This document shows positions 1 to 56,640 of a DNA stretch of 56,640 nt, one piece after another (the first letter of the stretch is position 1; the number at the start of each line of letters is the position of its first letter). The notes beneath the pieces are model-generated. The model saw nothing but the letters and a program-made list of their open reading frames with translations. It was not told the DNA's origin and made no database searches. The position numbers and the translations under genes were made by a program. This DNA comes from a virus, in IMG/VR virus record IMGVR_UViG_3300020056_001798, positions 1 through 56,640 of that record; one strand, given 5' to 3'.

Positions 1-2
1 TT

Positions 3-197
3 AATTACGAAGTTTTTAAAGCAGCATATGATGCTGATCCAAAACTTCAGCAACTTGTTACAAACTTTGATCAAGAAAAGATTGAGTTTAAATCAAGTGA
101 AGTAGACGATGTTAAGAATCTCAAAGGCAATCCAGGTCGTCCTAGCGACACTGTAGGTAAAATGGCAAAAAATGCTGTTGACCTTAAGGATCTATAA
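3..197 (+). CDS. C-terminal end of an unidentified protein (5' truncated)
   Basis: An open frame enters from the left edge and ends with TAA at 195-197. It gives the last 64 residues of a protein. The tail is hydrophilic and ends in KNAVDLKDL. I do not recognise a family and see no motif. The frame stays open back to base 3, so the true start lies outside the window. A sigma70-like promoter follows directly, so this gene closes the preceding transcription unit. Confidence 0.6.
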   Translation, partial: NYEVFKAAYDADPKLQQLVTNFDQEKIEFKSSEVDDVKNLKGNPGRPSDTVGKMAKNAVDLKDL

Positions 198-202
198 ACC
201 AC

Positions 203-231
203 TTGACAACTTTCCACACTGATGCTACACT
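203..231 (+). promoter_or_regulatory. sigma70-like promoter for the Nfu gene
   Basis: TTGACA at 203-208, a 17-nt spacer ending in TGC, and TACACT at 226-231. A palindrome AGTAATTACT and the Shine-Dalgarno AGGAGG lie between it and the start codon at 253. Confidence 0.75.
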
Positions 232-252
232 AAGTAATTACTAGGAGGTCTT

Positions 253-603
253 ATGACTGAACGAACCCATAGTGAGATTGTAGAACATATTGTAAGAATT
301 TTAAATGAATATGTAACTCCAGTTGTAGAACAACACGGAGGTGTTATAAATTTTATAAACTTCGAAAAAGGAATTGTAATTGTAGAGTTGAGTGGAGCCT
401 GTTCTGGTTGTGCCGGAAGTTATTTCACACTTCGTAATGGTGTGGAAAATATGCTAAGGAATATGGTACCAGAAGTAACAGGTGTAGAAGGTATAGAAGA
501 TCCTCACTCAACAGTAAATCCTTTTTACAGCGATCCTTTCTCCTTTCATCAGTCTTGGGATATTAGCGATATAGAAGAGATTGATAATGAGTCTGATAAC
601 TGA
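253..603 (+). CDS. NifU C-terminal-domain (Nfu-type) Fe-S cluster protein
   Basis: This 116-residue protein matches the NifU C-terminal (Nfu) domain, which binds a cluster between two subunits through a CxxC motif and passes it to target proteins. The motif is CSGC at residues 50-53, in the characteristic context VELSGACSGCAGS. The N-terminal 45 residues form the alpha/beta part (E-HGG-V). The C-terminal ~30 residues are acidic and probably disordered. The start has a strong AGGAGG site 8 nt upstream. The 3' end overlaps the next gene by 17 nt. A second Fe-S scaffold (IscU) lies at 41338. Likely clients are ferredoxin-type or other Fe-S proteins during infection, which is inference. Confidence 0.85.
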   Translation: MTERTHSEIVEHIVRILNEYVTPVVEQHGGVINFINFEKGIVIVELSGACSGCAGSYFTLRNGVENMLRNMVPEVTGVEGIEDPHSTVNPFYSDPFSFHQSWDISDIEEIDNESDN

Positions 604-1267
604 AAAATTTAAATACGAACGCTTGAAACGAGTAGAAGTAGACGGTAAACGTAGATATGCTGCTCCGGGTGGTGCACCTGTAGCAAGTGTTACTACTATA
701 CTTGATGCAACAAAGGATAAAACACATCTTATTGCCTGGAAGAAGCGTGTAGGCGAAAAGAAAGCACAAGAGATTGTAACTGAAGCAGCAGGTGTAGGTA
801 CTAGAATGCACAAGTACCTAGAAGATTATATTGATACAGGTGACTGGCCTGATCCCGGCAGTAATCCTTATGCTCAACAAGCCCATATGATGGCTACACA
901 AATTAAAGAACAAGCAATGGTAGATGTAGACGAAATATGGGGCAGCGAAGTTCCTTTATATGTTCCAAACATCTATGCAGGTACTACAGATCTAGTTGGC
1001 ACCTACAAAGGCCAGCCCTGCATAATGGATTTTAAACAAACTAACAAGCCCAAGAAAGAAGAATGGGTAGTTGATTATTTTTTACAATTAACCGCCTATG
1101 CTATTGCACACAACGAAGTACACGGCACTGACATACGTGAAGGACACGTTTTTATGTGCAGCCGTGCAGGAGAATACCAGCAGTTTGATATTTGGCCAGA
1201 CGAATTTGCTGAATGGGAAAAAGAATGGTGGAATAGAGTGTATGATTATTATGAAAGGTATGCGTAA
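587..1267 (+). CDS. PD-(D/E)XK (RecB/Cas4-like) exonuclease
   Basis: A protein of about 226 residues resembling the phage exonucleases of the PD-(D/E)XK superfamily. The active-site pattern is visible: an Asp in AGTTDLVG, then DFKQ about 15 residues later, followed by QLTAYA, as in RecB/Cas4-type nucleases. The N-terminal half contains VTTIL and AGVGTRMHKYLE, which match the helical region of these proteins. The start is ATG 587, inside the nfu gene; a TTG two codons earlier is possible. The gene ends 8 nt beyond the next start, so the first three genes form one operon. Probable role: DNA processing in recombination or host DNA degradation; the exact substrate is not readable. Confidence 0.8.
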   Translation: MSLITEKFKYERLKRVEVDGKRRYAAPGGAPVASVTTILDATKDKTHLIAWKKRVGEKKAQEIVTEAAGVGTRMHKYLEDYIDTGDWPDPGSNPYAQQAHMMATQIKEQAMVDVDEIWGSEVPLYVPNIYAGTTDLVGTYKGQPCIMDFKQTNKPKKEEWVVDYFLQLTAYAIAHNEVHGTDIREGHVFMCSRAGEYQQFDIWPDEFAEWEKEWWNRVYDYYERYA

Positions 1268-2525
1268 ATTATTTTTATTTTTAACATTTTTTGTTGTAGG
1301 TTTTTGGACAGGTGCCGCGTATGGTGATAAACTTATAAAAACTGGTTGCAGTAAAGACTATCCTGGTGTTCAGTGGTTTATTTACGAAGACGAACAAGGC
1401 AATCGTTACTCAACAAAAGATAGAAGATCTTGGAAATGTGGGTTTGATAGAACACTAACCTTAAAAATAGAACAAGCAATAGGCGACAGATTTAAACCTG
1501 CAATAATTGATGTAGAATATATTGATATGCTAGGCCGCGACGAACCTTGGGGTATGGTCCATCATAGTACAACTATTGGTAAAGCAATAAGAGTAGGGAG
1601 AGATACTGTAGAAATTTACGGCGACGGTGAAGTTGGTACAGGAATATTCACGCTAGGCAGACAAGAAATACAATATACAATTGATCCAGAACCTGTATGT
1701 GAAACTTATGACAGAGTAGACTGTGTAGGCTATGAAAACAGAAGCCGCCAGAATTTCATTTATTATGGAGAAGATGACACTACACTTGTTACCTGGGAAT
1801 TAGGCATCGTGGAATATGCATCTCATTATAAATATGGAGAAGATGTACCTGTAGAAATTTTGGACGAATATGCATCAGATTCTTCACAGTGGAAAAAATG
1901 GGAAAGAAAGGTGCAGCAGTATAATGAAATATATGCAAACTCCGGAGTGCATATTGAATTTAAACTAACAAAAGTATATATAGGGCACTGGCATAGGACT
2001 AGACAGTTAGAAAATATTACTACAGGTTTACCGGTTGATATTGTATTAGGATACGGCACATCATACCCTGATACCTGCGGTGTTGCAAATGTTAACACAA
2101 CTTTTAGAGAAGGTAAGCCTCCTGCTTCTATGAGTAGGTGTGATATCTATACAGATTTACACGAAATAGGACACTCGGTAGGACTTGCTCACGGACCAGA
2201 AAATCAAGCTTGGCAGGCAACAGGATATATTTTTCCAGAATTCGGACACGGATGGAATGATATCTGTGGTAGATACGATGATTTAATGTCATACGGTAGG
2301 AATGGTATATTCCATTCTAATTCTTTACTGGCCTGTTTTGAAGTTACACGTGATCAACAAACAAAATCAGCTGGTGATAGACAATGGTCTGATACAGCAT
2401 ATTCTTTGAATAGAATTAGATTTGATGTAAGTTTAGTACATAACGAACGTGAAAAAATTGATAATCACAAACTAAAACCAATACAATCTAAGGCACGGTA
2501 TATCAAAGAAGAAGTGATCGATTGA
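1260..2525 (+). CDS. secreted metzincin-type zinc metalloprotease
   Basis: A 421-residue protein with a classic signal peptide (RKLF, hydrophobic run, AAYG) and a zinc-protease signature HEIGHSVGLAH at residues 301-311, i.e. HExxHxxGxxH. A Met-turn-like DLMSYGR lies about 40 residues later. Together these define a metzincin. Paired cysteines surround the site, fitting a secreted, disulphide-bonded enzyme. Start 1260 has AAAGG 5 nt upstream; ATG 1251 is the alternative. The gene overlaps the nuclease and is followed by a late promoter and the tail spike gene. It may be a virion protein acting on the cell surface or an enzyme exported from the infected cell. The family beyond metzincin is unclear. 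Confidence 0.8.
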   Translation: MRKLFLFLTFFVVGFWTGAAYGDKLIKTGCSKDYPGVQWFIYEDEQGNRYSTKDRRSWKCGFDRTLTLKIEQAIGDRFKPAIIDVEYIDMLGRDEPWGMVHHSTTIGKAIRVGRDTVEIYGDGEVGTGIFTLGRQEIQYTIDPEPVCETYDRVDCVGYENRSRQNFIYYGEDDTTLVTWELGIVEYASHYKYGEDVPVEILDEYASDSSQWKKWERKVQQYNEIYANSGVHIEFKLTKVYIGHWHRTRQLENITTGLPVDIVLGYGTSYPDTCGVANVNTTFREGKPPASMSRCDIYTDLHEIGHSVGLAHGPENQAWQATGYIFPEFGHGWNDICGRYDDLMSYGRNGIFHSNSLLACFEVTRDQQTKSAGDRQWSDTAYSLNRIRFDVSLVHNEREKIDNHKLKPIQSKARYIKEEVID

Positions 2526-2533
2526 ATAAATAC
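2526..2533 (+). promoter_or_regulatory. T4-late-like promoter
   Basis: ATAAATAC just after the stop codon of the protease gene and 27 nt before the spike gene at 2560. It matches the recurring (T/C/G)ATAAATA motif of this window. A Shine-Dalgarno GGAGA follows. Confidence 0.6.
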
Positions 2534-2559
2534 ATATAATTAATATGTAGGAGACACAA

Positions 2560-4158
2560 GTGGCTGTCGTATCAATATCAAGAATACAAATTCGCAGAGG
2601 TCAAAAGACTGATTTACCACAACTTGCATCAGGCGAGTTTGGCTGGTCAATAGATTCACAAGAATTATACATAGGTAATGGAGCGGTATCAGAAGGTTCA
2701 CCTTATGTAGGAAATACAAAACTATTAAGTGAGCACGATAATTTATTCCAATTTGCAAACACGTATTCTTATAAAAGCGTCGACGGTTATGTGCAAACAG
2801 GAGATACTGTAAACTCTCCTGTGCTTCGCACACTACAAGATAGACTAGATGATATTGTAAGTGTAAAAGCATTTGGAGCAGCAGGTGACGGAAGTGACCA
2901 AACAGATGCTTTACAAAGAGCAATAGATCAATTATATCTAAATGCAGCAAATAAAGGTACACCTTCATCAAGGGTCGTATTACACCTAGAGCCAGGAATA
3001 TATCAAATTTCTAGAACTTTGTATTTGCCGCCTTTTGCAACAATAAGAGGCGCAGGCATAGACAAAACTTATATACAATCCACAGTAAATGCTTTTGAAA
3101 CTGTAAATGACGAAAGCACCCCGGGTGCACCAGCAAATGATGCGACAAGCACAACAGCAAACCAAGCCCGTGAAATTGAATTAAGTGGTATGACAATACA
3201 GAGTGCAAACGCAATCGGTTTGCTTTTACAAAGTTGTAAAGAAAGTAAGTTCACAGATCTAAAATTTATGGGTACTTGGGACTTTGGAGATGCTGTTAGA
3301 TTAAACCAAGCTATTAAATTACAATCATTAAGTACGCTTGTTAGTTGTAACAATAATGTTTTTGAGAGAATTGAAATAGAAAATTATTCTGATGGTATAT
3401 ATTCTGATTTTGACATTAAGGAAAATATATTTGATAACATACGTTTCAATAATGTAGATATAGGAATTTACTTTGGCTATGGAACAACATTAGGTACTAC
3501 AGGACAAACTACAGGACCGTCTAATAATAAAATTTCAAATTGTGTTTTTGATAATGTTTACCGCGAAGGTATCAACATTGTTGAAGGTTTCTTTAATCTA
3601 AGCCAAAACAATATATTTAAAAATGTAGGTAACCACGGTGGTACAGATGGCAATGCTCAAACATCTATTATAAATTTCAATAAGCCGAATAATACTTCGG
3701 ATAATGATCAGTTTGTCAGAACTGCACAGCTATCTATAAATCCATTATATTTTATTAACTATCCATATATTCCTGAAATAACAGGTACAAATATTAGTGT
3801 ATCAGGATTTCCTGCAACTATTACAATAGGCAACAATAGTGCATTTGAAAAGACATTAAGATTTTCAGCAGATACTGCAAAAAGCTATCTAATCGATTAC
3901 ATCTACACAAGTGATGCAGTAAATGCAAAAAGAACAGGAAAGATAGAAATGATGATCGATCCTGCTAACAATGATATCCAAATCACTGATGAATATGTTT
4001 ATGTCGGAGACTCTGCATTTGATGAAAATTTGCAATTTAATGCAGAACTTTATGACGAAAATAGTGACGGAACGGTTGACACAGCCGCCCTGACTATGTT
4101 AAACTCTACTAGTGGAGACTCAGCAAGTTTCTCCTATAAAGTAACAATAAAACAGTAG
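2560..4158 (+). CDS. tail spike/fibre with Mtd-like N-terminus and pectate-lyase-type beta-helix
   Basis: A 532-residue structural protein. Residues ~5-45 (QIRRGQKTDLPQLASGEFGW, then IGNG) match the N-terminal tropism-determinant (Mtd-N) module of phage receptor-binding proteins. From about residue 95 (VSVKAFGAAGDGSDQTDALQRAI) it matches the pectate-lyase-3 type right-handed beta-helix found in tail spikes. The C-terminal ~120 residues are a beta-rich domain. It probably binds or depolymerises surface polysaccharide. The start is GTG 2560 after a GGAGA site, preceded by a late promoter, as expected for a virion gene. Catalytic residues cannot be assigned by eye. Confidence 0.8.
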   Translation: MAVVSISRIQIRRGQKTDLPQLASGEFGWSIDSQELYIGNGAVSEGSPYVGNTKLLSEHDNLFQFANTYSYKSVDGYVQTGDTVNSPVLRTLQDRLDDIVSVKAFGAAGDGSDQTDALQRAIDQLYLNAANKGTPSSRVVLHLEPGIYQISRTLYLPPFATIRGAGIDKTYIQSTVNAFETVNDESTPGAPANDATSTTANQAREIELSGMTIQSANAIGLLLQSCKESKFTDLKFMGTWDFGDAVRLNQAIKLQSLSTLVSCNNNVFERIEIENYSDGIYSDFDIKENIFDNIRFNNVDIGIYFGYGTTLGTTGQTTGPSNNKISNCVFDNVYREGINIVEGFFNLSQNNIFKNVGNHGGTDGNAQTSIINFNKPNNTSDNDQFVRTAQLSINPLYFINYPYIPEITGTNISVSGFPATITIGNNSAFEKTLRFSADTAKSYLIDYIYTSDAVNAKRTGKIEMMIDPANNDIQITDEYVYVGDSAFDENLQFNAELYDENSDGTVDTAALTMLNSTSGDSASFSYKVTIKQ

Positions 4159-4162
4159 GTAG

Positions 4163-4588
4163 ATGTTTAACCTAAAATACGAAGAAAGATTGCAATACTG
4201 GAGTGACTTTCGTAAAAGTTTAGAGACTTCTCTTGACCCGATGCAGGATGTAATAGACCTGTATAACAAAGCACCTTTAGTTACGATAGCAACAGATCCT
4301 TATAGCCAAAGCACCTGGCCTGATCCTTGGGAGCTTTTGAAGGAAAATAATTATTGTCCCTTCGTTAAGATTTTAGCAATTTGTTACACCTTGCAATTAT
4401 CAGACGTTTTTTCCCAAGACTCGTATGAGATACATATTGTACGAGACAACGCAAAGTGTAGCACATATTATCTACTATATGTTAACAGTGTTGTGATCGG
4501 ATTCAACGGAGACACTTATGTTCATAAAAACGATATACCTCGTACTGCCTACTCAGAGATTGAATATAAGATGCCAACACTTCAATAA
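4163..4588 (+). CDS. conserved-looking phage protein of unknown function
   Basis: A soluble 141-residue protein starting 4 nt after the spike gene, so probably co-transcribed with it. I do not recognise a domain. It is rich in aromatic residues and has no signal peptide or membrane segment. It might be a spike chaperone or accessory protein from its position alone. Its stop codon is part of an AATAAATAC motif before nrdA. Confidence 0.6.
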   Translation: MFNLKYEERLQYWSDFRKSLETSLDPMQDVIDLYNKAPLVTIATDPYSQSTWPDPWELLKENNYCPFVKILAICYTLQLSDVFSQDSYEIHIVRDNAKCSTYYLLYVNSVVIGFNGDTYVHKNDIPRTAYSEIEYKMPTLQ

Positions 4589-4592
4589 ATAC
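4584..4592 (+). promoter_or_regulatory. possible late-type promoter before nrdA
   Basis: AATAAATAC overlaps the stop codon of the previous gene, 28 nt before nrdA. The motif matches the late class, although RNR genes are usually expressed early or in the middle period, so it may be fortuitous. I see no TTGACA-type promoter here. Confidence 0.35.
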
Positions 4593-4619
4593 CAAATATG
4601 AAAAGAAAAGAGGAATAAA

Positions 4620-6923
4620 ATGTCTAACGGAACAATGATCGTCAAACGTGACGGTACAAAAGAACACTTGAATATCGATAAAATACATAAAGTAGTCGAA
4701 CACGCTTGTGAGGGTCTAGCCGGAGTAAGCAGCAGTTTAATTGAGATGAATGCAAACATTCAATTTTATGACGGAATGGCAACTCACGAAATTCAAGAAG
4801 TTCTTATACGTTCTGCTAATGATTTAATTTCCTTAGACAATCCGAATTACCAATATGCCGCAGCACGTTTACTTTCTTATGGTACAAATAAACAAGTATT
4901 TGGTCGCTATGAAAGTATATCTCTTAAAGAAATGATTGAAAAGAATATTGATAGAGGCGTGTATGATCCGGGTATCTTAGATGTATATTCTGATGAAGAA
5001 ATAGAACGATTAGACAGCTATATTCACCACAAAAGAGATGAAAACTTTACCTACGCAGGATTACGTCAGGTTGTAGACAAGTACCTGTGTCAAGATAGGT
5101 CAACAGGTGAAATATTTGAAACGCCTCAATTTATGTATATGATGATTGCTGCAACTTTATTTGCAGGTTATCCAAAAGAAAGCCGTATGCACTACGTAAG
5201 GAGATACTACGATGCGACCTCACTTTTTAGAATCAACATTCCAACGCCGGTTATGGCAGGAGTCAGAACACCCGTTAGACAATTTGCAAGTTGCGTCCTT
5301 GTTGATTCAGACGACACCCTTGATTCCATTTTTGCCAGTGATATGTCTATTGGACGTTACACAGCGCAGAGAGCTGGCATCGGCATTAACGCAGGGCGCA
5401 TCAGAGGAGTTAATTCAAAAATTAGAGGAGGCGAAGTTGCACATACAGGAATCGTCCCGTTCCTCAAAAAGTTCGAAGCAACAGTCAGATGTTGCACACA
5501 AAACGGAGTAAGAGGTGGCTCAGCTACTACACACTTCCCGTTTTGGCATCAAGAGATTGAAGACATTCTAGTATTGAAAAACAACAAAGGTACAGAAGAC
5601 AACCGTGTACGTAAACTAGACTACTCAATACAACTTAATAAGACAATGTATGAACGTCTACTTGCTGGAGACGAAATAACTCTTTTCTCACCTCACGATG
5701 TTCCAGGATTATACGAAGCATACTTTGGTGATCCAGATGAGTTTAAAGAACTATATGAAAAATATGAGCGTGCCACAAGCATTAAGAAAAAGAAGATTGA
5801 TGCAATGGAATTGTTTTCTGCTCTAATTAAAGAACGTGCAGAAACAGGACGCATCTATATTATGAATGTTGATCACTGTAATACACACAGCTCGTTCAAA
5901 GATCCAGTGTATATGAGTAATTTATGTCAAGAGATTACACTACCCACTAAGCCACTACAGCACATTGATGACGAAGAAGGAGAAATTGCGCTGTGTATTC
6001 TTAGTGCAATCAATGTAGGTGTTATCAAAGAGCTAGACGATTTAGAAGAATTGTGTGATTTAGCAGTAAGAGCTTTAGAAGAAATTATTGACTACCAACG
6101 CTATCCAATCAAGGCAGCAGAAATTTCAACAAAAGCAAGACGTTCGTTAGGAGTTGGGTATATTGGATTGGCTCATTATCTTGCAAAGCACAAAGCAAAT
6201 TACGCAGACCAAAGTGCTTGGAAACTAGTACACGATTTATCCGAAGCGTTCCAATACTATCTACTTAAAGCCAGCAACAAATTGGCGCAGGAAAGAGGCG
6301 CCTGTGATGCATTTAACCGCACTAAATACAGCGACGGCATCCTTCCAATAGATACCTACAAGAAAGATGTTGATGCAATAGTGGAGAACAAGTTAAACTA
6401 TGATTGGGATGGTTTACGCAATGATATCAAACAACACGGCCTTCGACATTCGACATTGTCCGCTCAGATGCCATCAGAAAGCAGTTCCGTTGTGTCGAAC
6501 GCAACTAACGGAATCGAACCACCACGCGGATACTTGTCCGTTAAGAAGTCCAAAAAAGGGCCTCTTAAGCAAATTGTTCCACAGTTCCAAACATTAAAAA
6601 ACTCTTACACACTGCTTTGGGATATGCCAAGCAATGAAGGTTATATTAATGTAGTTGCTGTAATGCAAAAGTTTTTTGATCAAGCAATTAGCGGCAATTG
6701 GAGTTACAATCCTACACAGTATCCTGATAACGAAGTTCCGATGAGCGTAATGTTACAGGATTTGTTGAACACATATAAGTATGGTTGGAAAACTTCTTAC
6801 TATCAAAACACCTACGATTACAAAGAAGATCCAAGTGAACTAAAGGAAGAACTAGAAACTGCACTACAACCGTCTATACTAGACGAACAAGACGAAGAAG
6901 CTTGTGAAGCGTGTGCAATTTAA
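4620..6923 (+). CDS. nrdA: class I ribonucleotide reductase, large (alpha) subunit
   Basis: A 767-residue NrdA that reduces ribonucleoside diphosphates to deoxy forms together with NrdB. Visible landmarks: an N-terminal ATP-cone (MIVKRDGTKEHLNIDKI), NIPTPVMAGVRTPVRQFASC with a catalytic-site Cys, NLCQEITLPT with the radical Cys region, GVGYIGLAHYLA, the phosphate-binding region SAQMPSESSSVVSNATNG, and a C-terminal CEAC shuttle pair four residues from the end. Length is normal for the family, with no intein or truncation. It is followed by its own-promoter nrdB and glutaredoxin, the natural reductant system. It supplies dNTPs for phage DNA synthesis. Confidence 0.97.
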   Translation: MSNGTMIVKRDGTKEHLNIDKIHKVVEHACEGLAGVSSSLIEMNANIQFYDGMATHEIQEVLIRSANDLISLDNPNYQYAAARLLSYGTNKQVFGRYESISLKEMIEKNIDRGVYDPGILDVYSDEEIERLDSYIHHKRDENFTYAGLRQVVDKYLCQDRSTGEIFETPQFMYMMIAATLFAGYPKESRMHYVRRYYDATSLFRINIPTPVMAGVRTPVRQFASCVLVDSDDTLDSIFASDMSIGRYTAQRAGIGINAGRIRGVNSKIRGGEVAHTGIVPFLKKFEATVRCCTQNGVRGGSATTHFPFWHQEIEDILVLKNNKGTEDNRVRKLDYSIQLNKTMYERLLAGDEITLFSPHDVPGLYEAYFGDPDEFKELYEKYERATSIKKKKIDAMELFSALIKERAETGRIYIMNVDHCNTHSSFKDPVYMSNLCQEITLPTKPLQHIDDEEGEIALCILSAINVGVIKELDDLEELCDLAVRALEEIIDYQRYPIKAAEISTKARRSLGVGYIGLAHYLAKHKANYADQSAWKLVHDLSEAFQYYLLKASNKLAQERGACDAFNRTKYSDGILPIDTYKKDVDAIVENKLNYDWDGLRNDIKQHGLRHSTLSAQMPSESSSVVSNATNGIEPPRGYLSVKKSKKGPLKQIVPQFQTLKNSYTLLWDMPSNEGYINVVAVMQKFFDQAISGNWSYNPTQYPDNEVPMSVMLQDLLNTYKYGWKTSYYQNTYDYKEDPSELKEELETALQPSILDEQDEEACEACAI

Positions 6924-6924
6924 C

Positions 6925-6953
6925 TTGACAAATAAAACAAAAGAATGTACAGT
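6925..6953 (+). promoter_or_regulatory. sigma70-like promoter for nrdB
   Basis: TTGACA 6925-6930, a 17-nt spacer, and TACAGT 6948-6953. It gives nrdB-grx transcription independent of nrdA. Confidence 0.65.
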
Positions 6954-6983
6954 AGTAGTACAAAAATGATTATAGGATGACAA

Positions 6984-8087
6984 ATGTCAAAGACAGTATT
7001 TAACAAAGAAAAGGTTGACTTTACAAAGCAGCCTATGTTCTTCGGAGCAGAACAAAACACACAGAGATATGACACATTCAAATTTCCTGTGTTTGACAAA
7101 CTAAATCAAACGATGCTAGGATATTTCTGGCGTCCAGAAGAAGTATCATTACAAAAGGATAGAGCGGATTATCAAAACTTCCGACCTGAGCAGAAGCACA
7201 TCTTTACTTCGAATCTTAAATATCAAACACTGCTAGACAGTGTACAAGGACGTGGTCCGTGCCTAGCATTTTTGCCGCACGTAAGTTTACCAGAACTAGA
7301 AGGTTGCATTGTTACTTGGGACTTCTTTGAAACTATTCACAGTCGGTCTTATACACACATTATGAAAAATGTGTATCCTGATCCAAGCGAAGTATTTGAT
7401 ACAATCTTAGACGACGAAAAAATCATTGCAAGAGCGACCAGCGTAACTAAACATTATGATGCATTTAACGAAGCGGCAGATGCATATTTCCATCGCGGTG
7501 AAGGTAGTATACGTGATGTTAAGAAGAAAATGTATCTTGCAATGATGACTGTAAACATTCTTGAAGGTTTACGTTTCTATGTAAGTTTTGCTTGTACGTT
7601 TGGATTTGGTGAACTGAAGCTAATGGAAGGCTCGGCTAAGATTATTTCACTTATCGCTAGAGACGAAGCACAGCATTTGGCACTTAGCACACACGTTCTT
7701 AAACTTTGGGCACAAGGCAAAGACGATCCTGAAATGGCTAAAATTGCTAAAGATTGCGAAGAAGAAGTTTATGACTTGTGGCGTGAGTGTGTTGCAGAAG
7801 AAAAAGATTGGGCAGAGTATCTGTTTCAAAATGGTTCAATGATCGGATTGAACACACAACTACTACATCAGTATGTTGAGTACATTGCCAACCGCAGACT
7901 AAAAGCATTAGGCTTCCAGGCAATATTCGATCAGCCCGTCAATACAAATCCGCTACCTTGGACAACTCATTGGTTAAGTTCATCAGGATTACAGGTTGCT
8001 CCACAAGAAACTGAAGTTGAAAGTTATATTGTTGGCGGTATCAAACAAGATGTTGATAAGGACAAACTGAAAGGATTTTCACTATGA
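6984..8087 (+). CDS. nrdB: class I ribonucleotide reductase, small (beta) subunit
   Basis: A 367-residue NrdB that houses the diiron-tyrosyl radical cofactor. Iron-ligand motifs are visible: WDFFETIHSRSYTHI (ExxH) and RDEAQHLALSTH (ExxH) with an earlier Glu helix. The C-terminal tail KDKLKGFSL is the usual NrdA-docking end. It sits directly downstream of nrdA and overlaps the glutaredoxin gene by 4 nt (ATGA). Because it needs iron, its presence beside heme oxygenase and Fe-S genes elsewhere in the window is consistent with a phage that manages iron supply, which is inference. Confidence 0.97.
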   Translation: MSKTVFNKEKVDFTKQPMFFGAEQNTQRYDTFKFPVFDKLNQTMLGYFWRPEEVSLQKDRADYQNFRPEQKHIFTSNLKYQTLLDSVQGRGPCLAFLPHVSLPELEGCIVTWDFFETIHSRSYTHIMKNVYPDPSEVFDTILDDEKIIARATSVTKHYDAFNEAADAYFHRGEGSIRDVKKKMYLAMMTVNILEGLRFYVSFACTFGFGELKLMEGSAKIISLIARDEAQHLALSTHVLKLWAQGKDDPEMAKIAKDCEEEVYDLWRECVAEEKDWAEYLFQNGSMIGLNTQLLHQYVEYIANRRLKALGFQAIFDQPVNTNPLPWTTHWLSSSGLQVAPQETEVESYIVGGIKQDVDKDKLKGFSL

Positions 8088-8341
8088 CAATACAAATTTG
8101 GGGCAAGCCTGCTTGTCCTTCTTGCGAAAAGGCCAAACAACTTTTGCTTAACAGAAATATTGCTTTTGAATATTTGCAGTTAGGCACTGATTTTGATAGA
8201 GATAAAATTCTAGAAACTTTTCCGGGTGCTAGAACTTTCCCGCAAATTATTATGAACGGAAAAAAGATAGGCGGCTTCGAAAATTTACAACAAGAATTAG
8301 AAGACACAGCCTATAATGGAACAGGACATTCACTTAGTTAG
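8084..8341 (+). CDS. glutaredoxin
   Basis: An 85-residue thioredoxin-fold protein with CPSC near the N-terminus (KPACPSCEKAKQLL) and the cis-Pro/GSH-binding region TFPQIIMNGKKIGGF. It probably re-reduces the CEAC pair of NrdA using glutathione or thioredoxin reductase of the host, as T4 NrdC does. It overlaps nrdB by 4 nt, so expression is coupled. Confidence 0.93.
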   Translation: MTIQIWGKPACPSCEKAKQLLLNRNIAFEYLQLGTDFDRDKILETFPGARTFPQIIMNGKKIGGFENLQQELEDTAYNGTGHSLS

Positions 8342-8353
8342 GTAAAATAATTT

Positions 8354-8644
8354 ATGTTATTAGAAACACCATACAAATCTCAAGACACTATCACTATAAA
8401 AACAACAGCAGGTGAAGAACTTGTTGCTCGTTTCATAGAGGAAGACAGCAATTTTATTACAGTGCAAAAGCCTATGGCTATTATGGCAACACAACAAGGC
8501 ATTGGATTAGGACCATTTACTTTTACAATCAATCCTGATGCAAAAGTAGAAATAAATAAAAGTGCAGTGCTGGTAGTGCATAAAACAGATTCAGAAATGG
8601 CGAAACAGTACGTTAGCAGCACAACTGGGATACAAATGGCTTAA
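8354..8644 (+). CDS. small beta-rich phage protein, unknown function
   Basis: A 96-residue soluble protein. Its central part (DTITIKTTAGEELVARFIEED) has the alternating pattern of an Sm-like or other small beta-barrel fold, but that resemblance is weak and I do not assign it. It is placed between glutaredoxin and PAAR genes, overlapping the latter by one base (TAATG). Probably co-expressed with the nrdB operon. Confidence 0.6.
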   Translation: MLLETPYKSQDTITIKTTAGEELVARFIEEDSNFITVQKPMAIMATQQGIGLGPFTFTINPDAKVEINKSAVLVVHKTDSEMAKQYVSSTTGIQMA

Positions 8645-8940
8645 TGACAATAGCAGTGCATAGACATACAGATGTTCGTGTTTGCGGACACACAACAGTT
8701 GTTCAAGGACAGGATAATGTCTATGCTAATAATTTGTTGATCGCTGTTGATAATGATCCTAATAATGCTGGCGGCGGAGAACTAGATGCTTCTAATACAA
8801 AAAATGTTTACATTAATAATAAATTAATAGTAAACAATACTGTAGATAATGCTGCACCTGATAGTAGTTGTCCAGAATCCCCACATTGCAATCCTCACAC
8901 CAATCAAGGCTCTCCTGATGTTTTTGTTGCAGACAAATAA
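8644..8940 (+). CDS. PAAR-type tail spike tip protein
   Basis: A 98-residue PAAR-like protein, comparable to T4 gp5.4, that sharpens the central tail spike. Typical features are the N-terminal VHRHTDVRVCGHTT strand region with His/Cys residues suited to a metal site, several short beta repeats (VYANN, VYINNKLIV), and the terminal GSPDVFVADK, matching the GSxxVxVNG ending of PAAR repeats. It overlaps the previous gene by one base. It is a virion protein lying in an otherwise metabolic operon. Confidence 0.8.
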   Translation: MTIAVHRHTDVRVCGHTTVVQGQDNVYANNLLIAVDNDPNNAGGGELDASNTKNVYINNKLIVNNTVDNAAPDSSCPESPHCNPHTNQGSPDVFVADK

Positions 8941-8943
8941 AGG

Positions 8944-8972
8944 TTGACAACATATCTATTTTGTGCTATTAT
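8944..8972 (+). promoter_or_regulatory. sigma70-like promoter with RBS-proximal inverted repeat
   Basis: TTGACA 8944-8949, a 17-nt spacer ending GTGC, and TATTAT 8967-8972. TCTATTTT inside the spacer (8955-8962) is complementary to AAAATAGA at 8980-8987, next to the Shine-Dalgarno region of the next gene. Confidence 0.75.
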
Positions 8973-9007
8973 ACAATATAAAATAGAAAAGGCAAAAGAG
9001 AGGCAAA

Positions 9008-9592
9008 ATGCAAAATAAATTGATTTTAACAGATTGTGACGGTGTGCTATTCGATTGGGAATATGCCTACGGACGTTGGATGAAGAAACACGGCTATGAA
9101 GTTGTAGCACCCGGCAATTACAATATGGATGTAAAATATGGCATATCCAAAGACGAAGCAAAAAAGTTATGCCGTATGTTTAATGAAAGTGCGTGGATAA
9201 GAAAACTTCCACCACTGCGTGATGCTATCAAGTATGTTAAAAAATTGAATGAAGAACACGGATTTGTGTTTCACGCAATAACTAGCTTGAGTGATGATTA
9301 TTATGCACAGCATTTACGCACAAAGAACTTGATCGAAATGTTTGGACCTACTGTATTTGAAAAATTTGTATATTTAGATACAGGTGCAGACAAAGATGAA
9401 GCACTTGAGTGTTATCGAGATTCCAATTGTTGGTGGATTGAAGATAAACCTCAAAACGTTGACCTAGGTATTAGTATGGGTCTTAATGGTATTTTAGTTA
9501 ACCACGAACATAACAAAGACTATGCAGGTAATGCAATTTGTGTATGGGATTGGAAAAAAATATACGAAATCGTAACAGGAGGAACAATATGA
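9008..9592 (+). CDS. HAD-superfamily phosphatase, 5'(3')-deoxyribonucleotidase-like
   Basis: A 194-residue HAD hydrolase. Motif I is TDCDGVLFDW (nucleophile Asp), motif II is AITS, and the late motif is WWIEDKPQNVDLG with the metal-binding acidic residues. The cap is small, as in 5'(3')-deoxyribonucleotidases and similar nucleotide phosphatases, so a nucleotide substrate is likely but not proven. It has its own sigma70-like promoter and overlaps the next gene by 4 nt (ATGA). Confidence 0.8.
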   Translation: MQNKLILTDCDGVLFDWEYAYGRWMKKHGYEVVAPGNYNMDVKYGISKDEAKKLCRMFNESAWIRKLPPLRDAIKYVKKLNEEHGFVFHAITSLSDDYYAQHLRTKNLIEMFGPTVFEKFVYLDTGADKDEALECYRDSNCWWIEDKPQNVDLGISMGLNGILVNHEHNKDYAGNAICVWDWKKIYEIVTGGTI

Positions 9593-9765
9593 CTTTACAC
9601 GAAGAAATCGTACAAGCGTTTAATAACTATCTCAAAGAAGCCGAAACCTTTGATGAAAAAGGTGTCAAAGCAGCAGCAACTAGAGCTCGTAAGGCACTCG
9701 GTGATCTAGGCAAACTTACAAAAACACGTAGAGCCGAAATCCAAGATAAAAAGAACGCAATGTAA
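9589..9765 (+). CDS. Hc1-type histone-like DNA-binding protein
   Basis: A 58-residue basic helical protein. The segment FDEKGVKAAATRARKALGDL followed by GKLTKTRRAEIQDKKN resembles the histone H1-like Hc1 family (EKGNKAAxTRARKAL, IQxxKN), which binds and compacts DNA. The start is set by GGAGGA 5 nt upstream and the ATGA overlap with the phosphatase gene. A strong terminator follows immediately. It could act on phage or host nucleoid structure. Confidence 0.75.
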   Translation: MTLHEEIVQAFNNYLKEAETFDEKGVKAAATRARKALGDLGKLTKTRRAEIQDKKNAM

Positions 9766-9767
9766 TC

Positions 9768-9796
9768 AAAAGGGTTGCTTAGTCAACCCTTTTTTT
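9768..9796 (+). terminator. rho-independent terminator
   Basis: 10-bp stem AAAAGGGTTG (9768-9777) with CAACCCTTTT (9784-9793), 6-nt loop, T run to 9796. It ends the phosphatase-histone operon. Confidence 0.9.
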
Positions 9797-9810
9797 ATGA
9801 AAGAAATTTA

Positions 9811-9972
9811 ATGAATCCAGTACCACGCAAGATAGATCCCGAATCACAAAAATTAATTGATGAATGGTTGAAAACTAATAAACCACAGGAATGTGAACCA
9901 TACAAGCGAAGTGAGAATGTAGAATATACAACAGGCTTTTATGGTACAAAGAAAAAGTCAAAAAAGGATTGA
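9811..9972 (+). CDS. small hydrophilic protein, unknown
   Basis: A 53-residue Lys/Glu-rich protein starting 14 nt after the terminator T run. No promoter of either class is evident, so it may depend on read-through. It ends in KKKSKKD. No family recognised. It overlaps the next frame. Confidence 0.55.
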   Translation: MNPVPRKIDPESQKLIDEWLKTNKPQECEPYKRSENVEYTTGFYGTKKKSKKD

Positions 9973-10210
9973 TGTTAGCGCCTACATTTACAAGGAATGT
10001 AAATACGTTATGCTTCGAAATGATCTTAAAGAAGAATACAGATTATTTTATATGGTTAAAGGCCATCTCGACGCCACTCCTGAAACAGTAGTCCAAAGTG
10101 CAGAAGGATATTTCAAACGCCTTTGGTATGATGGTGCCAATGGTGCACCTTTGTATGACTATGCAGAACAGTTCGAACAAGCCTGGAAAGAAAAACAAAA
10201 TGGTATCTAA
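9941..10210 (+). CDS. small soluble protein, unknown
   Basis: An 89-residue frame. The first 23 codons overlap the previous gene, and ATG 10010 (66 residues, with AAGGA upstream at long spacing) is an equally likely start. The body (LKEEYRLFYMVKGHL, then AEGYFKRLWYDGANG) looks like a compact helical protein. No family recognised. The next gene starts 11 nt before its stop. Confidence 0.55.
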   Translation: MVQRKSQKRIDVSAYIYKECKYVMLRNDLKEEYRLFYMVKGHLDATPETVVQSAEGYFKRLWYDGANGAPLYDYAEQFEQAWKEKQNGI

Positions 10211-10412
10211 AAAATTTGATGAACTCAGCACTGATGATTTGTGCTACTTAGAAAAAATATTAGGTGAAAAGTTTGCTCAACAACTAGAAGCAGATCAAAC
10301 CTGGGCTGCAAAAAATCACTATGACCGTCCTGGTAATAAAAAGAAACAAATACTTCGTATTATGGATGCTGTCCGTTCACAAAAACGGTTGACAAGTGTA
10401 GCCAAGTGGTAG
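10200..10412 (+). CDS. small helical protein, unknown
   Basis: A 70-residue charged helical protein (MVSKKFDELSTDDLCYLEKI) overlapping the previous gene by 11 nt. It ends 1 nt before the TATAAATA at 10413. The TTGACA of the tmRNA promoter lies inside its last codons. No family recognised. Confidence 0.6.
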   Translation: MVSKKFDELSTDDLCYLEKILGEKFAQQLEADQTWAAKNHYDRPGNKKKQILRIMDAVRSQKRLTSVAKW

Positions 10413-10420
10413 TATAAATA
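10389..10420 (+). promoter_or_regulatory. dual promoter of the tmRNA (sigma70 -35 plus late TATAAATA)
   Basis: TTGACA 10389-10394 and, 18 nt later, TATAAATA 10413-10420. The same bases serve as a sigma70 -10 (TATAAA) and a perfect T4-late box. This would allow tmRNA synthesis throughout infection. Confidence 0.65.
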
Positions 10421-10421
10421 A

Positions 10422-10700
10422 ACTGTAACGTTGAAGCCAATCAACGACGAACTGGACGGGAGTTCGAATCTCCCCACCTCCACCAATAAACTTCTATGGG
10501 GGTGTTCCGGGAATCGACAGGCGTAATAGAGAACGTGGAGTTACCGGTAGGCGAGACCGTAAATCAGCAAACACAATAATTGCAAACAGCAATTTTAAAC
10601 CTGAACTTTTCTTTGACGCAGAAGTCTTAGAAGCAGCCTAAGGGCAAGTTCGCGGTATAGGCTCCACCGGGCAACAGAACGGGCCTGCTACATTTTAGCG
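10422..10700 (+). ncRNA. ssrA: circularly permuted (two-piece) tmRNA
   Basis: The acceptor piece lies first. It has T arm GGGAG-loop-CTCCC (10458-10474), acceptor strand CACCTCC (10475-10481) and an encoded ACCA ending at 10485. After only 12 nt, the coding piece begins at 10498 with GGGGGTG, which pairs with CACCTCC (one G-U), followed by the D-loop-like GGGAATCGACAGG. The tag frame starts at GCA 10582 after the typical ATAATT context and reads ANSNFKPELFFDAEVLEAA before TAA at 10639-10641. The 5' and 3' limits (about 10422 and 10700) are estimates. tmRNA frees stalled ribosomes and tags the product for proteolysis; ClpS and ClpP are encoded in the same window. A permuted gene is the form found in alphaproteobacteria and some marine cyanobacteria. 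Confidence 0.9.
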
Positions 10701-10712
10701 CACCTTTAGTTG

Positions 10713-10741
10713 TTGACTTCTCTTACAATCCGTGCTATATA
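10713..10741 (+). promoter_or_regulatory. sigma70-like promoter with start-codon inverted repeat
   Basis: TTGACT 10713-10718, a 17-nt spacer ending GTGC, and TATATA 10736-10741. ATCCGTG in the spacer (10728-10734) is the exact complement of CACGGAT (10761-10767), which covers the start codon of the next gene. Confidence 0.7.
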
Positions 10742-10765
10742 TTATTACACACATAGGAGACACGG

Positions 10766-10861
10766 ATGTTAAAATTCTTTTTAAACCTTTTCAAAATAGA
10801 AACCCCAAACGGTGTGCTACACAGAGCTCATACAACAAAGTATGAGGATCTATGTCAATGA
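10766..10861 (+). CDS. 31-residue basic/hydrophobic small protein
   Basis: A short frame (MLKFFLNLFKIETPNGV and onward) with a good TAGGAGA ribosome-binding site and its own promoter. It overlaps the next start by 10 nt. It is the first gene of the 10.77-11.84 kb operon. The N-terminus is amphipathic or membrane-associating. No family recognised. Confidence 0.6.
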   Translation: MLKFFLNLFKIETPNGVLHRAHTTKYEDLCQ

Positions 10862-11073
10862 GTGATGATGTAAGAGCAGCCGCACAAAAACAAGCAGAAC
10901 AAGCAATGGATGGGTTTATCCTTTGGAGCAAACGAGCTACACTATGGAGCGCATTCTTTTTATGTGTTGTTGTATTTGCTTGCAACAGCGGCGTAGAAAC
11001 AGGACCGAACGCAACAGGAAGTGGCTATAACGGCGAACAGTATAGCCCAAGTAATTTGAGCGTAAAAAAATGA
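10852..11073 (+). CDS. small membrane protein, unknown
   Basis: A 73-residue protein. A polar N-terminal helix (about 25 residues) precedes one membrane segment (ATLWSAFFLCVVVFAC) and a small Gly/Ser/Asn-rich tail. The Cys after the hydrophobic run hints at a lipid-anchor site, but the preceding helix is too long for a standard lipoprotein signal. The start is ATG 10852, or ATG 10858. It is coupled to both neighbours by overlaps. Confidence 0.6.
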   Translation: MSMSDDVRAAAQKQAEQAMDGFILWSKRATLWSAFFLCVVVFACNSGVETGPNATGSGYNGEQYSPSNLSVKK

Positions 11074-11198
11074 TAGAAGTTATCGGTATATTTAGAGACA
11101 AAACTGTCAAAAAAATATTTGATAATGTATTAGATGCAATAGATTTTAGGGACGATCTAGATGCACAGTATGCTAAAGTAATATGGAGGGCATTATGA
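11070..11198 (+). CDS. 42-residue small protein, unknown
   Basis: A frame reading MIEVIGIFRDKTVKKIFDNV and ending VIWRAL, overlapping the previous gene as ATGA and the next as TATGA. Such coupling on both sides supports real translation. No family recognised. Confidence 0.5.
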   Translation: MIEVIGIFRDKTVKKIFDNVLDAIDFRDDLDAQYAKVIWRAL

Positions 11199-11413
11199 AA
11201 CCTAATTTAAAGTTTGAACTTAGCGTAAAGGACATTCGTATTATCGAAGAAGCACTAAACAATAAAGTTATGCGCAGAAGTCAGCGGATACTTGACGGAG
11301 AAGATCCTGAAATCTTGCAAACAGAAGCAGCAGAGATAAGGGATTTACTAGGACGAATTCACAACCAGAAGAACTGGTATCGTCCAAACAACGCAATCTA
11401 TGTAGGAGGATAA
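11195..11413 (+). CDS. small helical protein, unknown
   Basis: A 72-residue charged protein (MKPNLKFELSVKDIRIIEEA and onward) with GGAGGG just upstream of ATG 11195. It overlaps the 42-residue gene and ends 1 nt before the pseudoazurin start. Predicted helical, soluble. Function unknown. Confidence 0.6.
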   Translation: MKPNLKFELSVKDIRIIEEALNNKVMRRSQRILDGEDPEILQTEAAEIRDLLGRIHNQKNWYRPNNAIYVGG

Positions 11414-11414
11414 G

Positions 11415-11837
11415 ATGCGGATTTTTTTAACTACACTAGGACTAATTTTTGCAATGGCCACAGGAGCGTTGGCAGCAGATATCTCAATCGATATGTTGAA
11501 CAAACGTGACGACGGTGCTAAGATGGTGTATTCAGAAGACATTGCACGTATTGATGTAGGTGACACCATTACTTGGCTACCAAAAAGTAAAGGTCACAAT
11601 GTAGAATTTATCGCGGGCCCAGATGGTTGGGAAGCACCAAAGAAATCAAAACAAGGCAAAGAATATGCCTACACATTTGATACACCGGGTGTTTATTTGT
11701 ATCAATGCACACCACACAAGTCAATGGGTATGATTGCCATTGTAGTTGTAGGTGATGGCGATAACGATATCTCAGGTGCTAAGGTAAAAGGCAAGTCTAA
11801 GAAAAAACTAAAAGAGCTTTTAGCTAACCTATCCTAG
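11415..11837 (+). CDS. periplasmic blue-copper protein, pseudoazurin-like
   Basis: A 140-residue precursor with a signal peptide cleaved near ALA-AD (residues 18-22). The mature part matches pseudoazurin: type-1 copper ligands are His61 (GHNVE), Cys98 (YQCTPH), His101 and Met106, with the Cys+3/Cys+8 spacing of the family. Pseudoazurin carries electrons in the periplasm between respiratory complexes and reductases or oxidases. The C-terminal ~25 residues are a Lys-rich tail. It is last in a small-gene operon and is followed by a terminator. Cyanophages are known to carry plastocyanin; a pseudoazurin points to a proteobacterial electron-transfer chain. Confidence 0.87.
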   Translation: MRIFLTTLGLIFAMATGALAADISIDMLNKRDDGAKMVYSEDIARIDVGDTITWLPKSKGHNVEFIAGPDGWEAPKKSKQGKEYAYTFDTPGVYLYQCTPHKSMGMIAIVVVGDGDNDISGAKVKGKSKKKLKELLANLS

Positions 11838-11839
11838 TG

Positions 11840-11869
11840 TTGCACAGATACAACACTTAATGCTATTAT
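11840..11869 (+). promoter_or_regulatory. possible sigma70-like promoter
   Basis: TTGCAC 11840-11845, 18 nt, TATTAT 11864-11869 (or TATAAT 11867-11872). It lies between pseudoazurin and the terminator at 11928, so its immediate product would be a short RNA, or read-through to the beta-barrel gene. Confidence 0.5.
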
Positions 11870-11927
11870 AATCAAGAATAGTTCTTATTTAGGTTATACA
11901 CATCTAAAAATATGTAAATAAAAAGTC

Positions 11928-11958
11928 AAAAGGGCAAGCTGATCACTTGCCCTTTTTT
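11928..11958 (+). terminator. rho-independent terminator
   Basis: 11-bp stem AAAAGGGCAAG (11928-11938) with CTTGCCCTTTT (11946-11956), 7-nt loop, T run to 11958. It lies 35 nt before the beta-barrel gene. Confidence 0.9.
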
Positions 11959-11992
11959 ACGCAATAACAAAAATAAAAAGAAAGGTAAATTA

Positions 11993-12775
11993 ATGCGCAA
12001 TGTATTTATTTTAGCAGCAGCCGCAGCAATGGCCGCGACTGTAGCAAACGCAGACACTGTTAATCCAATGCCGGTAGGTGCAATGCTAACTGGCTCAATG
12101 GAAGTTGAAATCAACAGTGACAAAGAAGCAACTCTTACACTAGGTGCAGGCCTAAGTGCAGGTAATGTTGCATTTGGTTCATTCAATGTTGAATCAGTAG
12201 ACGGTGGTACTTTTACACTAGACCAATGGCAAATTGGTGCAGATGTTGCAGGAGCAACACTATCATTTGGTGATCAAGACGGTGTATTTGTTGAAGGCGA
12301 AAACGGTGCAACATTAGCAGCGCCAGCAATGGAAGAATCACTTAAAGTATCTGTAGGCGATGCACAAGTTGCAGTAGGCTTAACAGATTGGAATGCAGAT
12401 ATCTCAGACATTTCAAATGTTCAAGGTGCTTACACAATGGGAACAGGATTTGCATCAATCACAGCAAGTGGTGACTACAACCTAGACACAGAAAACTGGA
12501 CACTAGGTGGTCGTGCTGACGGAGTTGAAGTTGCAAACATTATGCTAGGTTCAACATTAACATACGGTTCAGCAGACGAGCAAATTGCTTTTGAAGTTGA
12601 TGGTTCTATGATGGGTCTAACAGCATATGCAAACGGTGATGCAGATGATGTGCTACAGAACGTAGGTGCTTCATACGGTCGTACAGTTTCAGGTTTAGAA
12701 CTAGGTACAGAACTAAACTACAACCTAGACTCAGAAGAGTTTACTCCAAGTGTAACAGTTGGTTTTAGTTTCTAA
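11993..12775 (+). CDS. outer-membrane beta-barrel (porin-like) protein
   Basis: A 260-residue precursor with a signal peptide (MRNVFILAAAAAMAATVANA) and a mature part made of alternating hydrophobic/polar strands with Gly turns. It ends in the outer-membrane signature VTVGFSF (C-terminal Phe), the recognition signal of the Bam machinery. It is acidic and poor in Cys, as porins are. The next features are a weak hairpin and a membrane protein gene. In an infected cell it would insert into the host outer membrane; roles such as altered permeability or superinfection exclusion are inference. I cannot assign a porin subfamily. Confidence 0.8.
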   Translation: MRNVFILAAAAAMAATVANADTVNPMPVGAMLTGSMEVEINSDKEATLTLGAGLSAGNVAFGSFNVESVDGGTFTLDQWQIGADVAGATLSFGDQDGVFVEGENGATLAAPAMEESLKVSVGDAQVAVGLTDWNADISDISNVQGAYTMGTGFASITASGDYNLDTENWTLGGRADGVEVANIMLGSTLTYGSADEQIAFEVDGSMMGLTAYANGDADDVLQNVGASYGRTVSGLELGTELNYNLDSEEFTPSVTVGFSF

Positions 12776-12801
12776 GAAAAACACATAGAAGAAACAGTGT
12801 A

Positions 12802-12827
12802 AAAGGGCGGTGGCAACATCGCCCTTT
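12802..12827 (+). terminator. hairpin, weak terminator
   Basis: 8-bp stem AAAGGGCG (12802-12809) with CGCCCTTT (12820-12827). Only a short T tract follows, so termination may be partial. Confidence 0.6.
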
Positions 12828-12871
12828 AGTCTTGACTAAATAACGTAGTATATAACTGTAAAGGAATTCCT

Positions 12872-13213
12872 ATGAACGCAAAATTTGGAATAGGTGTTGT
12901 TATAGCGATCGTTATGCAAGTAAGTGCATTTGTATGGTGGACAGCACAACAAGCACAAACAATAGAAACACTCAAGGGGGAAGTAAGTGAACTAACAAGT
13001 CGTATGGCAGTTGAAGATGAAATCAATATGGCACGTGACTTAAAAGATATGAAAGAACAACTTGCAGAACACGAACAATGGATATCTGAAAACTACGAAG
13101 AAATTTTAATGTTAATTGACTTTGCAAAGTTTACAGAAAACAAATGGGCAGACTCGTATGCAACAGACGACACATACGAACGCAAATGGGGTAACAAACC
13201 GCCACAAGAATAA
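12872..13213 (+). CDS. N-terminally membrane-anchored coiled-coil protein
   Basis: A 113-residue protein. Residues ~5-25 form one membrane segment (FGIGVVIAIVMQVSAFVWW). Residues ~28-75 form an acidic coiled coil (heptads in IETLKGEVSELTSRM). The tail is polar and Pro-rich. This is the architecture of an i-spanin or other inner-membrane lysis accessory, and a lysin lies 1.4 kb away, but that is a guess from shape. The start is preceded by AAGGAATTCCT, a palindrome containing the ribosome-binding site. Confidence 0.6.
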   Translation: MNAKFGIGVVIAIVMQVSAFVWWTAQQAQTIETLKGEVSELTSRMAVEDEINMARDLKDMKEQLAEHEQWISENYEEILMLIDFAKFTENKWADSYATDDTYERKWGNKPPQE

Positions 13214-13235
13214 GCATTAACAAGAGAGGGCAAAA

Positions 13236-13733
13236 ATGCAACAAAATGAATATGACGTCACAGTTATTAAGGTAGTCGACGGTGACACTGTTGACGTAGA
13301 TATTGACTTAGGATTTGGTGTAACACTGAGAGATGAACGTGTTCGAATTATGGGGATAGATACTCCTGAATCACGCACAAGAGATAAAGTAGAAGATCTA
13401 TTTGGTGAAGCAGCAAAGGCTAGATTGAAAGAACTCCTTCAAGATGGCGGCAAACTAATTACAACTGAAAACAAAAAAGGCGAAGATATGAAAGGCAAGT
13501 TCGGACGTATCTTAGGCGACTTCAAAGTAGAACGCTATGAAGGACAACCAGCAGAGCGTGTTACAGATATCCTTATTGAAGAAGGTCACGCAGTAGCATA
13601 CTTTGGCGGATCAAAAGAAGAGATTGCTCTAAAGCACGAGGCAAATAGACAGAAGTTGTTGCGTGAAGGTGTTATTGCACAAGAAGATTACGATGCAGCA
13701 GTCGCTCTAATGGAAGGAAAGAAAAACAGTTGA
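13236..13733 (+). CDS. staphylococcal-nuclease-like (thermonuclease) protein
   Basis: A 165-residue SNase-fold protein. Family landmarks: VVDGDTVDVDIDLG (metal-binding Asp region), RVRIMGIDTPES (catalytic Arg and Glu), and GKFGRILGDF (second Arg). No signal peptide is present, so it acts in the cytoplasm, perhaps on host DNA or RNA. GAGAGGGC precedes the ATG. Its stop codon is at the edge of the next promoter and a 13-bp inverted repeat. Confidence 0.85.
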   Translation: MQQNEYDVTVIKVVDGDTVDVDIDLGFGVTLRDERVRIMGIDTPESRTRDKVEDLFGEAAKARLKELLQDGGKLITTENKKGEDMKGKFGRILGDFKVERYEGQPAERVTDILIEEGHAVAYFGGSKEEIALKHEANRQKLLREGVIAQEDYDAAVALMEGKKNS

Positions 13734-13758
13734 CAACCCCTCAAACTCCTGCTATAAT
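13730..13758 (+). promoter_or_regulatory. sigma70-like promoter with consensus -10
   Basis: TTGACA 13730-13735, a 17-nt spacer ending TGC, and TATAAT 13753-13758. One of the best matches in the window. The left arm of the 13-bp inverted repeat overlaps it. Confidence 0.85.
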
Positions 13759-13789
13759 AGTAACACTATTAACAAAATAGCAGGAGTTT
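13743..13789 (+). promoter_or_regulatory. 13-bp inverted repeat joining promoter and Shine-Dalgarno site
   Basis: AAACTCCTGCTAT (13743-13755) is perfectly complementary to ATAGCAGGAGTTT (13777-13789). A nested 6-bp hairpin (13756-13761 with 13765-13770) fills the loop. The right arm contains AGGAG, the ribosome-binding site of the gene at 13794, and is followed by TTTT. RNA reading in from upstream can fold and hide the site, or terminate. RNA started at the 13753 promoter begins near 13765 and lacks the left arm, so its site stays open. Confidence 0.8.
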
Positions 13790-13793
13790 TATT

Positions 13794-14222
13794 ATGACGA
13801 TGCATTTAGTAGGGCCGTATATGACTACGACCAACTACAAGAAGCGTAAGCCTAAGAAACTAACCAACAATCAAAGACTTAAACTAGAACAAGAATGGCG
13901 AGCATACAACAAACGTATGCGGCAACAAAACTGTCATTCGGCACAGTTCGAGCAGTTCGAACAGTATCTTTCGTACCTTCGCGGCGAACACAAACCACGC
14001 AAAAAAGAGTTTGAAACATACAAACCAAAACCTACCGTACATCGCGAAACCAAGCAATATCCTAGCCTATCTAATAACATTGCAGGATTTGCACCTCGTA
14101 AAGAATCACAACAATATACAGGAGACCTTATCGTTGGCATTGGCACTATGCACAAATCTAATGCTGTACCTATTATGCGAGGTACTAATGAAGCAAAAGA
14201 TCTTGCAAGAATGCGCCGGTAA
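13794..14222 (+). CDS. conserved phage protein of unknown function
   Basis: A 142-residue basic protein. It begins MHLVGPYMTTTNYKKRK after MT and ends with IGTMHKSNAVPIMRGTNEAK and RMRR. I recall similar proteins (with MHKSNxVP) in many tailed phages, none with a known role. It is Arg/Lys-rich and soluble, compatible with nucleic-acid binding. Translation is probably controlled by the inverted repeat covering its ribosome-binding site. Confidence 0.75.
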   Translation: MTMHLVGPYMTTTNYKKRKPKKLTNNQRLKLEQEWRAYNKRMRQQNCHSAQFEQFEQYLSYLRGEHKPRKKEFETYKPKPTVHRETKQYPSLSNNIAGFAPRKESQQYTGDLIVGIGTMHKSNAVPIMRGTNEAKDLARMRR

Positions 14223-14243
14223 ATAACGTGAGGGGATAAATCA

Positions 14244-14753
14244 ATGAAACATCTAATTTTGACAACAGTAATGTTGTTTGTTGCCGCTACGGCAAATGCT
14301 CAAGAACTTTTTACAAAAGATGCGCATCCAGAGGAATATTGTCTAGCTCTTAACATTTACCACGAAGCACGAGGATCTAATTTTGCAGATCAGGTTGCTG
14401 TAGCTGATGTTGTTCTTAATCGAGTAGATGACAGTAGATATCCGAATTCGGTATGTAATGTTGTGTACGATGGACGCCATAAACCTAGCTGGAAAACAGG
14501 GGAGCCTGTTCCTATCCGAAATCAATGTCAGTTTAGTTGGTATTGTGATGGTAAATCAGACGATCCAAAAGACACAGATGCGTGGCGCAAAGCACAACAA
14601 ACAGCATATATGATTGTGAACTATGGTGACTTTAGAGGTATTACTGAAGGGTCTACACATTATCACGCAACTTATGTTGCGCCAAGTTGGGCACGGGGAT
14701 TTCAACTCATTGGCCGTATAGGAGATCATATCTATTATAGGTGGAATGATTAA
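14244..14753 (+). CDS. secreted cell-wall hydrolase, SleB/hydrolase-2 family lysin
   Basis: A 169-residue precursor with a signal peptide (KHLILTTVMLFVAATANA). The mature part matches the SleB-type cell-wall hydrolase domain: ALNIYHEARGSNFADQVAVA with the catalytic Glu in YHEARG, VLNRV, CQFSWYCDG and THYHATYVAPSWARG. These enzymes cut peptidoglycan glycan strands. The signal peptide would allow Sec export without a holin. It is the best candidate for the endolysin in this window. Confidence 0.87.
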   Translation: MKHLILTTVMLFVAATANAQELFTKDAHPEEYCLALNIYHEARGSNFADQVAVADVVLNRVDDSRYPNSVCNVVYDGRHKPSWKTGEPVPIRNQCQFSWYCDGKSDDPKDTDAWRKAQQTAYMIVNYGDFRGITEGSTHYHATYVAPSWARGFQLIGRIGDHIYYRWND

Positions 14754-14777
14754 ATTACAGTTTAATTTGGAGATCAT

Positions 14778-14798
14778 ATGGGGTTAAATATTATATGA
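14778..14798 (+). CDS. six-codon upstream mini-ORF
   Basis: ATG at 14778 preceded by GGAGA reads M-G-L-N-I-I-stop. Its TGA (14796-14798) overlaps the ATG (14795) of the large membrane protein, which lacks a clear site of its own. This suggests translation by termination-reinitiation. Confidence 0.4.
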   Translation: MGLNII

Positions 14799-17038
14799 TA
14801 TTTGCATTACTTACAATGCTGACAGCACTATCTATTAGTGCTGTGGCAATATATTATTCTGTAGCAGGCCTTGTGGCTATTTTTGCTGCGGCTGCTATAC
14901 CTATTATTATTATGGGCAGTGTGTTAGAAGTTGGTAAACTTGTAACTGCTGTATGGCTACACAGATATTGGCAGCAAGCAACTTGGTGGTTAAAAACTTA
15001 TCTTACAGTTGCGGTGCTTGTTTTGATGTTTATTACTTCAATGGGCATATTTGGTTTCTTATCTAAAGCACACATTGAACAAACAAGTGCAAGCCAAGAA
15101 AGTGTTGCACAAGTTGAAAGGCTTACAACAGAGATTGCACGTCAAGAAGGTATTGTTGTAAGAGCACAAGAACGTATTGAAGATCTACAATCTAACGGTG
15201 TAGGTGCAGATGCGAATATACAAGCACAAATTGATAAAGAGCAGGAACGTATAGATAAAGCATTCGAACGCATACAGCCTGCTATTGATCAACAAAATCA
15301 AATTATAGCTGATGCTCGTGAAACTGATGCGACTAGAACAAAACCTTATGAGGATCAACTATCTAATTTATCTGAAGAACTACGTAGGCTTAATGAGCAA
15401 GCAAACCAGTATGAAGACAGAATCAGTGCCTTGGTAGTAGATACTAGTGCTGTAGATCCTCTGCTTGCACAAATTGCACAGATTGAAGAAAGTATAGTCA
15501 AAGTACAAGGACAAATTGCAAGCGGCGAACGTGAACAGATTAGACAAGCACAACAAACAATAGGTTCAAACCCTGACGGATTTGTAGGTAACAACACACG
15601 CAGAGCAGTAAATGCTTGGATTGAACAACAGCGTGTTAGAATCACAGATATAAATTCTCAAATTAGTAATTTACGTAAAGAAGCGCAAGATGCCTTGGCA
15701 GACGAACGTGATAGACTAGGTATGCTTGTTTCCCGTATACGAGGTGAACAAACAGATGCTATTAAGGATAGAGAACTTGAAATTCTTGCACAAATAGACA
15801 ATGTTCGAGGAACTGAATCACCTGCAATCCAAACAGCAAGAGATGAAATACAAAGACTACGTGAAAGTGCAGAATCGCAGGTTGCACAGTCACAAGCATT
15901 AATTGAACGACTAAGAGCGCAACTAGCACAAGAAGATAAGGCAGCTGAAATAGATGCTGCAATCGAAGAACAAAACGCTAGAATAAAAAATGCTAACACA
16001 GAAATTGATACACTTACAGAAGAAAAATATGCCTTAGAAGCAGAATATAGAAAATTAGAAGCTGAAGTAGGTCCAGTAAAATATTTGGCTGAGTTTGTTT
16101 ACGGAGAGAAAGCAGACCAAGACCTACTAGAAGAAGCAGTCCGCTGGGTGATACTAGTTATCATCTTTGTTTTTGACCCATTGGCCGTGTTACTTTTGAT
16201 CGCAAGTCAATATACGTTTGAACTACATCGCAAACGTAAAGACGATCAGAAGGAGGGACATCGGCTCGACTGGGCAGAATATGAAAGACTAAGAGCGCAG
16301 AAAATCAATGACAACCCTGGTTTTGATATTGACGATCCTACGCCGCCTGCGGAAGAGGAGAAATTAAATGAAACACCTGATAGACCTAATGATGAACAAT
16401 CAGATAGGACAGAAGAAGACAGAACCGGAAGAGAAAGCAGAGGAGACTCCAACACAGAAAGTTCAGCCGCCGATGACACCGTCGAGGTTGGCAGAGATAC
16501 TACCGATGATAGAGCCACAAATGATGGAGGAGACACTTCCAACAGAGTGGACGAAGGAGAAAGAGTAGATGATACAGAACCTACTACTACAACAGATGCA
16601 GATTTGGGAGACGTGGTATCAGAAGATGATATTACCGACACAGATGTTCCAAATACAACAATGGAACAGCCTGAAGTACAGACTGATGAGGACCGTCCTG
16701 AAGGATGGACGCCAACAAGAAACAAGTTCTTCTACAAAGACGAACACGACGAAGTAGTTTCTAAAAAAATTAAACACCCTGAAGAAATTAAAAGAGAACT
16801 TGAGTACGAAGAAAAGGAAAAAGACGAACAGTTTCAAGCAAGCAAAACAGCCTGGAAGGAACAACATCCTAACGATACACTAAAAAGGTATAAAAATCTG
16901 TATGTGAAGGGTTTAATTGATTCACTTCCTTGGGAAGACACTTCGACAAGCGATAACTACAAAGAGCAAGAAGGTTATTCGCAAAATGCTGAACAATCAG
17001 AAAACACAATCTTTAATAAAATTAACAAAGAGTCTTAA
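14795..17038 (+). CDS. large membrane coiled-coil protein with acidic disordered tail
   Basis: A 747-residue protein. Three N-terminal membrane segments (about 5-22, 24-45 and 65-90) precede a long coiled coil (about 95-440, repeated Gln/Glu/Arg/Ala heptads with QEGIVVRAQERIEDLQ-type runs). A fourth membrane segment follows near 450-475 (WVILVIIFVFDPLAVLLLIA), then a highly charged low-complexity tail (~490-640, TE/DD/DR-rich) and a polar C-terminus. Comparable coil-containing membrane proteins occur in marine T4-like phages, without known function. It would span the inner membrane; scaffolding or superinfection control is speculation. Confidence 0.75.
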   Translation: MIFALLTMLTALSISAVAIYYSVAGLVAIFAAAAIPIIIMGSVLEVGKLVTAVWLHRYWQQATWWLKTYLTVAVLVLMFITSMGIFGFLSKAHIEQTSASQESVAQVERLTTEIARQEGIVVRAQERIEDLQSNGVGADANIQAQIDKEQERIDKAFERIQPAIDQQNQIIADARETDATRTKPYEDQLSNLSEELRRLNEQANQYEDRISALVVDTSAVDPLLAQIAQIEESIVKVQGQIASGEREQIRQAQQTIGSNPDGFVGNNTRRAVNAWIEQQRVRITDINSQISNLRKEAQDALADERDRLGMLVSRIRGEQTDAIKDRELEILAQIDNVRGTESPAIQTARDEIQRLRESAESQVAQSQALIERLRAQLAQEDKAAEIDAAIEEQNARIKNANTEIDTLTEEKYALEAEYRKLEAEVGPVKYLAEFVYGEKADQDLLEEAVRWVILVIIFVFDPLAVLLLIASQYTFELHRKRKDDQKEGHRLDWAEYERLRAQKINDNPGFDIDDPTPPAEEEKLNETPDRPNDEQSDRTEEDRTGRESRGDSNTESSAADDTVEVGRDTTDDRATNDGGDTSNRVDEGERVDDTEPTTTTDADLGDVVSEDDITDTDVPNTTMEQPEVQTDEDRPEGWTPTRNKFFYKDEHDEVVSKKIKHPEEIKRELEYEEKEKDEQFQASKTAWKEQHPNDTLKRYKNLYVKGLIDSLPWEDTSTSDNYKEQEGYSQNAEQSENTIFNKINKES

Positions 17039-17040
17039 TA

Positions 17041-17436
17041 TTGACTAAAGTACAACTTATCACGCCGTTTGATATTCTTAGGGATGATAATTATCAAATG
17101 CTTTTGATGTATCCTTCTGCTGATACACAAAAATCACTGCAATATGATTTTCTTGGCAAAATAGATTTTGACATCAATGTTTACATCTATGACAAGCCAG
17201 AATATAATGACAAAGAAGTTGAATGGCTACTTAATGTTTTTGGCGTATGCGATTTAGCAATTATAGACGTTGATTACGTAAGTCCTCATATAAGAGATTT
17301 GCTTGGATACTTTATTGCAAAACCTAAAACTTATTGGTTGACAAACAGCCAAGATACAGTGTATAATCATATTAGTAAAAATAGAAATTATACGCTAGAT
17401 TTCTTATCGAACCTAGGAGGTACAATTGAAACGTAA
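17041..17436 (+). CDS. soluble phage protein, unknown
   Basis: A 131-residue protein starting with TTG at 17041, two bases after the previous stop, with AAAGAG upstream. It looks like a small alpha/beta fold (VFGVCDLAIIDVDYVSPHIRDL resembles a Rossmann-like strand-helix). It overlaps the bS21 gene by 11 nt. No family recognised. Confidence 0.6.
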   Translation: MTKVQLITPFDILRDDNYQMLLMYPSADTQKSLQYDFLGKIDFDINVYIYDKPEYNDKEVEWLLNVFGVCDLAIIDVDYVSPHIRDLLGYFIAKPKTYWLTNSQDTVYNHISKNRNYTLDFLSNLGGTIET

Positions 17437-17677
17437 TAAGAATTTCAACAATCAAGATCACAATGTCAAAGGACTCAGTGTTGAAGTACGTAATGGAGAC
17501 TTTAATTTTGCATTACGTAAATTTAAAAAGAAAGTTCAAGAAGCTGGTATACTTCAAGAACTACGTGAAAGAGAATTTTATACTAAACCTAGCTTAAAAA
17601 GGAAGAAAGCAAAAGCTGCAGGCAGAGCACGTTGGTTGAAAAAACTACGTAAACAAGAACAGGAAAGAGGATACTAG
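17426..17677 (+). CDS. rpsU: ribosomal protein bS21
   Basis: An 83-residue basic protein matching bS21: VEVRNGDFNFALRKFKKKVQ, then LREREFYTKPSLKRKKAKAAGRARW, as in the family pattern REFYEKPSxxRKRK. bS21 helps base-pair mRNA leaders with 16S rRNA during initiation. The start is TTG 17426 behind a perfect AGGAGG. Phage bS21 genes are known from pelagiphages and metagenomic viruses. With IF-1 at 32713 it suggests the phage retunes translation initiation toward its own messages, which is inference. Confidence 0.92.
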   Translation: MKRNKNFNNQDHNVKGLSVEVRNGDFNFALRKFKKKVQEAGILQELREREFYTKPSLKRKKAKAAGRARWLKKLRKQEQERGY

Positions 17678-17680
17678 AAA

Positions 17681-18823
17681 ATGCGTCTCGAAGAAGATGT
17701 AAAACTAGACTATAAGGACGTTTTGATTCGTCCTAAGCGTTCAACACTTGGCAGCCGCAAAGAAGTTGATCTAGAACGTGGTTACACATTCCGTAACTAT
17801 GAACCAGACTTTCCAGATAATATAGAACATCGTCATTGGCGAGGAGTTCCTATTATGGCAAGTAATATGGACGGTGTTGGCACATTTGAAATGGCTGACA
17901 GTCTTGCTAGAGAAGGTATTTTTACTTGTCTAGTTAAAACTTATAGTGTAAACGAACTAGTAAACTTCTTTGATACTGACGACTACAATCGTACCAACTA
18001 TGTTGCTATGAGCATTGGTATTACAGACAAAGACGAAATGAAGTTCCGCGATGTATATGAACAAGCAGACAGTAATCTAAAGTATGTTTGCATTGATGTT
18101 GCTAACGGATATTCAGAACGTTTTGCTGAATTTGTGCGCAATTTTAGACAGCGTTATCCACACATTGTAATCATTGCAGGTAACGTTGTTACAGGCGAAA
18201 TGACGGAGGAACTTATTCTTGCTGGAGCAGATATTATTAAAGTTGGGATTGGCCCTGGGTCGGTCTGTACGACACGTATACAAACTGGTGTTGGTTATCC
18301 GCAACTATCCGCAGTCATTGAGTGTGCGGATGCTGCTCACGGGCTTGGCGGGCATATTATCGCTGATGGTGGTTGTACAACTCCAGGCGATGTAGCAAAA
18401 GCATTTGCAGCAGGTGCTGACTTTGTGATGCTTGGTGGTATGCTTGCCGGACACGATGAAGGTGGCGGCGAAGTAATCACTAAGACTTACGAAACTAATG
18501 AAGTGACTAAAACAGATGACGGATTCTTTGAGTCCGTTTATGAAGAAAAGAAGTTTGTGCAATTCTACGGTATGAGTAGTAAAAGCGCAAACGAAAAGCA
18601 TTTTGGCGGGTTGAAAGATTATCGCTCGTCAGAAGGCAGGACGGTTCTAGTACCTTACAAAGGATCCGTAGCAGATACTGTACAAGAGATCCTCGGGGGT
18701 GTTAGATCCACCTGCACATACGCTGGGGCAGTGCGATTGAAGCACTTGTCAAAGTGTACAACATTTGTTCGTTGTACTCAAACTCATAATGCAATTTATG
18801 AATCGAGTACGATTGGCAAATGA
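17681..18823 (+). CDS. guaC: GMP reductase (IMPDH/GuaC family)
   Basis: A 380-residue TIM-barrel enzyme. It has the active-site loop [20 protein letters not shown] with the catalytic Cys, the phosphate-binding [38 protein letters not shown], and [13 protein letters not shown] followed by [11 protein letters not shown]. These are features of GMP reductase rather than IMP dehydrogenase (no CBS domains). It converts GMP to IMP with NADPH, letting guanine nucleotides from degraded host nucleic acid be rerouted. AGGATAC precedes the start; the gene follows bS21 by 3 nt. Confidence 0.88.
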
Positions 18824-18829
18824 TAAATA
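18822..18829 (+). promoter_or_regulatory. T4-late-like promoter for hsp20
   Basis: GATAAATA overlapping the stop codon of guaC, 56 nt before the hsp20 start. Confidence 0.5.
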
Positions 18830-18885
18830 AACTTGGACGCCGAAAGGGTCCTTACATTAATCTTGCTTATTAAAGGAGAAACAAA

Positions 18886-19347
18886 ATGACAAGACTAACA
18901 ACTCTAGACCTACCTAACTTTCACAGAGCAACTATTGGCTTTGATAGACTATTTGATGAAATGGAAGCACGTTTTGCAAATAGCGCATCAAATGGTTACC
19001 CTCCATACAACATTGCACAAATCAACGAAGACGAGTATATGATCTCTCTTGCGGTTGCAGGCTTTGGTATGGATAACTTAGATGTAACCAAAGATGGTAA
19101 CATTTTGAGAGTAGAAGGTACATCTCCGAAAGGCGATGAAACAGTAAACTACCTACACAAAGGAATCGGCGGACGCAACTTCCGTAGAGAGTTTACACTT
19201 GCTGATCACGTAGAAGTGCATTGTGCAAATCTTGAATTAGGTATGCTAAACATCCACTTGAAGCGTGAAGTTCCAGAAGAACTACAGCCTAAGAAAATTA
19301 AGATTCAAGATAATTCTTATATCGAAGGCGAATTAGACAGCAAGTAA
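18886..19347 (+). CDS. small heat-shock protein Hsp20/IbpA type
   Basis: A 153-residue protein with an alpha-crystallin domain. The N-terminus PNFHRATIGFDRLFDEME and NGYPPYNIAQINEDEYMISLAVAGF match IbpA-type proteins. The RNFRREFTLADHVEV strand and AxLENGML-like NLELGMLNIHL follow. It holds unfolded proteins for refolding; Hsp20 genes are common in cyanophages and pelagiphages. It has a late-type promoter upstream, AAAGGAG as ribosome-binding site and a hairpin terminator behind it. Confidence 0.92.
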   Translation: MTRLTTLDLPNFHRATIGFDRLFDEMEARFANSASNGYPPYNIAQINEDEYMISLAVAGFGMDNLDVTKDGNILRVEGTSPKGDETVNYLHKGIGGRNFRREFTLADHVEVHCANLELGMLNIHLKREVPEELQPKKIKIQDNSYIEGELDSK

Positions 19348-19355
19348 TCTGTCTA

Positions 19356-19382
19356 GGGGGAGTTTTTATACTCCCCCATCTT
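19356..19382 (+). terminator. hairpin terminator between hsp20 and clpS
   Basis: 8-bp GC-rich stem GGGGGAGT (19356-19363) with ACTCCCCC (19370-19377), 6-nt loop, followed by ATCTTT. Confidence 0.75.
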
Positions 19383-19395
19383 TAAAGGAGATAAA

Positions 19396-19707
19396 ATGAA
19401 TACTAATACTACACAAGATGTCATTATTGACGAAAAAATCAAAAAAGAAATTAAAGAGCCTTCACTATATAATGTTATTATGCTCAATGACGATGCTACA
19501 CCAATGGAATGGGTAATTGGTGTTTTACAGGAAATCTTTAAGCATAGCCAATCAGGTGCAGAAAATTTATGTATGCAAATTCATAATGAAGGCTCAGCCA
19601 TCGTAGGCACGTATAAGTACGAAATAGCAGAAACTAAATCCTTAGAAGCTACTAATGCAAGTAGATCACACGGATTTCCACTTCAGGTAAGAGTAGAAGA
19701 AGAATGA
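19396..19707 (+). CDS. clpS: ClpS adaptor protein
   Basis: A 103-residue protein matching ClpS: YNVIMLNDDATPMEWVIGVLQEIF (the NDxTPMEFV motif), then MQIHNEGSAIVGTYKYEIAETK. ClpS binds ClpA and delivers N-degron substrates to ClpAP. The ~28-residue N-terminal extension is the part that inhibits or gates ClpA. The stop overlaps the heme oxygenase start by 4 nt, so it is first in a clpS-ho-nitrilase-bilin reductase operon. A phage ClpP lies at 38784. Confidence 0.92.
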   Translation: MNTNTTQDVIIDEKIKKEIKEPSLYNVIMLNDDATPMEWVIGVLQEIFKHSQSGAENLCMQIHNEGSAIVGTYKYEIAETKSLEATNASRSHGFPLQVRVEEE

Positions 19708-20234
19708 GTCTAAAAGAATTAACTTGGGAACATCATAAAAATGCAGAACGCCAAGAGTTTGTAAAAGAACTAATGAGCGGTGACATATCAAATGAAAGAT
19801 ATGCTACATTTCTTTTTAATCTGCACCCCCAGTATAATTTATTAGAAACTTTAAGTATGTTACACAATCTGTTAGACACAAGAAGAGCACCCGCAATACA
19901 CCAAGACTATCAAGAACTATGGGGCGAAACGAATCCGAATCAACCTCCGTTACTTCCGGTTGTCAAAGACTATATGGATCATCTTATGTCTATAAAAGAC
20001 GATCCAGATAAATTAATGGCCCATATTTACGTTAGGCATATGGGAGATGCAAGCGGCGGACAAATGATTTCAAAAAAAGTTCCTGGCGAAGGTCGTTTAT
20101 ATCAATTTGAAACAGATGTCGATAGTCTAAAAGAATCGATTAGATCTCGTTGCAACGATTCTATGGCAGATGAAGCAAAAATATGTTTTGATTTTGCTAC
20201 AAAATTATTTCAACAAATGATAGATGTAAAATGA
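19704..20234 (+). CDS. heme oxygenase (biliverdin-forming)
   Basis: A 176-residue heme-oxygenase-like protein. The N-terminal LTWEHHKNAERQEF contains the proximal His (His11 in the HxxAE pattern). The distal helix YVRHMGDASGGQMI matches YxRYLGDLSGGQ. It opens heme to biliverdin, CO and Fe2+. It is somewhat shorter than typical bacterial HO (about 200-240). It is coupled by ATGA overlaps to clpS before and the nitrilase after, and a bilin reductase follows 0.8 kb downstream, as in the ho-pebS and ho-pcyX pairs known from marine phages. Confidence 0.9.
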   Translation: MSLKELTWEHHKNAERQEFVKELMSGDISNERYATFLFNLHPQYNLLETLSMLHNLLDTRRAPAIHQDYQELWGETNPNQPPLLPVVKDYMDHLMSIKDDPDKLMAHIYVRHMGDASGGQMISKKVPGEGRLYQFETDVDSLKESIRSRCNDSMADEAKICFDFATKLFQQMIDVK

Positions 20235-21025
20235 GAATAGCTGGCGCACAAATTCCTGTTACAAATAATGTAAAAAAAAATGTAAGTCAAATACTAACAG
20301 CTTTAGAATGGGCATCAGACAATAAAGTAGATTTTATTTTATTTCCTGAAGGCGCCCTTAGTGGATATTTAAGACCATTTCGAGATATATTTGAAGAAGA
20401 CATTGAATTCCATCTTAGTAATGTTGTAAGAGCAGCAACATCTGCAGGTGTAAGTATAGGTTTGCCAACACTTTATATTCAACCTGTAGATTTTGGCTTA
20501 GTGAAACAAAGTCAAATAAAATATTACAATGATGCAGGACAGCCTGCAGGAACTTATAGTAAGCAAATGGTTATACCCGCAGATGAATGTTATCCAGGAC
20601 AGAGTTCTGTAATTACAAATTTTGAGGGTATAAATGCAAATGGTCGTTACGATTTTAGTGTGGGTAGTTTTGTCTGTAATGATTTATGGGGTGAACTAAA
20701 TCAAAAAGTAATTGCTAACGAAAATTTGCAATATTATGCAGACAATAATGTAGATTTTATTTGTCATAGTACAAATGGATTTAGAGCTGAAAAAGCAGGC
20801 GACGAGAAGAGCAATCAAAAAATTAAAGAATACGGGGATATACACTTATGGATGGCCGCCCGATACGGTGTACCAATTCTTACTGTTGATAATTGTAATA
20901 CAATAGATGGAAAAGTGTATACAGGAACGACAAGTAGTACCAGCGGTATAATATACAGAGGCGAATGGCTTGTCACTGCAAACGATAACGGACTTAATTA
21001 TTTTTACTACGATTTAGAGGTATAG
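20231..21025 (+). CDS. carbon-nitrogen hydrolase (nitrilase superfamily), copy 1
   Basis: A 264-residue amidohydrolase with the full nitrilase triad: Glu in FPEGALSGY, Lys in TYSKQMVIPADE, Cys in SFVCNDLWG. It is cytosolic and hydrolyses a non-peptide C-N bond; the substrate cannot be read. It sits between heme oxygenase and bilin reductase with 4-nt overlap upstream and a 1-nt gap downstream, so it belongs to the same operon. It may act on a tetrapyrrole side-chain or a nitrogen metabolite, which is speculation. A paralogue lies at 29701. Confidence 0.87.
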   Translation: MRIAGAQIPVTNNVKKNVSQILTALEWASDNKVDFILFPEGALSGYLRPFRDIFEEDIEFHLSNVVRAATSAGVSIGLPTLYIQPVDFGLVKQSQIKYYNDAGQPAGTYSKQMVIPADECYPGQSSVITNFEGINANGRYDFSVGSFVCNDLWGELNQKVIANENLQYYADNNVDFICHSTNGFRAEKAGDEKSNQKIKEYGDIHLWMAARYGVPILTVDNCNTIDGKVYTGTTSSTSGIIYRGEWLVTANDNGLNYFYYDLEV

Positions 21026-21026
21026 A

Positions 21027-21716
21027 ATGAGTGCAATATGGAATAAACTAATAGATTGTAAGGAGGAAATACTTGACATTTTTGATGAATATGCAAAAGA
21101 AATTGAAGAGCCAGGACTTTCAGAATTCAATCAACCAGATAACGGTTGGGTTAATAGGGTATGGAGTAATGATAGCGTTCGCCGTGCTCATATTGATGTT
21201 GTAGATGCTCGTGAGACTAAAGGCCTGTGGATGATGCACGTATGTTGTTTTCCTGTACTACACAACGATGCGCCTATATACGGCTTTGATGTTATTGCAG
21301 GCAAAAACAAAATGACAGGAGCCTTTCACGACTTTTCACCAAGTGCTACTTTCGACCATCCAATGATCGATGGATATAAAGAAAGTGTAGAAGACTTCAT
21401 TCCTAAGAAACAACGTGAACTACCAGAATGGGCACAAAACATTTTTACAGATAAAATGCTTGCCGCCGGCAATGTCAAAGAAGATGAAGCAGGACCTATT
21501 ATAGATATTGCTTTGTCTAATCTACGTGCTTGGTTTGAAGAAGTTCCGCAATTTAATGGTTATGGGGACAAAAATTTAGTGCAAGCTGCACAAGATTATT
21601 ATTGTCATAATCAGCAGCAAAACCCTCATACACCCGCCGTAATGAAGTCGTTGGGCTTACCTGAAGAAGATGTAGAAATATTCTGTAGAGATATGTTGTT
21701 TCCAAAGATCGCATAA
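21027..21716 (+). CDS. ferredoxin-dependent bilin reductase (PcyA/PcyX-like)
   Basis: A 229-residue protein with FDBR landmarks: MMHVCCFPVL (His of the active site), PIYGFDVIAGKNKMTGAFHDFSP (the GxDxVAG...DxSP block), and the C-terminal YCHNQQQNPHTPAVMKSLG with EIFCRDMLFPKIA (matching YCxxQxxNxxTxxVL...LFPRI). These enzymes reduce biliverdin to phycobilins with ferredoxin electrons. By my eye alignment the PcyA Glu76 position holds an Asp (HIDVV). Published phage PcyX proteins, from non-cyanophage marine viruses, make phycoerythrobilin and pair with heme oxygenase; this gene fits that type by context. Confidence 0.87.
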   Translation: MSAIWNKLIDCKEEILDIFDEYAKEIEEPGLSEFNQPDNGWVNRVWSNDSVRRAHIDVVDARETKGLWMMHVCCFPVLHNDAPIYGFDVIAGKNKMTGAFHDFSPSATFDHPMIDGYKESVEDFIPKKQRELPEWAQNIFTDKMLAAGNVKEDEAGPIIDIALSNLRAWFEEVPQFNGYGDKNLVQAAQDYYCHNQQQNPHTPAVMKSLGLPEEDVEIFCRDMLFPKIA

Positions 21717-21720
21717 ATAC
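21712..21720 (+). promoter_or_regulatory. T4-late-like promoter
   Basis: CATAAATAC at the stop codon of the bilin reductase gene, 22 nt before the 455-residue protein. Confidence 0.6.
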
Positions 21721-21742
21721 TATAAATTAGTAGGAATACAAA

Positions 21743-23110
21743 ATGCGATTTGAAGAAATAAGAGAAGCTAGTATAATTAGCCGCCCTGGAGCATATTCAT
21801 ACGGACATAAAGTAAACGTATCTGGAAGTAAAGGCGGTCAAGCATTATTAAGTATCATCCAGCAAGAAGTTCCAGATTTTCAACAATCAGAAACATTAAC
21901 CTGGGTAGAAAAAATTCAAGGACCTACAATACAAGTTGGTAGAGGATCAGGCGGCATAATGTCGTTCCAAAGGCCAAACGGACAAGGATTTACACTTACT
22001 GGATCAGTAAGTAACATCGAATCAGGATTAAATCACGCAGCAGGTGCAAAAGGTAGCACAGCAGAAAACAAAGGTGATCTTGCAGAACCCTTATTGTCAG
22101 CAGCAGTTGTTGCAAAATTAATTAAACGTGGTAAGAATTCTGTAGAAGACATAAACTTTGACGATTTAAAAACTACACTAAACAAAGCTATTGGCTCAGG
22201 TGCAGAAACATATAAAGTAACCGACCTTAATAGTAAGATTGCTGATACTATTGAATTTAAAGTTGCTATACGTGGTCCTGCAATGGAGTTTTTAAGATCA
22301 GAAAACTTTTGGCCTAAAATGGCAAACATTGCACAATCAGCAGTTCACTATGCTAATAGTGGACAAATTGACAAATACGCAGATTACTTTTATAAAAATG
22401 GTAAAGCAGACTTAATTAAAGTAGACAGCGATGGTCTTAGTGATCAAAAAGGACGTAAAACAGATATTGATGCATTTGTTCGTGGCGAGGACGGAAAGAT
22501 GCGTCCACTGAAAGGACTTGCTATCAGTCTTAAAGCAGGTAGTGATACTATTGGTCAAGTAGGTGGCGGAGCATTAAAAAATGACGGGGTTGTTGTAGCA
22601 GCACAAAAACTATTCGGGCCACTAGGTGTTGAAATACAAAGACCAGAAGGTAAAATAGAAAGTAAAACTGATTTCTGGGTTGACGCTTATGAACAAGCAC
22701 ATCGTCAACTTAAAGAAATACTAGCAGGACAAGATGCAAAAAATGAAGCAGGTGTCGTTGCAAAAATAGGTGAATACACATCTCAGGCAGCTACATCCGG
22801 TAATCCAAATGTAAGACTTATAAGTTTGAAGTCAACAGGCAAAAGTAGTGTGCATACATTTAGTCGCCTTGCTAGTAGATTAAGAGCACAAGACATTGAC
22901 CTTGATTCTAAACTTGTTATGGGTAAAGGCAAAGATGGATTTCCTAGACCTGGTATTTTTATATATGATAAAAATTCCGGAGATGTAGCACTTAAAATTA
23001 GATATAGTGTAGCAAACGCAGGCAGTACTAAAGAAAAAATATGGAACCCTGTTGAGATGGGGCCTCTTGTACAAAGACTTACTACAGTTAAGTACAAAAA
23101 AGATAACTAA
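21743..23110 (+). CDS. phage protein with PD-(D/E)XK-like core, function unknown
   Basis: A 455-residue protein. The N-terminal MRFEEIREA start is seen in several proteins of marine T4-like phages. In the middle, KTDIDAFVRGEDGKMRPLKG followed by LAISLKAGSDTIGQVGGG gives an Asp...SLK pattern like a restriction-endonuclease fold; this is suggestive only. A second protein of similar size and pattern is at 33901. It has a late promoter, so it may be packaged or act in maturation or host DNA degradation. Confidence 0.6.
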   Translation: MRFEEIREASIISRPGAYSYGHKVNVSGSKGGQALLSIIQQEVPDFQQSETLTWVEKIQGPTIQVGRGSGGIMSFQRPNGQGFTLTGSVSNIESGLNHAAGAKGSTAENKGDLAEPLLSAAVVAKLIKRGKNSVEDINFDDLKTTLNKAIGSGAETYKVTDLNSKIADTIEFKVAIRGPAMEFLRSENFWPKMANIAQSAVHYANSGQIDKYADYFYKNGKADLIKVDSDGLSDQKGRKTDIDAFVRGEDGKMRPLKGLAISLKAGSDTIGQVGGGALKNDGVVVAAQKLFGPLGVEIQRPEGKIESKTDFWVDAYEQAHRQLKEILAGQDAKNEAGVVAKIGEYTSQAATSGNPNVRLISLKSTGKSSVHTFSRLASRLRAQDIDLDSKLVMGKGKDGFPRPGIFIYDKNSGDVALKIRYSVANAGSTKEKIWNPVEMGPLVQRLTTVKYKKDN

Positions 23111-23138
23111 CATAAATATGATTATACATTGAGGGCTC
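23111..23138 (+). promoter_or_regulatory. late promoter plus TGAGGGCTC leader element, copy 1
   Basis: CATAAATA 23111-23118, then TGAGGGCTC 23130-23138 eleven nt later. The same leader element recurs at 23680-23688. Confidence 0.6.
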
Positions 23139-23170
23139 AGTGTATTACTAGTACCCACGAGGGCGTAGGT

Positions 23171-23647
23171 ATGGTAGAAATTGCAGCCGCAGTAAGTATG
23201 GCAACATCTGCTTACAATGGTATTAAACGTGCGATAGAAATGGGGCGAGAAGCCCAAGACGTTGCAAGTGCATTTGGTAAATTCTTTGATGCAAAAGAAA
23301 GTATTGCAGAAGCAAGTGTTGAACACAAAGAAGGTTCTAAAGTTAAGAGACTTTTTAGTGGCACTAGTGTAGAAGCACAAGCACTTGAAATCACAGCAGC
23401 AAAACACAAGACTATGCAGCTAGAAAAAGAACTAAGAGAATTCTTGTTGTACACAGGTCAAAGTCAATTCTACGAAGATATGATGTTAGAACGTAGACGC
23501 ATTCGCGAAGCACGAATAGCAGAGGCAAGAAGACGAGCAGCTAAACAAGCACTAATAATAGACGGAACTATTATAGGTGTTTCCTGCATAGGAACTTTTG
23601 TGTTTGTAATGTGGGTTGTAAACTTAATTGTTAGTAACGCAGCATAA
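23171..23647 (+). CDS. C-tail membrane protein, tandem paralogue 1
   Basis: A 158-residue protein. An N-terminal small-residue helix (MVEIAAAVSMATSAYNGIKR) is followed by a charged helical body with an Arg/Ala-rich stretch (RRIREARIAEARRRAAKQ) and one C-terminal membrane span (GTIIGVSCIGTFVFVMWVVNLIV). The start 23171 is favoured by GAGGG upstream and alignment to the next gene, which shares the start, the xSMATxAYNGIK block, ...EQNALEV/EAQALEI... and the C-terminal span. No family recognised. Likely a tail-anchored inner-membrane protein. Confidence 0.65.
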   Translation: MVEIAAAVSMATSAYNGIKRAIEMGREAQDVASAFGKFFDAKESIAEASVEHKEGSKVKRLFSGTSVEAQALEITAAKHKTMQLEKELREFLLYTGQSQFYEDMMLERRRIREARIAEARRRAAKQALIIDGTIIGVSCIGTFVFVMWVVNLIVSNAA

Positions 23648-23658
23648 TTAGAATTTTA

Positions 23659-23688
23659 TATAAATACTAGTGTAGAGCGTGAGGGCTC
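23659..23688 (+). promoter_or_regulatory. late promoter plus TGAGGGCTC leader element, copy 2
   Basis: Perfect TATAAATA 23659-23666 and TGAGGGCTC 23680-23688, thirteen nt apart. Confidence 0.7.
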
Positions 23689-23711
23689 TTCTATCAAAGA
23701 AAGGGCAATAT

Positions 23712-24194
23712 TTGATAGATCCAGTCAGCGCCATTGGAATGGCAACCGCAGCTTACAATGGCATCAAAAGTGCAATAGCAACAGGTAAAGAAATATCTGA
23801 TATGGCAGGTACCCTTAACCAATGGGCTACCAGTGTAAGCGATTTAGACTTTGCACACAAACAAGCAGAAAATCCTCCATTCTTTAAAAAATTATTCGGC
23901 GCAAGTGAAATTGAGCAAAATGCTCTTGAAGTGTGGGGACAGAAGCAAAAGGCTAAAGAAATGCGTGAAGAATTGCGCAGTTATATTTCATTGTACTATG
24001 GTCCAAGTGCCTGGGATCAAATTGTTAAAATAGAGGGCGAAATGCGCAAGAAGCGCAAGGAAGCAGTCTATGCAGCAGAAGAACGCAAGCAGGCAATACT
24101 AGAATGGACTGTAGGAATAATTGCAGCAATTATTGGAGCAGCAATTTTAACAGCAGTTTTTTACTTCATTGGTAAAAGTCAGGGCAAGTGGTAA
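23712..24194 (+). CDS. C-tail membrane protein, tandem paralogue 2
   Basis: A 160-residue paralogue of the preceding protein. The start is TTG 23712 with AAAGGG upstream: from there MIDPVSAIGMATAAYNGIK aligns residue for residue with the first copy, whereas an upstream GTG frame start (23679) would add an unmatched 11 residues. The C-terminus carries one membrane span (WTVGIIAAIIGAAILTAVFYFI). The pair evidently arose by tandem duplication together with its late promoter. Confidence 0.65.
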   Translation: MIDPVSAIGMATAAYNGIKSAIATGKEISDMAGTLNQWATSVSDLDFAHKQAENPPFFKKLFGASEIEQNALEVWGQKQKAKEMREELRSYISLYYGPSAWDQIVKIEGEMRKKRKEAVYAAEERKQAILEWTVGIIAAIIGAAILTAVFYFIGKSQGKW

Positions 24195-24195
24195 T

Positions 24196-24372
24196 ATGTG
24201 GATATTGATTTGGTTAGCACTAAACGGACAAACAATAGAACATTATCACATTGGCAATTACAACGATAAAGATGCTTGTATTAAAGCAATGAGCAAAGCA
24301 GCAGTGCTTGTTACAGGTCCAAATCAAAGTGTAGATTGTTTGTGGATTAAAGATAAACCTGTTGAAGGTTAA
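24196..24372 (+). CDS. small protein with hydrophobic N-terminus
   Basis: 58 residues from ATG 24196, one base after the previous stop. The N-terminus WILIWLALNG is short for a signal or anchor. Two cysteines are present (DACIK, DCLWIK). It ends convergently with the antisense Fis-like gene, overlapping it by 4 nt. Unknown function. Confidence 0.5.
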   Translation: MWILIWLALNGQTIEHYHIGNYNDKDACIKAMSKAAVLVTGPNQSVDCLWIKDKPVEG

Positions 24373-24596
24373 AATATTTTAAGACGTTTGCACATAGCAA
24401 TAAGTGTAGTGCGTTTGATACCTAAGCAATTACTTGCCTTAGTTTGATTCCAATTTTCTTGTATAAGCGCATCTTTTATTTTATCAATAATAAAATCATC
24501 AACCGCAGCGTCTAGTGGCTGTGGTTCACGTTCTTTTCTGTATTGATCCATTTCATCAAACACTTCAAATAGTGCGTCTTGTTCATCTTTATACAT
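24369..24596 (-). CDS. Fis-type helix-turn-helix regulator
   Basis: A 75-residue protein on the minus strand inside a plus-strand block. The C-terminal half is a Fis-like HTH (DALIQENWNQTKASNCLGIK, then RTTLIAMCKRLKIF), matching the pattern NxTxAAxxLGIxRxTLxxKLKxL. The N-terminal half is acidic. Such small proteins bind DNA and adjust transcription. Its start faces the 120-nt control region of the Asn/Thr-repeat gene, which carries a 20-nt inverted repeat and tandem direct repeats, likely targets. AATAAATA lies only 4 nt before its ATG. Confidence 0.8.
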   Translation of the reverse strand: MYKDEQDALFEVFDEMDQYRKEREPQPLDAAVDDFIIDKIKDALIQENWNQTKASNCLGIKRTTLIAMCKRLKIF

Positions 24597-24600
24597 ACTG

Positions 24601-24608
24601 TATTTATT
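24601..24608 (-). promoter_or_regulatory. late-type motif 4 nt before the Fis-like start
   Basis: On the minus strand AATAAATA is followed by CAGT and the ATG. If used like a T4 late promoter, the message would be leaderless or nearly so. Confidence 0.45.
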
Positions 24609-24613
24609 AACTA

Positions 24614-24633
24614 GGTGTTAAATTATTAACACC
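24614..24633. promoter_or_regulatory. 20-nt inverted repeat, candidate operator
   Basis: GGTGTTAAATTATTAACACC, 8-bp arms around ATTA, in the divergent region between the Fis-like gene and the repeat-protein gene. There is no T run, so it is more likely an operator than a terminator. Confidence 0.6.
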
Positions 24634-24664
24634 AGAACGATTAAATATATGTGAGGGAATCTAA

Positions 24665-24695
24665 AAATTGTACTGTAAATTGTACTATATAAATA
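24665..24695 (+). promoter_or_regulatory. late promoter TATAAATA preceded by tandem direct repeats
   Basis: AAATTGTACT occurs at 24665-24674 and again at 24677-24686 (12-nt period). TATAAATA follows at 24688-24695, then an AGAGGG ribosome-binding site before ATG 24717. The repeats sit where an activator would bind. Confidence 0.7.
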
Positions 24696-24716
24696 TATTA
24701 GAGGGTAAAAAAAATA

Positions 24717-25946
24717 ATGAAGAAGTATACATCTTGGGCACTAATGGCTGGTGTAGTAATGCTATTATCTTTAGAAAGTAGGGCGCAAACTGTAATTGAC
24801 GGGACTAGTTACGATTCTACTAGCTATGTCACCACTAACAATGACTCCACTACAAACACAACTAGTAATGTAACAACGGACAACACCAACACTAATACAA
24901 GTACTATTGACAGTACTAGCACTAACACAAATACTAACACTAATACTAACAATACAACAATTGATAGTACAAATACCAACACCAATTTGAATACTAACAA
25001 TACAACAATTACTAGCACTAATACAAACAACAATGTGTTGAGTGGCGGTACAAACAATACAAACACAAATACAAATACTAACAATACAACAATTGATAGT
25101 ACAACTACCTCTACAAATACAAATACTAATTTGAATACAAATAATACTACTGTAAATAGTACATCAAATAATACTAATACGAATACAAACACCAATGTGA
25201 ATACCAACGACACAACTATTAACAGCACAACTACCAACACAAATAATAATATATTGAGTGGTGGCACAAACAATACAAACACTAATACTAATAACACGAC
25301 TATTAACCAAACTAGTGATTCAACAATCAATCAAAATGTGAACCAAACTACTGATTCAAATGTAAATCAAACAGTTAATAGCACAAGTAATGTTACTAGT
25401 AATAATACCAATACAAACGTAAACACCAATAATACTACTTCTAATAACACAAATACGAATACTAATACAAATAATAATACAAACAATAATAACAATAACA
25501 ATAAAAGTGATATAAGACAAGAAATCATATCACCTCCTCCAAGTGCTATTGCACCTACTGTTATGCTAGGCGGCAACGACACTTGTACGGTGACATATTC
25601 TGCGGCTGTGCAAACACAAATACTTGGTGCATCGGGCGGTGGACACGTTCGTGATTTAAATTGTGAAAGACTAAAAAATTCTAAAACACTCTACAATATG
25701 GGTATGAAGGTTGCAGCAGTTGCTCTTATGTGTCAAGATGCTAGTGTTTATCGTGCAATGGAAATGGCAGGTACTCCTTGCCCGTTTGATGGATCAATTG
25801 GCGTAGAAGCAAAAGAGAAGTGGGAACTAAATCCTGAGCTACAACCAACAAACATAGAACAGGAGACAAGACGTAATGACCAAATGGAAGGGGCTGTTAA
25901 AGGCATCCTCGGTGCTGGGATTATGGTTCTGCTTTTGGGCCTCTAA
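24717..25946 (+). CDS. secreted Asn/Thr-repeat protein with conserved C-terminal domain
   Basis: A 409-residue precursor: signal peptide (YTSWALMAGVVMLLSLESRAQ), a low-complexity region of about 230 residues almost wholly Asn, Thr and Ser, then a folded C-terminal domain with Cys residues (NDTCTVTYSAAVQTQILG, GGGHVRDLNCERL, VAAVALMCQD, AGTPCPFDG) and a final hydrophobic segment (GILGAGIMVLLLGL). In the repeats NNTTIDSTxTNTN recurs, and NNVLSGGTNNTNTNTN returns after 72 residues. This suggests a beta-solenoid, fibre or amyloid-like surface protein. The last 71 nt also encode the start of the next protein in another frame. Confidence 0.75.
   Translation: MKKYTSWALMAGVVMLLSLESRAQTVIDGTSYDSTSYVTTNNDSTTNTTSNVTTDNTNTNTSTIDSTSTNTNTNTNTNNTTIDSTNTNTNLNTNNTTITSTNTNNNVLSGGTNNTNTNTNTNNTTIDSTTTSTNTNTNLNTNNTTVNSTSNNTNTNTNTNVNTNDTTINSTTTNTNNNILSGGTNNTNTNTNNTTINQTSDSTINQNVNQTTDSNVNQTVNSTSNVTSNNTNTNVNTNNTTSNNTNTNTNTNNNTNNNNNNNKSDIRQEIISPPPSAIAPTVMLGGNDTCTVTYSAAVQTQILGASGGGHVRDLNCERLKNSKTLYNMGMKVAAVALMCQDASVYRAMEMAGTPCPFDGSIGVEAKEKWELNPELQPTNIEQETRRNDQMEGAVKGILGAGIMVLLLGL
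24870..25505 (+). repeat. Asn/Thr codon repeat tract
   Basis: DNA-level repetition underlies the protein repeats. For example ACAATACAACAATTGATAGT occurs near 24950 and again near 25080, and TTGAGTGG(C/T)GG(T/C)ACAAAC near 25037 and 25253 (216 nt apart). Slippage and recombination could change its length. Confidence 0.7.
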
Positions 25947-28047
25947 TAGTTTAGCACAAGAAACTACGTTTAGTGACGGTACTACTGGTACAGTAGATAC
26001 TTCCATCATCTATGGCTTGCCTGGCGATCCTGATTATCTTGAAGAAGATATAACCTACTTTGATCCATTATTAACTAATGATCCAAATGCTTGGAGTGTG
26101 AAACCTGGCAACGGCCACGGATGCTTAATACAAAGTACAGATAATAATGGTGACGGCTCGTGGGCAGGAAATACAAGCGGCTCTTGTGCTAACATTGGTG
26201 TCAACGGTGATGGTGCTATACGTTTTGGTTATAATGCAGCAAATATTGTCCAAACACAAGATGTAATTTCTGATGCACTACGCAGTGTAGGTATTGATGT
26301 TGTTGGATACTTGTACCAATGGAAAGTTAAAAACTACAACGCAAATGAAACGACAGCAAATCAAACCTGTTGTCAAGATCCATTAACTGTAACAGTAACA
26401 TTTAAGGATACCGCAGGCAATGAATTATATTCAAAAGAATATGATTACTCGTATGAAATAGCAAACTGGCAGCTACAGTACGGACAGCAATTATTCCCAC
26501 AAGCATTTGGTACAGACGCAACAGGTGTTGATACAGTAACAATTGAAGTATACGGAATGGATGCAGGATACTGGTTAGGTTGGTGGGGTCCAGAATTTAG
26601 AGAAGGACAGGTATACGGATTGTATGTTTATCGTCCGCCAGAAGAAGATAATAGTTGTGATTTAGATCCATTGAGTGATCCTACGTGTCCTGGCTATGCA
26701 GATGCACTAGCAGCAGAACAAGATGCACTACTAGAACTAATTGCAAGTTCTAATACAGCAGATCCTGCAGGAACAACAGACGATCAAGCATTCCTAGAGT
26801 CAGTACAAGAAACATCAACAGCATCATTAGATGACGGATCGGGAGCATTAGAGGAGACATTAGGTGAAACATTTACAGAAACTCAGACGCAAACTATTGA
26901 AGAAGTGGACACAGGGCAAACGCAAGAAAGCACTCAAGTTGCGGTGGCAACTGATCCTGCTCCAGTTGAAACAGTCGCAGAAGAAGCAGCAATAGAAGAA
27001 GCTATTGAGGAAGTAGCTGTGGTAGAAGAAGTTGCTGTGGTAGAAGAAACAGCAGTAGAAGAAGCTACAGAAGAAGTAGCACAAGAAGAATCATCAGCGT
27101 CTAATGCACCTAGTACTAATCCTTTGAGTGTAGCAGCAGCCGCAGTGGCAGCAGCAGACAACGTAGCAAGTGCAGCAAGCTCAGGAGCAGTTGCAAACTC
27201 ACAATCCAGTGTAGCAGCCGCAGAACAAACAAGTGCAGATATACAATCTGACATAGCAGCAGCAGATGCAGTTAACGCAGAACAAACTGCAACAGCAACA
27301 GCAGTTGTTGCAGGTTCAACAGAAGTAGGTTCAGTAGCATCTACTACATCAACAGCAGTTGGAGCAAGTTCAGACACAACTACAAACACTGGCAGTAGCA
27401 CAACAGGTAGTTCAGATACAAGTGTAGCAGGCACAGGTTCTACAGGATCACAAAACTTTGGATCACAGTCTATGAGCGGAAGCGATGATGGCAGTGGTTC
27501 ATCAGCAAGTCAAGCACTAGCAATGGGTACAACAACAGACACAACAACAGACACAACAGGATTACCTAGCAGTTTTGGAGAGCCTGGCACAATGAATGTT
27601 GTTATATCGTCTACTCCAGGACAATCAAATGATCCAGGAGACACAGGCGGATTAGCAATCGAACTAGTAGTTGGATCTAACTTTGATATTGCAGCAGTAG
27701 ACAGTGCAATTAACCTTGCTCTTGCTAGAGTACAAGATTTAGAAACAAGTATAGTAGAAAACTCAATAGAAGAAAGCACAGAATCTTTTGAAGATCAAAA
27801 TGCAAAAGAAGATGCACTAGTTGCAGAAGCTCTAGCAGGCACAGACAACGAAGATGCAAATGCTGCACTAATGGGTTACAATCCCAACTTTAGAGCATAC
27901 CAAACAGACGGACTAGCAGACGGTGCATTTTACGCACCTAAAGAAATATACGAAGGACAACAAAATTATGACAACCCTAATGCAAGGTTGTTCAATGGGG
28001 CAAGCGATCAACTGCATAGAGATATGGTTAGATCGCAATACGAATAA
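25876..28047 (+). CDS. large secreted protein with Ala/Glu/Ser-rich stalk
   Basis: 723 residues from ATG 25876, with CAGGAGA upstream. The signal peptide (KGLLKASSVLGLWFCFWASNSLAQ) is encoded in the 71-nt overlap with the repeat protein. Residues ~25-270 form a Cys-containing beta-rich domain (HGCLIQST, QTCCQDPL, GMDAGYWLGWWGPEF). It ends with a Cys pair in SCDLDPLSDPTCPGY. Residues ~270-600 are Ala/Glu/Thr/Ser-rich, probably extended or coiled. The conserved-looking C-terminus contains NPNFRAYQTDGLADGAFYAP and ends RDMVRSQYE. No family recognised. It probably works with its co-transcribed neighbours at the cell envelope. Confidence 0.72.
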   Translation: MTKWKGLLKASSVLGLWFCFWASNSLAQETTFSDGTTGTVDTSIIYGLPGDPDYLEEDITYFDPLLTNDPNAWSVKPGNGHGCLIQSTDNNGDGSWAGNTSGSCANIGVNGDGAIRFGYNAANIVQTQDVISDALRSVGIDVVGYLYQWKVKNYNANETTANQTCCQDPLTVTVTFKDTAGNELYSKEYDYSYEIANWQLQYGQQLFPQAFGTDATGVDTVTIEVYGMDAGYWLGWWGPEFREGQVYGLYVYRPPEEDNSCDLDPLSDPTCPGYADALAAEQDALLELIASSNTADPAGTTDDQAFLESVQETSTASLDDGSGALEETLGETFTETQTQTIEEVDTGQTQESTQVAVATDPAPVETVAEEAAIEEAIEEVAVVEEVAVVEETAVEEATEEVAQEESSASNAPSTNPLSVAAAAVAAADNVASAASSGAVANSQSSVAAAEQTSADIQSDIAAADAVNAEQTATATAVVAGSTEVGSVASTTSTAVGASSDTTTNTGSSTTGSSDTSVAGTGSTGSQNFGSQSMSGSDDGSGSSASQALAMGTTTDTTTDTTGLPSSFGEPGTMNVVISSTPGQSNDPGDTGGLAIELVVGSNFDIAAVDSAINLALARVQDLETSIVENSIEESTESFEDQNAKEDALVAEALAGTDNEDANAALMGYNPNFRAYQTDGLADGAFYAPKEIYEGQQNYDNPNARLFNGASDQLHRDMVRSQYE

Positions 28048-28058
28048 AGGAGAGGGCA

Positions 28059-28697
28059 ATGGCTGACAAAGACTTAGGTGAAAGCCTAGAAAATATGGAA
28101 GAGGGCATAGAAAATCTAAAGAACAAAGAGTTCCGTGTCCTTGGTATAAAAGTTACGTTTGTAACTGCAACAGCAGCACTTAGTTTAGTAGGTGCTGTAA
28201 TAGGTTCATTATACGGAGGCTTCTTGATGTATCAAAAGATAGAAGAAGCAATAGCTTTTGTAGACCAACAGCAGGAGTATCAAGAGCTTATGGCATCATA
28301 CAGCGAGCGTATGGACATTATAGAAGTCAAACTTGAAGAAGCAGTAGACTACACTCGTGACATCAAAGACGGACTACGTGAAGACATTCTAAAGACTGAG
28401 CAAGCAGTTGATAGAATGGAGGACAAAGTAGACGCCTCAGAGAAACGTGTTAAAGATGCACAAGCAAGTATTGAAGCAACTCTTGAAGGTGTACGTGCCG
28501 ACATAAATCAGGTTGAAAAAGATGTAGCACAAAGCATACGTGAAGTTGAGTCACTTAATCGCGAAACTGAAAAAGATGTGCGTGATACAATGAGAGCAAC
28601 TGAAAGTAGAATAGACGAAGATATGGATAAGCTAGACAAGGACATTAGAGAATTACTACAGGAGGCACTGGATAATCCTCTAAATGATATGAAGTAA
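28059..28697 (+). CDS. membrane-anchored coiled-coil protein
   Basis: A 212-residue protein. A short cytoplasmic N-terminus is followed by one membrane segment (VTFVTATAALSLVGAVIGSLYGGFLMY, ~residues 33-60) and a ~150-residue coiled coil with strict acidic/basic heptads (ESLNRETEKDVRDTMRATES and similar). AGGAGAGGGC precedes the start 12 nt after the 723-residue gene. The stop overlaps the next tiny gene (TAATG). Looks like a spacer or stalk in the inner membrane. Confidence 0.7.
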   Translation: MADKDLGESLENMEEGIENLKNKEFRVLGIKVTFVTATAALSLVGAVIGSLYGGFLMYQKIEEAIAFVDQQQEYQELMASYSERMDIIEVKLEEAVDYTRDIKDGLREDILKTEQAVDRMEDKVDASEKRVKDAQASIEATLEGVRADINQVEKDVAQSIREVESLNRETEKDVRDTMRATESRIDEDMDKLDKDIRELLQEALDNPLNDMK

Positions 28698-28795
28698 TGT
28701 GGAGTCATAGAGACACAACAGCAATGCACTATATATGGCTTTGTGTCATACTTATTGCAATCATAGGAGGAGCCACTGTTACGTTTTTAGGATAA
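28697..28795 (+). CDS. 32-residue single-span membrane microprotein
   Basis: Reads MWSHRDTTAMHYIWLCVILI then AIIGGATVTFLG. One membrane span, overlapping the previous stop by one base, with GGAGGC shortly upstream. It probably partners the coiled-coil membrane protein, as small phage membrane peptides often do (inference). Confidence 0.55.
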   Translation: MWSHRDTTAMHYIWLCVILIAIIGGATVTFLG

Positions 28796-28798
28796 ATA
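28791..28798 (+). promoter_or_regulatory. late-type motif 5 nt before an ATG
   Basis: GATAAATA, then TTTTT, then ATG 28804. The spacing predicts a leaderless message. Confidence 0.45.
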
Positions 28799-28803
28799 TT
28801 TTT

Positions 28804-29091
28804 ATGAAAAATAATACCTCATTAACTTTTGATTCTCACGAAGACTTGATGGCACAATTTGGGCCTGTAGAAGTAAATCCAATTAAAGATGAACTGAAGC
28901 CTTTTGGGCAACCTCATTTAACCGAATTAGAGGCAGCTAAACAGGCAGCAGTAGATGAAGTTTGTAAACTAATGGTTTTACATAATGTAAATAATCCCGA
29001 AGATCTTTTTGTAGATGCTAATTATACTGATGATACAGCAAGGTATTACTTTAATGATAAAGAGATTCCTCGGCCAAAACAAGGTTGGTAA
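28804..29091 (+). CDS. small acidic soluble protein, unknown
   Basis: 95 residues from ATG 28804 (MKNNTSLTFDSHEDLMAQFG), ending EIPRPKQGW. No Shine-Dalgarno is evident; the late motif lies 5 nt upstream. No family recognised, no membrane segment. Confidence 0.6.
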   Translation: MKNNTSLTFDSHEDLMAQFGPVEVNPIKDELKPFGQPHLTELEAAKQAAVDEVCKLMVLHNVNNPEDLFVDANYTDDTARYYFNDKEIPRPKQGW

Positions 29092-29100
29092 TTTTATTGG

Positions 29101-29129
29101 TTGACTAAGTAAACTTTTAGTGCTACACT
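29101..29129 (+). promoter_or_regulatory. sigma70-like promoter with RBS-proximal inverted repeat
   Basis: TTGACT 29101-29106, 17 nt ending TGC, TACACT 29124-29129. CTAAGTAA (29105-29112) is the exact complement of TTACTTAG (29137-29144), whose last bases begin the AGGAG of the peroxiredoxin gene. Confidence 0.75.
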
Positions 29130-29156
29130 AATTATATTACTTAGGAGATTAATATT

Positions 29157-29708
29157 ATGATTGAAGGGTTCAAATTACCCCAGGTCACGTTCAAAACACG
29201 AGTCCGAGATGAAAGTATCGGCGGAGACAACCCTTACCGTTGGGAAGATAAAACAACAGACGATTACTTCAAAGGCAAAAGAGTAGTGTTGTTTAGCTTG
29301 CCGGGTGCATTTACACCTACTTGCTCTACATATCAGTTACCAGGCTTTGAAGAAAACTACGATCGTATTCGTAACCAAGATATTGATGAAATTTATTGTA
29401 TGAGCGTCAACGATGCATTTGTTATGAATGCTTGGGCAAAGTCTCAAGGTATTCAAAACGTAAAAGTGATTCCAGATGGATCAGGAAACTTTACTCGTTT
29501 TATGGGTATGTTGATTGGCAAAAATCATCTAGGATTTGGTTTACGTAGCTGGCGATATATGGCTATTATCAATAACGGCATTGTAGAAAAATGGTGGCAA
29601 GAACCAGGCATTAACAACGATGGTTCGGATGATGACCCATATGTGGAATCAACTCCTGAAAATTGTGTAGACTACTTAGAAAAAGATTTGGTTATAAACA
29701 TTGACTGA
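29157..29708 (+). CDS. peroxiredoxin, Prx5 type
   Basis: A 183-residue peroxiredoxin. The peroxidatic cysteine is Cys56 in PGAFTPTCSTYQLPGF, the Prx5/AhpE-like signature, with the catalytic Thr and a downstream Arg (GFGLRSWRYMAI). It reduces H2O2 and organic peroxides; the phage glutaredoxin or host glutathione may recycle it. It has its own sigma70-like promoter and overlaps the second nitrilase gene by 8 nt. Confidence 0.9.
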   Translation: MIEGFKLPQVTFKTRVRDESIGGDNPYRWEDKTTDDYFKGKRVVLFSLPGAFTPTCSTYQLPGFEENYDRIRNQDIDEIYCMSVNDAFVMNAWAKSQGIQNVKVIPDGSGNFTRFMGMLIGKNHLGFGLRSWRYMAIINNGIVEKWWQEPGINNDGSDDDPYVESTPENCVDYLEKDLVINID

Positions 29709-30585
29709 TGTAATTAGGTTTGCCGGAGCTCAGATTGCCTGTACTGACGATTTAGAAACTAATGTTTCTAATATCAAAAAAGCAATAGATTGGGCTCAGG
29801 TAAAAGAAGTAGATTATTTGCTTACACCGGAAGGTTCGCTTTCCGGTTATATTCCTGATTGGGATTCATATAAAGGACGTACCGTACAAGATGTAATTAA
29901 TGCAGAAGCTTTAGTGGTTGCATATGCAAAAGATGCAAAAGTGGGATTATGCCTAGGTACAATGTGGGCAGAAGATGATGATCGATTTCCGAAAGGATAT
30001 AGAAAAGAAAACCAAATACGTTTTTATTCTAAAACAGGTAACTTTTTGGGATCTACAAACAAACATCATACAATAACAAGTTATGATCAGACAGTTCCAA
30101 GTGAAGTAACTTTAATTGATATGGAAGATAGCAGACAAAATTTTTGGGCTGCTGGATTAATTTGTAACGATTTTTGGGGAGGGCCATTACGGGGACAACC
30201 TAGTTTACCTATGTTTGTCACAGATAATTTGAACGCACAAGTTATCTTTCACGCCACAAATGGTTTTAGAGGCGAATTGCCTAACTATGACGATATCACA
30301 GATGCTTGGCACGAAGGTAACTTACGTATGTTAAGTTATACTTGCGGCATTCCTATAATTACAGTTGATAATAGTTGTAAAATGAACGGGTTTCCGTATG
30401 AGGGGAAAACAAGTAGTGCAAGCGGCATATTATTAAACGGTGTTTGGCAAGTCAAAGTTCCTAGAACAGGCACTCAATATTTTTATTACGATTTTAATCA
30501 TAGCGACATAATTAATTTTGCAACTAGAAAACATCCAGATCAAGATATTTTAGATCAACGACCAGACATAACAGGAGAAATGTAA
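29701..30585 (+). CDS. carbon-nitrogen hydrolase (nitrilase superfamily), copy 2
   Basis: A 294-residue paralogue of the protein at 20231, starting with TTG inside the end of the peroxiredoxin gene. Triad: Glu in LTPEGSLSGY, Lys in STNKHHTIT, Cys in LICNDFWGG. Shared features include RFAGAQI, the HATNGFRGE/HSTNGFRAE block and TVDN. The two copies have diverged and sit in different operons, so substrates may differ. No signal peptide. Confidence 0.87.
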   Translation: MTDVIRFAGAQIACTDDLETNVSNIKKAIDWAQVKEVDYLLTPEGSLSGYIPDWDSYKGRTVQDVINAEALVVAYAKDAKVGLCLGTMWAEDDDRFPKGYRKENQIRFYSKTGNFLGSTNKHHTITSYDQTVPSEVTLIDMEDSRQNFWAAGLICNDFWGGPLRGQPSLPMFVTDNLNAQVIFHATNGFRGELPNYDDITDAWHEGNLRMLSYTCGIPIITVDNSCKMNGFPYEGKTSSASGILLNGVWQVKVPRTGTQYFYYDFNHSDIINFATRKHPDQDILDQRPDITGEM

Positions 30586-31304
30586 TGGCAACATCTGAAG
30601 AAAAACAAGAACTTGTAGATAAATTAAGCGGACCTAGATTTTATCGTATAAACCTATGGGGATACGGCGGTGAAGCTGCATACATTAACTTAAACCGTGA
30701 TCAGTATGAATTCTGGAATGAAGTAGTAGAAGAACACGGTGACAGTGATGTTGTAAATTATATGGTAAGTGCTGAAGATGGAGAGTTTGAGTTTGAGGAT
30801 ATTACCGGTGTACCCGACGAAGCTGATTTTATGAAAGACCAAGACGGTGACTATCGTCCTTGGTATGAACACCACAATGAATTTAGCCATCAATGGGGAT
30901 TAGAATATTCTAATGCAACTTTTAGTGTTGATGAAGTAGATTCTGCAGAGTATGGCGCAAACTATATAGGTGAAATTATTAATGGAACCAATCTCGATGA
31001 TTACATTCAAAATATTATGGAAGAATCTGACTACGAAGCAGAATTATTAGATTCTGGACCAGAAGAAGAATACGGAGATGAGTATGTGCTTCAATTTTAT
31101 AGTGCAGAAAAAGGAACATTCTTTGATGGTGTAATTGAAACTACTGGTGATTTTGACCCAAAAAAACTTAAGGTATATACGAGTGAATTTCCTAATGGAG
31201 AAGACATAATCACAAGCATTGAATACGATGGGGTAGACATTGATAATGAAGGTGGTGATACTAACGGAAAAGGTTATTCAGTTCACGTTTGGACGAATGA
31301 ATAG
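30585..31304 (+). CDS. acidic phage protein, unknown
   Basis: A 239-residue, strongly acidic, Tyr-rich soluble protein overlapping the nitrilase by one base (TAATG). It reads as alternating strands with Asp/Glu-rich loops. Its 3' end overlaps the convergent minus-strand gene by 44 nt. No family recognised. Confidence 0.65.
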   Translation: MATSEEKQELVDKLSGPRFYRINLWGYGGEAAYINLNRDQYEFWNEVVEEHGDSDVVNYMVSAEDGEFEFEDITGVPDEADFMKDQDGDYRPWYEHHNEFSHQWGLEYSNATFSVDEVDSAEYGANYIGEIINGTNLDDYIQNIMEESDYEAELLDSGPEEEYGDEYVLQFYSAEKGTFFDGVIETTGDFDPKKLKVYTSEFPNGEDIITSIEYDGVDIDNEGGDTNGKGYSVHVWTNE

Positions 31305-31695
31305 TTATTTCAATGAAATCACTTACAAAGTCAAAATGTTGAGACAATGGATAAAAAAGATCGTAGTTCATCACTTCACTTACAATTTCATAAGAACTAG
31401 ATCCTATATCTTGAAAGTATTTTCTATTTAATCCTTTTTTAGACCCATATGCAGGAAACACACCAGTTACAAATAAACAAGTATCGCCTAGCTCTTTTGC
31501 TGAATAATCGCCGGGCCGCGAAAGTTTTAGGTATGCTTCGGCAAAGGTTTCTTCAGGCAAAAACTCTGGTCGGTCTACGTAACTTGCTAACAGCATTACA
31601 ACGTAGGCCTCTATATCGTGTGGCAAATCATATCCGTGTTTGCCTTTGCTTTCTTGGACAACATCATAAAAGACATTGGTGTAAGCGTCTTGCAT
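31261..31695 (-). CDS. antisense-oriented conserved protein, unknown
   Basis: 144 residues from ATG 31693-31695 (MQDAYTNVFYDVVQESKGKH). The middle LGDTCLFVTGVFPAYGSKKG and YFQDIGSSSYE resembles a bacterial family of unknown function with the pattern GDxxLFxxGFFP...YYxxIGxxxY, which I recall but cannot name. It is one of few minus-strand genes here. TATAAATA sits exactly 5 nt before its ATG. Confidence 0.65.
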   Translation of the reverse strand: MQDAYTNVFYDVVQESKGKHGYDLPHDIEAYVVMLLASYVDRPEFLPEETFAEAYLKLSRPGDYSAKELGDTCLFVTGVFPAYGSKKGLNRKYFQDIGSSSYEIVSEVMNYDLFYPLSQHFDFVSDFIEITIHSSKRELNNLFR

Positions 31696-31700
31696 ATAAG

Positions 31701-31708
31701 TATTTATA
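31701..31708 (-). promoter_or_regulatory. late promoter 5 nt before an antisense start
   Basis: On the minus strand TATAAATA, then CTTAT, then ATG. The intergenic gap to the divergent plus gene is only 15 nt. Confidence 0.55.
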
Positions 31709-31710
31709 TT

Positions 31711-31947
31711 ATGACACCACAAGAAATATTTGAGTATAAACAAAGTTGGCTACCAGGTCACACTGTAAGACTACATAGCGATGTAGTTGATAGAGGCAAA
31801 ACTTGGTGCAAGCGTCAGTGTGAAAAACACGAATGGAGTTGCACAACGTGGACAAATGTTTACGAACACACTTTTCATTTTGAAAACATTTATGCAGCTC
31901 AAAACTTTGAAATGGAAATGGGAAGGTATGCTAATCAATGCACGTAG
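31711..31947 (+). CDS. small Trp/His/Cys-rich protein, unknown
   Basis: 78 residues from ATG 31711, divergent from the minus-strand gene. Contains CEKHEWSCTTW and ends RYANQCT. It overlaps the 2OG oxygenase gene by 10 nt. No family recognised. Confidence 0.6.
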   Translation: MTPQEIFEYKQSWLPGHTVRLHSDVVDRGKTWCKRQCEKHEWSCTTWTNVYEHTFHFENIYAAQNFEMEMGRYANQCT

Positions 31948-32528
31948 ACACACTTTTTTCTGTAGGTATAATGTCACACGATGTACCTGAAGAAATAGCA
32001 AATAAAGTAGAAAAAACTTTTTTAGAAAAAGAACACCAATTGCCTAACACCGGAAGCCAGTACGGAGATTTTGCATTACCTCAACGAGTTCTTGATCTAC
32101 AACACGATACACCCGAATTGTTCGAAGAAATTTTAAAAGTTAAGGATGCTTATTCAGATTGCACAGGACTAGAAGTAAGTCCAGGTTTGATGGAGTTTTG
32201 GACTCAAGATTACAAAGACGAAGGTAATAAACACGGAAGACATTGTCACGGAATACACGGCATTAGTGGAGTGTATTGGATTAGAGCAAATGAAAATGCA
32301 CAAGAACTTATTTTTCATAATCCAAATAATCTAGTTGATTATTCAAAACATTACAAAGATACACCCTGGAGTTGGAATAGTTTTGGTTATAAACCAAAAA
32401 AAGGTCTTATGCTATTTTTCCCATCATACTTAGAACACGAAGTTCAAGAATCGCCGCCAAACACAGTGCGCACAACAATAGCTTTTAATTTTCCTTATGT
32501 ACCAGGATTTAACCCGGAGAATAAATAA
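31938..32528 (+). CDS. 2OG-Fe(II) oxygenase-like protein 1
   Basis: A 196-residue double-stranded beta-helix protein of the phage type (2OG-FeII_Oxy_5-like). The metal site is in RHCHGIHGISGVYWIRANEN, the second His in LFFPSYLEHEV, and the 2OG-binding Arg in NTVRTTIAFNFP. Substrate unknown; phage relatives are often linked with nucleic-acid or protein hydroxylation. It needs Fe2+. Two further members occur at 40507 and 55543. Confidence 0.82.
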   Translation: MHVDTLFSVGIMSHDVPEEIANKVEKTFLEKEHQLPNTGSQYGDFALPQRVLDLQHDTPELFEEILKVKDAYSDCTGLEVSPGLMEFWTQDYKDEGNKHGRHCHGIHGISGVYWIRANENAQELIFHNPNNLVDYSKHYKDTPWSWNSFGYKPKKGLMLFFPSYLEHEVQESPPNTVRTTIAFNFPYVPGFNPENK

Positions 32529-32531
32529 TAG

Positions 32532-32726
32532 ATGAGTAAAACAATAACATATAAAGTAGAAGACATATTTGAAGACATCGATGGTGATGACAAAAACGTA
32601 CTAATGAACATTCCTCCTGAAGTAAGTGAACGAATGGGCTGGCAACCAGGTGATGTATTAAAGATAACTGTTGAAGACGGAGTTATTACAATGTCTAAAA
32701 AAGAGGAGACAAATGGGGAAGAATAG
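32532..32726 (+). CDS. AbrB/MazE-like swapped-hairpin protein
   Basis: A 64-residue protein with [20 protein letters not shown] followed by [12 protein letters not shown], matching the SpoVT-AbrB fold of transcription regulators and antitoxins. No toxin gene is adjacent. It overlaps the IF-1 gene by 14 nt, so the two are co-expressed. Possibly a phage DNA-binding regulator. Confidence 0.75.
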
Positions 32727-32931
32727 CGACCTTTTTGAACTAGAAGGTGAAATAGTAGAAGTCCTGCCTAATCAAATGTTTAAGATACAGCTAGACAATG
32801 ATCATATTGTTACAGCATATACTGGCGGGAAAATGAGGCAATTTAGAATCAGATTAGTACAGGGTGACAGAGTAAGAGTAGAAATGACACCATATGATTT
32901 ATCTAAAGGCAGAATTACTTTTAGATTATAG
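32713..32931 (+). CDS. infA: translation initiation factor IF-1
   Basis: A 72-residue OB-fold protein matching IF-1 along its length: [40 protein letters not shown], then [17 protein letters not shown]-1 binds the ribosomal A site during initiation. Start ATG 32713 has AGAGGAGA upstream; normal length. IF-1 genes are rare in phages. Together with bS21 it implies interference with, or support of, translation initiation. Confidence 0.93.
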
Positions 32932-32960
32932 TTGACAAAGTCAAAAAACTATAATATAAT
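32932..32960 (+). promoter_or_regulatory. sigma70-like promoter
   Basis: TTGACA 32932-32937, 17 nt, TATAAT 32955-32960, upstream of the gene at 32993. Confidence 0.8.
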
Positions 32961-32992
32961 ATTAATTCATTCATCAAAAAGAGGAAAATTTA

Positions 32993-33388
32993 ATGTTTGA
33001 TTACGAAAAAGCTCGTCAGTCTACCCTAGCCTATTGGAATAACCAACCCCAAGATATTCCATTTTATATTAACGGCTTTACCGGCACGTTTGCATATTCA
33101 GATCATTCGCTGATACCACAATCTATTCAATCTTTTTTATTAGAATATTTTTGGGATCAACTTGCTGAGACTAGACGTAATCATATTACTTCTATTTCAT
33201 TAGATAAGATTAATTCTTGTTTAAATGAATTATGGGAGGGCCCTGGTAGTATGCAAAAACTGGTAAATATTATGTATGATATACGCAAATTTAGGCAATC
33301 TGGCGAAAATAATTCAAAAGATGTGCTCAAAGGGTATCATACACCGACTCTAGATTCAAATTTAGTGGTTGACACATCCGAAGATTGA
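32993..33388 (+). CDS. soluble phage protein, unknown
   Basis: A 131-residue protein with its own consensus promoter and GAGGAAAA before the ATG. Mostly helical, aromatic-rich N-terminal half (YWNNQPQDIPFYINGF), polar C-terminus. No family recognised. The strong promoter suggests early expression. Confidence 0.6.
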   Translation: MFDYEKARQSTLAYWNNQPQDIPFYINGFTGTFAYSDHSLIPQSIQSFLLEYFWDQLAETRRNHITSISLDKINSCLNELWEGPGSMQKLVNIMYDIRKFRQSGENNSKDVLKGYHTPTLDSNLVVDTSED

Positions 33389-33397
33389 GTATATTAT
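33369..33397 (+). promoter_or_regulatory. sigma70-like promoter
   Basis: TTGACA 33369-33374 (inside the 3' end of the previous gene), 17 nt, TATTAT 33392-33397. Confidence 0.75.
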
Positions 33398-33431
33398 AGT
33401 AGTATAAGTTGTAACAAAATGGGGCTACGTT

Positions 33432-33893
33432 ATGGATATCTCGATTGAAGGCGGCACAGCATCACAACAGAAGCACGTCAAAAGTATTGTTGAGTTTTGT
33501 GCTGAGTTGCTTATGCCTAGATTAACAAATCTAGATATTCATATCAAGCTTACACAACTTAAAGATGCTTACGGGTATTGCTTGTCTAATGATTACGATT
33601 GTCCTAGCCGACCTAGACAGTTTGAATTAGAAATCCATAAAGGACTTAGACTTCGTAGACTATTAGAAACTGTATGCCACGAAATGGTTCACGTGAAGCA
33701 ATATGCACGGGGAGAGTTGTACGAAAGCACTATTCAAAATAAGCATAGGTGGCAAGGTAAATGGTTGGCAAAAGATCCTGAGTATTGGGATCGACCTTGG
33801 GAAATTGAAGCACACGGAAGAGAGTGTGGTCTATTTATTCGTTGGGCAGAAGCAAACGATTTAGGCGGTTATACCTGGACACACGACGAATAA
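33432..33893 (+). CDS. SprT-like zinc metallopeptidase-fold protein
   Basis: A 153-residue protein with CHEMVHVKQYARGEL (HExxH), a following RWQGK and RPWEIEAHGREC, where the later Glu/His would complete the zinc site. This is the arrangement of SprT/Spartan-type proteins, some of which act on DNA-protein crosslinks. No signal peptide, so it is intracellular. Own sigma70-like promoter. Confidence 0.78.
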   Translation: MDISIEGGTASQQKHVKSIVEFCAELLMPRLTNLDIHIKLTQLKDAYGYCLSNDYDCPSRPRQFELEIHKGLRLRRLLETVCHEMVHVKQYARGELYESTIQNKHRWQGKWLAKDPEYWDRPWEIEAHGRECGLFIRWAEANDLGGYTWTHDE

Positions 33894-33896
33894 ATA
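33889..33896 (+). promoter_or_regulatory. late-type motif 4 nt before an ATG
   Basis: AATAAATA overlapping the stop codon of the SprT-like gene, TAAT, then ATG 33901. Confidence 0.45.
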
Positions 33897-33900
33897 TAAT

Positions 33901-35277
33901 ATGCGATATGTAGAAATGACCCAACAAAAAATTGCTGATCTAAATGATTTATCTGATCTTGTAAAAAGGGTAAACGACCCTGCTCTTTACATACAAGACA
34001 CAAGAGAAACAGAAAAGTATGGTAGACCTTATCATCTTCGTACACTTAAAAAAGTATCCATACTAGACAAAGATGAGGCAGAACAGTTGCTTAAGAAAGT
34101 TGATGCCTCTATTACACTAAAGCCCACTTCGGCTAAACTAACATCTTATAGTCAAGCAGCACCATTTGAATTTCAGCATCAAGGCAAAACATATTATATT
34201 GCCACTCGCAGGAAGGTTGAAGGCAGCGGCAAGAGTGTAAAAGGGTTCAACAAAAAAGAATTAACGCCTGTAACACTAGGTCTAGGAAACGTATACACAA
34301 GCAAAAAAGAACTATATCAAGACATTAAAAGACTTGTAATAGAAAAATATGAAGATGACCGTCAAAATGCTCTGCTACATATTTTAGATAATGCTATGCA
34401 GTTTGGTTCGCAAAAGCCTATGCCAGAAGAACTTCAATATGTGTTAACTGGCACTAATCTAAAACAAATCAGCCAAGACTTTGGAGAGTGTATTGCTCCT
34501 CTATGTTATGCCGACGACAGTCAAACTATAGAATTCCCCCCAGGCAACGAACCTGTAGTTGATGTTATAGTAGGTGGACAAAAAATTGCTGTTAAAAGTT
34601 TGTCAGGAAGCGGAAACAGTCTTGTTAAGATGAAAGACATTGTAGACACTTATAAAGATACTCTTGATCCAAAAGATCTACAGCGACAAGCAAGATATGC
34701 AACGATTCAAAAACTTGCTGATCCAAGCAGAAGTGTAATAAATCTTATACTTGAGCTATGTATGGATTTAAAAACACCTGAAATGGTACAACTGATTGCA
34801 GATACTATTCCAAATGCATCTATAACAAAACTAGACGATCTTACAAAGGCAGTTAAAGTCTTGATATACAAAGATGGCAAACTTATACCATATCAGGATG
34901 TGATAGCAAAGTGTAAGGTAATATTAGGAGCCAGCAATCACAAAGTTTTTGGCATACCGAGAGATGTTGCAACTACAGGTGAAAAAAAGTTTAAAAGAGA
35001 TCCGGTACAGTATACAGCCTATATGATCACTTATGGGCTAGGCAAAGGTCTTGAAAACGTAATTGTCAGAGGCATTGATAAAGACGCATATGCAGAGATC
35101 ATAAAGGACATTATGACACAGGTTGAAGCTAGTGTTGGTTTTGTCGGAGTAAATGCTAACGGAATAATTGATCTAAAAATGAAGAAATTTAGCGATCTAG
35201 ATTTTAAGTTTGATTACCACGCATTTACTACAAATCCAGGAAATAATCGTCCAGGTTTTGCAATTATCTCAAATTAA
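33901..35277 (+). CDS. phage protein with possible PD-(D/E)XK core, unknown
   Basis: A 458-residue soluble protein. N-terminus MRYVEMTQQKI recalls the MRFEEI start of the protein at 21743. Around residue 220, EPVVDVIVGGQKIAVKSLSGS gives an Asp...VKS pattern like an endonuclease core, followed by a helical C-terminal half. Similar length, late-type promoter and motif order suggest a relationship to 21743, but I see no clear sequence identity. Confidence 0.6.
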   Translation: MRYVEMTQQKIADLNDLSDLVKRVNDPALYIQDTRETEKYGRPYHLRTLKKVSILDKDEAEQLLKKVDASITLKPTSAKLTSYSQAAPFEFQHQGKTYYIATRRKVEGSGKSVKGFNKKELTPVTLGLGNVYTSKKELYQDIKRLVIEKYEDDRQNALLHILDNAMQFGSQKPMPEELQYVLTGTNLKQISQDFGECIAPLCYADDSQTIEFPPGNEPVVDVIVGGQKIAVKSLSGSGNSLVKMKDIVDTYKDTLDPKDLQRQARYATIQKLADPSRSVINLILELCMDLKTPEMVQLIADTIPNASITKLDDLTKAVKVLIYKDGKLIPYQDVIAKCKVILGASNHKVFGIPRDVATTGEKKFKRDPVQYTAYMITYGLGKGLENVIVRGIDKDAYAEIIKDIMTQVEASVGFVGVNANGIIDLKMKKFSDLDFKFDYHAFTTNPGNNRPGFAIISN

Positions 35278-35280
35278 TGG

Positions 35281-35309
35281 TTGACAAAGGGTCTAGATGA
35301 GCTTATACT
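35281..35309 (+). promoter_or_regulatory. sigma70-like promoter; fixes start of next gene
   Basis: TTGACA 35281-35286, 17 nt, TATACT 35304-35309. It lies inside a longer open frame, so the downstream gene must start at ATG 35344, not at 35281. Confidence 0.8.
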
Positions 35310-35343
35310 ATTATTAATAGTTAGGCATACACAGAGGCACACA

Positions 35344-36099
35344 ATGACAGCACATACGCTATATAGACCGATTGGTTGGGCTACTCGGCTATCTTCTAAA
35401 AAAGATGTTTTACCTTTGAGAACAGTATCAACACAAGATGCTTTGGCAGTGGCGGTGGCAGCACACCGTATTCGTAACGGCTATCAAAAGCACACTCAGC
35501 GTTACAGCACAGAAGGCAAAGTTACAGAACATTCAAACAAAGAAATGGTGAAATTTTATTTTGCCCAAAAATCCGGACACTATGTTGATCCTGATTTTGT
35601 TCTTTTCGAGCCGACAGCAGAAGACTACCAAACTGTAGCTGAAATACAAAAGTGGATGAAGCGTTATGTAATGCTAGGCTTAGGTGATTTAGATGACTTC
35701 AAGCGAGATATGATTCAATCGGTTTCTGAAGAAAGTGTTGCTGTAAATAATCTAGGTCGTGTTGCCTTTATTCCAGAGTTTGTAAAACGTGACCAGCACG
35801 AAAGCGGTCTTAAGAAAGAGATTCGTATTGAATATCGCGACAGTGTGCATCTTGGAAAAGATAAAGACAATGTAGAGGCTGTTGTGAAAATTCTTGACAA
35901 GCGTTATAGCGCACAATGGGAGTCGTATAATTACACAGCAGTAACCACAGATGGTAACCTTGTATCTTTTATGAACAAGTTCGAGCACAATGTTGGTGAT
36001 ACAAAGCGTGTAAAAGCAAAAGTAAAGGCACAAACAAAAAATCGTTTGTTCGATGCAAACGAAACTCGTTTAAATTATGTAAAGTTATACAAGGTGTAA
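35344..36099 (+). CDS. phage protein, unknown
   Basis: A 251-residue soluble protein, start ATG 35344 after CAGAGGCACACA. Mixed alpha/beta, basic C-terminus (KRVKAKVKAQTKNRLFDANE). No family recognised. First gene of a run of small genes to 39.9 kb with mostly overlapping or touching frames. Confidence 0.65.
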   Translation: MTAHTLYRPIGWATRLSSKKDVLPLRTVSTQDALAVAVAAHRIRNGYQKHTQRYSTEGKVTEHSNKEMVKFYFAQKSGHYVDPDFVLFEPTAEDYQTVAEIQKWMKRYVMLGLGDLDDFKRDMIQSVSEESVAVNNLGRVAFIPEFVKRDQHESGLKKEIRIEYRDSVHLGKDKDNVEAVVKILDKRYSAQWESYNYTAVTTDGNLVSFMNKFEHNVGDTKRVKAKVKAQTKNRLFDANETRLNYVKLYKV

Positions 36100-36101
36100 T
36101 A

Positions 36102-36377
36102 ATGGTTATTTTGAAAGAAACACCACACGATGTAGACAAGGATGGTATCCAAAGAGTCTACACGTTTGAAGATGGTACAATACTAAGTGCAATAAAAACT
36201 TCTTTTAGTTACGGCGGTGAGATGGACAAATGGGAAATCGCTGTTCTTGATGAAAATGGGGAATTTATTACACAAGAAGTTTGGAACGACACATACGATG
36301 ATGTAATTGGCTGGGTGAGCGACAGCAACTTAACCGAGTACGTAAAGGATGTTGAACTACACGTTGGAGGTATTTAA
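36102..36377 (+). CDS. small acidic protein, unknown
   Basis: 91 residues, beta-rich (TPHDVDKDGIQRVYTFEDGT and onward), 2 nt after the previous stop and sharing one base with the next start. No family recognised. Confidence 0.6.
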   Translation: MVILKETPHDVDKDGIQRVYTFEDGTILSAIKTSFSYGGEMDKWEIAVLDENGEFITQEVWNDTYDDVIGWVSDSNLTEYVKDVELHVGGI

Positions 36378-36580
36378 TGTTTACAGAAAATGTAATGTGG
36401 TTATTCGGTGCTTACCTAGCCGGGAGTTTTGCTACATATTTTTTGATGCTCAAGTCAACATATATTGATGCAAGCGGCAAAACCATTGACACGTTAATTG
36501 AAAACGGGTTTTTACGTCACCGTAAAAATGCAGACGGTGAAATAGAAATTTTAAAGTGGAACGACAACTCCGACGTATGA
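36377..36580 (+). CDS. single-span membrane protein, unknown
   Basis: 67 residues with one N-terminal membrane segment (MWLFGAYLAGSFATYFLML) and a polar tail. Overlaps both neighbours (TAATG-type and ATGA). Confidence 0.6.
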   Translation: MFTENVMWLFGAYLAGSFATYFLMLKSTYIDASGKTIDTLIENGFLRHRKNADGEIEILKWNDNSDV

Positions 36581-36864
36581 ACAAATTATTAAATGCAATT
36601 GTGTACTATGTAAAGGAAGATTGGAAAGAAAATCCTGCGCGATGTTTTTTAGAGATTATTGCTTGGTTTTTGAGTATATTTTGTGCAGTAACAATGATGC
36701 TCACAGTTCCTAATCCTCCTTTTTTATTGCTGTATCCTTTGTTCATATGTCAATGTGTAATATTTGCTTGGGCAGCGTGGACAAGACGTAGCACAGGTAT
36801 GTTAGCAAACTATATGTTACTAGTAACAATTGATAGTGTAGCATTAACAAGATTGGTTATGTAA
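36577..36864 (+). CDS. multi-span small membrane protein
   Basis: 95 residues from ATG 36577 (ATGA overlap). Two to three hydrophobic segments (FLEIIAWFLSIFCAVTMMLT, FLLLYPLFICQCVIFAWAAW, LANYMLLVTIDSVALT). Holin-like topology is possible but the lysin is 22 kb away. Shares one base with tilS. Confidence 0.6.
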   Translation: MNKLLNAIVYYVKEDWKENPARCFLEIIAWFLSIFCAVTMMLTVPNPPFLLLYPLFICQCVIFAWAAWTRRSTGMLANYMLLVTIDSVALTRLVM

Positions 36865-37478
36865 TGATTAAGATCCAAGGCAAGTTGCCTAGAAAATTTT
36901 TCCTTGCTTGTTCTGGGGGAATTGACTCTATGGCAGCTTTGCACTTTCTAAAGAACAATCACGATATTACTGTGTTGCATTTTAATCACGGTACAGCACA
37001 CGGACAAAAAGCTGAACCTTGGTTAATCAAATACTGTAGGCAGAACGATATTCCTTTTATTATGGATCGTGTTAAAGAAACTATTCCGCCTGGTCCAAGT
37101 AAAGAAGAATGGTGGCGGGAAAAAAGATATAGATTTTTTGATTCTTACCCTGGATATCCTGTTGTAACTTGTCATCATTTAGACGATTGTGTAGAAACTT
37201 GGATTTGGTCGAGTTTACACGGCACAGGAAAAATTATTCCGTACAGAAGGAAACATATCATCCGTCCTTTTCGTCTCACACGCAAGAGAGATTTCGAACT
37301 TTGGGCAAGAATGAAGAATGTTCCTTTTTTAGAGGATGACAGCAACACTGATCTGTGTTATACTAGAAACTATATTAGACACGAAATGATGCCTCACATT
37401 TTGAAAGTAAATCCTGGCATCTACAAGACTATCTCAAAAAAGGTTAAAGAGGACCAAGATGGACATAAAACACCCTAA
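36864..37478 (+). CDS. tilS: tRNA(Ile)-lysidine synthase-like protein
   Basis: A 204-residue N-type ATP-pyrophosphatase. The P-loop SGGIDS is at residues 17-22, HFNHGT at the next strand, HHLDDCVETW for the active site, IIRPF, and the TilS signature EDDSNTDLCYTRNYIRHEMMPHI. TilS puts lysidine on C34 of tRNA-Ile(CAU) so it reads AUA. This copy lacks the C-terminal tRNA-binding domains of long TilS. No tRNA-Ile(CAU) is seen in the window; the phage may carry one elsewhere or modify the host tRNA. AUA codons are common here. Confidence 0.87.
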   Translation: MIKIQGKLPRKFFLACSGGIDSMAALHFLKNNHDITVLHFNHGTAHGQKAEPWLIKYCRQNDIPFIMDRVKETIPPGPSKEEWWREKRYRFFDSYPGYPVVTCHHLDDCVETWIWSSLHGTGKIIPYRRKHIIRPFRLTRKRDFELWARMKNVPFLEDDSNTDLCYTRNYIRHEMMPHILKVNPGIYKTISKKVKEDQDGHKTP

Positions 37479-37875
37479 TGTTTTTGATATAGAAAAAGTA
37501 GAATCACTTTATACAGAAAAGGACGGTGTGCCGGTTAAGTATGTGTGTACTACTGATTTAAAAGCAAGCGATGTGCCTGTAGACATTTTTTATAGAGCTA
37601 CGCCACATCCTGAGTTTGGTAATTGTTACTTTGGATTGTACAACGACAGAATGAACGATCGTATGATGATTTGTAATGCAGATATCGTTGAAGATTTTGA
37701 ATTTGGAATGATCAAAGACAAAGATAATAATTGGTACTATTCTTGTAGTCATCACGATTGTATTTTTATTGACGGTAAAATGATTGACGGCGGAAGAAAA
37801 TATATTAGATCAACAGGACTTGACGGTGTATTTAAAATCGTTAAGGGTAAATTTGTGGAGAAAAATAATGGCTAA
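37459..37875 (+). CDS. soluble phage protein, unknown
   Basis: A 138-residue protein overlapping tilS by 20 nt. Beta-rich, Asp/Tyr-rich (NRMNDRMMICNAD is not a known motif). Cys and His in SCSHHDCIF could bind a metal. No family recognised. Confidence 0.6.
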   Translation: MDIKHPNVFDIEKVESLYTEKDGVPVKYVCTTDLKASDVPVDIFYRATPHPEFGNCYFGLYNDRMNDRMMICNADIVEDFEFGMIKDKDNNWYYSCSHHDCIFIDGKMIDGGRKYIRSTGLDGVFKIVKGKFVEKNNG

Positions 37876-38074
37876 AAAAGATGCTAGTAAATTTGAAGAC
37901 TTTCTCACAGATGATGATTATGGATTTATTGTTTGTTCAAAAACAGGTGTACTCAAAGGATTGTGGATACCTGAAAATCAAGAGGAAGAAGAAGTTCCGG
38001 AGACAATTGTAAATATCTGTAAGGATTACTTTAACATAGATCCTAACCAAGACGAGGATTATACAATCCACTAG
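37868..38074 (+). CDS. small acidic protein, unknown
   Basis: 68 residues from ATG 37868 (MAKKDASKFEDFLTDDDYGF and onward), overlapping the previous gene by 8 nt. Highly acidic, no membrane segment. No family recognised. Confidence 0.6.
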   Translation: MAKKDASKFEDFLTDDDYGFIVCSKTGVLKGLWIPENQEEEEVPETIVNICKDYFNIDPNQDEDYTIH

Positions 38075-38082
38075 GAGAGTTT

Positions 38083-38325
38083 ATGGAAAATGTAGTAGAA
38101 CAATTATCTCAATTGGCACAAGAAGCAGCTCTTGCTGAACCTATCAATTGGGAAGGATTGAATTTGAAAAAAGAAGAAGTTTATAAACATATGGCAAAGA
38201 ATGTTTTAGACCAGATGGAAAGTGTAAACGAGCAAGAAAGAGCTGTCGTTGCTATGGCAACTATGACAAAACTTTTAGTTGAGAATTTTATTTACAAAGC
38301 GAGGTTAGAATCACGTAGTGAGTGA
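38083..38325 (+). CDS. small helical protein, paralogue A
   Basis: 80 residues. It shares with the next protein the pattern L..LA.E....PI(N/D)W..LN....., a MA..VL.M segment and KLLVENF near the C-terminus. All-helical, soluble. AGGAGAGTTT precedes the ATG. Function unknown. Confidence 0.65.
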   Translation: MENVVEQLSQLAQEAALAEPINWEGLNLKKEEVYKHMAKNVLDQMESVNEQERAVVAMATMTKLLVENFIYKARLESRSE

Positions 38326-38563
38326 TAACTTCCTTGAGCCTGACAATGAGGCGATATTAAATTTAGTTGCTCTAGCAAAAGAAGGTGCTGAGTTTGATCC
38401 TATCGATTGGGGAGATCTAAATATTAGTGAGGATCAGGCATATATAATGATGGCAGCACACGTATTAGAGATGGAAAGAAACCACTTGACAGACGGAGCA
38501 ATTATTGTTAAACTGTTAGTAGAAAATTTTGTTTTAAACTTAAAACTGTTAGGAAAAAAATGA
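38318..38563 (+). CDS. small helical protein, paralogue B
   Basis: 81 residues from GTG 38318, overlapping paralogue A by 8 nt. Alignment of LVALAKEGAEFDPIDWGDLN and [17 protein letters not shown] with copy A shows tandem duplication. Function unknown. Confidence 0.65.
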   Translation: MSDNFLEPDNEAILNLVALAKEGAEFDPIDWGDLNISEDQAYIMMAAHVLEMERNHLTDGAIIVKLLVENFVLNLKLLGKK

Positions 38564-38784
38564 GAACTATCGTAGACAACAAAGCAATACTCACAAACAC
38601 CAATAGTGGTGTAAGTGCAGAAGCAGAAGCAGACAATTTTCAAGAAGGTAAGTCTTTTGACGCATTTCTTGCAACCAATAAAATTCCAATGCGCTGGAAT
38701 GGGCGTACCTATGTAGGTAATGCACACGGTATGGAATTTACCTCAGAAGGTCCTACAGTACGTTATATTAAGGAGGGACGCTAA
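38560..38784 (+). CDS. small protein, unknown
   Basis: 74 residues, ATGA overlap with the preceding gene and one-base overlap with clpP. It ends [11 protein letters not shown], with [19 protein letters not shown] in the middle. Position directly before clpP could mean an adaptor, but nothing in the sequence shows that. Confidence 0.6.
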
Positions 38785-39401
38785 TGCCACTAGTACCAAT
38801 GGTTGTTGAGCAAGAAGCTCGCGGAGAACGTTCATACGACATTTATAGTCGTTTGATGAAAGATCGTATTGTAATGCTGAACGGTCCAGTAGAAGATAAT
38901 ATGGCTAATCTAATTGTAGCACAGTTGTTGTTCCTAGAGTCAGAAAATCCTGATAAGTCTATTAATTTGTACATTAACTCACCTGGCGGCGCAGTAACAG
39001 CAGGACTTGCTATTTACGATACAATGCAGTATATTAAATGTCCTGTGCGAACTATTGTAATGGGCCAGGCCTGCTCAATGGGATCATTCTTGGCACAGGC
39101 AGGTACTGCTGGAATGCGAATTGTATTGCCTGAAAGCCGTACAATGATTCATCGTGTTAGTTCAGGCACACCAGGCACAAGTGGATCTGTACACGTACAA
39201 GAACTACAGTTTGAAGATGCAAAACGTCATTACGAAGAGTCACAAAAGGTCAATAAACGTCTTACAGAACTTTATGTAAAGCACAACACAAAAGGTAAGA
39301 CATATGAAGAATTATTTGAAACAATGAAATTTGATACATTCTTAACTGCACAAGAAGCTGTTGATAACGGTTTCGCAGATAAGGTAGTAGAGAGTAGATA
39401 G
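38784..39401 (+). CDS. clpP: ClpP protease subunit
   Basis: A 205-residue ClpP. Catalytic triad: Ser98 in [15 protein letters not shown], His123 in TMIHRVSSG, Asp184 in [31 protein letters not shown] is the oxyanion-hole strand. The N-terminus [24 protein letters not shown] is that of mature ClpP with little or no propeptide. It forms a tetradecameric chamber that needs a ClpX or ClpA unfoldase; none is in the window. With ClpS and the tmRNA it forms a phage proteolysis set. Cyanophages are known to carry clpP. The His context (HRV instead of HQP) is slightly unusual. Confidence 0.94.
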
Positions 39402-39511
39402 TGACAGGTGTAATCGGTATAGGAGCAGTTATGATGATTGCTCCTATTTGCATAGGCATAACACTATATTACTCGTTTGTTTTTTCACAAAGAGGTAGAA
39501 ATGATGACTAA
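39401..39511 (+). CDS. 36-residue membrane microprotein
   Basis: GTG 39401 overlaps the clpP stop (TAGTG). Reads MTGVIGIGAVMMIAPICIGI then TLYYSFVFSQRGRNDD: one membrane span and a basic end. Its stop lies 11 nt into the next gene. Confidence 0.5.
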   Translation: MTGVIGIGAVMMIAPICIGITLYYSFVFSQRGRNDD

Positions 39512-39668
39512 TAGTCAATGGCACGGAGGAAAAGGCAGTGGAAGAAGAAAAGGCGCAGATGACGCAAAATACAGAGAAAGCTGGGAGCGAATCTTCGGTA
39601 AGCGAGACAATAGCAAGTCTCAAGGGAATACCGACAAAGGAAGATCTACTAAACCTACTAAAGAATGA
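39501..39668 (+). CDS. small conserved phage protein (GGKGSGRR type)
   Basis: 55 residues from ATG 39501. N-terminal SQWHGGKGSGRRKGADD then YRESWERIFGKR is a pattern I recall from many T4-like marine phages, function unknown. Basic, disordered, perhaps nucleic-acid binding. Most of the gene overlaps the next gene in another frame. Confidence 0.65.
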   Translation: MMTNSQWHGGKGSGRRKGADDAKYRESWERIFGKRDNSKSQGNTDKGRSTKPTKE

Positions 39669-39921
39669 AGTAGTTGAAGTAACTTTTACAAAATTAAATG
39701 GTGACGAGCGTGTAATGCCTTGTACGTTAATTAAGAGTATGTTACCGCCTGCAAAGAAAGACGATCCTATGAGTCAGACAAAGATTCGCGAGATATCGGA
39801 TAAAGTAATTGCTGCGTGGGCAATCGAATCTAAAGGATTTCGTAGTTTTAGATATGATAGGGTTAAGTCTGTACGAGTTATGCAATACGGTAATGGCACA
39901 GAAGACTCTGCTAATTATTAG
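39538..39921 (+). CDS. SH3-barrel/WYL-2-like phage protein
   Basis: 127 residues from GTG 39538; ATG 39559 is also possible. From residue ~45, VEVTFTKLNGDERVMPCTLI and AIESKGFRSFRYDRVKSVRV resemble the small SH3-like WYL_2 family of phages. It overlaps the previous gene by up to 131 nt in a different frame; its first ~40 residues are Ser/Glu/Lys-rich and look like the low-constraint partner. Confidence 0.7.
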   Translation: MEEEKAQMTQNTEKAGSESSVSETIASLKGIPTKEDLLNLLKNEVVEVTFTKLNGDERVMPCTLIKSMLPPAKKDDPMSQTKIREISDKVIAAWAIESKGFRSFRYDRVKSVRVMQYGNGTEDSANY

Positions 39922-39922
39922 G

Positions 39923-39951
39923 TTGACTTTGGATAACTTTGATGCTATTGT
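39923..39951 (+). promoter_or_regulatory. sigma70-like promoter
   Basis: TTGACT 39923-39928, 17 nt ending ATGC, TATTGT 39946-39951, then an AATAAATA motif and AAGGAGA before ATG 39981. Confidence 0.65.
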
Positions 39952-39980
39952 ATAATAAATATTAACTCAAGGAGATGATT

Positions 39981-40496
39981 ATGAAAAAACTATTTGCATC
40001 TATTGTAGTAATCGCAGGAATGGCATATACACTGCCAGCCTCGGCGCAAAGTTTGTACGCAGAAATTACTAGAGTAGAACCAAACTACACTACTGTATAT
40101 CAAAATATTCCACGCACCGAATGTAGAGATATAGAAGTTCCTATTTACGGAAATGTGCAAGGACAAGCCAGCACTGGCGATGCATTAGCAGGAGCCATTA
40201 TTGGTGGTGTTATTGGTAACCAATTTGGTGGTGGCGATGGAAAAAAAGCTGCAACTGTTCTTGGTGCAATTGTAGGTGCCGACATTGCTAACAAGCGTGG
40301 AAGTAACCAACAGGTTATTACAGGTTATAGAATCCAACAGCAATGTACTGAAACTATCGTTCGTGAGCAACAAACACAGTTGAAGAACTATACTATCTGG
40401 TATGAGTGGAATGGTGTTCAAGGGCGTAGCTATACTTACAATCAATACAATGTAGGTGATAGTGTTCCAATTTCTGTAAATATCAACGCTAACTAA
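39981..40496 (+). CDS. secreted glycine-zipper (17-kDa antigen/SlyB-like) protein
   Basis: A 171-residue precursor: signal peptide (KKLFASIVVIAGMAYTLPASAQ), a paired-Cys beta region, then a glycine zipper (DALAGAIIGGVIGNQFGGGD and AATVLGAIVGADIANK) typical of the Rick_17kDa_Anti/SlyB group, and a C-terminal beta domain. Such proteins associate with the outer membrane and can stabilise or permeabilise the envelope. It is another phage protein directed at the host envelope, beside the beta-barrel at 11993. Confidence 0.8.
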   Translation: MKKLFASIVVIAGMAYTLPASAQSLYAEITRVEPNYTTVYQNIPRTECRDIEVPIYGNVQGQASTGDALAGAIIGGVIGNQFGGGDGKKAATVLGAIVGADIANKRGSNQQVITGYRIQQQCTETIVREQQTQLKNYTIWYEWNGVQGRSYTYNQYNVGDSVPISVNINAN

Positions 40497-40506
40497 GAGC
40501 TGCCAA

Positions 40507-41133
40507 TTGGACAACAATTTTACATATAGGCAGATCAATCTGGCGCCACCACAAATGGCAAACTGGATAGAAGAAAGAATTATCCATAATGGATTATGGG
40601 TATTCAATGAAGTAACTAGTAGTGTAGGTGAAAACGTTGATGCTAACGATCAAAACATTTTAGAAACACATCAATTTACAAACACCTACTTTACTCAAGA
40701 AGAAGGCCCCGGACATAACCTTTTTGGCGAAATTGCACAACCATTGTTGTGGATGCTAGAAAAAGAAACAGGTTTGGTAGTCGATGGTTTAGTTAGAATA
40801 AAAGCCAATTTATTAAATCAACATCCGGAATTTACAAAAGACAATTACCATATTCCACATATTGATCACGGAAGTAATCATTGTGTAAGTATGGTGTATT
40901 ATGTGAACGAAAGTGACGGCGATACAAGATTGTTTGATCATTATGTAGAGGATGGCCCTTTTGATATGAAAATGATACATTCGAACACTCCGAAAAAGGG
41001 TAATGCATTATTTTTTCAAAGTCATAGATTCCACGCAAGTAGTAATCCTGTGGATTCTAAATCAAGATGCATTATTAATTTTGTATTTTCTGTCACCCCA
41101 AACTCATTAGAACAGTTTTTAGCAAAAGGCTAG
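40507..41133 (+). CDS. 2OG-Fe(II) oxygenase-like protein 2
   Basis: A 208-residue protein starting with TTG 40507. HIPHIDHGSNHCVSMVYYVN gives the HxD metal pair; GNALFFQSHRFHASSNP the distal His; SRCIINFVFS the 2OG Arg. This is a prolyl-hydroxylase-like DSBH fold. Substrate unknown. Confidence 0.8.
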   Translation: MDNNFTYRQINLAPPQMANWIEERIIHNGLWVFNEVTSSVGENVDANDQNILETHQFTNTYFTQEEGPGHNLFGEIAQPLLWMLEKETGLVVDGLVRIKANLLNQHPEFTKDNYHIPHIDHGSNHCVSMVYYVNESDGDTRLFDHYVEDGPFDMKMIHSNTPKKGNALFFQSHRFHASSNPVDSKSRCIINFVFSVTPNSLEQFLAKG

Positions 41134-41145
41134 GATAAGTAAAGT

Positions 41146-41220
41146 ATGAATACTTGTCCAGAATGTAAGACAGAGTTAGGACATAACGATTGGTGTCCTA
41201 ACTGTAAAGTAAGAAGATAA
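41146..41220 (+). CDS. 24-residue zinc-ribbon microprotein
   Basis: ATG 41146 with AGGATAAG upstream reads MNTCPECKTELGHNDWCPNC then KVRR. Two CPxC knuckles nine residues apart make a complete four-Cys zinc ribbon with almost nothing else. It ends one base before tRNA-Thr. Confidence 0.65.
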   Translation: MNTCPECKTELGHNDWCPNCKVRR

Positions 41221-41221
41221 C

Positions 41222-41296
41222 GCCGGTTTAGCACAGTGGTAGTGCAACGGTTTTGTAAACCGTAGGTCGGGAGTTCGAATCTCTCAACCGGCACCA
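41222..41296 (+). tRNA. tRNA-Thr (anticodon TGT)
   Basis: Acceptor GCCGGTT/AACCGGC (41222-41228 with 41286-41292), D stem GCAC/GTGC, anticodon stem ACGGT/ACCGT with loop TTTGTAA (anticodon TGT at 41254-41256), T arm GGGAG-TTCGAAT-CTCTC, and an encoded ACCA end. It reads ACA codons, which are frequent in these genes. Confidence 0.95.
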
Positions 41297-41299
41297 TTT

Positions 41300-41307
41300 T
41301 ATAAATA
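41300..41307 (+). promoter_or_regulatory. T4-late-like promoter for iscU
   Basis: Perfect TATAAATA four nt after the tRNA-Thr CCA end, 30 nt before the iscU start; CAGGAG follows. Confidence 0.65.
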
Positions 41308-41337
41308 CAGCATAGTCGGAAAACAGGAGCAAGCAAA

Positions 41338-41721
41338 ATGGCTTACTCAGACAAAGTAATCGATCACTATGAAAATCCAAGAAATGTAGGCAAGTGGGAT
41401 CCAGACACCGACGGTGTAGGTACTGGTATGGTAGGCGCACCTGCTTGCGGTGATGTGATGCGACTGCAAATTAAAGTAAACGATGATGGTATAATTGAAG
41501 ATGCAAAATTTAAAACTTATGGTTGTGGTAGTGCTATTGCTAGTTCTAGTCTTCTTACCGAATGGGTCAAAGGAAAAAGTCTTGAAGACGCCGGGCGTAT
41601 CCGTAATACAGAAATAGCTCAAGAGCTTGCATTACCTCCAGTAAAAATACATTGTTCTGTTCTAGCAGAAGATGCAATCAAAGCAGCTATAAATGATTAC
41701 AAAGACAAACACAGTAAATAA
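41338..41721 (+). CDS. iscU: Fe-S cluster scaffold protein IscU
   Basis: A 127-residue IscU. All functional residues fall at the same numbers as in E. coli IscU: Cys37 and Asp39 (APACGD), Cys63 (YGCGSA), the HscA-binding LPPVK at 99-103, His105 and Cys106 (KIHCSV). The N-terminal YSDKVIDHYENPRNVG is also conserved. It assembles [2Fe-2S] clusters on sulphur from IscS. No IscS, HscA or ferredoxin gene is in the window, so host partners must be used. IscU in a phage is unusual. It pairs with the Nfu protein at 253. Confidence 0.94.
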   Translation: MAYSDKVIDHYENPRNVGKWDPDTDGVGTGMVGAPACGDVMRLQIKVNDDGIIEDAKFKTYGCGSAIASSSLLTEWVKGKSLEDAGRIRNTEIAQELALPPVKIHCSVLAEDAIKAAINDYKDKHSK

Positions 41722-41724
41722 ATA
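41717..41724 (+). promoter_or_regulatory. late-type motif before the zinc-ribbon gene
   Basis: AATAAATA overlapping the iscU stop, 7 nt before ATG 41732. Confidence 0.4.
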
Positions 41725-41731
41725 CTTTACA

Positions 41732-41896
41732 ATGTTTAAAGCAGTCAAGGAAATTATTTGGCACTTAACTTGCAGTAGTTGCAAAGGCTACTTTACTTTT
41801 GCAACGATGGAAGACAAATATTGTATAGATAGAGCAACCTTCCATTGTCCACATTGCGGAACTAAAGCAAAATGTGAAAAAGTGGTTGACAAATAA
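41732..41896 (+). CDS. zinc-ribbon protein
   Basis: 54 residues from ATG 41732. HLTCSSCKGYF and FHCPHCGTKAKCEK provide two CxxC knuckles of a zinc ribbon. No Shine-Dalgarno is evident. The TTGACA of the following promoter overlaps its last codons. Similar mini zinc ribbons are common in T4-like phages, roles unknown. Confidence 0.7.
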   Translation: MFKAVKEIIWHLTCSSCKGYFTFATMEDKYCIDRATFHCPHCGTKAKCEKVVDK

Positions 41897-41914
41897 ATAC
41901 AAAGAAGTTATAGT
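41886..41914 (+). promoter_or_regulatory. sigma70-like promoter of the leader/tRNA-Trp-Cys unit
   Basis: TTGACA 41886-41891, 17 nt, TATAGT 41909-41914. Expected start near 41921. It is the only promoter of this class seen before tRNA-Trp and tRNA-Cys. Confidence 0.75.
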
Positions 41915-41943
41915 AAGTATATAAACTAAGAAGGAATAGATAC

Positions 41944-42006
41944 GTGATTAAGACTAACACAACAAATATTACTTGTTGGCCTCCGAAAGAAAGGGGTATG
42001 TCTTAA
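41944..42006 (+). CDS. 20-codon leader peptide with Cys-Trp
   Basis: GTG 41944 with AAGGA nine nt upstream reads MIKTNTTNITCWPPKERGMS then TAA. Codons 11-12 are TGT TGG (Cys, Trp); four codons are Thr. It lies between the promoter and a strong terminator that abuts the tRNA-Trp and tRNA-Cys genes. Its composition and place are those of an attenuator leader peptide. Confidence 0.55.
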   Translation: MIKTNTTNITCWPPKERGMS

Positions 42007-42065
42007 CACGACTTTTGAAAAAAGTTATTTTAGATAAGCCCCTAGCATTAAGTTGTTAGGGGCTT
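41978..42065 (+). promoter_or_regulatory. candidate transcription attenuator (mutually exclusive hairpins)
   Basis: Segment 1 (41979-41983, GCCTC, overlapping the Trp codon) can pair with segment 2 (41993-41997, GGGGT). Segment 2 as AGGGGT (41992-41997) can instead pair with GCCCCT (42038-42043), the left arm of the terminator. Segments 3 and 4 (42036-42044, 42057-42065) form the terminator. A ribosome waiting at Cys/Trp would cover segment 1 and leave segment 2 free. Confidence 0.5.
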
Positions 42066-42069
42066 TTTT
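42036..42069 (+). terminator. rho-independent terminator directly before tRNA-Trp
   Basis: AAGCCCCTA (42036-42044) pairs with TAGGGGCTT (42057-42065), extendable by GCA/TGT. TTTTTT ends at 42069. The next base is the first base of tRNA-Trp. Confidence 0.92.
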
Positions 42070-42143
42070 ATGGGTGTGGTGTAATGGTAACACGTCAGTC
42101 TCCAAAACTGAAAATAGGGGTTCGATTCCCTTCACCTATGCCA
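42070..42143 (+). tRNA. tRNA-Trp (anticodon CCA)
   Basis: Acceptor ATGGGTG/CACCTAT (one G-U), anticodon stem TCAGT/ACTGA with loop CTCCAAA, T arm AGGGG-TTCGATT-CCCTT, encoded GCCA end. It starts immediately after a terminator T run, so it can only be made by read-through. Confidence 0.93.
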
Positions 42144-42148
42144 ATTTT

Positions 42149-42222
42149 GTGAGCGTGGCGGAATGGTTACGCAGAGGATTGCAAATCCTTGTATGTGAGT
42201 TCGATTCTCACCGCTCACTCCA
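42149..42222 (+). tRNA. tRNA-Cys (anticodon GCA)
   Basis: Acceptor GTGAGCG/CGCTCAC, anticodon stem GAGGA/TCCTT with loop TTGCAAA, T arm GTGAG-TTCGATT-CTCAC, encoded TCCA end. Five nt separate it from tRNA-Trp. Confidence 0.93.
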
Positions 42223-42255
42223 CTAAGTTGTTGATTTTGTTACAAATCATAATGG

Positions 42256-42284
42256 TTGACACAATAGCAAATCCTTGCTATAAT
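42256..42284 (+). promoter_or_regulatory. sigma70-like promoter with internal operator-like palindrome
   Basis: TTGACA 42256-42261, 17 nt, TATAAT 42279-42284. ATAGCAA (42264-42270) and TTGCTAT (42275-42281) form a perfect 7-bp inverted repeat across spacer and -10. Confidence 0.85.
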
Positions 42285-42320
42285 ATATACATAAATTAGG
42301 CAAATACATAGGCACAAAAG

Positions 42321-42839
42321 ATGGCAAATACTTGGGTAATAAGCGATACACACTTCAACCACGCTGGTATCCTTACGTTCAAAGATTATGCAGGTAAGCC
42401 CCCAAGGGTTTTTGATTCTGTAGAGCAAATGAACGAGTGTATGCTTGATAACTGGGCGAGTGTTGTTAAATCAGGTGATACAGTTATCCACTGCGGTGAT
42501 GTTCTTTTTGGTATGGACAAGGTTGAGTGGTTAGAAGCAAACTTTGCTAAACTGCCTGGCAAGAAAAGACTTGTGCTAGGTAACCACGATAACGTAAAGT
42601 TCCTTGCTCCGTTCTTCAAAGACATTCAGCTTTGGATTGACACTATTCCAGGCTTGATTTTTACACACACTCCTTTGCACCCAACTACACTTGCCGAAAG
42701 GCACAGATGGGGCGATGAGCCAATGTTGAATGTACACGGACACATCCACAGCAATCCTTCACCAGAAGGTCCGTTCAAATGTGTTTGTGTAGAGCAAATC
42801 AATTTTACACCAATCAACGTTGAGGAGTTGACAGTATGA
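42321..42839 (+). CDS. calcineurin-like metallophosphoesterase
   Basis: A 172-residue phosphoesterase with all metal motifs: ISDTHFNH, HCGDVLF, LGNHD, THTPLH and HGHIHS. It matches small phage/bacterial phosphoesterases. Cytosolic; the substrate may be a nucleotide or phosphorylated protein. Own consensus promoter with a palindrome; overlaps the SWIM gene by 4 nt. Confidence 0.92.
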   Translation: MANTWVISDTHFNHAGILTFKDYAGKPPRVFDSVEQMNECMLDNWASVVKSGDTVIHCGDVLFGMDKVEWLEANFAKLPGKKRLVLGNHDNVKFLAPFFKDIQLWIDTIPGLIFTHTPLHPTTLAERHRWGDEPMLNVHGHIHSNPSPEGPFKCVCVEQINFTPINVEELTV

Positions 42840-43084
42840 GTAAGTATAAACAAAAGTACTTGAAACCCTCAGCGTTTGATCCAAAAGGACATTGGATGGT
42901 CGGCATCGTATGGCCCGTTGAAGGTTCAAAGGGTAATACATACGGTGTCGAACTTCACGACCAAGGTTTTGAATGTGAGTGTACTGGTTTTTCTTTTCAC
43001 GGTAAATGTAAACATTCTACAGCAGTAGATAAGCAAATTAAGGAGGCAATAAATGGCCAAGTTCCAGAATACGAATGGGTATAG
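42836..43084 (+). CDS. SWIM zinc-finger-like protein
   Basis: An 82-residue protein with ECECTGFSFHGKCKHSTAVD, i.e. CxCx8CxH, the SWIM motif for DNA or protein binding. The N-terminal part is a beta strand region (YGVELHDQGF). It overlaps both neighbours (4 and 32 nt). Confidence 0.8.
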   Translation: MSKYKQKYLKPSAFDPKGHWMVGIVWPVEGSKGNTYGVELHDQGFECECTGFSFHGKCKHSTAVDKQIKEAINGQVPEYEWV

Positions 43085-43250
43085 TTTTTCTTGGACGCAA
43101 GATTACACAGGATGGACTGTCCCACAAATTTATTATCATCAAGTAAATATGGATAATGAACTTGCAAGGTTAGATTTTATTGAACAGCAGGTTCAGGAAA
43201 TGGAAAGCTTTCCTGAAGTAGAAGCATTGCTCGAAAGGATAATGAAATGA
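43053..43250 (+). CDS. small acidic protein, unknown
   Basis: 65 residues overlapping the SWIM gene by 32 nt and the ligase by 4 nt; AAGGAGGCAATAA precedes the ATG. The C-terminal half is an amphipathic helix (LDFIEQQVQEMESFPEVEALL). Unknown. Confidence 0.6.
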   Translation: MAKFQNTNGYSFSWTQDYTGWTVPQIYYHQVNMDNELARLDFIEQQVQEMESFPEVEALLERIMK

Positions 43251-44548
43251 GAACTCAGCCACAAAACATAATTGCGCAGCTTGAAGCAGACAATAGTCGT
43301 CTTGCAAAAGAAGCAATCTTATTAGAAGCAAAAGATCAAGAACTTTCGGAGTTTTTTGAAGGTCTTACAATGGCCCTTGATCCACTTGTAACATTTGGTG
43401 TTAAACAGGTTCCAGAAGCAACTGTTGATGGACAAGGACTTGCGTGGCCAGTATTTAAGGAATTAACACGTAAACTCATCAACCGCAGTCTTACAGGACA
43501 CGCTGCTCGTGATGCCATTATTCTTTGTAAAGATCTTGCTACTGTATCACAATGGAACGATTGGTACCGCCGTATCCTTATTAAGGACCTACGTTGCGGT
43601 GTAAGTGAAAAGACTGTAAACAAAGTTGCTCCAGGTACAGTGCCTGTGTTCACTTGCGCTCTTGCACACGACTCAGCCAAGCACGAAAAGAAAATGACGG
43701 GTCAAAAGCAGATTGAAATTAAACTGGATGGTGTTCGTGTTATTACAGTTATTCAAGGCAACAAGGTAGAGATGTTTTCACGTAATGGAAAACAGTTTCA
43801 CAACTTCGGACACATCATTGCAGAGATTGAGCAAGTAATTGCTGAGAAGCCTGTTCCGTATGATCTTGTTCTAGACGGCGAAGTAATGAGTGCTAACTTC
43901 CAAGATCTTATGAAGCAAGTGCATCGCAAAGATAATGTAGAAGCAAATGACGCTGTATTACATTTGTTTGATATAGTTCCTCTAGAAAACTTCCAACAAG
44001 GTGTATGGGACAAACCACAACACGTTAGAAGTCAATATGTTAGCGTATGGGTGGAGCAAAATAAAGACGTCTTAGAGCACGTACAAGCACTAGATTGGGA
44101 AGATGTAGACTTAGACACAGCCGAAGGACAAACACGCTTTACAGAGCTTAATAAAGCGGCTGTAGACGGTGGTTACGAGGGTGTTATGATTAAGGATATT
44201 GATGCACCATACGAATGTAAGCGTACACACGCTTGGTTAAAAGCAAAGCCATTTATTGAAGTAACATTGGAGGTAAAAGAAATTGAAGAAGGTACTGGTC
44301 GCAACGAAGGGCGCCTTGGAGCGTTTGTATGCGAAGGAGTCGACGACGACAGACATATTTCTGTTAATGTCGGTAGTGGTTTCACTGATGCTAATCGTGA
44401 TGATTTCTGGAGTGGTCGTGACAGCATTATCGGAAATCTTGTAGAGGTAAGAGCAGATGCTGTTACAAAAAATCAAGATGGTACTTATTCGTTACGGTTT
44501 CCTCGATTCAAAACCTTCCGTGGATTTGCGGTACACGAAAAGTTATAA
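43247..44548 (+). CDS. ATP-dependent DNA ligase
   Basis: A 433-residue ligase. Motif I is KLDG at 159-162 in QIEIKLDGVRV (AMP-accepting Lys159). Further motifs: LVLDGEVMS (III), YEGVMIKDIDAPYECKRTHAWLKAKP (IV-V), and an OB domain with LGAFVCEG and VNVGSGFTD. The organisation is like T4 gp30 with an N-terminal helical DNA-binding domain. It seals nicks in replication and repair. Confidence 0.95.
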   Translation: MRTQPQNIIAQLEADNSRLAKEAILLEAKDQELSEFFEGLTMALDPLVTFGVKQVPEATVDGQGLAWPVFKELTRKLINRSLTGHAARDAIILCKDLATVSQWNDWYRRILIKDLRCGVSEKTVNKVAPGTVPVFTCALAHDSAKHEKKMTGQKQIEIKLDGVRVITVIQGNKVEMFSRNGKQFHNFGHIIAEIEQVIAEKPVPYDLVLDGEVMSANFQDLMKQVHRKDNVEANDAVLHLFDIVPLENFQQGVWDKPQHVRSQYVSVWVEQNKDVLEHVQALDWEDVDLDTAEGQTRFTELNKAAVDGGYEGVMIKDIDAPYECKRTHAWLKAKPFIEVTLEVKEIEEGTGRNEGRLGAFVCEGVDDDRHISVNVGSGFTDANRDDFWSGRDSIIGNLVEVRADAVTKNQDGTYSLRFPRFKTFRGFAVHEKL

Positions 44549-44583
44549 GTATGAAAACCCACGCTGTATCTGGGACTTAGAAA

Positions 44584-45000
44584 ATGAAGGTTAGAATTGG
44601 CCCATATAGAAAGAACAGGGCAGAACGGATTGAAATAGAGCCGTTTGACACTTGGAGTATGGATTATACACTTGCTATGATTGTGTTACCTATGCTTCAG
44701 CAATTACAAAAAACAAAACACGGTTCTCCTAGTGTAGATGATGAAGATGTACCAGAAGAACTACGTTCAACTTCTGCCCCTGCCAAAGAGAATGAGTGGG
44801 ACACTGACGAGAATTGGCACAAGCGTTGGGATTGGGTGTTGGACGAAATGATCTATGCATTTGATTCAAAAGTAAACAAGGACGAAGTGTATATGCGTTT
44901 CGATATAGCAACAGAAAGAGACGCAATGGAAAAAGAACAAGAACGTATCTCTAACGGTTTTAGGCTATTTGGAAAATACTACGAAGGTCTTTGGGACTAA
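44584..45000 (+). CDS. conserved phage protein, unknown
   Basis: A 138-residue acidic protein. DENWHKRWDWVLDEMIYAF and ERDAMEKEQERISNGFRLFGKYY are patterns I recall from other T4-like marine phages, without function. It ends overlapping the deaminase-like start by one base. Confidence 0.7.
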   Translation: MKVRIGPYRKNRAERIEIEPFDTWSMDYTLAMIVLPMLQQLQKTKHGSPSVDDEDVPEELRSTSAPAKENEWDTDENWHKRWDWVLDEMIYAFDSKVNKDEVYMRFDIATERDAMEKEQERISNGFRLFGKYYEGLWD

Positions 45001-45407
45001 TGTCTAGAATCACACAAATGTTGACTCGCCTTGCGATTGAATCAGGCGGCTATGGACAACGTGTTCCTATGGCTGCCGGTATCGTGTACAAGCGACATCT
45101 TATTGCAACAGGTGTAAACCAGCCTAAAACACACCCTTTAATGCTTACACAAGGTTATCGTAACGATCAGCGTTTTAGACACGCTGAAGTAGACGCAATA
45201 CGAAGCGCACTACGCTTGATTACAGCAGAGCAGCTCAAACAGTGCGAGCTACACATAGTACGTGTTAAACGACCTTATACGTGGTCTAAGACGTGGGTAC
45301 ACGGGCTTGCTAAACCTTGTGTAGGTTGCGCAAATGTAATTGAGAATTACGGCATCGAAAAAGTATTTTGGACCAAAGATGAATCAAAAGAACTTGACTT
45401 TTCTTAA
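45000..45407 (+). CDS. cytidine/dCMP-deaminase-fold protein
   Basis: A 135-residue protein with the zinc motifs HAEVDAI and KPCVGCANVI (HAE...PCxxC), defining the CDA/dCMP deaminase fold. It would turn a cytosine nucleotide into uracil nucleotide, supporting dTTP supply with the RNR. The N-terminal region (AAGIVYKRHLIATGVNQPK) fits this fold. Substrate not certain. Confidence 0.87.
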   Translation: MSRITQMLTRLAIESGGYGQRVPMAAGIVYKRHLIATGVNQPKTHPLMLTQGYRNDQRFRHAEVDAIRSALRLITAEQLKQCELHIVRVKRPYTWSKTWVHGLAKPCVGCANVIENYGIEKVFWTKDESKELDFS

Positions 45408-45450
45408 TGATACATATATACTTAAATAAAATTACATCCAGGAGATTCAA

Positions 45451-46728
45451 ATGGCACTGCCGAAAACTAGGAAAAAGAAAGCACGAGCACCTGTCCGACG
45501 CAAAACAGGACAACATACATTTAGCTTTGATGGCTGGGAAAATTGGGACGGGCAAAAGTTCCATAGGTTTGTGCAAGGTGCAAGACAGGAATTATATCAA
45601 GAATATAAGGCTACAGATCTTGCAGCCGACATCTTCAATTGGATGAAAGATAATGGCTATGAGAAAAAAGACATAGCATCAGCAAAGAAAGCACCAGGTA
45701 CAAATCATACTCTTGCTATTAGTTGTAAGTTGCTGAATCTAGGTATGCCCGATTTTAATCCTAAAGAAGCTGAGTACTGGGAAAGTCTTCCTGGTACAAT
45801 GGGGAAGTTACGGCCCACCACCGATTGGGTAAAAACTAAGATTGCTGAAATGATACAATCAGGAAGTAAGGTTGTAGAAGAAAAGAAAGCAGAAGAAGAA
45901 ACAAAACAGAAAGTTTATGTTCCTTCTATTCAAGAACGTATTAGAGATCAGTCTTATGATATTGTTGAAGACATAGATACTTGGTTAGAAGACTGGATTA
46001 TTGATCCTAATAGTTTTGATCCTAAAGGGTTTGATGTAAAAAGGCATTTCACCAAAATGTCAACTAGCCAGGCACACGCACGTAAAATAAAATCTTTTTA
46101 TGAAGACGCTCTCACTGACTATGATGATCTAGAAAGAATGCCAACAAAAGGTCAATTGGCAAAAATGAGCGAAACAGATGCAGATCAATGGGAACAACTC
46201 AAAGAAGGATATGCACATATTAAAAAAGCAGATATTAAGAAGTATCGAGCTGCTATTGAAGAAGTGCGCTCTGCACTAGACTTCATTATTGATCAGGCAA
46301 AAGCAAACCGTAAACCGCGAAAAGCAAAACCACGTAGTGCAGACAAGGTTGTTGCTAAACTTAAATTCTGTAAAGCAGATCCAAAGTACAACCTAGCAAG
46401 TGTCAATCCTGTGGATGTTGTAGGTGCAAATGAGCTTTGGGTATTTAATGTTAAGACACGTAAACTTGGAAAGTATGTAGCAAGTAATATTGATCCTAAA
46501 GGACTAGCTAGGGATGGTACAGGGCTTAGTGTTAAAGGCACTACTATTATAGGTTTTGATGAAAACGCAAGCATACAAAAAACACTCAGGAAGCCTGTAG
46601 ATCAGCTAAAAGAGTTTAAGTCAGCTGGTAAAGTTGCTTTGCGTAAATTTATGGATGAAATTAAAACCACAGATACTAAATTAAATGGTAGATGTAATCT
46701 AGATACTATACTTCTAAAGGTAAGCTGA
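45451..46728 (+). CDS. large soluble phage protein, unknown
   Basis: A 425-residue protein with a basic N-terminus (ALPKTRKKKARAPVRRK), an acidic/helical middle and a C-terminal beta region (ANELWVFNVKTRKLGKYVAS, TGLSVKGTTIIGFDENAS) ending in RKPVDQLKEFKSAGKVALRKF. Similar proteins occur in T4-like marine phages with unknown function. CAGGAGA precedes the start. Confidence 0.7.
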   Translation: MALPKTRKKKARAPVRRKTGQHTFSFDGWENWDGQKFHRFVQGARQELYQEYKATDLAADIFNWMKDNGYEKKDIASAKKAPGTNHTLAISCKLLNLGMPDFNPKEAEYWESLPGTMGKLRPTTDWVKTKIAEMIQSGSKVVEEKKAEEETKQKVYVPSIQERIRDQSYDIVEDIDTWLEDWIIDPNSFDPKGFDVKRHFTKMSTSQAHARKIKSFYEDALTDYDDLERMPTKGQLAKMSETDADQWEQLKEGYAHIKKADIKKYRAAIEEVRSALDFIIDQAKANRKPRKAKPRSADKVVAKLKFCKADPKYNLASVNPVDVVGANELWVFNVKTRKLGKYVASNIDPKGLARDGTGLSVKGTTIIGFDENASIQKTLRKPVDQLKEFKSAGKVALRKFMDEIKTTDTKLNGRCNLDTILLKVS

Positions 46729-46735
46729 TAAATAC
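46728..46735 (+). promoter_or_regulatory. T4-late-like promoter
   Basis: ATAAATAC at the stop codon of the previous gene, 26 nt before the fibre gene at 46762. Confidence 0.6.
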
Positions 46736-46761
46736 AGTTGTAATCAGATTAGGATTAGATA

Positions 46762-47856
46762 ATGGATGATTTAAGACAAGGGTTGGAGCAAATTGTAAAT
46801 GCTATAGAAGAAGTAGCAAATAAACCTGCGCCTAAACAAAAATTTATAACAAATGAGCTTAGTGGTGATATCATCCACGGCGGCACTATTACAAATTTTA
46901 ATAGTACCGGCATTGCTGATCAATCTACAAAAAGAGTTATGCTTGTAAGTGATGCAGGTGTGACTACAGATAATTTAAGTGTTTCTAACGTAAAAACTGA
47001 AGTTACTTTTGAAAAGAATGTTGTAGTTGACGGATTGCTTACTGTAGGTAAGCTACACGTAGATGAACTAAGTGCTGATGTAAGAAATGAACGCAGTAGT
47101 TCTTTAGAGTTTACCGATGATAATGTCGTTGGTAAAGGACTTGTATGGAGAGTAGAAGATGAAAGTTCTAAACAACTTACATACAAAATAAATCCAAATC
47201 GTATCCATTCTACAGAAACATTTGACTTAGACAAAAATGCTGTTTATTCTATTGGTAATGCTACTGTATTGACTCAAACTGAATTAGGTTCAAGCGTCAG
47301 AACAAGTAGTTTGACAAGAGTCGGCACATTACAGGATTTGCATACACACGGCAATCTTACTATAGATGAATTTATTTTTTACGATACAGACAGTCAAAGA
47401 CTAGGCATAGGCACTGATGCACCTAATGCAAATCTTAGTCTTACAAGCTATGACACAGAATTTATTGTTGATGTAGAGAGTAACAGTACTAAATTAGGAA
47501 ACTGGACGAATAACGATTTAGAAATTGTTACAGATGATACTGCAAGAATTACTATTAAATCAAACGGAAACATAGAAGTAGGTTCCAAAGGCAACTCCAA
47601 CGCAAGATTAAATGTTTTTGGAAAACTAGGTGTAGGTATAAACAATGTACCTGATGATGTAGATTTAAGTGTGAGCAACTCTGTAGAAATAGCAGGCCAT
47701 AAAATATTCTATACCGATACAATTCCTTTTAACGGGTCATATAGGCAAGGAGATATTGCATATAATACAAATCCTCAACCAACAGGATACGTTGGGTGGG
47801 TATGTACTAGAGACGGAACACCTGGTGAATGGAAAGCATTTGGCAAAATTAGCTAG
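46762..47856 (+). CDS. tail fibre/structural protein
   Basis: A 364-residue beta-rich protein with fibre repeats: DGLLTVGKLHVDELSADV, FYDTDSQRLGIGTDAPNANL, IEVGSKGNSNARLNVFGKLGVG. Such LGIGTxxP blocks are typical of phage fibre shafts. The short N-terminal helix may attach to the tail. The C-terminus (GYVGWVCTRDGTPGEWKAFG) looks like a folded knob. Late promoter upstream. Confidence 0.75.
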   Translation: MDDLRQGLEQIVNAIEEVANKPAPKQKFITNELSGDIIHGGTITNFNSTGIADQSTKRVMLVSDAGVTTDNLSVSNVKTEVTFEKNVVVDGLLTVGKLHVDELSADVRNERSSSLEFTDDNVVGKGLVWRVEDESSKQLTYKINPNRIHSTETFDLDKNAVYSIGNATVLTQTELGSSVRTSSLTRVGTLQDLHTHGNLTIDEFIFYDTDSQRLGIGTDAPNANLSLTSYDTEFIVDVESNSTKLGNWTNNDLEIVTDDTARITIKSNGNIEVGSKGNSNARLNVFGKLGVGINNVPDDVDLSVSNSVEIAGHKIFYTDTIPFNGSYRQGDIAYNTNPQPTGYVGWVCTRDGTPGEWKAFGKIS

Positions 47857-47864
47857 GACTAGCG

Positions 47865-48188
47865 TTGCAAATACTCAAAGATTTTCATTTAAAGAAACTA
47901 AATCAAATTAGATGGTGGGCCTGGGCAGCAACAGTACTGCCTATAGTATCTCTTGCTGGTTTATTTTTTATTAATTATATCGGCACCGAAACTTATTGGG
48001 AAATTGCCCTTACCTGTGGTGCAACAATTATGTTTGCTATCGCAGTCATTTGGTGGTGGTGGGCGATTTATACTATCGCACAGGTCACAAATATTTTAGG
48101 AACTATTGCTGATAAATTTCAGGATGTAGGACAAGAAATTAAATTAATTAAGAAAGATATTTCTCAACCCGATGATCAAGCAGATTAG
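47865..48188 (+). CDS. two-span membrane protein, unknown
   Basis: 107 residues from TTG 47865. Two membrane segments (WWAWAATVLPIVSLAGLFFI and IMFAIAVIWWWWAIYTIA) with a polar C-terminal helix ending QPDDQAD. It overlaps the minus-strand halogenase by 41 nt, convergently. Similar small proteins occur in cyanophages, role unknown. Confidence 0.65.
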   Translation: MQILKDFHLKKLNQIRWWAWAATVLPIVSLAGLFFINYIGTETYWEIALTCGATIMFAIAVIWWWWAIYTIAQVTNILGTIADKFQDVGQEIKLIKKDISQPDDQAD

Positions 48189-49587
48189 GTTTTATATCAA
48201 ATCCTAAAAATAAAAACATATGGCTACTATTGTCAAATATACTATGTCCATCAAATATATTTGACACATTAAATTTCTGTTTTTTAGTAGCATAAGATTT
48301 TAGAATATTTTTTTGCATAGGAGTTAACTCTAAACTAGAAAAATCTCTCCAAAACTGAGTATCACGTCTATTAGAAAATATGTAGTGCATTTCTATATAG
48401 CTTGCAATTGCATCTAAACTTAAATTATTAAGATAATTAAATCGTTGACGTTTCTTATGCATTGGTATATGAGACGAAGTTAACATATCTAAAACAGTGT
48501 CTGCCTGATGTTGCAAATGGGCAATTGCTGTACTTTCGATAGGTTCTAAGAAAAAGCTACTTAATCCTATTGCTACAACATTATTCTTCCAGGTCTCTCT
48601 ACGTAAGCCTACATTGAAAGGCACAGTTCGAAATGTCAAATCTTCTTTTTTGTAACCATAAGTTGAATGCAAATGCTCTTTAAATTCTTCAGTAGCCTGT
48701 TCTACTGTAGTATGTCTAGAACTGAAAACATAGCCTGTACCTATTCTATTTTGAAGAGGCACATTCCAACTCCATCCGTATCCTAGTGCGTGACAGTAAG
48801 TAGTATTGCGCATTTGAATATTTTTGTCAATGTAAGGCAGTTGAACAGCAATTGCAGTATCAACAAAAAGTCTCTGTTTGTAGGAATCGTCCCAATCTGC
48901 TTCTATAGCATTTGCAAGGATTGATCTAAACCCTGTACAATCTATATATAAATCTGCTGTAATTTCTGTATCATTTTTCAAAATTAGCTTTTGTATTTCT
49001 TGATTTACTACTACAATATCTTTGACACTGTTGTCTAAGTAATTACAGTTGCTTCTTTTTAAACTTTCTTCTTTGAGTAAATTTCCATATAAGCCTGCAT
49101 CAATATGATATCCGGCACTTGGTGTAAACTCATAATTGTATTGGTCAGTATAAGGTGTAAACTGTTTTGCACGTAAGTTTGCAAATACATAAGTATCTTC
49201 AACAAAATCAGGCTGATCTTTATAAAAGCCTAAATCTAATGTTCCGTTACAAGTCATTCTTGTTATAAGATCATCAGGTGCAGTTGGACTTGTAAATGGA
49301 TGTATCCATTTATGGCCTTTATCGTGATAATCTGCAAATTCTATACTAAATTTTAATGTACCATTAACTTTTTTAAGCCAATCTGAATTTTCAAATATAG
49401 GGAATTGCATTTTAGAATGGATTACATTCATATAAGGAATAGTGCTTTCGCCTACACCGATTGTAGGAATATCACTAGGTTCTATTACAGTAACATTTAA
49501 ATTTGAATTAGTAGATATTAGTGCAGCAGTACTCCATCCTGCAGTTCCGCCACCTACTATCACTACATCATAGGTTGCCTTCTGCAT
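48148..49587 (-). CDS. flavin-dependent tryptophan-halogenase-like protein
   Basis: A 479-residue flavoprotein. FAD site GGGTAGWSTAA at the N-terminus, IGVGEST, the catalytic-Lys region NGTLKFSIEFADY, the halogenase WxWxxP motif in YGWSWNVPL, and the FLEPIESTAI block with the conserved Glu. It would generate HOCl or HOBr to halogenate a substrate, classically tryptophan. Related genes occur in cyanophages. It is last in the minus-strand fibre operon, overlapping the previous gene by 20 nt, so the substrate might be a virion or surface component (inference). Confidence 0.87.
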   Translation of the reverse strand: MQKATYDVVIVGGGTAGWSTAALISTNSNLNVTVIEPSDIPTIGVGESTIPYMNVIHSKMQFPIFENSDWLKKVNGTLKFSIEFADYHDKGHKWIHPFTSPTAPDDLITRMTCNGTLDLGFYKDQPDFVEDTYVFANLRAKQFTPYTDQYNYEFTPSAGYHIDAGLYGNLLKEESLKRSNCNYLDNSVKDIVVVNQEIQKLILKNDTEITADLYIDCTGFRSILANAIEADWDDSYKQRLFVDTAIAVQLPYIDKNIQMRNTTYCHALGYGWSWNVPLQNRIGTGYVFSSRHTTVEQATEEFKEHLHSTYGYKKEDLTFRTVPFNVGLRRETWKNNVVAIGLSSFFLEPIESTAIAHLQHQADTVLDMLTSSHIPMHKKRQRFNYLNNLSLDAIASYIEMHYIFSNRRDTQFWRDFSSLELTPMQKNILKSYATKKQKFNVSNIFDGHSIFDNSSHMFLFLGFDIKPNLLDHRVEKYLS

Positions 49588-49957
49588 CGTTAATTATACT
49601 TCTAGCAGTTGCTCTCATTTCGGATATATTTGCAGGTATTTCTTTACCTGTTTCTAATTTACGTATCACATACCAATCAGTAGCAGCAAGTATAGATTTG
49701 CTCTGATGTATCTCTGTCATTGATTGCGTTGTAGTAGGATTTTCTTCTATAGTTGATATATAATTTTCAACCTCGACAATTTCTTCTGCACTTAACTCGT
49801 ATCTACTACCTCGCCAAAAACGTGATTTGTCAGATCCTGTATATGTTAAAACTTCGTAATCGAAACTCATAGGAGGTCTTGCGTTTGAACGTAAAACCGA
49901 ACCGTTTTCTTGTTTAAGTATACTTTGAAATTCGTTAACTTGAAATGCTATTGCCAT
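49568..49957 (-). CDS. tail-fibre assembly-like protein
   Basis: 129 residues. The C-terminal half (AATDWYVIRKLETGKEIPAN followed by RATARSII) resembles the terminal domain of phage tail/fibre assembly chaperones (TDWYVIRKxETGxxIP). It lies between fibre genes and the halogenase. AAGGATGA precedes the start. Confidence 0.65.
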   Translation of the reverse strand: MAIAFQVNEFQSILKQENGSVLRSNARPPMSFDYEVLTYTGSDKSRFWRGSRYELSAEEIVEVENYISTIEENPTTTQSMTEIHQSKSILAATDWYVIRKLETGKEIPANISEMRATARSIINDAEGNL

Positions 49958-49966
49958 AATTCATCC

Positions 49967-50527
49967 TTAAAAATAATCCCATACATCATAGTAATTAGTC
50001 ACAATATCTATTTGTTCAACATAAACTGGCGGCGGATAGTAGGTGTAATAATATCCATTTATACCATAAACATCAAAACTCCAATATGTGCAAGTAGCTG
50101 AGCTTCCAAAAGAAGTCCAATCACGTTGAGTGCCACCTGCATAACCAGCGCCACTGTGGCCGCCCATACTGCCCTGAGGCCACATCACACTTGGACACGC
50201 TGAATATGGATTCCAGGTGTATCCGCCTCCTAAAAAAGTTCTACTTGTTTCTTGGAACGCCTGTTGTGGAGGTTGGCTTTCGTAGTAACTGTTATCAACT
50301 TCTGTAGTGATAGCGTGGTTTTCTACAAATTTTAATCCTGTAGATAGGTGCCATATTCCGCTTGTCTTATCAACATTATCATCAAGATTGTCGGACAGGC
50401 GTTCACCGGCACCTATGTATCCGCCATTATGACGCCCTCGTGGAAGAATTGCTGATTTAATATAGCCTGGTTCGGTTTCTATATTTTGGACCTTATATCC
50501 GAAAATACCACCGTTAAATCTGTACAT
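49967..50527 (-). CDS. Gly/Tyr-rich structural protein
   Basis: 186 residues, very rich in Tyr, Gly and Ser (GGYTWNPYSACPSV, GINGYYYTYYPPPVYV), typical of a fibre tip or adhesin. It shares one base with the upstream gene. Probably a receptor-binding part next to the large fibre. No family recognised. Confidence 0.6.
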   Translation of the reverse strand: MYRFNGGIFGYKVQNIETEPGYIKSAILPRGRHNGGYIGAGERLSDNLDDNVDKTSGIWHLSTGLKFVENHAITTEVDNSYYESQPPQQAFQETSRTFLGGGYTWNPYSACPSVMWPQGSMGGHSGAGYAGGTQRDWTSFGSSATCTYWSFDVYGINGYYYTYYPPPVYVEQIDIVTNYYDVWDYF

Positions 50528-50889
50528 TACTTAATAATCTCATAACTTACCATTATTTCTAAATTAGCACCGTTTGCCTGCGCTGCTAAAATATCATCTT
50601 CTTCTAGATAAAAAGAAGTATCTTTTGATGTAACAACTAGAGTAGAATTGTTTGGAACAGATACTGAGTTTGCTATTTCGTAATAGTTTGCTAACGAAGT
50701 CCTGTATATAGCTACATCAGCAGCAATTGTGCCGCCTGTACCGTTACTAATAGATATTGTGTTTACTTTTACAACACTATTACTACCTGAAGTGTTTGAT
50801 ATCAGTGTAGCATAAGATCCGTTGCTGATAGTGCCAACAAATGTCTTGCCTCTAATATCTGTTACATTTACTATGTTTGGGTTTGCCAT
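50527..50889 (-). CDS. virion structural protein
   Basis: 120 residues, beta-rich. MANPNIVNVTDIRGKTFVGT and DTSFYLEEDDIL followed by a final SYEIIK match a small structural protein I recall from cyanophages (MANPNIVNVT..., YLEEGD, SYEVI). Position directly after the large fibre supports a tail or fibre role. Confidence 0.75.
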   Translation of the reverse strand: MANPNIVNVTDIRGKTFVGTISNGSYATLISNTSGSNSVVKVNTISISNGTGGTIAADVAIYRTSLANYYEIANSVSVPNNSTLVVTSKDTSFYLEEDDILAAQANGANLEIMVSYEIIK

Positions 50890-50890
50890 T

Positions 50891-53572
50891 TTATCCTCCG
50901 AAAATTAGTGACATTGCTATTGATCTACCAGTGGTTGCACTTTGCGCTCTTGCATCAGTATAATAAAGGTTATTTGCACCTTCATTTAAATCGTCTGTAT
51001 CATTGTTGATAAAGTTTAGAAAACTATTTACTCCATCTACTAATATTGTACTATCATCTCCGACTACTGTGCCTTGCACATCCCCTACAACGTTGCCTGT
51101 TAAGTTGCCACTTAGGCCATTATTAAATGTAGTTGATCCTGAAATAGTGATCGTTGTTGATGTCATTTCTATGCTAGTGTTATCACCGCCAAATAATGGA
51201 CCGTTTATAAGGTTTAGTTCTCCAGACTCGGCGTACTGCCTAATGTCAATTGATCCAGAATCTTGATTGATATTAACAAGATTAATTTCATTACCTTGAA
51301 CACTAAGTCCAGTTACAAGCTTCACACTTGTTCCTGGGTCATCTATGTTACCTAATATAAATGTATCCCCGTGTCCTAGTGCAGGATCACCAACTGAAGC
51401 TCTTAAAGCGTCACTTGCATTTCCTCTCACTAATCGCATTCCTGCTTTGTTGTGTGTATACAAAGTTCCAGTGATAGGTGTCCATTTTGCAGATAAAGAA
51501 TCTGCAGATAAGAACGCCGTTTCAGTCATTTGTGTACCGCTTCCAAACAGCGAGTACTTAGAAGAATCTGAAGCAAATACTGATCCATCTCCTGTTATGT
51601 CAAAATCAACCACAGGTGCAAAACCATTCAATGCTATTGTTTTTTCTTGTAATTGAATTGTACCGCTATCATTTGGTATGGTTACGGTAGCATCTGCTGT
51701 GGGCTCTTCTGCGTTAAGAACTGTTTCGAACTCGTTATATACTGCACCTTCATATATTATTTCATTTAGATGTCTAATTGCTGTATTGTTTAAATAAATG
51801 TCTTTATCAAAATATGCAGGTCCGTCTGTGCTTTGACTAGAAAAACCTGCACCTGCTTGACAAAAATAATATTTTACACCCGAGTCTTCTATATATTCAT
51901 TTATGTATAATGCTGGCTGTGCTTCTATGGCGTCTCCAATAAACCCATAGGTGTTAATAGCAAACGAACCTGGATTAGTTCCTGATTGGTCACCGTTCAC
52001 CCAGGGGATAATCTGTCCTAGCACAGTTTCGTCATTGGCATCAACAGCAGCATCATTATTAAAATCTAAGTATGTAATGAAACTATTATCACTTAGTAAA
52101 TTGAAAAAACTGTTGGCGTTTGGATAACTTGCAATAGTAGTTTGTCCTGCAACAACATTTGCTAAAAATTTTACTAATCCGCTCTTAGCTGGATCTTTTT
52201 CTAGTTTTGGAACACGACCACCGATTGAATTTAAAGATATTGTATTTTCATCTGTCTCGATAATACCGTCTGGCGCCCCTAAAGTATTATAAGTCACTTC
52301 GCCACTAGTCTCATCGTACTTTAAAAAGTATGGACCATCTGTTTGTCTTATTGGTTTAACAACAAAAGAACTTGCTGTGGTATTTTGTAATGCAGACCCA
52401 GTTGCGTTTATGATTATACTGTTTGCTGCTTGGTTTAATGTGCCGGCAAATGCACCAACTGCTATTGCAGACTCTCCCTGAGTGTCTTCTCCTGCATAAT
52501 GGCCTAATGCTACTGCTTTATCACTTTGAGAATTATTTGCTGCATAAGACCCTACTGCTGTTGCGTAGAAGCCTTGGTAAGCATTACCTGTAGCGTTACC
52601 AACAGCAACACTTAAATTCTTTTGATATGCTTGGGCTGCTTGGTATCCAATAGCCACAGCTCCAAGTTGTCCAAGTTGTCCTGAATCCTTACCGATAGCA
52701 ATGCTAAAATTGCCTTGTGTGTTTTCTCCAGCACCGTCTCCTATAGCAATATTATATGTGCCGGGTGTAATAGAGCCCGCAGTATTGCCTAATCGAATTG
52801 CTGTTTCGGTTGTTCTTAATTCTGAAAATGTGCCAGCTGCTGGAGTTGTACCTCCAACTATACCATCAAGATTTCCAGTTACGTCAACTAGTATATTACT
52901 TGTAGGTTGCCAAGTTCCTGCCTGATATGCTAACAAATCATTTGTTTGTATCCCTGTAACGTCTGTGTCTGATAGTGACGCAAGTGTTTTTTGTGTAGAA
53001 TAATCAGCTGTTGCTACACCGCCTGTAGAGTAGGCAGTAAACCCTGTACCATCTACCGGGGTAGTCAATAGATCATCTTCGTAAAGAGCAAAAGTAGTGC
53101 TGGTTAGAATATCCATATAATATTCATTACCATTAAGTTGTGTCATACCTACTACATCGGTAATTGTGACTTCTGTACCTTCTGTAAAGTCGTGTGCGTT
53201 TGTTGTTGTTACAACAACTGGCACAGCTCTAGTTGCATTAGTAATACTTTTACTCGCAGCACCTACTGTAGCAGTAATAATCAATTCACTATCAGAACCA
53301 CGTACAATACTAATGTTAGAACCAGGTGTCAGTGCAACCCCACTAAACGTTGAGTTGACATCTTGTAATCTAATATTTGTTGTTCCTACAGGAACATAAA
53401 GCTGATAGTCAACATCTATGCTAAAACTATCATTTGTAGCGTTAGGATTAAAAGCAACACCAGCACCTCTTGTAATTGTAAGTTCATCTGTAGTGCTATC
53501 TGCTTCTAACGTAATATTGTCAGGTTGTAAGACAACTTTTCTAAAAAAGTCATAAACTGCGACATCAGCCAT
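50891..53572 (-). CDS. large tail fibre with YadA-like and dockerin-like repeats
   Basis: 893 residues. N-terminal ~150 residues are a beta domain. Residues ~265-400 hold trimeric-adhesin (YadA head) repeats, e.g. IAIGDGAGENTQGNFSIAIG, AVAIGYQAAQ, AVALGHYAGEDTQGESAIAV. Two dockerin/EF-hand-like calcium loops follow (DFNNDAAVDANDETVL and DITGDGSVFASDSS). The C-terminus has NNLYYTDARAQS and ends AMSLIFGG. First gene of the minus-strand operon with a CATAAATA promoter and GGAG site. Likely a trimeric, calcium-stabilised adhesin. Confidence 0.82.
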   Translation of the reverse strand: MADVAVYDFFRKVVLQPDNITLEADSTTDELTITRGAGVAFNPNATNDSFSIDVDYQLYVPVGTTNIRLQDVNSTFSGVALTPGSNISIVRGSDSELIITATVGAASKSITNATRAVPVVVTTTNAHDFTEGTEVTITDVVGMTQLNGNEYYMDILTSTTFALYEDDLLTTPVDGTGFTAYSTGGVATADYSTQKTLASLSDTDVTGIQTNDLLAYQAGTWQPTSNILVDVTGNLDGIVGGTTPAAGTFSELRTTETAIRLGNTAGSITPGTYNIAIGDGAGENTQGNFSIAIGKDSGQLGQLGAVAIGYQAAQAYQKNLSVAVGNATGNAYQGFYATAVGSYAANNSQSDKAVALGHYAGEDTQGESAIAVGAFAGTLNQAANSIIINATGSALQNTTASSFVVKPIRQTDGPYFLKYDETSGEVTYNTLGAPDGIIETDENTISLNSIGGRVPKLEKDPAKSGLVKFLANVVAGQTTIASYPNANSFFNLLSDNSFITYLDFNNDAAVDANDETVLGQIIPWVNGDQSGTNPGSFAINTYGFIGDAIEAQPALYINEYIEDSGVKYYFCQAGAGFSSQSTDGPAYFDKDIYLNNTAIRHLNEIIYEGAVYNEFETVLNAEEPTADATVTIPNDSGTIQLQEKTIALNGFAPVVDFDITGDGSVFASDSSKYSLFGSGTQMTETAFLSADSLSAKWTPITGTLYTHNKAGMRLVRGNASDALRASVGDPALGHGDTFILGNIDDPGTSVKLVTGLSVQGNEINLVNINQDSGSIDIRQYAESGELNLINGPLFGGDNTSIEMTSTTITISGSTTFNNGLSGNLTGNVVGDVQGTVVGDDSTILVDGVNSFLNFINNDTDDLNEGANNLYYTDARAQSATTGRSIAMSLIFGG

Positions 53573-53603
53573 TTAAGAGCTCCAAAATTATATTCTTATA
53601 ACG

Positions 53604-53611
53604 TATTTATG
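53604..53611 (-). promoter_or_regulatory. T4-late-like promoter of the minus-strand fibre operon
   Basis: Minus-strand CATAAATA, 31 nt before the fibre start at 53572. A plus-strand GTTAAATA (53611-53618) faces the other way. Confidence 0.55.
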
Positions 53612-53625
53612 TTAAATAAGGTACT

Positions 53626-54213
53626 ATGTTAGTTATAGGAAATGGCGAAAGTAGGTTAGGTATAAATCTAGATGAATTTGACGTCCTTAAGATAGGATGT
53701 AATGCTATCTATAGAGATTTTTTTACAGATCATTTAGTTTGTGTAGATAAGCGTATGTGTGATGAGGCATTAAATGCTGAAGTAAATCATAAATCGCTAA
53801 TATATACCCGGCCAGAAAATTATATATCATATACCAAACGGCTTAGAGAGGTTCCGCTTTTGCCTTATGCAGGTATGGAAAGACCAGATCAACCAAAACA
53901 TTGGGGCAGTGGTCCATATGCGCTGCTGATTGCTGCAAAAAAATACAATACCATAAGTATGTTAGGTTTTGATTTATACAGCCAAACTAAAAACGTTAAT
54001 AACATTTATAAAGGCACAAAGAATTATATTGCAGCAGAAAAAAGTGCTGTAGATCCTAGTTATTGGATATACCAGATATCAAAAATATTTGAAAATTTTA
54101 CCACAACAAAATTTATAATATATCAGGTCGAAGGATGGCAAAGACCTAAATCCTGGAAAAAGCCTAATGTAAAGGTTGACAATATAAGTAACATATACTA
54201 TAATATAAACTAG
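53626..54213 (+). CDS. DUF115/glycosyltransferase-like protein
   Basis: 195 residues. LVIGNGESRLGINLDEFDVL followed by IGCNAIYRD and GSGPYALLIAAKKYNTISMLG resemble the Rossmann-like MAF/DUF115 or sialyltransferase-type proteins carried by T4-like cyanophages. Perhaps modifies surface glycans. The next promoter overlaps its 3' end. Confidence 0.7.
   Translation: MLVIGNGESRLGINLDEFDVLKIGCNAIYRDFFTDHLVCVDKRMCDEALNAEVNHKSLIYTRPENYISYTKRLREVPLLPYAGMERPDQPKHWGSGPYALLIAAKKYNTISMLGFDLYSQTKNVNNIYKGTKNYIAAEKSAVDPSYWIYQISKIFENFTTTKFIIYQVEGWQRPKSWKKPNVKVDNISNIYYNIN
54176..54204 (+). promoter_or_regulatory. sigma70-like promoter of the queD-like operon
   Basis: TTGACA 54176-54181, 17 nt, TATAAT 54199-54204. 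Expected start near 54211, immediately before the riboswitch. Confidence 0.85.
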
Positions 54214-54218
54214 TAAAC

Positions 54219-54256
54219 AAGGTCTTAGCGTCACCCCTTCTAATTCTGCCGCTATA
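54219..54256 (+). promoter_or_regulatory. preQ1-I-like riboswitch
   Basis: P1 is AAGG (54219-54222) with CCTT (54236-54239). The loop TCTTAGCGTCACC parallels the preQ1-I loop (U-UCUAGC-N-ACA-C). TAGCG in the loop (54226-54230) pairs with CGCTA in the tail (54250-54254), forming the H-type pseudoknot. A ribosome-binding site CAGGAGA follows and the regulated gene is queD-like. Confidence 0.75.
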
Positions 54257-54273
54257 TTATACAGGAGATAATT

Positions 54274-54723
54274 ATGGCAAAGCACTACTCAACAAAACAT
54301 TACGGACACAACATTGGACTATCAGCAGTTTTTAGACAGCCCAATGCAGATCATTCACACTGTCATTTGCTACACGGATATAGTCTAGCATTTACATTCA
54401 CTTTTGGATGTGATCATCTCGATAACAAGAACTGGGCTGTAGACTTTGGCGGCTTAAAGCCCTTAAAGGCTTGGCTAGAAGATTCATTCGATCATAAAAC
54501 TTGTGTGGATATTGCAGATCCTATGAAAGATGAATTGCTACGTTTAGAAACACTAGGACTTGCAGAGATACGTCAGTTTGACGGTGTTGGTGCAGAGAAG
54601 TTTGCAGAACACGCATTTAACTTTGCAGATGCTCTTATCCGTGAGGCAACAGACAACCGTTGTTATTGTGTTAAAGTAGAATGTGCAGAACACGGAGCAA
54701 ACTCAGCTATTTACGAGGCATAG
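54274..54723 (+). CDS. 6-carboxytetrahydropterin/6-pyruvoyltetrahydropterin synthase-like protein (QueD-like)
   Basis: A 149-residue T-fold protein. HSHCHLLHGYSLAFTFTFG carries the catalytic Cys and zinc His region, and VDFGGLKPLKAWLEDSFDHKTCV the conserved DFGxLK...DH block. Two classical zinc His positions (SASH and HGH) appear as Phe and Tyr, as I recall for a divergent alphaproteobacterial group (GLSAAFRQ...HGY). QueD makes carboxytetrahydropterin on the way to preQ1/7-deazaguanine. The preQ1-like riboswitch strengthens the assignment. Possible use: DNA or tRNA deazaguanine modification. Confidence 0.82.
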   Translation: MAKHYSTKHYGHNIGLSAVFRQPNADHSHCHLLHGYSLAFTFTFGCDHLDNKNWAVDFGGLKPLKAWLEDSFDHKTCVDIADPMKDELLRLETLGLAEIRQFDGVGAEKFAEHAFNFADALIREATDNRCYCVKVECAEHGANSAIYEA

Positions 54724-54724
54724 T

Positions 54725-55546
54725 TTGACAAAAATATACATAGAAGGCGAAACAAAAGAACAGCGTAAAGCTCGTAAATCTATAGAAAAGGCGCAGAAAA
54801 GTGTCGTTTCTCCAGAAATTTTGCCGCAGGAAAATGTAGAAAGATTTGTATGCTGCCTAAAATATGGCAACAAATATTCTGCTGACTATGTAAACAAATT
54901 ATATAATATGGTGCAAAGGCATCTTACTCTTGATCATCAATTTGTATGTTATACAGAAGATCCAAAAGACATTGATCCTAATATTCGAATAGAGCCATTG
55001 GAAACATTACCAGGAATTCAAGGATGGTGGTACAAGCCAATGTTCTTCAATCCAAAAATAGGTATTGACGGTACTTTGTTATTTTTAGATTTAGATATGA
55101 TTATTTTTGATAACATAGATAAACTTTTTACATACAAGCCTGGAGAATTTTGTATAATTCAAGACTTTAATAGATATGTTGTAAAAAATTATAATAAATT
55201 TAATAGTAGTATTTTTAGATTAGATACACATAAGGCAACACATAAAAATGTATACGAGGATTTTATAAAAGATCCTAAAATACCTATTACTAGATACCAC
55301 GGGGATCAAGATTGGATACGCAAGTGTATCCAAAAAGATTATAATTATTGGCCAGAAGATTGGATACAAAGTTACAAATGGGAAATGAGAGGTAAGCCAA
55401 AATTTAATGGTAGGCCAAGAGGTGAAAGAGATTTTTTAGAACAAGCTGAACCCGTAGTAAAAGCAGGAACTGCAATAGCAGTATTCCACGGAGATCCTAA
55501 TCCGCATAACTGTAAAGATCCTTGGGTGTTGGAGCATTGGCAATGA
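54725..55546 (+). CDS. glycosyltransferase-like protein
   Basis: 273 residues from TTG 54725 with ACGAGG upstream, right after queD. After a basic N-terminal helix, KYGNKYSADYVNKLYNMVQR, LLFLDLDMIIFDNIDKLF (DxD metal motif) and VFHGDPNPHNCKDPWV fit a GT-A type transferase known from T4-like marine phages. It may add sugars to phage DNA bases or surface glycans. It overlaps the next gene by 4 nt. Confidence 0.78.
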   Translation: MTKIYIEGETKEQRKARKSIEKAQKSVVSPEILPQENVERFVCCLKYGNKYSADYVNKLYNMVQRHLTLDHQFVCYTEDPKDIDPNIRIEPLETLPGIQGWWYKPMFFNPKIGIDGTLLFLDLDMIIFDNIDKLFTYKPGEFCIIQDFNRYVVKNYNKFNSSIFRLDTHKATHKNVYEDFIKDPKIPITRYHGDQDWIRKCIQKDYNYWPEDWIQSYKWEMRGKPKFNGRPRGERDFLEQAEPVVKAGTAIAVFHGDPNPHNCKDPWVLEHWQ

Positions 55547-56118
55547 AACGATTTGTAAATTTATTTCCAACACCTGTTATGCTTGTAGATATGAGTAGTA
55601 TTCAATGTAAATCTAAATTACTTGAAATTATAGATAACACACCTGCTGAACCGCACGATCTTGTTGAAAACGGTAAAAGTAGTTTTACTACAGCACCTAT
55701 ATTGTTTCATCCGCAACTAAAAGAATTAAACGATACAATCCATTTTCATCTTGACGAATATGCAAAACATCTAGGTTTAAGAAAATTGCGTGTTACTAAC
55801 AATTGGTTCAACATTATGGACCAAGGCAGCAAAGTTGTTAGACATAGACACGAAGGCAGTTTAGTAAGCGGAGCATACTATCCACGGGCGCCAGAAGGAA
55901 GTACAAAGTTAAATTTTGTAAATCCTCTTATACCTTTTAGGATGACAGAAATTTACAGTCACGACACGCCTTATTCAGGATTTGGTCAAAATGTTGAATG
56001 TATAGAAGATCTTATGGTATTATTTCCTAGTTGGTTAGAACATTTTACGGAAGAAAACAATACTACTAATCGAACTGTAATAAGTTTTAACACAATGATA
56101 GCAGATGACTCGGTTTAA
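55543..56118 (+). CDS. 2OG-Fe(II) oxygenase-like protein 3
   Basis: 191 residues from ATG 55543 (ATGA overlap). VRHRHEGSLVSGAYYPRAPE gives the first His cluster, LMVLFPSWLEHFTEEN the second His, and NRTVISFNTM the Arg for 2OG. It is closest in layout to the protein at 31938. It is co-transcribed with the QueD-like protein and glycosyltransferase, so it may take part in the same modification chemistry. Confidence 0.82.
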   Translation: MKRFVNLFPTPVMLVDMSSIQCKSKLLEIIDNTPAEPHDLVENGKSSFTTAPILFHPQLKELNDTIHFHLDEYAKHLGLRKLRVTNNWFNIMDQGSKVVRHRHEGSLVSGAYYPRAPEGSTKLNFVNPLIPFRMTEIYSHDTPYSGFGQNVECIEDLMVLFPSWLEHFTEENNTTNRTVISFNTMIADDSV

Positions 56119-56143
56119 ACTTTTTATAAAATGGTATAAACTC

Positions 56144-56172
56144 TTGACTTCTCAAGGTTATGGTAGTATAAT
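56144..56172 (+). promoter_or_regulatory. sigma70-like promoter
   Basis: TTGACT 56144-56149, 17 nt, TATAAT 56167-56172, before the UV-damage endonuclease gene. Confidence 0.8.
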
Positions 56173-56232
56173 TAGTATTAATTATGCAATATATAACAGT
56201 AAATATTACACAATAGATGGCAAATAAAGATA

Positions 56233-56640
56233 ATGGACTTAAAATTTACAACCTGTGGTGACTTTATGAAATCTACACAACAACGCATAGGCTTTGCTTG
56301 CAAGTATATGCACCCAGATCAAACGCAAAAAAAGAAGCTGTTAGAAGAGATACAACGACCGCTAAATACTAGAGCAACAACAGTGCAGTGGCTTAACCGT
56401 CAAACTGTAGATGTTGCTGAAGAACGCTTGTGGGACATTATGGTCCATAACATTGCGTCCTATGGGAGACTTATAGAGTATGTTGGAAATCTTCCCCCTA
56501 GCCTTAGAATGGTCAGACTGGGTAGTGATGTACTTCCTGTTTATACCGAGCCTACTTGGTGTTATTTTTGGCGCCGTCCTGATGTGGTTGCGTACTGTGA
56601 ACAAGAATTCGCAAAAGTTGGAGAACGAGCCAGAGAACTT
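56233..56640 (+). CDS. uvsE: UV-damage endonuclease (UvdE/UvsE), 3' truncated by the window
   Basis: The first 136 residues of a TIM-barrel UV-damage endonuclease. RIGFACKYMHPD, LNTRATTVQWLNRQ and LRMVRLGSDVLPVYTEPTW followed by FW and KVGERAREL are family landmarks. UvdE nicks 5' of UV lesions; related genes occur in T4-like marine phages. No clear Shine-Dalgarno is present. Reading continues past the right edge. Confidence 0.88.
   Translation, partial: MDLKFTTCGDFMKSTQQRIGFACKYMHPDQTQKKKLLEEIQRPLNTRATTVQWLNRQTVDVAEERLWDIMVHNIASYGRLIEYVGNLPPSLRMVRLGSDVLPVYTEPTWCYFWRRPDVVAYCEQEFAKVGERAREL

Follow-up and report, generated by a model that had tools for sequence, protein, structure and literature searches.

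A putative ribosome-mediated transcription attenuator of phage tRNA genes whose leader codons follow the read-through tRNAs

Described attenuators and the phage tRNA leader

The nearest known elements are the proteobacterial leader-peptide attenuators of the trp, his, thr, phe and ilv operons (Rfam RF00513, RF00514, RF00506, RF01859). They combine a promoter, a short translated leader, control codons, mutually exclusive antiterminator and terminator structures and default termination without translation, and the same features are proposed here for a locus in a 56.6-kb IMG/VR virus record (IMGVR_UViG_3300020056_001798; the whole record is hereafter the window, to which positions refer unless a relative is named). 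However, amino-acid operon attenuators target enzymes, whereas this element would target tRNA genes and is carried by phages; up to ten amino acids are listed in its leaders, and the control codons change with the tRNAs. Resemblance to the His, Thr, Trp and Phe leader models of Rfam is sub-threshold (E 0.08-7), with 18.7 bits for Trp_leader against a gathering score of 41 and 22.4 for His_leader against 49, and the Rfam search of the leader returned no family.

T-box riboswitches are likewise transcription switches that answer to the state of particular tRNAs, but they bind the tRNA directly and without translation, while the phage element is proposed to be translation-dependent, and the T-box covariance model gave no match at gathering nor at E<=10. 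In tnaC, too, a Trp codon within a short leader is essential (PMC8429421), but tnaC senses free tryptophan via its nascent peptide, whereas the phage leader peptide is not conserved and its codons follow the tRNAs. A tnaC-type arrest leader is very unlikely, with no conserved arrest peptide beyond Trp across the three sequence clades (A, B and C) described below. According to one proposal (PMC10264068), phage tRNAs stand in for host tRNAs that anticodon nucleases have cleaved, and the logic is the same, in that phage tRNAs restore decoding after host tRNA loss, although that work treats tRNA sequences and not regulation. A literature search, mostly outside subscription papers, found no tRNA operon under leader-peptide attenuation. 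Leaders of clades A, B and C had no BLAST match in 50,697 GenBank phage records, and the exact leader pattern was absent from 84,980 GTDB species genomes, so neither a host copy nor a prophage copy came to light. The mechanism is of a known attenuator kind, and what is new is the tRNA target, the sensing of multiple tRNAs and the rewritten specificity. With a probability of about 0.88, judged from sequence, we propose that the element is a ribosome-mediated transcription attenuator of a phage tRNA operon that acts as a multi-tRNA shortage sensor.

All parts named in the original prediction are present on the plus strand where it had placed them. The leader transcript would start from a sigma70-type promoter (TTGACA-17-TATAGT, 41886-41914), followed by a Shine-Dalgarno-like AAGGA (41931-41935) that is kept in an alignment of relatives (A2) and by a leader frame of 20 codons with a GTG start (MIKTNTTNITCWPPKERGMS*, 41944-42006), which is retained in all relatives. 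Codons 11-12 are TGT (Cys) and TGG (Trp) (41974-41979), the same amino acids as those of the two tRNAs beyond the intrinsic terminator (42036-42069; 12-bp stem 42036-42065, T run to 42069), which are tRNA-Trp(CCA) (42070-42143) and tRNA-Cys(GCA) (42149-42222). Both are reached by read-through only, since tRNA-Trp starts right at the end of the T run (42069/42070) and leaves no space for a promoter; among relatives, the best promoter match between terminator and tRNA-Trp was 9/12, in agreement with the prediction that none lies there. A 12/12 promoter after tRNA-Cys (42256-42284), separate from the leader promoter, belongs to the next gene, a metallophosphoesterase (Pfam), and therefore the leader unit probably consists of the two tRNAs only, with no amino-acid biosynthesis or synthetase genes. 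The gene just upstream of the leader encodes a NifU/IscU-like Fe-S scaffold protein (PF01592, 41338-41721). Compared with its shuffles, the 149-nt leader RNA is far more stably folded (z = -5.7). Promoter-like sites in the window number 7 against 8.8 expected, so that the leader promoter alone is not beyond chance, but it was accepted as real because it is conserved: an upstream sigma70 match of at least 10/12 was found in 61/64 distinct leaders, compared with 5.9% of random 110-nt stretches.

Leader codons and read-through tRNAs in related phages

Relatives were gathered from IMG/VR phage contigs via the neighbouring gene and DNA patterns, some taken from the 3' part of the leader frame (blind to the tRNAs) and others clade-specific. 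This gave 161 leader hits and 158 fetched loci, many of them overlapping on the same contigs, with 60 distinct RNA sequences and 61 distinct leader/operon combinations. In 160/161 hits tRNA-Trp is the gene that directly follows the terminator, and the remaining hit stops at a contig edge. The order of sigma70 promoter, short leader frame, terminator and tRNA-Trp recurs in three sequence clades, of which clade A, including the window, has a CWPP or WCPP core and a GMS ending, clade B has the leader MNTKYTNNYEWCGCEPPGGVL, and clade C has leaders such as MTTQQKHMQKHICIRWFSEGGSC and MTTMMKHIQQYCIRWFSEGGSVS; searching once more for clade C variants added none. All leaders contain a Trp codon, and Trp is the sole residue invariant across the clades. 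Loss of the leader frame from loci keeping the terminator and tRNAs, which would speak against the original prediction, was not found among the relatives.

Operons were cut at internal sigma70 promoters by one fixed criterion (10-12/12 match, in 42-50 nt spacers), which was adopted post hoc, once mismatches had been seen, and Met(CAT) was scored as matched by ATG or ATA. With this cut, 122/124 non-Trp read-through tRNAs have their own codon in the leader, the two exceptions being Ser(TGA) in L007 and Ser(GCT) in L076, and under the same rule the ten leaders missed by the first detection script matched 26/26 tRNAs. Nearly all mismatched tRNAs lie behind a 42-50 nt spacer with its own sigma70 promoter, and only 2/12 tRNAs behind an internal promoter have a codon in the leader (Fisher p=1e-11 against 122/124). 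Without any cut, clade A leaders encode 84/94 non-Trp, non-Met isotypes, compared with 68.6 for shuffled leaders (p=5e-5), and at the codon level within leader types the figures are 87/99 and 66.5 (p=5e-5). The shuffle test in clade C alone is weak (42/42 vs 40.2, p=0.05), as these leaders resemble one another, and the strength there lies in complete lists: the arrays of L066 and L073 hold Trp, Ile, Lys, Gln, Cys, Met, Arg, His and Phe, that of L236 holds these nine plus Tyr, and their leaders of 22-23 codons have a codon for each of these 9 or 10 tRNAs. These p-values, and those given below, are indicative only, because the sequences are related.

Single loci show how the two lists change together. 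Within clade A, a YWCPP leader precedes tRNAs Trp-Pro-Tyr-Cys (L004), a CWRR leader precedes Trp-Arg-Cys (L107), and L020 has neither tRNA-Cys nor a Cys codon; in clade C, the unit of L235 lacks tRNA-Lys and its leader lacks a Lys codon. Two almost identical leaders differ in GGT with tRNA-Gly (L078) and TGT with tRNA-Cys (L152), and L014 and L016 differ in CCA and TCA, the latter with tRNA-Ser(TGA), although both carry another TCA codon further upstream. The fit extends to the codon decoded, as tRNA-Ile(TAT) is accompanied by ATA (7/7 vs 9/40) and tRNA-Ile(GAT) of clade C by ATT, and ATA codons in 5/5 cases suggest that the clade A tRNAs labelled Met(CAT) may read ATA (Ile2 type). A Cys codon occurs in 27/27 loci with tRNA-Cys and is absent in 8/20 loci without it. 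The expected conservation of the Cys and Trp codons was thus borne out, Cys missing only where tRNA-Cys is missing. The Cys codon is retained in the other 12/20 leaders without tRNA-Cys in the unit, and some leaders likewise keep Pro codons where the unit has no tRNA-Pro; Pro, present in nearly all leaders, is uninformative for the match. The predicted link of the leader codons to tRNA-Cys and tRNA-Trp holds for the unit in the window and is too narrow for the family, in which leaders follow the whole read-through tRNA set; since the control codons follow that list, the element would be a shortage sensor for that set.

Shared ancestry could produce such a correlation if leader and tRNAs were simply inherited as a block and the codons had no role, and the sequences are indeed related, with many pairs of relatives sharing leader and tRNAs alike. 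We consider this very unlikely, however, because in disjoint nearest-relative pairs changes in codon and tRNA were concordant in 11 and discordant in 0 (sign test p=0.001), tRNAs that are just as closely linked but lie behind an internal promoter match in just 2/12, and tRNAs of other clusters in the same loci match at chance level (52/118 vs 51.3 expected, p=0.47). The fit is also codon specific and is seen in three clades with unrelated leader sequences. A separate scan for attenuators at these other tRNA clusters gave unconvincing frames only.

A sensor specific for the listed tRNAs also has to be weighed against a general translation-stress switch, in which read-through would follow whenever a ribosome is slowed within the leader, whatever the codon, and the tRNAs would serve as a broad supply. 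A stall at any point before the G-run discussed below would free it, but such a switch predicts neither that the codons follow the tRNA list nor that the match fails for tRNAs that have a promoter of their own, and it appears highly improbable to us.

The remaining alternative at the level of the leader is that the CWPP/WCPP peptide itself stalls the ribosome, through tnaC-like nascent-peptide arrest or a Pro-Pro stall, so that read-through is not codon specific. Pro-Pro is described as slowing ribosomes (PMC8129111), and W-P-P or W-C-P-P is found in most clade A leaders. Clade C is without Pro, however, Trp alone being invariant across clades, and differences between relatives in the frame are mostly amino-acid changing (54/74 changed codons). 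Peptide arrest also leaves the match of codons and tRNAs unexplained, and there is very little to recommend it. Third-position bias, a possible sign of translation, was not seen in the leader frame; this agrees with a frame that matters for its codons and not for its product, but is no positive proof of translation.

Competing helices and the proposed switch

Three competing helices find support in folding and sequence comparison. The first pairs the region of the start codon (41943-41954) with that of the stop codon (42000-42010), and in clade A the two sides covary: GTG goes with TAA then CRCG in 17/17 and ATG with TGA in 36/36. Native start/stop segments reach -12.9 kcal/mol against -10.5 for swapped ones (p=0.0002), and in clades B and C these two regions also pair, through different sequences. 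The GTG start, listed as a weakness in the original prediction, is present and belongs to this covarying pairing with the region after the stop.

The antiterminator would form between AGGGGUaUGUCU (41992-42003) and AGAUAaGCCCCU (42032-42043), the latter overlapping the left terminator arm, with a small hairpin (42010-42026) within it. It was thought to have only 6 bp, but 41992-41997 pairs with 42038-42043 and 41999-42003 with 42032-42036, which gives 11 pairs around the inner hairpin, nearly twice that length. Antiterminator and terminator are about equally strong, the predicted energy of the former with the inner hairpin being about -18 kcal/mol, against about -20 for the latter; across relatives the respective ranges are -17 to -24 (with about 12 pairs in part of clade C) and -18 to -22 kcal/mol, and some single leaders have weak antiterminators (L056, L241). 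Covariation, also foreseen for the helices, was found in clade A for the start:stop helix and for the terminator arms (p=0.0002 each). For the antiterminator, native complementarity exceeds swapped complementarity across the three clades (-16.7 vs -15.7 kcal/mol, p=0.0002) and within clade A reaches p=0.08, as the two sides hardly vary there.

Folding with part of the RNA masked by a ribosome is consistent with a switch between these structures. With the ribosome placed on the Trp codon, transcripts ending at the terminator loop folded into the antiterminator in 10/10 representatives, and with the ribosome at the stop codon the antiterminator was blocked and the terminator alone formed in the same ten. 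At equilibrium, a ribosome at Trp does not keep the full-length RNA from folding into the terminator; antitermination must therefore be kinetic, as in known attenuators. The G-run begins 9-21 nt past the first base of TGG, and with TGG in the A site its start lies near or beyond the front edge of the ribosome.

Under the proposed mechanism, transcription would begin at 41886-41914 and a ribosome would translate the 20-codon leader. With an ample supply of the tRNAs that read the control codons, the ribosome would reach the stop codon and cover GGGGTATGTCTTAA, the terminator would form and the tRNAs would not be made. Slow decoding at a control codon would leave the stalled ribosome behind with GGGGTATGTCTTAA free just ahead of it, and its pairing with the left terminator arm would prevent the terminator and let RNA polymerase enter the tRNA genes. 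If no ribosome is present, the start:stop helix would hold GGGGTATGTCTTAA, so that termination is the default. We infer both the stalling at control codons and the resulting drop in termination. Taken together, the layout in 160/161 hits, the codons that track the tRNAs and the conserved helices largely uphold the attenuation first suggested for this locus. The view that the terminator merely ends an upstream small transcript, with an incidental short frame and constant leaky read-through into the tRNAs, can draw on chance terminators upstream of genes (4 terminator-like sites in the region vs 1.9 expected), but joint conservation of promoter, frame, antiterminator, start:stop helix and terminator in 60 distinct sequences, with covariation, makes it scarcely credible.

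Probable signal, host and neighbouring elements

Extra tRNA is useless against amino-acid starvation, and a useful signal would therefore be tRNA loss; we infer that loss of tRNA during infection, rather than starvation, is the natural signal. The attenuator might then be a counter-measure against tRNA loss, a programmable codon-list sensor of marine phages that releases the array only once infection has depleted one of the listed tRNAs and whose leader is rewritten as tRNAs come and go, a view to which we give roughly even odds. The depleting agent could be, for example, host anticodon nucleases or host shut-off. If the attenuator operates as proposed, the regulatory DNA indicates when the phage wants its tRNAs, namely when the cognate codon is unreadable, which speaks for phage tRNAs as substitutes for missing ones rather than as constant codon compensation. 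It would also extend leader-peptide attenuation to tRNA genes, with as many as ten tRNAs listed in a single leader, and about sixty natural variants with rewritten specificity are on offer.

The host is likely a marine alphaproteobacterium, because the window carries an alpha-type permuted tmRNA and its tRNA-Cys shares 36 identical bases with pelagiphage sequences. The tmRNA (10386-10689; RF04321 96 bits, RF01849 64 bits), whose tag by eye would read ANTIIANSNFKPELFFDAEVLEAA, is another ribosome-rescue element in the same phage. A tryptophan halogenase gene lies on the minus strand (48148-49587, PF04820, E=4e-95), and a link to tRNA-Trp regulation is speculative.

Some relatives carry further elements at the tRNA array. 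The tRNA-Trp behind the leader of L062 (2256-3149) appears split by about 850 nt, with an apparent antisense reading frame in the insert, which matched no known intron family at gathering; the tRNA-Trp of L066 is intact. Recurrent inserts of 75-120 nt lie between terminator and tRNA-Trp (L009, L012, L016, L039, L040, L114, L142) or between tRNAs (L045, L123), some with long inverted repeats; they matched no known Rfam family and are perhaps small mobile or processing RNAs. A GOLLD RNA (186 bits; L236, 5966-6425, minus strand) adjoins a leader-controlled tRNA array.

Follow-up and report, generated by a model that had tools for sequence, protein, structure and literature searches.

Riboswitches that bind preQ1 are known from bacteria, and the 2024 review of the family makes no mention of phages (PMC11625349). 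The preQ1-I riboswitches, which we take here as defined in PMC11625349 and PMC10622847, are small H-type pseudoknots of about 35-45 nt in the 5' leaders of queuosine-pathway genes; they comprise types I-III, their Rfam family is RF00522, and type III is exemplified by the E. coli yhhQ leader, which holds the Eco type III preQ1-I sequence with a GGUUAAUC linker (PMC10622847). A G-C pair atop P1 forms the floor of the ligand pocket, and the specificity cytosine immediately precedes the P1 3' strand and itself follows a U in type I or an A in types II and III (PMC11625349). Two further bases mark the class, namely a uridine in L1 (U6) that reads N9-H of preQ1 and an adenine in L3 next to the P2 3' strand (A30, A29 or A27). 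The preQ1-II and preQ1-III riboswitches also are pseudoknots in a queuosine-pathway context, but are much larger HLout folds (PMC11625349). In phages, FolE, QueD and QueE are known from the 7-deazaguanine DNA-modification clusters of phages 9g and Iggy, for which no riboswitch is mentioned (PMC6884629). Our literature search, with partial coverage, found no paper that joins queD, riboswitch and phage in the sense proposed below.

A leader pseudoknot before a phage queD-like gene

The window, by which we mean the whole 56,640-nt stretch of viral DNA that was analysed, carries a leader of about 60 nt between a promoter and a queD-like gene. The following features are found there:

54176..54204, + strand: sigma-70-type promoter TTGACA-17-TATAAT, read from the sequence (TTGACA 54176-54181, TATAAT 54199-54204, spacer 17 nt)
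54217..54255, + strand: whole pseudoknot motif, H-type, ~40 nt; covariance model R1, 53.3 bits, E 3e-12, a score that is not independent as the window is among the 20 training sequences of R1
54219..54222, + strand: P1 5' strand AAGG; covaries with 54236-54239
54223..54225, + strand: start of L1, N-C-U; C and U invariant in 78/78
54226..54230, + strand: P2 5' strand, core UAGCG (TAGCG); covaries with 54250-54254
54231..54233, + strand: P2 extension U-C-R; U54231.C54249 mismatch invariant, pairs C54232-G54248 and A54233-U54247
54234..54235, + strand: L2, N-C; C54235 invariant in 78/78, in the place of the preQ1-I specificity cytosine by comparison with PMC11625349
54236..54239, + strand: P1 3' strand CCTT; covariation
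54240..54246, + strand: L3, CUAAUUC; A54243, U54245 and C54246 invariant
54247..54254, + strand: P2 3' strand UGC-CGCUA, core CGCTA at 54250-54254; covariation
54263..54267, + strand: Shine-Dalgarno AGGAG, read from the sequence; P2 ends 8 nt earlier
54274..54723, + strand: queD-like gene of the PTPS fold, 149 aa, ATG at 54274; Pfam, PHROG
54683..55546, + strand: glycosyltransferase-like gene, start uncertain; PHROG 1962, E 1.3e-25

The promoter, P1 and both P2 strands are present as an earlier sequence-only reading of the locus had described them, and a Shine-Dalgarno sequence and start codon follow. Its drawing of P2 as TAGCG/CGCTA holds for the core and falls short in extent: the helix goes on past the U.C mismatch to A54233-U54247, which makes the L2 loop shorter than had been drawn.

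The same reading had assigned the gene to the QueD/PTPS fold, and the protein indeed matches Pfam PF01242 (E 1.7e-12, 47.8 bits) and the ‘QueD-like’ PHROG 2389 (E 2.7e-37), but does not reach the cut-off set for the NCBIfam equivalog of QueD, 6-carboxytetrahydropterin synthase (35.1 bits vs 89.25). In the alignment, the residues that we take to be the catalytic Cys, Asp-His and Glu are kept in the window protein, and of the three presumed canonical zinc histidines two are replaced throughout the phage family, His16 by Phe or Tyr and His33 by Tyr (in HGY). The QueD of phage Iggy, which is 50% identical to the window protein and sits inside a full deazaguanine cluster, has the same two replacements. 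Downstream, the glycosyltransferase and the 2OG-Fe(II) oxygenase that had been noticed are both there; a glycosyltransferase is a common neighbour of queD (107/151 loci), whereas an oxygenase is not (11/151). In 13 loci (L007 and 12 others) the gene right after queD reads like KDO-8-phosphate synthase.

Conservation and covariation of the pseudoknot

The leader pseudoknot at 54217-54255 is conserved and covaries far beyond chance. We aligned 78 distinct sequences without gaps, anchoring them on conserved sequence blocks and not on pairing, and trimmed the variable stretches of L1 and L3 (alignment A6); this procedure was chosen because MAFFT on the full motifs (A2) misplaced gaps in L1. Across the 78 sequences 92.1% of the cells are paired, and nine of the 11 pairs show two-sided changes. 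The covariation score is 0.401 compared with 0.147 in shuffles, none of 500 shuffles being as good on any measure, and reaches at most 0.176 in strand-sliding controls; two-sided cells number 116 against 32 in shuffles. The third pair of P1 occurs as A-U, C-G and U-A and the fourth as G-C, A-U and U-A, while the states found in P2 are G-C, A-U, G-U, U-A and C-G. Mutual information computed without a given structure ranks the P1 and P2 pairs at the top and adds R16-Y30 (alignment columns), which together with the invariant C15-G31 lengthens P2 across the invariant U14.C32 mismatch. This R-Y pair is A-U in 59 sequences and G-C in 19, and is thus paired in 78/78. Placed on the QueD protein tree, the pair states change 11 times for pair 4-21, 21 times for 11-35 and about 10 times for 16-30, counts that leader exchange between phages could inflate.

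Relatives with a longer P1 have an L3 that is 4 nt longer, as it should be if L3 lies alongside P1. In the 78 sequences twelve columns never vary; most of these are unpaired or belong to the mismatch, and such a dense set is more than a mere stabiliser would need.

Distribution and linkage to queD

A protein search gave 80 viral loci with a QueD 85-92% identical to that of the window, in whose leaders the motif recurs, its base changes leaving both helices intact, and a gene-blind scan with a DNA pattern added more copies before QueD-like genes, down to ~36% protein identity. On viral contigs the motif lies at most 150 nt upstream of the queD-like gene in 140 of 153 places. The other 13 include two loci cut at a contig end, one degenerate copy, two loci (L107 and L180) where the motif stands further upstream with a methyltransferase-like or small gene between, and several promoter-to-Shine-Dalgarno leaders that have no motif; five loci (L044, L046, L050, L055 and L076) lack it although their QueD is 86-88% identical, which weighs against the sensor reading given below. 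Taken from the side of the RNA, 72 of the 75 structured motifs found with the DNA pattern lead into a queD-like gene, the remaining three being chance-like and situated in GC-rich, coding-like DNA. Shuffled loci would be expected to hold 0.35 such motifs against the 75 seen, the loci having been preselected by part of the pattern. Where whole records were searched, clear R1 matches are single and located at queD; the ATGC-type copy at queD (L027) in a 237-kb record (G009) is missed by R1.

A similar promoter stands just upstream of the motif in 65 of 96 distinct leaders, its -10 end 5-18 nt before the motif, and in relatives the end of P2 precedes the Shine-Dalgarno sequence by 3-23 nt.

A scan for the exact motif gave zero matches, and a loose pattern scan of genome contigs returned mostly chance matches in GC-rich genomes. 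The R1 search of 292 cyanobacterial and 299 pseudomonadotal genomes yielded no credible copy (best ~26 bits), and of the weak matches six were inspected, none of which fits the motif. No motif match was obtained in GenBank phages at the DNA level, and the motif was not found in phages Iggy, Pan1 and BUCT-ZZ01. Within the sampled genomes, the element looks phage-specific.

Comparison with preQ1-I riboswitches

The sequence-only reading had called the leader preQ1-I-like, and part of the design bears this out. The phage motif is an H-type pseudoknot of the right size in a 5' leader, the G-C floor atop P1 (G6-C19) is kept in 78/78, giving the same GG/CC arrangement, and the base immediately preceding the P1 3' strand is C in 78/78. 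The base before this cytosine is A or U in 71 of 78 (A48/U23/C7), like types I-III, the window being among the seven with C. L2 is short as in type III, and the linked gene belongs to the queuosine pathway: it is queD-like in every plausible case, with queE downstream in some.

The differences concern the bases that read the ligand. The L1 uridine, present in the window itself, is not conserved in the family (A45/U26/C7), and the L3 adenine that preQ1-I places by the P2 3' strand is replaced by an invariant cytosine, C29; if P2 is cut back to its CG core, it is C32, likewise invariant, that takes the place of the adenine. Of the aptamer bases, the cytosine and the G-C floor are conserved in related phages, and U6 and A30 are not. 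P2 has six pairs around the invariant U.C mismatch compared with about 3-4 pairs in preQ1-I, and there is a conserved UC(U/C)GC block. For L3, which is A-rich along P1 in preQ1-I, the comparison is mixed: it is more or less A-containing in the phage motif, of the UUUACAAAC type in many relatives and CUAAUUC in the window. The Shine-Dalgarno sequence lies outside the knot, and the motif is so far known only from phages.

Covariance models cross-match in neither direction. The Rfam PreQ1 model (RF00522), the search of which had been suggested as a check on the label, leaves the window and four further leaders unmatched even at E 10. In the same mode, however, it also fails on the E. coli yhhQ aptamer, a proven type III member (L368, 5175-5215), again even at E 10, so that the model overlooks real members of the class and its miss of the phage motif alone proves little. 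Conversely R1, in which only P1 is modelled, finds no preQ1-I aptamer in 11 clostridial loci picked out with RF00522, two of them over the family cut-off, nor the E. coli yhhQ type III aptamer. The window has no Rfam match to preQ1-II or preQ1-III, and an Rfam purine-riboswitch match at 54181-54276 is attributable to chance (19.4 bits vs a cut-off of 37, E 0.94). The preQ1-I label is thus supported in part, and membership in the class on the definition adopted here is not supported.

Pathway genes and candidate ligands

The window, which is a genome fragment, has no match to FolE, QueC, QueE or TGT. The suggestion to look for other deazaguanine genes was borne out in larger relatives: FolE occurs in seven of 18 records, all about 80 kb or more, and these seven also have QueE-like matches, adjoining FolE in four. 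Motif-led gene orders comprise motif-queD-queE (L130) and motif-queD-phosphoribosyltransferase (L082). This FolE-QueD-QueE context ties the motif to pterin and deazaguanine synthesis. QueC, on the other hand, is absent in 25 of 26 records, and the one match, in G024, is not counted since its ORF looks like an NAD synthetase. TGT-fold proteins (TGT or DpdA) are absent in 18/18; in this and in QueC the window relatives differ from the clusters of phages 9g and Iggy. These absences speak against preQ1 as the end product; they also make preQ1 doubtful as the ligand and some other compound plausible in its place.

In two loci queE has a phosphoribosyltransferase-like gene as its neighbour, and in a third such a gene lies near queE (L343, L345 and L346), as in cyanophage BUCT-ZZ01 (L320). 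The presence of this gene by queE, together with the lack of a TGT/DpdA fold, suggests a nucleotide route by which deazaguanine enters DNA, a possibility considered for phages lacking DpdA (PMC6884629).

Possible mode of action

We think it reasonably likely that the leader is a cis-regulatory RNA, most probably one whose ligand is a small molecule from the FolE-QueD-QueE (pterin/7-deazaguanine) pathway and which sets the translation of queD. It is probably a candidate new phage RNA sensor whose design is related to that of the preQ1 riboswitch and not identical to it. The distance between promoter and motif implies that transcripts start near P1, so the H-type pseudoknot would form where the queD-like mRNA begins and bind the metabolite there, which might be preQ0, CDG, CPH4, preQ1 or a nucleotide form. 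C54235 may recognise the ligand by pairing to its guanine-like face, the role that the corresponding cytosine has in preQ1-I riboswitches. The position of P2 just before the Shine-Dalgarno sequence makes translation the likely controlled step, and the ligand-bound knot, 8 nt from that sequence in the window, would alter ribosome access. Feedback repression of queD is the simplest option and our default guess. As a more specific proposal, put forward tentatively and with slightly less than even confidence, we speculate that the motif represents a new, phage-only riboswitch class whose ligand is not preQ1 but some other intermediate, a pterin or a 7-deazaguanine (CPH4, CDG, preQ0 or a nucleotide derived from one of them), and which adjusts deazaguanine synthesis by the phage; on this view the L1 uridine and L3 adenine would have been lost because the ligand presents a different edge.

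Alternatively, the leader could be a true preQ1-I riboswitch of a subtype found in phages, with the usual preQ1 pocket, that represses queD when host preQ1 is high. The shared topology, pocket floor, specificity cytosine and gene context speak for this, as does the genuine type III aptamer that Rfam likewise fails to see, but the drifting L1 uridine, the cytosine in place of the adenine, the longer P2, the lack of model cross-matches and the missing QueC and TGT-fold proteins in nearly all tested relatives make it unlikely.

In bacteriophage T4, gp32 attaches to a pseudoknot in the leader of its own message, and the knot described here could by analogy be a protein-bound operator, for instance for autogenous control; or it could serve to stabilise the mRNA at its 5' end. 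Neither role would involve a small ligand. A protein-binding operator fits as well with the attachment to one gene family only, and the motif lies right at the start of the transcript. Nor is a switching step visible in the sequence: anti-Shine-Dalgarno pairing, suggestive in some groups (for example CCUAUG/CAUAGG in GCGG-type leaders), is rejected as an expression platform because it is no better than in shuffles, the Shine-Dalgarno sequence of 17 leaders being unpaired at 0.50 with the real aptamer strands and 0.46 with shuffled ones. The dense invariant loop bases and a cytosine positioned as in a guanine-type pocket argue against a ligand-free element, and RNA binding is not known for QueD; we regard this explanation as rather improbable. 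A chance resemblance devoid of function, for which the background-level Rfam score might be cited, is refuted by the conservation and covariation over 78 distinct sequences and is next to impossible; the excess of motifs over shuffled loci within the preselected set also speaks against it.

A leader knot that persists before phage queD genes as divergent as these would imply that phages use RNA-based control of their own deazaguanine supply, and the motif is a sharply testable orphan riboswitch candidate with a handful of candidate ligands.

Other features of the window

A permuted tmRNA is found at 10386-10689 on the + strand (RF04321, 96.3 bits; also matched by alpha_tmRNA, RF01849), where ARAGORN reports none. 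The window has a cyanophage-like load of metabolic genes, with plastocyanin, heme oxygenase, Fe-bilin reductase, HSP20, ClpP, ClpS, NifU domains, IMPDH/GMP reductase and ribonucleotide reductase. A tryptophan halogenase is encoded at 48151-49587.
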